A stretch of DNA of 27,479 nt from a virus: positions 1 through 27,479 of the IMG/VR virus record IMGVR_UViG_3300031787_000676. One strand, 5' to 3'. The notes below the pieces were generated by a model. It saw only the letters and a program-made list of their open reading frames with translations. It was not told the origin of the DNA and did not search any database. Each line of letters starts with the position of its first letter. Position 1 is the stretch's first letter. Below are positions 1 to 27,479 of the stretch, piece after piece. The translations under genes were made by a program, and so were the position numbers.

Positions 1-1
1 C

Positions 2-550
2 AACGTATCCCAGCTCGTTATCAACGATTTGGTCAATGCCATCAAAAAGATGCTATTGGACGATACATTGCCGCCGGATACCATGAGCGCGAGATCCGCA
101 ACCGAAGTCGCGGAGCGCATGAAAGAGTTATCTCAGAACATTGGACCAGCTTATGGCCGCTTGATTACCGAAGTCATGCAACCAATCGTTCGCCGCACCA
201 TGGAAGTCATGGACGAAATGGGTCTAATCGATTTCCCATTGAAGGTGGACGGCTCCGAAGTTAAGGTAGTGCCAACTGGATCGCTTGCCCAGGCTCAGAA
301 TATGCAAGAAGTAAACGACGTATTGCAATTCGTTCAGGTAGCGGGCCAAGTAGGTCTAGGCGCCCAGCTTGCGATCAACCAGGAAGAGCTGGCCGATTAC
401 CTGGCCGATCGCCTGGGAGTGCCAAGTTACTTAATTAACTCAAAAGAGCAACGCCAGGCAATCATGGCGCAAATGGCCCAGGCCGCCCAAATGGCCCAGG
501 CCGCACAAGCACCCGCTGGCGCAGAACAACCACAAGCACAAGAGGTCTAA
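2..550 (+). CDS. Portal (head-tail connector) protein, C-terminal part
   Basis: The reading frame is open at the window edge, so only the last 182 or so residues are seen. In T7-like phages the portal forms the dodecameric ring through which DNA is packaged and ejected. The segment with TATEV-like wording (SATEVAERMKEL), the following G-x-x-Y-x-RL and the region QPIVRRTMEVM match the C-terminal half of the T7 gp8-type connector family as I know it. The end is a low-complexity Met/Ala/Gln tail (QMAQAAQMAQAAQ), common in these proteins. It lies directly upstream of a Bbp19-like gene and the scaffold gene, the expected place for a portal. A TTG at 29 should not be taken as the start, because the frame runs upstream without a stop. 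Confidence 0.85.
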   Translation, partial: NVSQLVINDLVNAIKKMLLDDTLPPDTMSARSATEVAERMKELSQNIGPAYGRLITEVMQPIVRRTMEVMDEMGLIDFPLKVDGSEVKVVPTGSLAQAQNMQEVNDVLQFVQVAGQVGLGAQLAINQEELADYLADRLGVPSYLINSKEQRQAIMAQMAQAAQMAQAAQAPAGAEQPQAQEV

Positions 551-553
551 AAG

Positions 554-811
554 ATGATGGAAGAAGGATGGGAAGGTCTCCGGTCCCCGGAGATCAAGCA
601 AAAGGGCGCGTCGGACAATGAGATTGATCTCCTGGTCACTCGCGTCTTTTCTACCGATGATGGCGTAAAGCTCTTGGAATGGCTAAGAGCTACAACCATC
701 GAACAGCCGACCTGGTTTCCTGGCGAGGACCCTTCCCATGGGTTTGCCCGCGAGGGTCAAAACTCCCTGGTCCGGGAATTAGAGCGGCGAATTAAACGAG
801 CGAGGTCTTAA
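554..811 (+). CDS. Bbp19-like small phage protein
   Basis: An 85-aa protein between portal and scaffold. The pattern VFSTDDGVKLLEWL, then a Thr/aromatic stretch, then F-x-R-E-G-Q-N-S-L-V-R-E-L, resembles the Bbp19 family found at this position in BPP-1-like and many environmental podoviruses. That family's function is not established; an association with the head is likely from location only. The start could be the ATG at 554 or the adjacent one at 557. A purine-rich AGAGG precedes both. The gene starts 3 nt after the portal stop and ends 2 nt before the scaffold start, so it is part of the head operon. No signal peptide or membrane segment is seen. Confidence 0.65.
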   Translation: MMEEGWEGLRSPEIKQKGASDNEIDLLVTRVFSTDDGVKLLEWLRATTIEQPTWFPGEDPSHGFAREGQNSLVRELERRIKRARS

Positions 812-813
812 AT

Positions 814-1671
814 ATGAGCGATACCGACAACTTGACCGCTGATACTAGCGATAATCAAGCCGGCAATAACGCAACAAGTAGCAACAAGGACGATTCAGGT
901 AGCCTACTGAACGTGAAACCAGCGGAAAAACCAGGTCAAAAGATGGATGATCTAGCGGCTCCGCACATGGAAGTAGATCCAAACGACAAGCCCCAGGAAG
1001 TAGATAACGACGAAGAGCTGGATTTCGTTCGCCCTGAATTTTTCCCTGAAAATTTTTGGGACGAAGAATCCGGTCCGGACGTTGAGGGGCTGGCCAAGGC
1101 GTACTCTGAGTTACGGGCCAAAATGTCTGCTGGTAAACACAAGGCACCCAAGGACGGTAAGTATGAGATTACCAGTCTAAAGGACCGCGGAGTGGCCGAA
1201 GATGATCCGATGCTAAAGGATTTCGTAGGACTGGCCAAGGATCAGGGTCTAAGCCAGGAGCAATTCGATCAAATGATCGATCTCTATACGAATCACATGG
1301 GCGCCGCAGATGAGCAAATGAAAACCAGCCGCGAAGCTGAGATGAAGAAACTGGGCCGCAATGCGGACAAGATCGTTCAATCAACTGAGCAATGGCTAGT
1401 CAAAATGCAAAATGCTGGCACTCTCAATCAAAACGAGATCGAGGCAATTGGGCGCGCTAGTAATAATGCGTCGTTTATTTCTGCGCTCCACAAGATCCGG
1501 GCATCCTATATGGAAACGGACATTCCTGGACTTGAAATGCAAGAAAGCCAAAAGATGAGCATGAGCGATGTTCAGTCGATGATGGCAGATCCAAAATACG
1601 GAAAAGATCCGGCTTACACCAAAAAAGTGGAAGATATGGTCTATTCAATGTTTGGAGAGGGAAACCGTTAG
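814..1671 (+). CDS. Capsid scaffolding (assembly) protein
   Basis: A 285-aa, strongly acidic and hydrophilic protein. The first 75 residues are disordered (Ser/Asp/Asn-rich). They are followed by a conserved-looking block around residues 72-95 (RPEFFPENFWD, then EGLAKAYSELRAKM), which is typical of podovirus scaffold or capsid assembly proteins. The rest is helical and charged, with a Met-rich C-terminus. Scaffold proteins guide procapsid assembly and leave before or during packaging. The position between portal and major capsid gene supports the call. A GAGGT Shine-Dalgarno precedes the ATG by about 8 nt. A strong terminator follows directly, so this gene ends the portal-scaffold transcription unit. 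Confidence 0.8.
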   Translation: MSDTDNLTADTSDNQAGNNATSSNKDDSGSLLNVKPAEKPGQKMDDLAAPHMEVDPNDKPQEVDNDEELDFVRPEFFPENFWDEESGPDVEGLAKAYSELRAKMSAGKHKAPKDGKYEITSLKDRGVAEDDPMLKDFVGLAKDQGLSQEQFDQMIDLYTNHMGAADEQMKTSREAEMKKLGRNADKIVQSTEQWLVKMQNAGTLNQNEIEAIGRASNNASFISALHKIRASYMETDIPGLEMQESQKMSMSDVQSMMADPKYGKDPAYTKKVEDMVYSMFGEGNR

Positions 1672-1688
1672 ACTTCCCGGTCACAACG

Positions 1689-1730
1689 AAAAAGAGTGCG
1701 AAGCTGATTGCAACGCACTCTTTTTTTATT
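1689..1730 (+). terminator. Intrinsic terminator after scaffold gene
   Basis: A hairpin pairs AAAAAGAGTGCG (1689-1700) with CGCACTCTTTTT (1714-1725) around a 13-nt loop, and runs into a T-rich tract (1719-1730). The G/C-containing core plus U-tract is a standard rho-independent terminator for rightward transcription. It separates scaffold from the major capsid gene, which therefore needs its own promoter or readthrough. Confidence 0.85.
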
Positions 1731-1736
1731 TATAGT
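1708..1736 (+). promoter_or_regulatory. Candidate sigma-70 promoter nested in the terminator, for the capsid gene
   Basis: TTGCAA (1708-1713, 4 of 6 matches to the -35 consensus) and TATAGT (1731-1736, 5 of 6 to the -10) are separated by exactly 17 nt. The -35 box lies in the terminator loop and the spacer is the 3' arm plus the U-tract. Initiation would fall near 1743, leaving a leader of about 108 nt before the capsid ATG. The same TTGCAA-N17 layout recurs in the leftward promoter near 24116-24144, which adds some support. Confidence 0.5.
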
Positions 1737-1745
1737 GTTACGTAA

Positions 1746-1802
1746 TGGATAACCGCAAGGCCCGTTACTACGCGTAGCGACCCGCTTGGATAATCGCAAA
1801 GC
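1746..1802 (+). repeat. Imperfect direct repeat and palindrome in the capsid leader
   Basis: TGGATAACCGCAAGGC (1746-1761) recurs as TGGATAATCGCAAAGC (1787-1802), 14 of 16 identical, 41 nt apart. Between them lies the perfect palindrome CTACGCGTAG (1768-1777). The block sits between the candidate promoter start point and the capsid Shine-Dalgarno (AAAGG at about 1838-1842), so it would be in the mRNA leader. Function unknown; a protein-binding site or leader fold is possible. Confidence 0.45.
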
Positions 1803-1850
1803 TAAAAATGATTTTTAACTTTTTAAACTTTGATATGAAAGGAAATTGAG

Positions 1851-2702
1851 ATGGCACTACAAATCTCTAATGCTTTCGTCACGTTATTCGATAGCGAAGT
1901 TAAACAGGCCTACCAGGCGCAACGCGCCCTTGCTGGTTTGACACGTGAGCGTACTAACGTTGAAGGCTCGACTGTAAAATTCCCAAAAATTGGTAAGGGA
2001 ACCGCGTCTGTTCGTGTACCACAAACTGACGTAGTACCTTTGAACGTTACTTATTCACAAGTAACTGCAACCATGACCGACTATATCGCCGCAGAATATA
2101 GCGATATTTTCCATCAGCAACGCGTTAACTTTAACGAGCGTCAAGAGCTTGTTCAGGTCGTATCCGGTGCTATTGGCCGTCGCATGGACCAGGTAATCAT
2201 TGATGCTCTTATTGCCGCATCCAGCACCGGTACTGTTGCAAACACTATTCAAAACGACGGCTCCACCGGATCCGCTACTGACTTGAACGTTGGTAAGCTC
2301 CGCGCCGCCAAGAAGTATTTGGATAGCAAGAACGTACCAATGGAAGGCCGTACGATCGTTCTCCATGCTAACAACTTGTCTGCTCTCTTGGGTCAAACAA
2401 CTGTTACCAGCTCTGACTTCAACACCGTTAAGGCGTTGGTAACTGGTGAAGTAGATACCTTCTTGGGCTTTAAGTTCGTTACCATCGGTGATCGTGACGA
2501 AGGTGGTTTGCCAAAAGCAAGCGCCGATCGTACCGTATTCGCATTCCATCGCGATTCAGTAGGAATGGCAATTGGTCTCAATCAAACTAGCCGTGTTGAC
2601 TATATCGCTGAGAAAACATCTTTCTTAGTGGCATCTATGTTCAGCGCCGGCTCAGTAGCGATTGATTCTGAGGGCATCGTTAAAATCACTTGCGCTGAAT
2701 AA
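1851..2702 (+). CDS. Major capsid protein (Phage_capsid_2 / Bbp17-like)
   Basis: A 283-aa protein that forms the icosahedral shell. It opens MALQISNAFVTLFDSEVKQAYQ. It contains the block HQQRVNFNERQELVQVVSGAIGRRMDQVII (about residues 87-116; the conserved elements are the aromatic/His before RVNF, the ER-EL pair and the GRR-DQ motif), which I recognise from the HK97-fold Phage_capsid_2 group of environmental podoviruses. The C-terminal part (YIAEKTSFLVASMFSAGSVAID) has the usual P-domain ending in which the protein returns to strands and a short Gly/Ser turn. AAAGGAAATTGAG precedes the ATG. It follows the scaffold gene after a terminator and long leader. CCWGG sites, dense elsewhere in the window, are rare here (2 in 852 nt by eye), and TTG leucine codons are frequent, perhaps reflecting selection on this highly expressed gene. 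Confidence 0.88.
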   Translation: MALQISNAFVTLFDSEVKQAYQAQRALAGLTRERTNVEGSTVKFPKIGKGTASVRVPQTDVVPLNVTYSQVTATMTDYIAAEYSDIFHQQRVNFNERQELVQVVSGAIGRRMDQVIIDALIAASSTGTVANTIQNDGSTGSATDLNVGKLRAAKKYLDSKNVPMEGRTIVLHANNLSALLGQTTVTSSDFNTVKALVTGEVDTFLGFKFVTIGDRDEGGLPKASADRTVFAFHRDSVGMAIGLNQTSRVDYIAEKTSFLVASMFSAGSVAIDSEGIVKITCAE

Positions 2703-2714
2703 GGAGACTAAATC

Positions 2715-2996
2715 ATGGCATTTACTCGCGATAATTTTGGTCCAATCGGTAACGTTGCAAAAAGTGGCGTATCTCCAGTAATGTGGGGTTATCGCACCAA
2801 TGACGCAATCGCTGACGTTAATACAGAAGGCTATTTCAATGCAGTAGCCGACATCGTTAAAGTAGGCGATCTAGTTTATTGTGCAACGAGCGTAGATAGC
2901 ACCCTTGTAGCTACATTGGCAGTCGTTCGTTCGAACGCTTCCGGCGTAGTAGATATTGACAACGGTACAACTCTCGCAAGCACCGACGGAGACTAA
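2715..2996 (+). CDS. Putative head decoration/cement protein
   Basis: A 93-aa protein with an AAGGAG Shine-Dalgarno, 12 nt after the capsid stop and before a terminator, so it is co-transcribed with the capsid gene. It is rich in Val, Asp, Ala and Gly, with alternating strands, and contains the motif TEGYFNAVADIVKVGDLVYC. I have seen this pattern (sequence opening MAF-x-RDN, later GYF-x-x-VAD-x-x-x-VGDL) in proteins just downstream of capsid genes in many podoviruses. Location and beta-rich character suggest a capsid decoration or cement protein, but no activity is proven. No membrane segment or catalytic motif is seen. Confidence 0.6.
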   Translation: MAFTRDNFGPIGNVAKSGVSPVMWGYRTNDAIADVNTEGYFNAVADIVKVGDLVYCATSVDSTLVATLAVVRSNASGVVDIDNGTTLASTDGD

Positions 2997-3010
2997 GTAG
3001 TACCAATAAG

Positions 3011-3040
3011 TCCGGGCGGAGAAATCCGCCTGGATTTTTA
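3011..3040 (+). terminator. Intrinsic terminator after capsid/decoration genes
   Basis: TCCGGGCGGA (3011-3020) and TCCGCCTGGA (3025-3034) form a 10-bp stem with one G-U pair, closed by a GAAA tetraloop and followed by TTTTTA (3035-3040). A standard rightward rho-independent terminator. It marks the end of the capsid unit before the tail genes. The tail tubular A start codon follows 17 nt after the T-run. Confidence 0.88.
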
Positions 3041-3056
3041 TCATTAAAGGATTTTT

Positions 3057-3683
3057 ATGGCGTCAGGTGATACAAAACTATCGATATGTTCTGATGCTCT
3101 TATTTATCTAGGGCAAAAACCACTAACGTCATTTTCAGAAGTTTCTGATTCGTCGCAGATTTGCGACCGTCTTTATGACGACATCCGGGACATGGTTTTG
3201 TGTATGTATCCCTGGAGCTTTACCCTAAAGAAAAGCCAGCTTGCCCGTTTGGTAGATACCCCGACATTTGGCTGGAAATACCTTTATCAATTACCTGGTG
3301 ATCGCATCGCTGGCGTTCGCGCCGTCCATGCGGATGACACCGTTAACTATCCGGCCACCGTTGAATTTGATGTTCAGCAAGACAAATTGCTAACCAATAT
3401 CGAAGAGGCCTGGATCGATTACCAATACCGCACACCTGAAAGCGAAATGCCCAGCTATTTCGTCAATTTCTTGAAGTATGCCCTGGCCGCTAATTTTGCT
3501 CAGATGGTAACTGACCAGCTTACAAAAGCTGAGTATTACCAGCGTTTAGCATTTGGATTGCCGGAAGAGAATATGCGCGGCGGATTCTTCCGCCAGGCAA
3601 TGACCATTGACGCACAAAGCCGTCCGTCCGTTACATTGGATAACCAGGACGCATTCCCGCTTATCAATGTACGGTTTGGATAA
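3057..3683 (+). CDS. Tail tubular protein A (T7 gp11-like adaptor)
   Basis: A 208-aa protein, close to T7 gp11 (196 aa). The start (KLSICSDALIYLGQKPLTSF), then CDRLYDDIRDMVLCMYPWSFTLKKSQLARL and W-x-Y-LYQLPGD, is the recognisable signature of the gp11/tail tubular A family: the N-A-L-x-x-LG motif, the YD-x-x-R-x-x-x-L-x-x-x-PW motif and the YxLP motif. In the virion it forms the adaptor ring between portal and nozzle. The ATG is preceded by AAAGGA, and the stop overlaps the start of tail tubular B by one base (TAATG). This supports co-translation of the two tail-tube proteins. Confidence 0.92.
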   Translation: MASGDTKLSICSDALIYLGQKPLTSFSEVSDSSQICDRLYDDIRDMVLCMYPWSFTLKKSQLARLVDTPTFGWKYLYQLPGDRIAGVRAVHADDTVNYPATVEFDVQQDKLLTNIEEAWIDYQYRTPESEMPSYFVNFLKYALAANFAQMVTDQLTKAEYYQRLAFGLPEENMRGGFFRQAMTIDAQSRPSVTLDNQDAFPLINVRFG

Positions 3684-5662
3684 TGCCACGTTCAGTTCTC
3701 ATTCAAACCAATTTTGTAGTCGGTGAATTGGACCCGCTCTTGCGCGGCCGCATTGACTTAAATCAATATTACAACGCACTTCAAAAAGCTACTAATGTAG
3801 TAATCCAACCCCAGGGCGGCGCACGTCGTCGTGAAGGTTTGCAATACATTGACACTTTGCCGGCTAACCTGGCAAGCCAGGCACTTAAACTTGTGCCGTT
3901 TCAATTTAACGTACTTGATTCCTATATGTTTGCGATCGTCCCTGGGCGCGTTTACATTTATAAGAACAAGGCGCTTATTACCAATATCAACGGATCAGGC
4001 AACAACTACCTGGCCGTGGCCAGCTTTACGTCCGGCGTTATTCCAGGACTAAAATTTGCCCAGTCAGCCGATACAATTATTTTTGTCCAAGAAGATTTAG
4101 CGCCAGTCAAGTTTGTACGCGGCGGGACTGACGCGAGCTGGACCGTTTCGACAATTGCGTTTGATGAGATCCCGTCGTATGCCTATACGCTAACGGTGAC
4201 AACTCCAACATCCGGCCATCTAACCCCATCGGCAACAAGCGGCAACGTTACCCTTACGTCGCAAAATTCGTTTTTTGCAACGAGTGACGTTGGGCAATAT
4301 ATCAATGCTGAACCCCAGGGACGGGCAAAGATTGTGCAATTCGTAAGCAATAATAGCGTCAAAGCCATTGTTGAGATTCCGTTTTTTGATACCAGCAATA
4401 TCGCCCAGGGCAACTGGGAGATTGAGCGCGGATATGAGGCGTCCTGGAGCGTAAGCCGCGGATGGCCAAGATCAGTAACATTCCACGAAGGCCGTCTATT
4501 TTTTGCCGGTGCCAAGTCCAGGCCAACCACCGTATGGGGATCTCGCGTATCGGATTTCTTTAATTTCCAATACGGCGAAGGATTGGACGATGAAGCCGTA
4601 GAGGCAACCATTGACACGTCGCAACTCAATACGATTACCGATATTTATTCGGGCCGTGACTTGCAAATCTTTAGTATTGGCGGCGAGTTTTACGTCCCCC
4701 AGGCAACCCTGGAACCAATTACGCCGACTAACTTTATTATTCGCACGTCAACCAAAATCGGCGCAAAGAATAATTTCCCAGTTATTGGCCTGGATTCCGG
4801 AACCTTGTTTTTGCAACGCCAGGGCAAATCCGTTAACGAGCTATTGTTTACCGATACCGAGGCAACCTACATTGCCAATAACGTGACATTACTATCCGGA
4901 CACCTGGTCAAGAACCCAGTCGATATGGCTCTTAACCGGGCAACGTCAACTGACGATACCGATCGTTTATATGTCGTTAACGGCGATGATGGAACGATTA
5001 TGTGTATTTCATTGCTGAGATCGCAAAGCGTTATTGCACCATCGGAATTTACAACTGATGGACTATTTAAGGCCGTGGCCGTTGACGTCAATACGGTTTA
5101 CGTCATTGTGGCCAGGAGTGTCAATGGATCAACCGCCTATTACGTTGAAGCATTTAATCGCGATCTGACAATGGATAGCGCTAAGTTTGCTAATACTAGC
5201 GGCGCATCTGCATCTATGTCTCACCTGGTAGCCAAGACAGTTAAAGTAATTCGCGATGGCATCCTGGAAGCTGACAAAACGGTACCAGGTGGCGGCACAG
5301 TTACATTCTCAACGGCCGCAACTGCATCCTGGCAAGTCGGTTTGAATTACAACATTAACCTAAAAACTATGCCAGTCGAGGCAAAGATGGCGTCGGGTAA
5401 TATCCGCGGATTTAAAAAGCGGATTATGGAGATCAATGCGGATGTATTTCAAACCCAGTCAATGACTATCAATGACAATCCTATTCAGTTTAGACAATTT
5501 GGATCGAACGTATTAGATACGGCAATTCAGCCATTTACCGGAGTTAAGAAGGCCGGCCCATTGCTAGGATTCGATAAAGAGGGAACAATAACGGTAACGC
5601 AAGGCGAACCGTTAAAGTTCAATTTGTTAAACATGGAATTTAAAGTTTCGATAGGACAATAA
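3683..5662 (+). CDS. Tail tubular protein B (T7 gp12-like nozzle)
   Basis: A 659-aa protein. The N-terminus MPRSVLIQTNFVVGELDPLL, the RGRIDL-x-x-Y element, and the segment A-x-N-V-V-I-Q-P-Q-GG-ARRR-G are the hallmarks of podovirus nozzle proteins. Later landmarks are HEGRLFFAGAKSRPTTVWGSRVSD (about residues 268-291) and QTIFS-like Gly/Thr-rich beta regions. The family member in T7 is 794 aa, so this is a shorter variant, as in many environmental podoviruses. The protein forms the six-fold tail nozzle that closes the head until ejection. It starts on the stop of tail tubular A and is followed after 2 nt by the gp14-like gene. Confidence 0.92.
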   Translation: MPRSVLIQTNFVVGELDPLLRGRIDLNQYYNALQKATNVVIQPQGGARRREGLQYIDTLPANLASQALKLVPFQFNVLDSYMFAIVPGRVYIYKNKALITNINGSGNNYLAVASFTSGVIPGLKFAQSADTIIFVQEDLAPVKFVRGGTDASWTVSTIAFDEIPSYAYTLTVTTPTSGHLTPSATSGNVTLTSQNSFFATSDVGQYINAEPQGRAKIVQFVSNNSVKAIVEIPFFDTSNIAQGNWEIERGYEASWSVSRGWPRSVTFHEGRLFFAGAKSRPTTVWGSRVSDFFNFQYGEGLDDEAVEATIDTSQLNTITDIYSGRDLQIFSIGGEFYVPQATLEPITPTNFIIRTSTKIGAKNNFPVIGLDSGTLFLQRQGKSVNELLFTDTEATYIANNVTLLSGHLVKNPVDMALNRATSTDDTDRLYVVNGDDGTIMCISLLRSQSVIAPSEFTTDGLFKAVAVDVNTVYVIVARSVNGSTAYYVEAFNRDLTMDSAKFANTSGASASMSHLVAKTVKVIRDGILEADKTVPGGGTVTFSTAATASWQVGLNYNINLKTMPVEAKMASGNIRGFKKRIMEINADVFQTQSMTINDNPIQFRQFGSNVLDTAIQPFTGVKKAGPLLGFDKEGTITVTQGEPLKFNLLNMEFKVSIGQ

Positions 5663-5664
5663 TC

Positions 5665-6195
5665 ATGGAAGTCGCAATTGCCGCAATGCTTGTAAGCGCC
5701 GTTGGCCAATATCAACAAGGTCAAACGCAACAGAAAATTTATAATGCCCAGGCACAAGCCGCTCAACAACAGGCGGACTTTCAAGCCCAGCAAGTAACAA
5801 TGCAAGGCAGAACCGAAGCCATTCGCGCCCAGCAAGAGGGACTAAAAACGTTGACAAACATTAACCGAACAATCTCTACGGTAAGAGCTAGAGCTGGCGC
5901 CGGAGCAATTGATCCGTTTGGCGGATCGGCTGGCTCATTGCAAACATACGCATTGCGTGAAGGTTATACCGAGTTCAATATCTCCCAGGAGAATGCAAAG
6001 CTGGCCCAGTCATCCGCCGGATTCCAGGCAAATATCTACAAATACTCAGGCCAGCAAAACGCAAATATTATGCGCGCATCCGGTGAAGCCGCGGCCCAAG
6101 CTGGTATGTATCAGGCAATTGGCACAGTCGGCCAGGCTGGCATGATGTATTCATCTGCCGGCGGACCCAAATCTAAATATTCACTATTTGGATAA
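5665..6195 (+). CDS. Internal virion protein, T7 gp14-like
   Basis: A 176-aa protein, close to T7 gp14 (196 aa). It begins with a short hydrophobic stretch (VAIAAMLVSAVGQY), then a long Gln/Ala-rich helix (about residues 17-60), a Gly/Ala turn (RARAGAGAIDPFGGSAGS), and another Ala/Gln-rich helix. This composition and the RA-x-x-GAxG-x-x-x-x-GGS element are typical of gp14-type ejection proteins, which T7 uses to form a pore in the outer membrane. It lies between the nozzle gene and the gp15-like gene, the T7 gene order. An AGGA precedes the ATG. The start junction (ggacaataatcATGG) closely resembles that of the next gene. Confidence 0.78.
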   Translation: MEVAIAAMLVSAVGQYQQGQTQQKIYNAQAQAAQQQADFQAQQVTMQGRTEAIRAQQEGLKTLTNINRTISTVRARAGAGAIDPFGGSAGSLQTYALREGYTEFNISQENAKLAQSSAGFQANIYKYSGQQNANIMRASGEAAAQAGMYQAIGTVGQAGMMYSSAGGPKSKYSLFG

Positions 6196-6200
6196 TAATC

Positions 6201-8459
6201 ATGGCCGATAGACTTCCACGATACCAACAAACCGGCATAGCGATAGATCCGTATCGCGCGGCCGCTTTACCCGCAATTGAATATGCGCCACTAAGCCGCG
6301 AAATGAGAAATCTTTCCCAGGCACAACAGGGTGCATTGGATCGCGTTATTACATTTGCCGGCAAGATTGGTATGGAACAGGCCGAAGAAAAAGGTCGGGC
6401 ATCCGTACAAACTGCTGAACAGGCTCGCCAGGTATTAGAAGATACCCAAAAAACCGGTATGCCGCGTAGTGTTTACGATAAAGCCGCTTATGACCAGGCG
6501 AATGAACTTGTTGCATTGCAATTGCAAAACGATGGTCGCAGACTTTTAAGCGAAAAAGTTAACGCATTTAAAAACGATCCTAATTCTGACCCAATTCAGT
6601 TTTTAGCAGAAGCCTCTGACGTACGAGACGGCCTGGAATCGCTGACAACTTTATTGGATCCAAAGCTAAAGGGTCGAGTATCCAACGATTTGGATCGTAT
6701 TAAAAATGTCTCATTCCTGGAAATATCAGAGCGTCACAATGACCGTGTTGCCCAGCAATTAAAAGCAACAACGCTGGCCGGTTTGGAGCAACGTAGCCAG
6801 GACGTAATCAGGATTATGAGTAGCGGCGTTGCAAATGCTGAGACTATGCTATTTCAGGAATTGCAAACTATTAAACAGTTTGGAATATCCGGCGGATTTT
6901 CTCCCCTGGAGATTGAGCGCGAAATGCAAAAGATTGGCGAGCAAGCTCACATTGCGCGCTTTAGAAAAGAATATGAGAAAGCACCAAACAAAGCAGAATT
7001 TTTAAAGCGGGTACAAGCTGATCTCGGAGCCGGTCCCATTGGCGAGCTATACGATAAAGAAGGTAATCCACTCAAACAGAATCGCATTACCCGCGGCATC
7101 GATGTAAACCGCATGGGCGCCCTGGTCAATGAGATCGAGGCAGACTTGCGCGCCAGGGACGCACAATTTAGAGCATTGCGTACTGAATTGAAAACAGACG
7201 TCACAGAATCATTGCGGATTATTTCTCTTGGCCAGGTGCCAAGTGAAAGCGTAGTAACAGAGATCCAGGGCCGCGCCCGTCGTTTAGGATTACCCGACAA
7301 TGATCCGACAATGCGCCAGGTTAACTATTTGAGCGTACTGCGCCAGCAATCAATTGCGTTTAATAAAATGTCACCAATTCAATTGGGTGACTGGATTCGT
7401 GATGCACAAAGCAAAACAACTGGTGGCGCAACACTAGAACAAGCAATGCTTATTGATGTAGCGCAAAAATCCTTTAACCATAAAACCAATATGCTGGAGA
7501 AGGATCCAGTCGGTTATATGAATCAAACCGGTGCGGCAGAAGTTAAAACCCTTAACTTTGCGGCTTCACCAGTCGATTTAGTCAAGCAAATTGGCGAGCG
7601 CGTAACGCAATCCAAATCGTTTGCGGCCAGCATGAATGTATCGCCAAAATATTTCTCCCAGGATGAAGCTGGTGCGCTTACAACATTCTTGCAAACCGCT
7701 ACTCCCGATCAGCAAATTGTATTGCTTGGCGTAATGAACCAGGGATTCGGAAAAGATTCAGGCAATGCTATGAATGAGCTTTCCAAGTTTGCTCCTGAGT
7801 TTGCTCATGCTGGCGGACTGGTTATCTCAGGTGCTAACAGACAAACCGTTTACGATGCGCTCAATGGTATGCGTCAAGTCCAGGCTGGCAATAAACCGTT
7901 TGAAGGTACTGGCGACGCGGCAACGAAGAGAAATGTTATCGCCGATCAACTTGGCGGCGCTTATGCGTTCGCACCTAAGACACGTGCCGCGATTGTTTCA
8001 ACTGCTAACAATATTTATACCCAGCGCGCAATCGTGGCCGGCAAGACAGTATTCGATGAGGATATGTATAAACAAGCATTCCAGGAAGCATCCGGCATGA
8101 CCATGGCAAAAAATGGTAAAGCATACGGCGGCATCATTGAGTATCGCGGCACACGGATTCCAATTCCGAATAACATTGCTCAGGATAGTTTTAAGGACAT
8201 CATTAACCGCGCAACGTATGAAGATTTTGCCGCAGTATCTAATGGTTTACCCGAAGATGACCAGGGCAGAAAATTTACAATAGAGCGCTTGCGTAAGGGT
8301 TATCCCGCATTTATTGATACAAATCGTGCCGTTCTTTATTACGAAGATTATCGCGGCAAGACAAGCCCATTGGCTTTTACTATCAAAGACAAATCCGCCC
8401 TGGTGGTCGATTTCCGTCAATTAGCTGATCGCGTAAAACAAAGAGAAGGCATTAAATGA
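6201..8459 (+). CDS. Internal virion protein, T7 gp15-like
   Basis: A 752-aa protein, nearly the size of T7 gp15 (747 aa) and in the same order. It is largely alpha-helical and Gln-rich. The first 110 residues contain QAQQGALDRVITFAGKIGMEQAEEKGRASVQTAEQ, a helical pattern seen in gp15-type ejection proteins. No enzyme motif is visible. In T7, gp15 and gp16 leave the capsid with the DNA and build a periplasmic conduit, so a similar role is inferred. The stop overlaps the next start in ATGA, arguing for coupled and roughly balanced synthesis with the 1078-aa protein. Confidence 0.75.
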   Translation: MADRLPRYQQTGIAIDPYRAAALPAIEYAPLSREMRNLSQAQQGALDRVITFAGKIGMEQAEEKGRASVQTAEQARQVLEDTQKTGMPRSVYDKAAYDQANELVALQLQNDGRRLLSEKVNAFKNDPNSDPIQFLAEASDVRDGLESLTTLLDPKLKGRVSNDLDRIKNVSFLEISERHNDRVAQQLKATTLAGLEQRSQDVIRIMSSGVANAETMLFQELQTIKQFGISGGFSPLEIEREMQKIGEQAHIARFRKEYEKAPNKAEFLKRVQADLGAGPIGELYDKEGNPLKQNRITRGIDVNRMGALVNEIEADLRARDAQFRALRTELKTDVTESLRIISLGQVPSESVVTEIQGRARRLGLPDNDPTMRQVNYLSVLRQQSIAFNKMSPIQLGDWIRDAQSKTTGGATLEQAMLIDVAQKSFNHKTNMLEKDPVGYMNQTGAAEVKTLNFAASPVDLVKQIGERVTQSKSFAASMNVSPKYFSQDEAGALTTFLQTATPDQQIVLLGVMNQGFGKDSGNAMNELSKFAPEFAHAGGLVISGANRQTVYDALNGMRQVQAGNKPFEGTGDAATKRNVIADQLGGAYAFAPKTRAAIVSTANNIYTQRAIVAGKTVFDEDMYKQAFQEASGMTMAKNGKAYGGIIEYRGTRIPIPNNIAQDSFKDIINRATYEDFAAVSNGLPEDDQGRKFTIERLRKGYPAFIDTNRAVLYYEDYRGKTSPLAFTIKDKSALVVDFRQLADRVKQREGIK

Positions 8460-11400
8460 GTTTCGTTTTTGACGAACCAAATCTATCGGCAACTCCTTTT
8501 TCACCATTGAAAGGTGGGGAAGATACTGGTTTCCTGGAAAACTTTAGCGCCGCGTATCAATCAAACCTAAAACTAAACAGGACCGATTCGCGCAGTATCA
8601 ATCTTAAAGAGCAATGGGAACCAATCATTAAAGAGGTCCAGGATAAAACTGGTAAGAAGTTTTTTAATCCCAGCAATTACCTGGGTCAGATGACGGCCCA
8701 AAAGGGTTACGGGGAACAAGCCTATAACGGATACTCAAAACAGATTTTTGATTTCATTAAGGAGCGTCCTGAGACATTTCCGGATCTAATCAACCTGGAC
8801 AACGACGCCTTATTTGAGCGAGCAAAAAAGAGTGCTATCAAAGCTGGCGACGTTAATGCTGATGTAGCGGCACGTCAAACACTTGGCGGATGGTTTGGTG
8901 ATATGGCCGGCGGAGCTACCGCCGTCTTAACTGATTTGCCAAACATCGCGATTACCGCTGGTGATCTATACGTTACCAGGGGAGCTGGTACCACAATCCT
9001 AAGAGAGACATTGCGCCAGGCAGTATTAAACGGCGGCGCAGAAGCAGTCACACAAATCGAAGTGGCGGACTGGTACAAAACCCTGGATCTTCCATACGAT
9101 TACAGAACATTCTTAACTAACGTAGGTACGGCCGCCGCTGGCGCTGGCATTATTACGGCCGGCGTTATGGGTGCAAAGCCAGCATTTCAATTTACCAAGA
9201 AACAACTGATCGATGGTATCGAGGTACTGAACAAGGCAAGAGCAACTCGCGAAGGCCGTCCGTACGAAGTAGATCCTGACGTCAAGATGATTAAAGAGCT
9301 TGACGAGATCGATGCAAGCGTTAACCAGGGCAACGTATTAAGAGACGATGCCGGCAACCTAGAACACAATGCTCGCGTCGATCAATCGTACGACGCAGTA
9401 TCGAACGGTGATTCAACCAGGATCACGGCCGCACCGCCGGAAAGTCCTATCAATCGTCCGAAAGATATATTTTTTCACGACAACTTAAACAACGAAATTT
9501 TTGCGTACAAGCCAAAAGACTTGCTAGTCGATGCCGAGCTATTCCAATTTAAAGCTGGCGGCGATGTCATGGGCGTTACCGAAAGATTAAAAGATATTAC
9601 CAAGTGGGATCCAGTTAAAGCAAACACGGCAATCGTTTATGAGTTTGCCGACGGACGTACATTTATCGCTGACGGCCATCAACGCCTGGGACTTGCAAAG
9701 CGTTTGCAAGAAGCAGATCCGACACAAGATATTCAGATTTACGCATTCAAGATTCGCGAAGTCGATGGATTTGATCCGGCTTATGCCAGGGCAACGGCCG
9801 CCGGCAAGAACTTGGCAGAAGGTACTGGCACACTAATCGACGCCGCCAAGATTCTTAGAGATGCACCGGAGCTGATTAAGTCATTGCCGCCCAGGTCACA
9901 GTTTGTAAGACAAGCAAACGAGCTATCTCAACTTGGACCCAAGGCATTTAACGCCGTGGTCAATGATGTAGTGCCGCCACATTTTGGATCTATCGTCGGC
10001 CGTTACATTACTGACGAGGCCCAGCAATTGGCCATCCTTCAATTATTGCGCCGCCTGGAGCCAGCAAATGCAGTCCAGGCCGAGCAAATCGTACGCCAGG
10101 CAAGAGAGGCCGGATTCGTTAAAACCGAACAGGCCGGTCTATTTGGCGATGAGGATATTGCAGAAAGCCTATTCCTGGAGCGGGCCAAGATCCTAGATCG
10201 CGCCATGAAAGAATTGCGTAAGGATAAGCAACTATTCGAGACATTAGTCAAGAATGCAAACGATATTGAACAGGCCGGCAACACCCTGGCTAAACTAAGC
10301 AACGAAGAGAAAGAGGCTATTTATGGCAAAGCGATCGCTATCATTGAAAATAACGCAAACGTCCGGGGACCCATCTCAGACAATCTCACCCGAATCGCCA
10401 AGGCGTGGAAAGATGGCGGCGGAACCAAAACTGAAACTTACGTCCGCGAGTTTACCGAAAGCGTCCGCCGAGCAATTGAGGACGGGAGTTATGAAAGGGT
10501 ACCAAATGGCGGAGATCGCGGCGATCTCACAACTCCGGCGCAAAGCAATCGCTTCGCAGAACCAGGCGCAGACGAGCTAAAAGGATTTGATGAAGGCCCC
10601 GGATCGATTGGCGCTAAGAACCAGGGCGACATCCTGGAAGGCGATCTACTGGGAGATATGCCCAATGCCGGCCAGGCGATCACCGTTGATGAGTATGTAG
10701 CCAAGTCATTAAACGAAGATGATCTTGCGGCGCTGGATGTTGAGGCACAAACAACGTTGCGTAATCTGTACCAGGACGCCGCATTACGTAAAGAACAGTT
10801 TGACAATATCAATCGCAATATTGCCAACCTGGTTAATGCTGAATACAAAGCCGCAAACTTAAAAGGATCTAGTCGTGCAGTAGAAAAGATTGTCTATGAC
10901 TATGCTGGCGACGCAACCATGATTAAGGATTTATTGCGCGCTACGATTATTGTTGACAACTTCCAACAAGCTGGCGTCGCACTAAGAGAATTGCGCGGCC
11001 AGTATCGCGTACTCGATAGCGGATTTAGAAATCTACTTGATCCAAAAGTAAAAGCCCTGGATGGTGGTTATCGCGATATTAAGATGAACGTTGAAATTGA
11101 CGGTCATATTGCAGAAGTGCAGATTAGCATTCCTGAATTTATGACAGTCAAGGATAAATATCATGCGATGTATGCAGAGCGCGATGGCATCTTGCGCCGC
11201 ATTACAGATGAGAATCGTCAACCTACTAGAGCTGAACAATCACAGATTGATAAGATGAATGCCGAGATGGGCCTGGCTTATGATGAGGCGTTAGCGGCAG
11301 TTCTTAATCGCTCGAACTCGGCCTTGTCAACTGGCGCGCCATTACGTAATGCTGAATCTGCTGGGAAAGGTCTTGGTGAAGATTTATCCCAGGCCGCGCA

Positions 11401-11692
11401 AAAGCCAGGAAAACCAGGAACAGAACCTAAAGTTACCGGGATTCCTTCAACGTCGAGAAACTCTACTTTTTTAGATGATTTCATTAAGGACACTCCTGAC
11501 TTAACTCTAGCACAGATCGGTACTGGTGGCAAACGCAATGCTGATTTGATGGACCTGGAAGTGCCTATTGCGGAAAGAATCGACCCAGTAACCGGTGAGA
11601 GAATATCGGAAGTGCAGACTGTAAAACAAATTTTAGACGACTTTGAACAGGACAAGTCTATGTTAGAGCGCTTAGTGGGGTGCGTTAAATGA
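8456..11692 (+). CDS. Large internal virion protein with ParB-like and RelA/SpoT-like domains
   Basis: A 1078-aa protein in the position of T7 gp16, so probably ejected into the host. Residues 1-210 are a structural-looking region with Gly/Ala hydrophobic helices (about 215-245). Residues about 339-467 resemble the ParB/sulfiredoxin-like fold, with the signature ADGHQRLGLAKRL around D406-G407-H408-Q409-R410. Residues about 790-920 resemble the RelA/SpoT nucleotidyltransferase-like family seen in alarmone synthetases and polymorphic toxins: KGSSRAVEK (R807, K811), K824-D825-LLRATI, GYRDIK (Y872) and EVQI (E887, Q889), followed by a KDKYHAMY helix. No lysozyme-like transglycosylase motif is seen, unlike T7 gp16. 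ATGA overlaps join it to both neighbours. The virion role is inferred from position; both domains are recognised by motif only. Confidence 0.75.
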   Translation: MSFVFDEPNLSATPFSPLKGGEDTGFLENFSAAYQSNLKLNRTDSRSINLKEQWEPIIKEVQDKTGKKFFNPSNYLGQMTAQKGYGEQAYNGYSKQIFDFIKERPETFPDLINLDNDALFERAKKSAIKAGDVNADVAARQTLGGWFGDMAGGATAVLTDLPNIAITAGDLYVTRGAGTTILRETLRQAVLNGGAEAVTQIEVADWYKTLDLPYDYRTFLTNVGTAAAGAGIITAGVMGAKPAFQFTKKQLIDGIEVLNKARATREGRPYEVDPDVKMIKELDEIDASVNQGNVLRDDAGNLEHNARVDQSYDAVSNGDSTRITAAPPESPINRPKDIFFHDNLNNEIFAYKPKDLLVDAELFQFKAGGDVMGVTERLKDITKWDPVKANTAIVYEFADGRTFIADGHQRLGLAKRLQEADPTQDIQIYAFKIREVDGFDPAYARATAAGKNLAEGTGTLIDAAKILRDAPELIKSLPPRSQFVRQANELSQLGPKAFNAVVNDVVPPHFGSIVGRYITDEAQQLAILQLLRRLEPANAVQAEQIVRQAREAGFVKTEQAGLFGDEDIAESLFLERAKILDRAMKELRKDKQLFETLVKNANDIEQAGNTLAKLSNEEKEAIYGKAIAIIENNANVRGPISDNLTRIAKAWKDGGGTKTETYVREFTESVRRAIEDGSYERVPNGGDRGDLTTPAQSNRFAEPGADELKGFDEGPGSIGAKNQGDILEGDLLGDMPNAGQAITVDEYVAKSLNEDDLAALDVEAQTTLRNLYQDAALRKEQFDNINRNIANLVNAEYKAANLKGSSRAVEKIVYDYAGDATMIKDLLRATIIVDNFQQAGVALRELRGQYRVLDSGFRNLLDPKVKALDGGYRDIKMNVEIDGHIAEVQISIPEFMTVKDKYHAMYAERDGILRRITDENRQPTRAEQSQIDKMNAEMGLAYDEALAAVLNRSNSALSTGAPLRNAESAGKGLGEDLSQAAQKPGKPGTEPKVTGIPSTSRNSTFLDDFIKDTPDLTLAQIGTGGKRNADLMDLEVPIAERIDPVTGERISEVQTVKQILDDFEQDKSMLERLVGCVK

Positions 11693-14184
11693 GCTTTAGA
11701 GAATGTATTACCAACGGCGAGAATGAGGGAAAACTCTCAGGGGACCAGGCCGCCAAGGCCAGGGGCTTATTTGACGAGCTAGAGGCGGAGTATGCCAAGA
11801 AGATGGATCCCATCCAGGCTGGCACCCAGGCGGCGAAAGATACTTTTGACGCATTGCAAAAAGAGGCCATTGAAAAGAAACGCGTCAAATTGTTGCAAAT
11901 ACGCAACTGGCAGAAGATTAGCTTTGACTTAAATCAATATGCTGGCGGAGAAAGTTTAGGAAAAGCCGCCCAGGCATTACTGGATCGCGATGAGTTTGCT
12001 AAGTATTCCAACGTCGAAGCCAGGCGCAAGGCCGTACTCGGTCAAATCTATTCCAAGATGGATGATGTCCTGGCAACCTTTAGACGTCGCGGCGTAACCG
12101 GTGGTCTAGGTAATAAAGCCATGGCCAAGGACCTGGTACGCGAAGTGTTTGGCGAGGATACCGGATCGGCCGCCGCGAAAGAATTGGCACAGTCCTGGTC
12201 AACTGCGGCGGATTATGCCCGCCAGCGCTTTAATGCGGCCGGTGGTGCCATTCCAAAACGTAAGGATTGGGGTATGCCTCAGATCCACGATTCGATGCTT
12301 GTACGCAAGGCTGGACGCGAAGAATGGACTAACTTTATCCGTGAGCGCCTGGACCTGGAAAAGATGATCGATGAGCGTACCGGGCTTAAATTTACCCCGG
12401 AACGCCTGGAGCTGGCCCTGGCACAAGTATTCGATTCCATTGCGACGGAAGGCTGGAATAAGGTTAAACCATCCGGAGCTGGTAGTGGCCGCTCAATGGC
12501 TGGCCGTCACCAGGACCATCGATTCCTGGCGTTTAAGAATGCAGATTCCTGGATGGAGTACCAGGAGAAATTCGGCAATCCTGAACCGTTCGTCACCATG
12601 GTTAATCACCTGGAAGGAATGTCCAGGGATATATCGATGATGGAGATACTAGGGCCTAACCCTAATGCGACGGTCCGGTATATCCATCAAACCGTCATGC
12701 AAGACGCCAAACTGAAAGAGGCGAACAATCCGGAAACGAAGATGGTCGAAAAGGCCAACGCACAACTGGGTATGTTTGATTCAATGTACGCGATCCTTAA
12801 TGGATCAACGGCATCCCCAGTCGATGGAACCGTTGCCAGGGGCTTTGCCGGCTTGCGCCAAATACTTCAATCGGCGCAACTTGGCGCGGCCGCCGTCTCT
12901 GCTCTAACCGATATTAACTTCCAGCGTATTGCCGCTAAGACTTCCGGCATACCCGCCGCTGACGTCATTAAACGCGTCGCCGATAACCTGGTGCCATTGA
13001 ACATTGACGAGAAGGGGCGCCTGGCATCTCGCCTGGGATTGATCGCAGAAAACTGGACCAGCGTCGCGAACGCCCAGGCACGATTCGTCGGTGATATGAC
13101 TGGCCCTGAAATTACGCGTCGCATCTCTGATACGGTCATGCGGATTACTGGCTTATCTCCCTGGACCCAGGCCGGACGCTGGGCATTTGGCATGGAGTTT
13201 ATGGGTTATATCGCTGACAATGCGGCCAAGAAATTTAAAGATTTGGATCAACCACTCCAGGACACTTTGAACCGGTACGGTATCGGCGAGGGTAACTGGG
13301 ACGTGATCCGTACTTCCGGGCTATACGAACACGAAGGTGCGACATTCTTACGTCCGGAAGAGATTGCTTTGCGGACCGACTTGCAACCAGGAAGAGCTGA
13401 CGATCTAGCGACGCGATTCCTGGAGATGATCCAGTCCGAGACTGAATTTGCCGTACCTTCTGCGTCAATCCGTGGCCGCGTCATGCTGGTAGGGGAATCC
13501 CGCCCTGGTACATTTGTCGGTGAAATCTCCAGGTCGTTCGCCATGTATAAGAATTTCCCGGTAACGCTACTCAATACCCACGTCATGCGCGCCGTGAATG
13601 CGGAAAACTTCAACAAGAAGGGCGCGTACTTTGCTGACCTGGTTATCTCGACTACCCTATTCGGCGCCCTGGCAATGCAACTCAAAGAGATTACCAAGGG
13701 GCGCGATCCACGTACAGTAATGACGCCTGAGTTTTGGGGTGCCGCATTACTCCAGGGTGGTGGACTAGGTATCCTGGGCGACTTCTTATTTAACGACGTT
13801 AACCGTTTTGGCGGCGGACTAGAGCAAACCATTGCCGGCCCGGTAGTCGGATTCCTGGATGATACGCGCCGCCTAACAATCGGCAATGTCCAGGAATTAG
13901 CAACTGGCAAGGATACCCACTTCATGCGGGAGCTGATCTCATACGCCGGACGCTATACCCCAGGGTCATCCATTTGGTATTTGCGCCTGGCACTAGAGCG
14001 TCAAATCCTGGATCGCTTACAGATTTGGGGTGATCCGGACGCTAAACAACGAATGCGGGAAATCGAAGCGCGTTACAGACGAGAAACTGGCCAACGCTAT
14101 TGGTGGTCCCCAGGTGATACCGAACCCGAACGCGGCCCGGACTTTGAACGTTTAACTGCGGAACCCCCGCCAAAAAGGAAATAA
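11689..14184 (+). CDS. Internal virion / ejection protein (conserved podovirus C-terminus)
   Basis: An 831-aa protein, ATGA-coupled to the preceding ejection protein. The N-terminal 150 residues are charged helix. Around 170-210 is SWSTAADYARQRFNAAGGAIPKRKDWGMPQIHD (the key words are A-x-x-x-RFN-x-AGG and WGMPQ-x-HD), which I recognise from large virion proteins of environmental podoviruses. The C-terminal half has hydrophobic Gly/Ala stretches (DLVISTTLFGALAMQL and GAALLQGGGLGILGDFLF), suiting membrane-active ejection proteins. It ends with the conserved type PGSS-x-WY-x-RLALER, E-x-R-x-x-x-E-x-GQ-x-YWW-x-PG. A role as the terminal part of the DNA-ejection apparatus is inferred. It is the last gene before a 48-nt gap and the tail fibre. 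Confidence 0.72.
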   Translation: MSFRECITNGENEGKLSGDQAAKARGLFDELEAEYAKKMDPIQAGTQAAKDTFDALQKEAIEKKRVKLLQIRNWQKISFDLNQYAGGESLGKAAQALLDRDEFAKYSNVEARRKAVLGQIYSKMDDVLATFRRRGVTGGLGNKAMAKDLVREVFGEDTGSAAAKELAQSWSTAADYARQRFNAAGGAIPKRKDWGMPQIHDSMLVRKAGREEWTNFIRERLDLEKMIDERTGLKFTPERLELALAQVFDSIATEGWNKVKPSGAGSGRSMAGRHQDHRFLAFKNADSWMEYQEKFGNPEPFVTMVNHLEGMSRDISMMEILGPNPNATVRYIHQTVMQDAKLKEANNPETKMVEKANAQLGMFDSMYAILNGSTASPVDGTVARGFAGLRQILQSAQLGAAAVSALTDINFQRIAAKTSGIPAADVIKRVADNLVPLNIDEKGRLASRLGLIAENWTSVANAQARFVGDMTGPEITRRISDTVMRITGLSPWTQAGRWAFGMEFMGYIADNAAKKFKDLDQPLQDTLNRYGIGEGNWDVIRTSGLYEHEGATFLRPEEIALRTDLQPGRADDLATRFLEMIQSETEFAVPSASIRGRVMLVGESRPGTFVGEISRSFAMYKNFPVTLLNTHVMRAVNAENFNKKGAYFADLVISTTLFGALAMQLKEITKGRDPRTVMTPEFWGAALLQGGGLGILGDFLFNDVNRFGGGLEQTIAGPVVGFLDDTRRLTIGNVQELATGKDTHFMRELISYAGRYTPGSSIWYLRLALERQILDRLQIWGDPDAKQRMREIEARYRRETGQRYWWSPGDTEPERGPDFERLTAEPPPKRK

Positions 14185-14187
14185 TGA

Positions 14188-14216
14188 TGGAAAAATCTTC
14201 CAGTTTAAGGTATAAA
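14188..14216 (+). promoter_or_regulatory. Weak candidate promoter before the tail fibre gene
   Basis: TGGAAA (14188-14193, 4 of 6) and TATAAA (14211-14216, 5 of 6) are 17 nt apart in the short gap before the fibre gene. The initiation point would overlap the Shine-Dalgarno (CAGGAG at about 14221-14226), leaving almost no leader. It is therefore a weak candidate, and the AT-rich stretch may only keep the ribosome site unstructured. Confidence 0.25.
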
Positions 14217-14232
14217 TTATCAGGAGAAAAAA

Positions 14233-16764
14233 ATGGCTGATTTCCCAATATCACCCGTAGTGAGACGAGTAGTCTATACCGGCTCGGCTGGTACTGGACC
14301 CTATGCGTTCACCTTTGAAATATTGGCGCAAACTGATATTGACGTTTATGTCGATGCAACTCTAAAGACATTAACCACGGATTACACGGTAACGATTAAC
14401 TCAAACGGTACCGGCGCAGTTAATTTTGTTACTGCCCCAGGATCTACTAAGCGGATCACAATTGTAGGCGCCAGGGACATTACCCGCGCATCGGATTATG
14501 TAACTGGTGGCGACTTTACTGCGGCATCGCTTAACGTTGAGCTGGATCAGCAAACCATCTTCAACCAGCAAAATGCGGAAGCCTTGGGTCGTGCGATCTT
14601 GGCTCCAGTCACGGACCCAGCCTCGATCAATATGGTGTTGCCGGTGCAAACTTCCCGCGCTGGAAAGATCCTGGCATTCGATTCTGATGGTAATCCCGTA
14701 GTCGGAGAAGAGATCGGTAACTGGCGTGGTAACTGGGCCGCTGGTCAAGCCTATACCGTCCGTGACCTGGTAAAAGATTCTAGCAATGCAAACGTTTACC
14801 GGGCTAATACGGCCCATACTTCCAGCGGCACGACGCCGATCAGCTCCAATGCTGACGTGGCTAAGTGGGACCTGGTAGTCGATGCGGCATCTGCCGCCTC
14901 TAGTGCGGCCGCGGCCGCGTCATCTGCTAGTGCGGCCGCTAGTTCAGCGAGCGCGGCATCTACTTCTGCATCGAACGCCTCAACATCGGCCACGAATGCG
15001 GCCAGCTCTGCAAGTGCCGCTAGTACGTCGGCCAGCAATGCGTCAACTTCTGCAACAAACGCGTCTAACTCTGCATCATCTGCTAGCTCGTCAGCGTCAA
15101 CTGCAACGACACAAGCATCTAATGCGTCAACCTCTGCTACAAATGCAGCGACAAGCGCAACATCAGCTAGCAATAGCGCGTCAACTGCAACAACGCAAGC
15201 GACTAATGCCAGCAACTCAGCAAGCGCCGCGTCAACAAGCGCAACCAACGCGGCTAGTAGTGCAAGCGCGGCATCGACTTCTGCCAGCAATGCGTCAACA
15301 AGTGCAACCAACGCAAGCAATTCAGCATCGACGGCGACAACTCAGGCCACGAATGCCGCCAGCTCTGCGACTGCATCTGCGGCCTCGGCCGTCTCTGCCG
15401 CGTCAAGTGCCGCAAGTGCGGCCGCTTTGCTCGATAACTTTGACGATCGTTATCTCGGTGCCAAGGCATCAGACCCATCCGTTGACAATGACGGTAACGC
15501 CCTGGTAGTCGGCGCGTTATATTTCAATACGACTGACGGCGTGATGAAGGTTTACACGGCGTCCGGCTGGATTGCCGCATCATCCGCGTCGGTAGCAACT
15601 CTCACGACATTCGAATTTGTAGCAACATCCGGGCAAACCGTTTTCTCCGGTAACGATGCAAACGGGGCCAGCTTATCGTACGTCGCGCCAGCACTAATCG
15701 TTACATTGAACGGTGTTCGCTTGCGTCCTGGCGACGATTACACGGCCACGAATGGAACATCGATCACCTTAGTAAGCGCCGCGGCATTGAACGACGAGCT
15801 AGTCGTTGATGCGTTTGGATCTTTCCTAGTGGCGAATACTTATACGATTGCACAAACCGACGCTGGATTTGTTGCTAAGACATCATCAACTGGCGCCGCT
15901 ACTCTTCCAAGTGGTACAACGGCACAACGCCCAGGATCTCCAATAGTAGGACAAACAAGATTTAATACAAGTCTTGGGTTGACAGAAATTTATGACGGCT
16001 CATTTTGGCAAGCCCTTATAGGTAGCGGAACAACTACTACGTATAACGTGGAATATTTAGTCGTTGCTGGTGGTGGCGGCGGCGGCAACGGTGGCCCAGG
16101 CGGCGGCGGTGCTGGCGGAATGTTTGAAGGTTTTAGGTCTGTTACAGTCGGCACAGGATATACGGTTACTGTTGGTGGCGGCGGAGCTATTGGCTCTAAT
16201 GGAGCTAATTCTGTATTTGATAACGTTACGGCAACGGGCGGTGGCCGGGGCGGTGGATCTAGTGGTGCAGTAGGGACGGGTGGATCGGGCGGCGGTAGCG
16301 CTGAAACAGATACTAGCTACGGTACACGCTCTGTTGATAACCAAGGCTCTAACGGCGGCGCTGGAAACGGTGGTGGTGGTGGTGCTGGCGGCCCTGGACA
16401 AAACGGATTTGGTTCATGCGCTGGAGTAGGTTGGGTTGGTAATGGACAAGGCGGCATGGGACGCCCATCAAATATTTCAGGGCAAACAATTTATTATGCT
16501 GGCGGTGGATCAGGATATTATAGAAATAATGCTGGATCACCAATTAAATCATTTGCTCAGTCAGGTGGGGGTGGTGATGGATTTGCCAGCCAAACACCAC
16601 GCGTAAACTCAGGTGGTGGTGGTTATGCAGATGCTTCCGCTGGCGGATCAGGTATTGTCATCATTGCATACCCAGGCCCACAACGCGGTACTGGCGGAAC
16701 AATTACGTCGGTTGGCGGAAGGACTATTCATACATTCACTTCTTCAGGGACATTTACAGGATGA
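14233..16764 (+). CDS. Tail fibre protein with T7-type N-terminus and Gly-rich tip
   Basis: An 843-aa protein that recognises the host surface. Residues 1-135 match the T7 tail-fibre N-terminal attachment domain (VRRVVYTGSAGTGPYAFTF, then ITIVGARDITRASDY and the GGDFTAASLN element). Residues about 160-216 look like a small carbohydrate-binding-type fold (W-x-x-x-W-x-x-GQAY-x-V-x-DLV). Residues 218-398 are a seven-residue Ser/Ala/Thr/Asn repeat, probably a trimeric stalk. Residues about 400-590 have the common fibre elements (FDDRYLGAKASDP, VGALYFNTTDGVMKVY, LNGVRLRPGDDYT). Residues about 610-843 are Gly-rich, like the polyglycine-loop adhesin tips of T-even gp38-type proteins. AGGAG precedes the ATG. 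The stop overlaps the next gene in ATGA. Confidence 0.88.
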   Translation: MADFPISPVVRRVVYTGSAGTGPYAFTFEILAQTDIDVYVDATLKTLTTDYTVTINSNGTGAVNFVTAPGSTKRITIVGARDITRASDYVTGGDFTAASLNVELDQQTIFNQQNAEALGRAILAPVTDPASINMVLPVQTSRAGKILAFDSDGNPVVGEEIGNWRGNWAAGQAYTVRDLVKDSSNANVYRANTAHTSSGTTPISSNADVAKWDLVVDAASAASSAAAAASSASAAASSASAASTSASNASTSATNAASSASAASTSASNASTSATNASNSASSASSSASTATTQASNASTSATNAATSATSASNSASTATTQATNASNSASAASTSATNAASSASAASTSASNASTSATNASNSASTATTQATNAASSATASAASAVSAASSAASAAALLDNFDDRYLGAKASDPSVDNDGNALVVGALYFNTTDGVMKVYTASGWIAASSASVATLTTFEFVATSGQTVFSGNDANGASLSYVAPALIVTLNGVRLRPGDDYTATNGTSITLVSAAALNDELVVDAFGSFLVANTYTIAQTDAGFVAKTSSTGAATLPSGTTAQRPGSPIVGQTRFNTSLGLTEIYDGSFWQALIGSGTTTTYNVEYLVVAGGGGGGNGGPGGGGAGGMFEGFRSVTVGTGYTVTVGGGGAIGSNGANSVFDNVTATGGGRGGGSSGAVGTGGSGGGSAETDTSYGTRSVDNQGSNGGAGNGGGGGAGGPGQNGFGSCAGVGWVGNGQGGMGRPSNISGQTIYYAGGGSGYYRNNAGSPIKSFAQSGGGGDGFASQTPRVNSGGGGYADASAGGSGIVIIAYPGPQRGTGGTITSVGGRTIHTFTSSGTFTG
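14884..15426 (+). repeat. Heptad/21-nt repeat in the fibre stalk
   Basis: About 26 tandem copies of a seven-residue unit (typical forms SATNASN, SASAAST, SASTATT) are encoded by degenerate 21-nt repeats. The units differ mostly at synonymous positions. Ala recurs at a fixed place in each heptad, which fits a coiled coil or triple-helix stalk of the trimeric fibre. The opposite strand is also open here, but only because of the repeat's codon composition. Confidence 0.85.
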
Positions 16765-17111
16765 GCCACTTTGCAAAAATTGAAAACGGCACAGTCACCG
16801 AAGTGATTGTTGCTGAACAAAATTATATTGATACCCTTGCTGGTCAATGGGTGCAAACTTCATATAACACCTGGGAAAATCAACACCCACAAAATACGCC
16901 ATTGCGTGGAAATTTTGCTGGCGTTGGTGATATATACGATTCTGTTAATGATGTGTTTTATAAACCTAAACCATATCCAAGCTGGGTATTAAATCAATCT
17001 ACTTGGCAATGGGAATCACCAATTCCAAATCCAAATAAACGTGGCGAATATCAACGCTACACCTGGAACGAATCAACTACATCCTGGACCGAAGTCCAGC
17101 AAGGAGCATAA
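16761..17111 (+). CDS. Conserved fibre-associated small protein
   Basis: A 116-aa protein, ATGA-coupled to the tail fibre. The opening MSHFAKIENGTVTEVIVAEQ, then WVQTSYNT, PLRGNFAGVGDIYD and F-x-x-PKPYPSW, forms a pattern I know from many marine and freshwater phages. There it sits beside fibre or structural genes without an assigned function. It is rich in Trp, Tyr, Asn and Pro, which suggests a small beta-structured adhesin or fibre accessory protein rather than an enzyme. No membrane segment or Cys pair is seen. The codon use is more AT-rich than in neighbours, as is usual in fibre regions that exchange between phages. Confidence 0.6.
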   Translation: MSHFAKIENGTVTEVIVAEQNYIDTLAGQWVQTSYNTWENQHPQNTPLRGNFAGVGDIYDSVNDVFYKPKPYPSWVLNQSTWQWESPIPNPNKRGEYQRYTWNESTTSWTEVQQGA

Positions 17112-17113
17112 CC

Positions 17114-17818
17114 ATGGGAATCGCCCGCAACATCGCCAGGGTAGTAGTCGATAATAGCGGCGCTATTGCGGCTGGCAATTTAACGAATGCCGTACCAGCA
17201 GATGGCAGTATTACAAGAGCAAAACTAGCGTCTGCGGCGCAAATTCAACAACAAGTATTTACAAGCAATGGAACGTTTACTGTACCGGCTGGTGTTACAA
17301 AACTAATCGTCAGCCTGTGCGGCGGCGGTGGCGGCGGCGGGTCAACTCAAGATGGCGGACACGGATCAATGGGCGGTGGTAGCGGTGGGTGGTATTATCG
17401 TTCTTTTGTTTCTGTCACTCCAGGCGAATCAATTAGCGTTACGGTTGGAGCTGGCGGAGCTGGCGGTGCAAGCGGTAATGATAGCGGGTCAAGCGGCGGC
17501 ACTACCTCGTTTGGAGCATACCTATCGGCAACTGGCGGTGGCGGTGGAATACGCGCTGGATATACAAACAATGCTGGCAGTCCTAACGGCACAAATGGCG
17601 AAGGTCCTGAATATTCAAGCGATGACCATCTTAATGGCGGCATTGGTGGCGGCACCCCTTGGGGAGCGGCAACGCTTGGCAAATCCTGGAACGCCACAAC
17701 CAACGGGCAGAATGCCGCCGGTTATGGAAATGGTGGGTCCGGATGTGGTAGGCATTCTTCCGCAAGCGTAACGGGCGGCGGCAATGGTCGCGGTGGAATT
17801 GTAATCGTGGAGTGGTGA
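17114..17818 (+). CDS. Second glycine-rich adhesin-like protein
   Basis: A 234-aa protein. Residues 1-45 form a short attachment-like segment (GSITRAKLASAAQIQQQVF), followed by the strand pair FTSNGTFTVPAGVTKLIVSLCGGGGGGG. The rest is built of Gly-rich loops separated by short strands and ends GRGGIVIVEW, which parallels the GSGIVIIAYPG ending region of the tail fibre. The fold resembles the glycine-rich receptor-binding domains of phage tail tips. It is tightly linked to the fibre cluster (2-nt gaps or less). It may be an alternative or additional tip that binds a different receptor, or a separate small fibre; the sequence does not decide which. Confidence 0.68.
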   Translation: MGIARNIARVVVDNSGAIAAGNLTNAVPADGSITRAKLASAAQIQQQVFTSNGTFTVPAGVTKLIVSLCGGGGGGGSTQDGGHGSMGGGSGGWYYRSFVSVTPGESISVTVGAGGAGGASGNDSGSSGGTTSFGAYLSATGGGGGIRAGYTNNAGSPNGTNGEGPEYSSDDHLNGGIGGGTPWGAATLGKSWNATTNGQNAAGYGNGGSGCGRHSSASVTGGGNGRGGIVIVEW

Positions 17819-17819
17819 T

Positions 17820-18149
17820 ATGAAAGCAGAACAAGGAAAGAAATACGCACAAATCGTCAATGGAAATGTTCGCTGGATTTTTACGGCAAACGATCTACCT
17901 GAATGGCAAGACGAAGCGTTTGACGTTGTTGATATTACCGACAAACCACAAGTCCAGGAAGGATGGGTTTATGACGGACAGGCATTTGTACCGGCCCAAA
18001 GTGAATCGCTTCCATATAATTTGATGCGTCGGTATGAATATCCGCCAATCACCGATTACATTGACGGAATTGTGAAGGGCGATCAAGCGCAAGTGCAAGC
18101 GTACATCGATGCTTGCCTAGCAGTCAAAGCGAAATACCCAAAGCCGTAA
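17820..18149 (+). CDS. Fibre-associated protein with C-terminal YIDGIVKGD motif
   Basis: A 109-aa protein immediately after the Gly-rich adhesin gene. The N-terminal part (KYAQIVNGNVRWIF) resembles small beta domains of tail-fibre accessory proteins. The C-terminal 40 residues (MRRYEYPPITDYIDGIVKGD, then a helix ending AVKAKYPKP) are a motif widespread in fibre-linked phage proteins, where it is usually described as tail-fibre assembly-like or unknown. A chaperone or connecting role for the adjacent adhesin is plausible but inferred from position. It has no membrane segment and no Cys residues. Confidence 0.55.
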   Translation: MKAEQGKKYAQIVNGNVRWIFTANDLPEWQDEAFDVVDITDKPQVQEGWVYDGQAFVPAQSESLPYNLMRRYEYPPITDYIDGIVKGDQAQVQAYIDACLAVKAKYPKP

Positions 18150-18163
18150 GGAGATAAGGCAAA

Positions 18164-18367
18164 ATGTCGGACGATCTAAACCAGCAAATAGGACGCCTTG
18201 AAGCGCACGTCGAGCAACTCCAGCGTGATATGACCGACATCAAGAGCAGTATAAAAACCATGAGCGATCAGATGAATCGCTGGCGCGGAGCTGGTGCGAT
18301 CCTCTTACTGGTGGGCGCGGCATTCGGCTGGATGGTGGATATTCTTTACAAGGCCCTGGGAAAGTAA
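18164..18367 (+). CDS. Small coiled-coil plus single-TM protein, XhlA/holin-like
   Basis: A 67-aa protein. Residues 3-40 form an amphipathic coiled coil (IGRLEAHVEQLQRDMTDIKSS), and residues about 44-62 are a hydrophobic membrane segment (GAILLLVGAAFGWMVDILY). This layout is that of XhlA/haemolysin-like holin accessory proteins. AAGGAG lies 11 nt before the ATG. It begins the lysis cassette, upstream of a clearer holin and the endopeptidase, so it may be a second holin or an antiholin. The assignment rests on topology and position only. Confidence 0.55.
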   Translation: MSDDLNQQIGRLEAHVEQLQRDMTDIKSSIKTMSDQMNRWRGAGAILLLVGAAFGWMVDILYKALGK

Positions 18368-18376
18368 GCGCATGAT

Positions 18377-18829
18377 ATGGCCGATGATTTCGGATTTACA
18401 GAAGGCGTTAAAAGTCTTACTGGATCGATTGATGCGGCGCGAGGTGCCAGCAAAGGACTTACCAAAAGCATCGAATCCATCCAGGGCGACGCGATCGAAG
18501 TCGCCCAGCAACAAGCCAGGGATCGCAAGCTCGCAGAAAAGCGCGCCGCGCTCCTCAAAGAGCGGGCCATCTTCAAAGCGCTCGAAGAATACAAGCACCG
18601 GAAAATCATCAGCGATCAGGAATACAAAGCAAAAGTAGAATTTGTAAAGAAGTACGGCACCAAGGAATGGGAGCAAGTATTAAAGATTAAGAGTGACATC
18701 GAAAAGCTGGAAGAGAAAAGTAAAAAGTTATTCGATGCGGATTTAGATAAGGTGCGGCGGGTACAGTTTTTATGCTTTCTCGTCGCTGGTTGGTGCGCTT
18801 ACTATCTTGTTTGGGGGATTAAAAAATAA
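18377..18829 (+). CDS. Helical protein with C-terminal membrane anchor, unknown
   Basis: A 150-aa protein. Residues 1-120 are mostly charged helix with coiled-coil character (RDRKLAEKRAALLKERAIF and KIKSDIEKLEEKSKKLF). The C-terminal 20 residues (FLCFLVAGWCAYYLVWGIKK) form a membrane segment with a basic end, so the protein is probably tail-anchored. It lies inside the lysis cassette. I do not recognise the family; a spanin-like or lysis-control role is possible from the location, but the topology is opposite to a classical inner-membrane spanin. Start chosen at the second ATG (18377), since the first (18372) is out of frame. The stop overlaps the next start by one base. Confidence 0.5.
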   Translation: MADDFGFTEGVKSLTGSIDAARGASKGLTKSIESIQGDAIEVAQQQARDRKLAEKRAALLKERAIFKALEEYKHRKIISDQEYKAKVEFVKKYGTKEWEQVLKIKSDIEKLEEKSKKLFDADLDKVRRVQFLCFLVAGWCAYYLVWGIKK

Positions 18830-18996
18830 TGGCAACAAAACCGATATGGGAAAAAGAACGGCCCAAGTCCCTGGGCAAATCCAAGAAGCTCAGTCCTGGT
18901 CAACTCAAAGCGGCCAAGGCAATGGCTAAGAAAGCGGGCCGCCCCTATCCGAATATGATTGATAACATCCGCGCTAAAGCAATGAAAGGGGATTGA
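18829..18996 (+). CDS. Tiny basic protein, unknown (55 aa)
   Basis: A short frame starting on the stop of the preceding gene (TAATG). It encodes a Lys/Ala-rich protein: KPIWEKERPKSLGKSKKLSPGQ, then KAAKAMAKKAGRPYPNMIDNI. The ending GRPYPN-[LM]-[IV]-DN is a motif I have seen in small phage proteins of unknown function. The high charge (about 15 Lys/Arg) suggests nucleic-acid or virion binding. The one-base overlap before it and a 1-nt gap after it place it in the same translational chain as the lysis genes. Confidence 0.6.
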   Translation: MATKPIWEKERPKSLGKSKKLSPGQLKAAKAMAKKAGRPYPNMIDNIRAKAMKGD

Positions 18997-18997
18997 T

Positions 18998-19156
18998 ATG
19001 CCAATGAGTGGAAAGCAAATGATGAAGGTTGAAAAAGTGATGCGCGAATTTAAAGGCGGCAAACTAAAGTCCAGCTCCGGGCAGAAAGTCGTAAGTCGCA
19101 AGCAAGCCGTCGCGATCGCATTGTCTGAGGCGCGCCAGGTCAAGGGGAAAAAATAA
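18998..19156 (+). CDS. DUF6496-like small protein (52 aa)
   Basis: Sequence features: KVEKVMREFKGGKLKSSSGQ, then KVVSRKQAVAIALSEARQV. This matches the short DUF6496-type pattern (VM-x-EF-x-x-GKL-x-S-x-S, then SRKQAIAIALSEA), which is found in many phages and bacteria. Function unknown. It is tightly coupled to the holin gene, whose ATG overlaps its stop by one base (TAATG). With the preceding 55-aa gene it makes a pair of tiny basic proteins inside the lysis cassette. Confidence 0.68.
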   Translation: MPMSGKQMMKVEKVMREFKGGKLKSSSGQKVVSRKQAVAIALSEARQVKGKK

Positions 19157-19563
19157 TGTTTCCCTTGACTGCACTCTTTGATGTCGGGATGAAAGTCCTG
19201 GACAAGTTTATTCCTGATCCGGAAGCCAAGGCCAAGGCCCAGCAAGAACTTCTAAAGATGCAACAAGAAGGAAAGCTGGCAGAACTCCAGGCGGACATGA
19301 ATGAACAGAATAATATTTCGGATCGCTGGAAGGCGGACCTGGCGAGTGATTCCTGGCTATCCAAGAACATCCGTCCTATGTCCCTGGTCGCGATCTTTGT
19401 CGGTTACTTCCTATTCGCTATGATGAGCGCATTCGGTTACGACGCAAAAGAATCGTACGTCAATCTCCTGGGTCAATGGGGAATGCTGATTATGAGCGCG
19501 TACTTCGGCGGCCGTACCCTGGAAAAGATTATGGACATGAAAGCAAAGAATGAATCTAAGTGA
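19156..19563 (+). CDS. Holin, GTA/3TM type
   Basis: A 135-aa protein. The N-terminal 45 residues hold an amphipathic helix (PEAKAKAQQELLKMQQEG). The motif RWKADLASDSWLSKNIRPMSL leads into a hydrophobic stretch (LVAIFVGYFLFAMMSAFGY), and then a second one (LLGQWGMLIMSAYFGGRTLEKIM). The D-x-x-SWLSKN-x-RP word and the GGRTLEK ending are typical of the gene-transfer-agent-type holin family (PF11351 as I recall). Holins make the inner-membrane hole that starts lysis. It overlaps the endopeptidase start by 14 nt, the classic holin-endolysin arrangement. Confidence 0.85.
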   Translation: MFPLTALFDVGMKVLDKFIPDPEAKAKAQQELLKMQQEGKLAELQADMNEQNNISDRWKADLASDSWLSKNIRPMSLVAIFVGYFLFAMMSAFGYDAKESYVNLLGQWGMLIMSAYFGGRTLEKIMDMKAKNESK

Positions 19564-19978
19564 ACATTTCACCCTGGAAGAATTGACCCATACGGATCAC
19601 CGTCAATTCGACAACACTCCAAACGATGCGGAGATGGCGAACCTGGTACGCCTGGCTAACTTCCTGGAAGAAGTTAAGACAGTCCTGGGCGGTAAGCCGG
19701 TAATGATTAACTCGGCATTCCGTTGCAAGCAAGTTAATGATGCGGTCGGGTCCAAGGATACAAGCCAGCATCGTATTGGATGCGCCGCAGATATTCGAGT
19801 GCCAGGCATGACGCCGGACCAGGTAGTTAAGGCGGTCATTGCGGCCGGCCTGGAATACGATCAGATCATCCGCGAGTTTGATCGCTGGACCCATATCTCG
19901 ATACCGAACAAGTCGGAAGATAAGCCGCGCCGCCAAGCGCTGATTATCGACAAGGCCGGGACCAGGGCATACGCCTAA
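19550..19978 (+). CDS. Endolysin, peptidase M15 (D,D/L,D-carboxypeptidase-like)
   Basis: A 142-aa zinc peptidase that would cut peptide cross-links in host peptidoglycan. It begins LSEHFTLEELTHTD, as is usual for the M15A family. It carries the substrate-loop motif INSAFRC and the zinc ligands H74 and D81 (SQHRIGCAAD) and H115 (RWTHIS). Length is normal for the single-domain phage form; no cell-wall-binding domain and no signal peptide are present, so release depends on the holin encoded just upstream. It is the last rightward gene of the late region. A terminator for the opposite direction starts at its stop codon. Confidence 0.92.
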   Translation: MNLSEHFTLEELTHTDHRQFDNTPNDAEMANLVRLANFLEEVKTVLGGKPVMINSAFRCKQVNDAVGSKDTSQHRIGCAADIRVPGMTPDQVVKAVIAAGLEYDQIIREFDRWTHISIPNKSEDKPRRQALIIDKAGTRAYA

Positions 19979-20002
19979 AAAAATCCCCGCACTAGGCGGG
20001 GA
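19978..20002 (-). terminator. Leftward intrinsic terminator of the minus-strand operon
   Basis: On the minus strand the order is TCCCCGC, a five-base loop, GCGGGGA, then TTTTTTT (plus-strand 20002 down to 19978). The T-run lies only on the leftward side; rightward transcripts would see the hairpin followed by GTTAAGCC. It therefore ends transcription coming from the 20051-24080 operon. Two small extra dyads follow at 20010-20028 (CCAGG/CCTGG) and 20032-20047 (TCTCT/AGAGA). Confidence 0.82.
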
Positions 20003-20050
20003 GTTAAGCCAGGCACGTGAAACCTGGAAGGGTCTCTGCAAAGAGATACG

Positions 20051-20269
20051 CTAATTTACCACGATCTCGATTCCCCTGGTTAAGTAAGGTTTGATCCTTA
20101 TCAATCCGCGTCGCTCCAGGCGGTGCATCATGGCATGAACTGTTGACGGGCTTGTGTATCCTAGCGCCTGGCATATTTCCCTGGTGCTAGGGTAAACCCC
20201 ATGATCTGCATAATGCTTGACCAGGTGATCGAGCAATCTTTTTTGCATCGGTGTTGGTGCTAATTTCAT
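20051..20269 (-). CDS. LexA-type DNA-binding domain protein without protease domain
   Basis: A 72-aa protein matching the N-terminal winged helix of LexA over its whole length: TPMQKRLLDHLVKHYADHG, the word YPSTREICQALGYTSPSTV, then RLERRGLIRI and TRGIEIV. LexA is about 200 aa with a C-terminal self-cleaving domain, which is absent here. Such a protein could bind DNA but could not be cleaved in response to RecA. It is the last gene of the leftward operon; its ATG overlaps the preceding stop by one base (TAATG). It is a likely regulator, possibly of this phage or of host SOS genes; the target is unknown. Confidence 0.85.
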   Translation of the reverse strand: MKLAPTPMQKRLLDHLVKHYADHGVYPSTREICQALGYTSPSTVHAMMHRLERRGLIRIKPYLTRGIEIVVN

Positions 20270-20523
20270 TAGTCACCCGCCCATCGAACGCCGGTGCGCC
20301 CCATCTTTGCGTTGTACCAGTCCTCGAACTCATTGGCCAGCTCTGCCAGGCTTTTCTCCGGACACTTGTGAACCTGGTCGATCTCTAAAGTCTTGCCGCA
20401 TTTCTCGCAAGTGTCTGCGTCGATCTGCACGTGGCCAGCAAACGGGATCGGCTCCAGGTTTTCCTTCCTGGCGGCAATGTGGTACTCCAGTCTTTCCTGA
20501 AATTTAGATTTCATCTTCATCAT
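20269..20523 (-). CDS. Small zinc-ribbon-like protein, unknown
   Basis: An 84-aa protein. The centre holds CEKCGKTLEIDQVHKC (C-x-x-C and H-x-C), a possible zinc site, flanked by helical, charged ends (FQERLEYHIAARKE and LANEFEDWYNAKMG). I do not recognise the family. Its start overlaps the exonuclease stop in ATGA and is followed by a second ATG one codon later. It sits between the YqaJ exonuclease and the LexA-like gene, so a role in recombination or regulation is only a guess by location. Confidence 0.6.
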   Translation of the reverse strand: MMKMKSKFQERLEYHIAARKENLEPIPFAGHVQIDADTCEKCGKTLEIDQVHKCPEKSLAELANEFEDWYNAKMGRTGVRWAGD

Positions 20524-21488
20524 TTCACTCCCAAGATTTGTAAAGTTTTAGCACGTTCTACCCTGGCCGGTTTAGCTGGCGTTATCTTCTCAGGCTGGGC
20601 CTTATAGGATCGCATGGCCCACTTGATTCGCGCCGCAATTGAACCGTCATCGTTTTTAATATAACCCTCTTCGGTGTTGGTCATGTTGTCCATGATCCTG
20701 GACTGGAGCTGATCGATCTCTTCTTCCAGGATCTTGGCCTGGGCCTTTGCCTCGATCAAGCGGCGCGCATAGGTGGCCGTGTCACCGGACAACTCGATCG
20801 CTGGTTTAGATTCATCCACGGACGGGTAAGCCTTTACTGCATCGGCCGGACTGATTGCCGGGTACCAGGACTTACTATTAACGCGGCGCGTGAACTCTTT
20901 GCATACGTCAATAATCTTTGTCTGCATATTGCCGCTCGCCTGGTAAAAGAATAAGCGCAACTCGGTCCCTCGGAACAAGGTCGCGATCACTCCCCAGGTA
21001 TAGCCAGCGCATAGCATTTGCGCCTGGAGCTGGAGCGGACCACGATATAAGGGTGGCTCATCTTCGGGCATGGCACTCGTTAGTTTGGATTCGCAACATC
21101 CCAGGCCGTTCAATGTAATGCTATCTGCGCCGATGACATAAACGCCCATGTCCGGATCCGTTGTAATCGTGCGGCCGTCACCTTCCCAAATTGAATCGAG
21201 CGAGCATTGCAAAATAATCTCGTCATCTTCCAGGTAAGAAAGCGCATAGTCCACTTGCAACTCTTTGACCGTGATGCCCAGGCGTTTGGCCGCCTCGGTG
21301 ATGATGATTGGCTCCAGGGTGTTGCCCCAGTCTGCGGCCTCAACTTCAAACGGTGGGCGCGGCTTGCCTTCCATCGCGTCGATGCTGGCCGCCAGCTCGT
21401 CATTCGGTGAGCGGAACGGGGATACCCCCATGATGCTAGGGATCCGGGACCCGGACGGGAGAATGTCGTTTGTAATTTTTCCAACCAT
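20520..21488 (-). CDS. YqaJ-like viral recombinase/exonuclease
   Basis: A 322-aa protein of the YqaJ/lambda-exonuclease-like PD-(D/E)XK group, which degrades one DNA strand so that annealing or recombination can follow. Visible words: RIPSIMGVSPFRSPND near the N-terminus, WGNTLEPIIITEAAKRLG, the active-site Asp in CSLDSIWEG, the E-x-K pair in CESKLT, and QLQAQMLCAGY. The C-terminal 90 residues are helical with EAKAQAKILEEEIDQLQ, as in the longer YqaJ forms. I chose the ATG at 21488 because AAAGGA lies 8 nt upstream, rather than an upstream in-frame ATG at 21527. The stop of a 57-aa membrane-protein gene is one base before it. Confidence 0.88.
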   Translation of the reverse strand: MVGKITNDILPSGSRIPSIMGVSPFRSPNDELAASIDAMEGKPRPPFEVEAADWGNTLEPIIITEAAKRLGITVKELQVDYALSYLEDDEIILQCSLDSIWEGDGRTITTDPDMGVYVIGADSITLNGLGCCESKLTSAMPEDEPPLYRGPLQLQAQMLCAGYTWGVIATLFRGTELRLFFYQASGNMQTKIIDVCKEFTRRVNSKSWYPAISPADAVKAYPSVDESKPAIELSGDTATYARRLIEAKAQAKILEEEIDQLQSRIMDNMTNTEEGYIKNDDGSIAARIKWAMRSYKAQPEKITPAKPARVERAKTLQILGVK

Positions 21489-21489
21489 T

Positions 21490-21663
21490 TTATTTTCCTT
21501 TCGGGAAGTCGATAAACACGCACTCATTTGGAATTACATTGCCGCGCGAATCAATGTAATATTCGCCGCAACCAGCGAACCATTCGATCGTAATCACCGC
21601 AAGAAACGCGGAGAATGCAACCATCATTAAACCTTGTAACAAGAACGAAGTTAATTTTTTCAT
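21490..21663 (-). CDS. Tiny membrane protein with Cys-containing tail (57 aa)
   Basis: MKKLTSFLLQ leads into a hydrophobic segment (about residues 6-27, GLMMVAFSAFLAVITIEWF). A short tail follows with two Cys (C32, C47), probably outside the cytoplasm and possibly disulphide-bonded. It could be a signal-anchored or exported protein. Its ATG overlaps the stop of the 34-aa gene (ATGA) and its own stop is one base before the YqaJ start, so all three are translationally chained. No family is recognised; small phage membrane proteins of this kind sometimes block superinfection, but nothing here proves it. Confidence 0.6.
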   Translation of the reverse strand: MKKLTSFLLQGLMMVAFSAFLAVITIEWFAGCGEYYIDSRGNVIPNECVFIDFPKGK

Positions 21664-21764
21664 TGTTCAAATTTCTCCAGTAAGTAAAGCGTCACAAGAA
21701 TTACCAGGATCGCGAAGAACCCGGCGAACATAAAAACAAATCCGGTAATTAACGCATCGAGCAT
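21660..21764 (-). CDS. 34-aa single-TM protein
   Basis: MLDALITGF is followed by a hydrophobic helix almost to the end (VFMFAGFFAILVILVTLYLL) and a short EKFEQ tail. The start lies 16 nt inside the end of the HD-hydrolase gene, with AGAAGG 8-12 nt upstream, and the stop overlaps the next start in ATGA. The good ribosome site and chained overlaps argue that this very small frame is real. Function unknown. Confidence 0.55.
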   Translation of the reverse strand: MLDALITGFVFMFAGFFAILVILVTLYLLEKFEQ

Positions 21765-22282
21765 TTGAGTATCCCTTCTGCGGCGAGTGATGCCGCTCTC
21801 TTTTTCAAAGTCGCATCTCCCCTGGTCAATACGTTAATCATGTCAACCTTTTCTTCCAGGTACATTTTTGCCCAGGCTGGATCGCATTCAAGCGCCAGGT
21901 CGATGCCCGATAAATTCGAAATGATGTCGGCCAGCTTGATCGTCTGCGCGCTCTCGCTCGCGTTCATCATAATCTGACGATTGATAAACGCTCTCGCGAT
22001 ACGATCACCATCTTGTTCATCGGCCGCATTCGTAACCTGGTAAACCATGCGCGCGATATTCTCGTTGAACTCTAGTACCAGGTCGGTATATGTCACGTCG
22101 CAATCTTCGATGACATCGTGCAAAACTGCGGCGGCCAGGACGTCATCATCATTACATACGCCGCGGACGATCTGCATTACTTCCATGGGGTGACTGATGT
22201 AAGGTAAGCCCGTGAACTTACGGAGCTGGCCATCGTGCGCCTGGTCCGCGAATAGTGTTGCTCTTGCGATTAGATTCATCAT
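21749..22282 (-). CDS. HD-domain hydrolase of the SpoT/MESH1 (small alarmone hydrolase) type
   Basis: A 177-aa single-domain protein of the HD_4 class, whose members remove pyrophosphate from (p)ppGpp or, in MESH1, also dephosphorylate NADPH. The family motifs are present in order: AHDGQLRK-x-TG (H16, R21), PYISHP (H31), the HD pair AAAVLHDVIED (H55-D56, E59-D60), and IKLADIISNL (D119, N123). All Mn-binding and catalytic residues I expect in SpoT/MESH1 are there. No synthetase or regulatory domain is attached. It is ATGA-coupled to the serine recombinase upstream and overlaps a tiny membrane-protein gene downstream. GGGAG precedes the ATG. It probably adjusts host alarmone levels or opposes a toxic synthetase. 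Confidence 0.85.
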   Translation of the reverse strand: MMNLIARATLFADQAHDGQLRKFTGLPYISHPMEVMQIVRGVCNDDDVLAAAVLHDVIEDCDVTYTDLVLEFNENIARMVYQVTNAADEQDGDRIARAFINRQIMMNASESAQTIKLADIISNLSGIDLALECDPAWAKMYLEEKVDMINVLTRGDATLKKRAASLAAEGILKCSMR

Positions 22283-22965
22283 GCTATTGCTCCCTCGTAT
22301 CTGTTGACAACATTACGAACCGCACTAATTGACCAGGCTTTTTTACCGGTGGCCGTTGCGATTCCCCTGGCACTCAAACCCTGGGCGATTTTCTCCAGGG
22401 TCGCGCATCCAAATTTTTTCAACTCCTGGATCACCGGGTAAACCTGGGAAGCAAACTCGTTTGCCTGGTCCGCCGTGACCAATCCGCCGGCCTGGGCGCC
22501 GTTGGCTGGGGTGGGTGAACCCAATGACATACCCCTCGCCTTGCGCGCCGCCAGGGCCTTCTTAGTACGCTCTGAAATCTGCGCTCTTTCTAACTCTGCC
22601 ACGTTGGCCATGAGCTGGAGAATGAATCGGCTCATCGCTGGGTCCTGGAGATTTGGCATATCGAGCGCCATGATCGGGACCTGACGATCCAAGAGTGTAG
22701 TTAAGAATCCGACGTTACGGGTTAGACGGTCCAGCTTTGCAATCATCAACGTGGCGCCTTCTCTTTCGCATTGCTCCAGGGCCGCGCGCAATTGTGGTCT
22801 GCGCTTGTCAGTCTTGCGGCCGCTTTCGATCTCAACATACTCGGACACTAGCTCATAGGGTGAGCTGGCCAGGAATCGATTGATCGTATTTTTTTGGGCC
22901 TCTAAACCCAGGCCGCTTTCGCCCTGTTTCTTGGTACTCACACGGTAATACGCAATCACTTTCAT
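22279..22965 (-). CDS. Small serine recombinase (resolvase/invertase type)
   Basis: A 228-aa protein with the N-terminal resolvase catalytic domain: YYRVSTKKQ with the nucleophile S10, IAKLDRLTRN, and the long arm helix ELERAQISERTKKALAARKARG. The C-terminal 60 residues form a helix-turn-helix (EKIAQGLSARGIATATGKKAWSISAVR, read as a DNA-binding domain). The size is that of resolvases and invertases, not of large serine integrases (450 aa or more). It may resolve multimers, invert a segment or act as an unusual integrase. I saw no inverted segment or crossover site near it. It is coupled by ATGA overlaps to both neighbours. Confidence 0.9.
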   Translation of the reverse strand: MKVIAYYRVSTKKQGESGLGLEAQKNTINRFLASSPYELVSEYVEIESGRKTDKRRPQLRAALEQCEREGATLMIAKLDRLTRNVGFLTTLLDRQVPIMALDMPNLQDPAMSRFILQLMANVAELERAQISERTKKALAARKARGMSLGSPTPANGAQAGGLVTADQANEFASQVYPVIQELKKFGCATLEKIAQGLSARGIATATGKKAWSISAVRNVVNRYEGAIA

Positions 22966-23210
22966 AATTTCACCTCGCTAATTTCACGGCCCGGATCATC
23001 GGGCGAACTGGCCGCGCGGCAACGAATCTCGTACTCGCCGAATGCGGCCTCGTAGTCCCTGGAATATAAGCCGGCGTACATCTTGCCGTCGGGGTCTTGC
23101 AAGAACGTCGCATACTCGCGAACGTCCAGGCGTTTGACCAGGACGACGGCAACCGGGCGACGGACTGCATCGCCCTGGAATACGGTCCGGCGTAGGATCG
23201 CCAGTTTCAT
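22962..23210 (-). CDS. Hypothetical protein (82 aa)
   Basis: An 82-aa protein with no recognised family. It starts MKLAILRRTVFQGDAV and has a central Tyr/Asp-rich part (EYATFLQDPDGKMYAGLYSRDY). It looks like a small alpha/beta protein and has one Cys. Its start overlaps the preceding LPD29 gene by 4 nt (ATGA) and its stop overlaps the recombinase start by 4 nt. The conserved spacing supports a real gene. The opposite frames here are also open but lack ribosome sites and fit no operon. Confidence 0.6.
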   Translation of the reverse strand: MKLAILRRTVFQGDAVRRPVAVVLVKRLDVREYATFLQDPDGKMYAGLYSRDYEAAFGEYEIRCRAASSPDDPGREISEVKL

Positions 23211-23794
23211 GCGGCCAACCTACCAACACAACCCATCCCGTACCCGTCATCGCCCAGGCTAGAGATCCGAGCGAGCGTCGCGCTCTCTTGAACCGGGAAG
23301 TCGGCGGCCAACTCTTTGACCACTTCATCCAGGCGTCTGTTGAACCCGCCGTACAACCCGTTACCCATGCCAGGAATCTCGCGGCTGAGTGACGCGCCAT
23401 TCTTAACATCGGCGACGGTCACACGTGGGAGCGGATCGCTGGCGAAGTTACCGGCAAACTTCTCGTACAAGGCATCGAGCGCGGCGGCATACAACTCGTC
23501 GCTGATCTGACGATTTACGAACACGAAATCGGCACCGAACCGGATCTCCTGGCCGTCGATCGCGGTATAGTTTTGACCTTTGTAGTCTTGCATCCCGTCG
23601 AAGTAAGAGGCCTCGAAGATCCCGACGACGGCCTTCACGGCGTCGTAGTTTGGGCCGTCCTGGTACCGGATATTGATACTAGCGCCGCCGCTATACACGC
23701 TGGACCGGACGCTGAACTTGACGCCAGGGAAAGATTCTTTTAGGACCTGGCGAATCATTACTGCGGTTTCTGCACAACTGAGATAATTTTTCAT
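23207..23794 (-). CDS. LPD29-domain protein
   Basis: A 195-aa protein. The first half, KNYLSCAETAVMIRQVLKES then FPGVKFSVRSSVYSGGASI and a W/Y-x-DGP word, matches the large polyvalent protein-associated domain 29 pattern. That domain is found alone or fused in phage and conjugative-element proteins and is of unknown biochemical role. The second half (about 100-195) has no family I recognise. I set the start at MKNYL (23794) because AGGAGA lies about 10 nt upstream; an earlier in-frame GTG/ATG at 23848 would overlap the next gene and lacks a site. It is the second gene of the leftward operon. Confidence 0.72.
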   Translation of the reverse strand: MKNYLSCAETAVMIRQVLKESFPGVKFSVRSSVYSGGASINIRYQDGPNYDAVKAVVGIFEASYFDGMQDYKGQNYTAIDGQEIRFGADFVFVNRQISDELYAAALDALYEKFAGNFASDPLPRVTVADVKNGASLSREIPGMGNGLYGGFNRRLDEVVKELAADFPVQESATLARISSLGDDGYGMGCVGRLAA

Positions 23795-23810
23795 GCTGAT
23801 TTCTCCTAGA

Positions 23811-24080
23811 TTAAGAAACAAGGGATTCGAGATTACCGTCGGCACCAAACTCGCTGACGATTTTCCGAATCACGATTACGTTGCCAAACATTGACACGGC
23901 GCTAACACCTTCTACTTGATCGAAAGTAGGAACCTGGCCGTCCATGAAGTATCTTTCCGAAAGAGCTTGCTCGATTGTGAAACCGGACATCTCTTCAAAG
24001 TAGGCGGCGGCGCTGGATAATTTTTTGAAGGTCCGGATAAATTGACCATCAGGAGCGCGATTGATTATTTGATATTTCAT
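23811..24080 (-). CDS. Hypothetical protein, first gene of the leftward operon (89 aa)
   Basis: An 89-aa protein starting MKYQIINRAPDGQFIRTF, with a helix (SSAAAYFEEMSGFTIEQALSE) and a beta-rich C-terminus (AVSMFGNVIVIRKIV). It is not recognised. GAAAGGA lies 7-13 nt before the ATG. It is the first gene after the leftward promoter (24116-24144), so it is expected to be expressed early, as phage takeover proteins often are. No membrane segment, Cys or catalytic signature is seen. Confidence 0.62.
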   Translation of the reverse strand: MKYQIINRAPDGQFIRTFKKLSSAAAYFEEMSGFTIEQALSERYFMDGQVPTFDQVEGVSAVSMFGNVIVIRKIVSEFGADGNLESLVS

Positions 24081-24115
24081 TCTGTTTTCCTTTCGTTTGT
24101 TGTTTGTACGCTTTT

Positions 24116-24144
24116 ATTATGGTCCCATTACGATACCATTGCAA
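24116..24144 (-). promoter_or_regulatory. Leftward sigma-70 promoter
   Basis: On the minus strand TTGCAA (24144-24139) and CATAAT (24121-24116) are 17 nt apart, a 4 of 6 and 5 of 6 match to -35 and -10. Initiation is expected near 24109, about 29 nt before the first ATG. TTGCAA is self-complementary, so the same six bases could also serve rightward, but I see no good -10 for that direction. This is the only clear promoter in front of the ten-gene leftward operon. Confidence 0.65.
24119..24139. promoter_or_regulatory. Inverted-repeat operator candidate in the divergent control region
   Basis: ATGGT (24119-24123) and ACCAT (24135-24139) form a dyad with an 11-nt centre. It covers the last bases of the leftward -10, the entire spacer and the first base of the -35. 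A dimeric repressor bound here would block the leftward promoter. The adjacent ribbon-helix-helix protein (24182) and the LexA-type protein at the far end of the operon are the obvious candidate ligands. Confidence 0.5.
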
Positions 24145-24181
24145 CACCTAAATGAAAATATTTTGTAAATAAACCACAACC

Positions 24182-24373
24182 ATGACAGAAAACCCCACAA
24201 AACCCACCCAGCTACACCTTACCCAGCGATTGCGGGCCGAGCTTTTCGAGCAAGCCAGCAAGGAGCGCCGGTCCATGTCGAGCCTGGCCGAAGAGCTGAT
24301 TGCCCTGGGCCTGACAAATCGCCGCCAGGCTATCGAAGATCGGATCGATCAGGTGCTACATGGCCGGGGGTAA
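24182..24373 (+). CDS. Ribbon-helix-helix (Arc-like) DNA-binding protein
   Basis: A 63-aa protein. The strand TQLHLTQRLRAELFEQAS, then the two helices of an Arc/MetJ-type fold (KERRSMSSLAEELIALGL), are clear. The tail is charged (DRIDQVLHG). Such proteins bind DNA as dimers through a paired beta ribbon and often repress their own region. It sits at the start of the rightward replication arm, facing the divergent leftward promoter. No Shine-Dalgarno is evident before the ATG, so initiation may be weak or on a short leader. It overlaps the resolvase gene by 14 nt. Confidence 0.82.
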   Translation: MTENPTKPTQLHLTQRLRAELFEQASKERRSMSSLAEELIALGLTNRRQAIEDRIDQVLHGRG

Positions 24374-24722
24374 GCGCAATCGCGAACGGGGCGCGGAACT
24401 CGAACTCGAAGTAGTCCATACCTGGAAAGCCCAGGGCGTTGAGGCCCAGCGGGTCCCGTTATCGGGCGGAGCTGGTGGGATGTTTATTGGTGATGTGATA
24501 TTGGCCGGCTACACAATCGAATGTAAGCGGCGCAAGGATGGATTCGGAGTGTTATACGACGCTCTGAACCAGCAAGGGAGCGACTTCCTGGTAGTTAGAG
24601 CTGACAGAAAGCCGCGCCTATACGTGATCCCGGAAGAGACGATGCTCTTGTGGCACCGTCAATACGGGCTTTTTAATTTCAACTTAGCAAATAGCAAGAA
24701 GGAGCAAGACAATGAGCTTTGA
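24360..24722 (+). CDS. Holliday-junction-resolvase-like PDDEXK nuclease
   Basis: A 120-aa protein with the restriction-endonuclease-like core. RNRERGAELELEVVHTW provides an N-terminal Glu (E13 or E9). GGMFIGDVILAGYTIECK contains D45, E54 and K56, i.e. the D-x(8)-E-x-K motif. FGVLYDALNQQGSDFLVVRADRKPRL is the usual following region. Size and motifs fit the small archaeal-Hjc-like resolvases often found in phage replication modules, where they cut branched DNA. AGGTG precedes the ATG. It overlaps the ribbon-helix-helix gene by 14 nt and the SSB-like gene by 11 nt. Confidence 0.78.
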   Translation: MAGGKRNRERGAELELEVVHTWKAQGVEAQRVPLSGGAGGMFIGDVILAGYTIECKRRKDGFGVLYDALNQQGSDFLVVRADRKPRLYVIPEETMLLWHRQYGLFNFNLANSKKEQDNEL

Positions 24723-25293
24723 TTTAGGACTAACGGGCGAAGGCGGCGGGCAATACATTCGCTACAACGCCAGCACCGGCACGTGGAACGTTGACGGCAA
24801 CCAGGTACAACTCGGTCAATTCCTGGTCGATCCTACCAGCCTCAAAACTGGATGGGGAAAGATCGTGGCCGGGACATCCCCGAACTGGCAATGGGACACG
24901 CGTCCAGGCGTCAAAGGCGATCAACCTAGCGACGAACATAAACGCGGGTTTTCTCTGCAAATCTATTCGAAGGCCATCGGCCAGCGCGAATGGTCAACCA
25001 ACTCCGCCGGCAGTAACAAGGGATTGTCTGCCATTTGGGGGCAGATCGCGGACCAGTCCGTGGCCAACCCTGGCAAGGTACCCGTCCTTAAATACACGGG
25101 ATCAACGGTAATCGCGATCGGCAAAGGATCAACCCAGGTACCCAACTTCACCCTGGACAAGTGGATCGATGCACCAGCCGATTTCATTTTGTACGACGCA
25201 CGTGGATTTACTCAGGAGCAAAATTCGAAACCCGCACCCGCACAAGCGAAGGCCCCGGCCCCAGCACCAGCGGATGACATCGACGAATTTTGA
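24712..25293 (+). CDS. Putative single-stranded-DNA-binding protein
   Basis: A 193-aa protein. Residues about 10-160 are beta-rich and aromatic (QYIRYNASTGTWNVDG, WGKIVAGTSPNWQWD). The end is an Ala/Pro linker (KPAPAQAKAPAPAP) followed by the acidic tip DDIDEF. An acidic tail with terminal Phe after a flexible linker is the hallmark of bacterial SSB (DDDIPF) and of T7 gp2.5-type proteins, which use it to recruit replication partners. The fold itself I cannot confirm from sequence. AAGGAG precedes the ATG. Position between a resolvase and a primase-helicase agrees with the call. A strong terminator follows. Confidence 0.62.
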   Translation: MSFDLGLTGEGGGQYIRYNASTGTWNVDGNQVQLGQFLVDPTSLKTGWGKIVAGTSPNWQWDTRPGVKGDQPSDEHKRGFSLQIYSKAIGQREWSTNSAGSNKGLSAIWGQIADQSVANPGKVPVLKYTGSTVIAIGKGSTQVPNFTLDKWIDAPADFILYDARGFTQEQNSKPAPAQAKAPAPAPADDIDEF

Positions 25294-25309
25294 TTAACTT
25301 TTGAGTAGG

Positions 25310-25338
25310 GGCCGCGGTTAATCCCGCGGTCTTTTTTT
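25310..25338 (+). terminator. Intrinsic terminator just before the primase-helicase
   Basis: GGCCGCGG (25310-25317) and CCGCGGTC (25324-25331) form an 8-bp GC stem with one G-U pair around TTAATC, followed by seven T (25332-25338). The primase-helicase ATG begins 3 nt after the T-run, so the hairpin occupies the place where a Shine-Dalgarno should be. It acts as a terminator for the SSB unit and may also regulate the next gene. Confidence 0.85.
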
Positions 25339-25341
25339 CCC

Positions 25342-27240
25342 ATGACGGAACTGGTACAACACATAGAACAAGTCGCCCAGTATTTTTGGGGTGAACCAAA
25401 CACAAAATTATCCAAGCCGGGGAAAGAGATCCGGTTTGGTACGCATGGGTCCAAGTCAATCGATCTCGAAAAGGGAACCTGGTACGATCACGAACAGAAC
25501 GAAGGCGGCGGCGTAGCGGATCTAATCCGCAAAGAAACCGGCGGCGCGAAGATCGAAGCCTGGATGAGCGAGAACCTGGGGGTCCAGCTTACGCCCAGGG
25601 CGAGCAAGATCGAAGAACTAAAGCCGATCCAGGCCAAGAAAGTAAAAGCCGTGTACCCGTACGTGAATGCGTACGGCGAGATCGTTTACGAAGTTATCCG
25701 ATTTGAGCCGAAAGACTTCCGGCAAAGGCGCCTGGAGAACGGTAAGCACGTGTGGAACCTACAAGGCGTTACACCCTTGCCGTACAACCTTCCGGCCATC
25801 CTGGAGCATCCGAGAAAGACTATCTTCCTGGTCGAAGGGGAGAAGGATGTCGAGGCCCTAAAGCAACTGGGATTGCTGGCATCTTGCAACTCAGGCGGTG
25901 CCAAGAAATGGACCCAGGAATTGAACTTGCATTTTGCCGGGCGCAAGATCATCGTATTGCCGGACAATGATGAGGCCGGACAGAACCATGCCAGGGTGAT
26001 TACCGAGCAACTCGGCAACGTGGCCGCGGAGATCCGTATCCTGGAACTCCCGAACCTGAAAGAGAAGGGCGACGTATCCGATTGGATCGCCCAGGGCGGG
26101 ACCAAGGACCAGCTCGTACACCTGGCCAAGAGTGCGCCACTCGCGAAGGATTGGCAAGCGCCAGTCAACCCGCCCAAGCTCCGCATCCTGACACTCAAAG
26201 AGATCGCGCAATTGCCGCCAGTCACCTGGCTAGTGAATGGACTGATCCCCAAGCACTCGCTTGCCATGGTCTATGGCGAACCTGGCGGCGGTAAAACTTT
26301 CACGGCGCTAGATATTGCGCTAACCGTGGCCCATGGCGCGCAATGGCATGGCCATGAAGTCGCCCAGGGACAAGTGTTTTACGTGGCGGGCGAAGGCGTT
26401 GGCGGATTTAGAAAGCGGATCGGAGCCTGGCACCAGCATCACGAACGCGTCGAAGAGGCGCCCTTCTACCTGATCCCGAAGGCGGTCAATCTCCTGGACG
26501 ACGCGGAGATCCAGGACCTACTGCAAACCATCGAGACAATGCGAAATCCCGATATGCCCGTGGCCATGGTGGTATTCGATACCGTTGCCAGGTGCATGAT
26601 CGGCGGCGATGAGAACTCCGCCCAGGACATGGGCAAAGCGGTCAAGAACATGGACCTGGTACGCGAGCAAATCGGGTGCGCGGTCCTACCGATCCATCAC
26701 TCCGGCAAGGATAGTAATCGCGGGGCGCGGGGATCGACGGCCTTAATCGGTGCCGTGGATGTATCGGTACGCGTCGAGCGGGACGCGGATCGCGTACTAC
26801 TTACCACGGAAAAGCAGAAGGACGCCGAGCCGCTCGATCCGATGCAGTTTAAAACGATCAGCGTTGAGCTGGCCGCCGGACCCTTGTCCCTGGAAACAGA
26901 AACCAGCCTGGTCCTGGAGATCAGCGATCAACCCGCGGACATCGTGGCCAGGAAGAAACTCAGCGGCCAGCAACGCTTAATCCTGGACGCGCTACATGAT
27001 GCGTTATCGAGCGCCGGGGAACAGAGACAGATCGGGAACTACATTCCGAAGGGTTACTACTCGGTGAGCGAATCCTTGTGGCGCGACTTCGCGATGAGCA
27101 AACAGATCAGCGACGGATCGGACGATAGCAAGAAGAAGGCATTTTTACGCGCCGCGAAAGCGCTCCAGGAACGCGGCATTGTTGGCAAGTGGGACGATTT
27201 TTGTTGGATATGGAAGGACAAACATGAACCTAAATTATGA
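25342..27240 (+). CDS. TOPRIM primase-RepA-type helicase fusion (replicative)
   Basis: A 632-aa bifunctional replication protein. Residues 1-130 are an N-terminal region with SIDLEKGTWYDHEQNEGGG, a word common in DnaG-like/phage primase N-termini. Residues about 158-250 are a TOPRIM fold: VEGEKD (E165) and LPDNDEAGQ (D208, D210), with GDVSDWI after it. Residues about 280-530 are a RepA-like hexameric helicase: Walker A GEPGGGKT (G312-T319), VAGEG, Walker B VVFDT (D413), LPIHHSGK with a sensor His, and GARGSTALIG. The C-terminal 100 residues include a helical region probably of winged-helix type. It starts at ATG 25342, since the homology-like part begins there and no other start is near. No ribosome site is visible. 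Two small overlapping frames and an origin-like repeat follow. Confidence 0.88.
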   Translation: MTELVQHIEQVAQYFWGEPNTKLSKPGKEIRFGTHGSKSIDLEKGTWYDHEQNEGGGVADLIRKETGGAKIEAWMSENLGVQLTPRASKIEELKPIQAKKVKAVYPYVNAYGEIVYEVIRFEPKDFRQRRLENGKHVWNLQGVTPLPYNLPAILEHPRKTIFLVEGEKDVEALKQLGLLASCNSGGAKKWTQELNLHFAGRKIIVLPDNDEAGQNHARVITEQLGNVAAEIRILELPNLKEKGDVSDWIAQGGTKDQLVHLAKSAPLAKDWQAPVNPPKLRILTLKEIAQLPPVTWLVNGLIPKHSLAMVYGEPGGGKTFTALDIALTVAHGAQWHGHEVAQGQVFYVAGEGVGGFRKRIGAWHQHHERVEEAPFYLIPKAVNLLDDAEIQDLLQTIETMRNPDMPVAMVVFDTVARCMIGGDENSAQDMGKAVKNMDLVREQIGCAVLPIHHSGKDSNRGARGSTALIGAVDVSVRVERDADRVLLTTEKQKDAEPLDPMQFKTISVELAAGPLSLETETSLVLEISDQPADIVARKKLSGQQRLILDALHDALSSAGEQRQIGNYIPKGYYSVSESLWRDFAMSKQISDGSDDSKKKAFLRAAKALQERGIVGKWDDFCWIWKDKHEPKL

Positions 27241-27358
27241 GCTAAATGTAGGGGTTAACCCTATAAAAGACGGACAAAACGGACTTGTCCGGAGCCTGTG
27301 GATAACTTTGTCCGCGGACAAGGACGGACAAGCCGGACAGACAAGGGGAACTCAATGA
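27224..27358 (+). CDS. Small frame overlapping the primase end (44 aa), unknown
   Basis: ATG at 27224 is preceded by a strong GGAAGGA site 7 nt upstream and overlaps the primase-helicase end by 17 nt. The protein is MNLNYELNVGVNPIKDGQ and so on, with two DGQ words, because the repeated CGGACAA sequence is translated. The stop overlaps the next ATG in ATGA, as in other gene pairs of this phage. No family is recognised. The DNA repeat is selected on both strands, so the coding role may be secondary. Confidence 0.42.
   Translation: MNLNYELNVGVNPIKDGQNGLVRSLWITLSADKDGQAGQTRGTQ
27297..27305 (-). promoter_or_regulatory. Consensus DnaA box
   Basis: TGTGGATAA on the plus strand is TTATCCACA on the minus strand, a perfect match to the strong Escherichia coli DnaA box. 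It sits inside the CGGACAA repeat cluster, directly downstream of the primase-helicase gene. A single exact 9-mer can occur by chance, but its place among iteron-like repeats makes a DnaA-assisted origin likely. Confidence 0.6.
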
Positions 27359-27479
27359 ATACAAGGGTTAGCGGGCGACGGACAAGTACGGACAAACGAG
27401 CGCCAAGTACGGACAGACAAATCTCCTCTCTAGGAGATTGTCTGACTTGTCCGGCGGACACGTTGGAGCGTTGGAAGGA
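27355..27479 (+). CDS. Partial small frame running off the window (41+ aa), unknown
   Basis: ATG at 27355 overlaps the preceding stop (ATGA), with AAGGGG about 7 nt upstream. The frame is open to the last base. It reads MNTRVSGRRTSTDKRAPSTDRQ, then SSLGDCLTCPADTLERW, with a C-x-x-C pair. Basic, with RTSTD/PSTD words that come from the DNA repeat. It could be the start of a longer gene beyond the window; no family is recognised. Confidence 0.4.
   Translation, partial: MNTRVSGRRTSTDKRAPSTDRQISSLGDCLTCPADTLERWK
27414..27444. other. Large perfect-looking hairpin in the repeat cluster
   Basis: CAGACAAATCTCC (27414-27426) pairs with GGAGATTGTCTG (27433-27444) over 12 base pairs with one bulged A, leaving the loop TCTCTA. 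No T-run follows, so it is not an intrinsic terminator. It lies within the iteron-like block and inside the last partial frame. A single-strand initiation site, a protein-binding cruciform or an mRNA fold are possible. Confidence 0.5.

Follow-up and report, generated by a model that had tools for sequence, protein, structure and literature searches.

The window, a virus record of 27,479 bases with a T7-like gene order, encodes on its minus strand a protein of 177 amino acids that is very probably a small alarmone hydrolase (SAH) of a known phage clade. The protein displays homology to SAHs and an intact active site, from which enzymatic activity is inferred. The same genome also carries a domain of the opposite type, a RelA/SpoT-type synthetase, which the first-pass annotation of the SAH gene does not list. 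Phage-borne SAHs have been noted earlier, among the anti-alarmone enzymes of jumbo phages (PMC7824862) and in phage Adele (PMC12846349). The gene itself is ordinary; the combination of an SAH with a synthetase domain may be new.

The order of genes in the window is: portal end, capsid, tail tube A and B, internal virion proteins, fibre and lysis genes, followed by a leftward gene string and a rightward replication string (some of the structural gene names are taken from gene order). No tRNA or Rfam family was found in the window. The leftward string is compact, and the start codon of the SAH gene overlaps the stop of the upstream resolvase gene. The first-pass annotation had placed the SAH beside recombination genes and tiny membrane genes, and this is what the neighborhood displays: the resolvase is upstream, and two hydrophobic peptides and a RecE-like exonuclease are downstream. 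Features are listed in Table 1.

Table 1. Positions of the SAH gene, the synthetase domain and neighboring features in the window.
Feature	Position	Strand	Basis or remark
Small alarmone hydrolase (SAH), RSH-type HD domain, 177 aa, PaSpo clade	21749–22282	-	Pfam, NCBIfam, PHROG, PDB, Foldseek, catalytic residues, tree
Resolvase/invertase-type serine recombinase, 228 aa	22279–22965	-	PF00239 3e-30, phrog_125; stop overlaps SAH start
34-aa hydrophobic peptide, overlaps SAH stop	21660–21764	-	read from the sequence; present in 6 of the 7 relatives compared
57-aa hydrophobic (membrane) peptide	21490–21663	-	conserved in relatives, also those without SAH
RecE/YqaJ-like recombination exonuclease	20520–21527	-	PF09588 2e-6, phrog_434 3e-32
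LexA-type winged-helix protein, DNA-binding part only	20051–20269	-	PF01726 5e-15
Terminator-like stem-loop with T run, end of leftward gene string	19984–20002	-	consensus match only
1078-aa polyvalent protein in internal-virion-protein block, between gp15-like and gp16-like genes	8456–11692	+	gene order; phrog_10691 4e-63 over aa 359–700
RelA/SpoT-type nucleotide 3'-pyrophosphokinase-like (Tas1-like) domain, aa 737–951 of polyvalent protein	10664–11308	+	phmmer, profile, AF2, Foldseek, motifs
gp16-like virion structural protein (neighbor used for comparative sampling)	11689–14184	+	phrog_684 6e-185

Two minor features of the window may be added. A stand-alone LPD29 gene (large polyvalent protein associated domain 29) at positions 23207–23848 (minus strand) belongs to the leftward string that carries the SAH. 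The tail-fibre gene at positions 14800–15500 contains long low-complexity repeats of Ser/Ala/Thr, as a result of which other frames stay open and give spurious open reading frames of 174–208 aa.

The SAH open reading frame runs from 22282 to 21749 with an ATG start and 177 codons. Pfam searches show a match to HD_4 (9e-15, over the cut-off). NCBIfam matches are to RelA/SpoT-family models only, over their N-terminal hydrolase part (spoT_relA, 2e-23, over the first 123 positions of the model), and PHROG 990, annotated as "metal-dependent phosphohydrolase", matches at 1e-37. In a PDB sequence search the significant matches are SAH and Rel/SpoT proteins only. The AlphaFold2 model has a pLDDT of 91.2, and with Foldseek its best fold matches include human MESH1, C. 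glutamicum RelH and P. aeruginosa SAH (TM about 0.8), as well as the B. caccae (p)ppApp hydrolase and Rel/SpoT proteins. MESH1 and these bacterial SAHs have the fold (best TM about 0.8) and the catalytic residues in common with the window's SAH, but sequence identity is 19%–29% and substrate preference may differ.

The protein is a single domain, without a synthetase, TGS or ACT domain. The RSH-hydrolase active-site set is complete: the motif residues H31, H55-D56, E59-D60, D119 and N123 are all at the positions given in the first-pass annotation. These residues, like R21 and K22, do not vary across an alignment of 15 relatives with identities down to 28%. An SAH with 77%–100% identity is encoded by 20 other IMG/VR contigs, and a relative of 66% identity is found in the genome G006. 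Comparisons with relatives give dN/dS values of 0.09–0.17 with dS up to 1.8, thus the protein is under strong purifying selection. That the protein is instead another HD phosphohydrolase (a dNTPase or 5'-nucleotidase) or an inactive relic is very improbable. The generic HD family PF01966 also matches, but more weakly (2e-7); every specific sequence, PDB and fold match is to SAH/RSH models and structures and not to other HD families, the active site is intact, and dN/dS is about 0.1. None of the Pfam, NCBIfam, PHROG, PDB or fold comparisons favored a dNTPase or 5'-nucleotidase family, the case named in the first-pass annotation as contrary to its SpoT/MESH1-like alarmone hydrolase call. That call is backed by sequence, by predicted structure and by the phylogeny described below.

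No near-identical phage record was found by megablast. A tblastn search of 50,697 phage records shows related SAHs in 115 of them, the best matches being Komagataeibacter phage phiKM1 (42%) and Salmonella phage SSU5 (41%). The SSU5 protein is PaSpo, and the 41% identity extends over 157 aa. In a maximum likelihood tree of 86 SAHs, the window's SAH joins those of phiKM1, SSU5, OLIVR6, DLP6, D6 and others in a clade of 19 rows with support 99/97. This clade is apart from most bacterial SAHs, but four bacterial rows are inside it.

PaSpo reverses the tRNA pyrophosphorylation carried out by FaRel2 and is a toxSAS neutralizer (PMC11559606); it has also been used to neutralize CapRel during purification (PMC9712102). 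In a passage of PMC7644958 the SAHs of SSU5 and PVP-SE1 are cited as reported to counter FaRel. The window's SAH resembles PaSpo and the other phage SAHs of PHROG 990 in having a single HD domain with the same active site, in being phage-borne, and in its position in the same supported clade. It differs in that it is only 41% identical to PaSpo and in that the phage is of another type (podovirus-like; its longest relatives reach about 35 kb). The window's genome also has a Tas1-like domain, whereas none was found in SSU5 by profile search.

By analogy with these clade mates, the most likely role of the SAH would be removal of host-made alarmones or of tRNA pyrophosphate, a reading held with about even confidence. 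The protein would be an Mn2+-dependent 3'-pyrophosphohydrolase of the PaSpo clade, made from the leftward gene string, which, judged by gene order only, is probably expressed early. It would take the 3'-pyrophosphate off (p)ppGpp, (p)ppApp or pyrophosphorylated tRNA, which the infected host may make by RelA/SpoT or by a toxSAS/CapRel-type defence, and transcription, translation and nucleotide pools would stay usable for the phage. Roles against the stringent response and in CapRel/toxSAS counter-defence may be inferred from the published action of PaSpo as a toxSAS neutralizer. Ten isolate phages with related SAHs show no Tas1-like domain in a profile search, thus the usual role of the clade does not need such a domain. 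This SAH would place an uncultured podovirus lineage among the phages equipped to counter the stringent response or alarmone-based immunity.

A general metabolic role, in which the enzyme would hydrolyze NADPH, PAPS or basal host alarmones to tune metabolism apart from immunity, is improbable. The MESH1-NADPH and MESH1-PAPS structures (human MESH1) are among the top folds for the model, and a promiscuous orphan bacterial SAH hydrolyzes NADPH (PMC9765508). However, PaSpo, the nearest characterized relative, acts on toxSAS products, and the operon holds nothing that points to redox or sulfur metabolism.

The synthetase-type domain in the same genome could be an alternative reason for the SAH gene. 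It is located in the 1078-aa polyvalent protein. A phmmer comparison of aa 737–951 with Tas1 gives an E-value of 2.9e-5, and a profile built from 25 sequences of the domain matches Tas1 at 1e-22 and canonical GTP pyrophosphokinases at 2e-6. The AF2 model of the domain has a pLDDT of 81.9, with the core above 90. Foldseek gives Tas1 as the top match (1.6e-7), followed by the exported synthetase 8vx3 and RelA/Rel enzymes. The motif residues (paired Lys, Mg-binding Asp, GY-D and E-Q) are invariant in the 25 sequences. The syn3 motif is GYRDIK, which is atypical in that it has neither the Apk GxN form nor the RSH SxH form; it therefore points to no particular substrate (A, G or tRNA). The dN/dS of the domain is mostly 0.06–0.16, which indicates purifying selection. 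A single alignment of all synthetase domains is too divergent for scanning.

By profile score and fold, the closest solved relative of the domain is Tas1/Apk1, a type VI effector and (p)ppApp synthetase of P. aeruginosa. The identity is about 21%, and Tas1/Apk1 differs in its delivery by a secretion system and in having a dedicated immunity protein. RelA/SpoT-type domains in large multi-domain proteins delivered by phages have been described by Iyer et al. (2017; PMC5512222). The passages of that article used here name spirochaete and epsilonproteobacterial (pro)phages and MuF fusions, and contain no mention of a swappable slot in a podovirus protein or of a co-encoded SAH. Judged from synteny only, the polyvalent protein of the window is probably present in the particle and ejected with the DNA.

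The part of the polyvalent protein that carries the domain is exchangeable. A protein encoded upstream of the gp16-like gene is present in 73 relatives. Among them, its C-terminal part is a synthetase domain, a zeta-toxin domain (L124, L103, L112) or an acetyltransferase (L120); shorter versions of the protein (L072, L099, L106) lack this part. The polyvalent proteins of the window and of L124 are 52%–90% identical per 50-residue block to about residue 750; past this position identity drops to 12%–34%, with recovery only at the very C-terminus. By these comparisons the site next to the gp16-like gene is a swappable, polymorphic effector slot.

In the window's own clade the pairing of SAH and synthetase domain is real: the two are found together in the window and in all 6 contigs of the clade in which both loci are covered. 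A functional link between them is putative. The two genes are about 10 kb apart and on opposite strands, with the hydrolase not adjacent to the synthetase gene. One suggestion is that the SAH acts as an antidote to the Tas1-like domain of the phage itself by removing its product, as a decoupled version of the prophage Apk2/Aph1 toxin-immunity pair. This is the main rival to removal of host-made alarmones and is possible but rather unlikely. In this equally tentative scenario the domain would enter the cell as part of the ejected virion protein, and a second round of synthesis would follow late in infection. The SAH reaction that acts on host products would also remove any (p)ppNpp coming from the virion domain, and the two roles are not mutually exclusive.

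Apart from the co-occurrence itself, self-protection is favored by the genome of L124 (G041), a close relative whose gp16-like protein is 81% identical. It has the zeta-toxin domain in the slot and a clean absence of the SAH: where the gene would be expected, the stop of the resolvase abuts the start of the membrane peptide. On the other side, the sister phage G011 has an intact-looking synthetase domain but no SAH at that locus, and the SAH is likewise absent there in three further sister contigs. No HD_4 match was found in 21 more records with divergent synthetase domains (contigs up to 45 kb, possibly incomplete), nor in four records with other large virion-type proteins (also possibly incomplete). 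The SAH is found alongside the synthetase in seven genomes of the clade and not in G011 or distant relatives, all of which may be incomplete. A general SAH-synthetase association among podovirus relatives, considered over 76 records with the gp16-like gene or the domain, is unsupported beyond the window's own clade. A single gain of the SAH within the clade accounts for the co-occurrence; there is no independent association, and the pairing by itself is not evidence of function.

The same type of domain is found near an SAH in unrelated phages, which also favors self-protection. This is the case in all 7 contigs picked up with the domain as the only criterion (one closely related group, L022–L030) and in Bordetella phage vB_BbrM_PHB04 (L211, positions 5077–7342), which shows in a row a portal gene, a 493-aa RelA_SpoT-domain protein, a 69-aa open reading frame and an SAH. 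The PHB04 protein is 37% identical over 111 aa to the window's synthetase domain and passes the Pfam RelA_SpoT cut-off. In the tree, however, the SAHs of PHB04 and of the L022–L030 group are on other branches; the window's SAH is outside these toxin-linked branches and groups with phages that lack a synthetase.

A published precedent for self-protection is the Apk2-IapK-Aph1 module of MuF prophage toxins (PMC12226406). As in the window, a (p)ppApp-synthetase-type domain in a particle-region protein and an SAH are present in one phage genome, the particle location in the window being assigned by synteny. In the window, by contrast, the domain belongs to a protein of a podovirus internal virion block. 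Its SAH is encoded on the opposite strand, is unlinked to the synthetase gene and falls in another SAH branch, and no gene resembling IapK was seen.

The PHB04 row of genes resembles an Apk2-IapK-Aph1-type module in a sequenced phage isolate, where the synthetase protein is annotated as hypothetical. A MuF label for the synthetase proteins of PHB04 and of the L022 group was dropped, as they show no family match to MuF. PADLOC gave no hit for the SAH, the polyvalent protein or the PHB04 proteins.

A more speculative and doubtful sequence of events is one in which the podovirus would eject an alarmone-synthetase effector with its DNA and an early SAH would end the pulse, i.e. a timed attack-and-erase pair in one phage. 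In this doubtful reading the effector would occupy the exchangeable slot of the virion protein, which in relatives holds a synthetase, a zeta toxin, an acetyltransferase or nothing. A Tas1-like domain in a probably ejected protein, encoded together with an SAH, leads to testable questions: can some phages raise and also erase alarmone-type nucleotides during a single infection, and is the target of the SAH the host or an effector of the phage itself?

The swappable slot beside the gp16-like gene is a simple place to seek further injected effectors. Transglycosylase or lysozyme domains are found in the equivalent protein of more distant relatives (records of the polymorphic slot include L105 and L129). 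Giant proteins encoded at L237 7655–16978 and L236 8582–12133 combine a synthetase-like domain with ART-PolyVal (3108 aa) or ddrB-ParB (1184 aa). A further cassette type is present in L086 (positions 8850–9995), L090 and L127, with no Pfam match in L086, the one checked. The L127 cassette displays a trace similarity to the synthetase profile (E-value = 1e-3) and could be either a highly divergent relative or something different.
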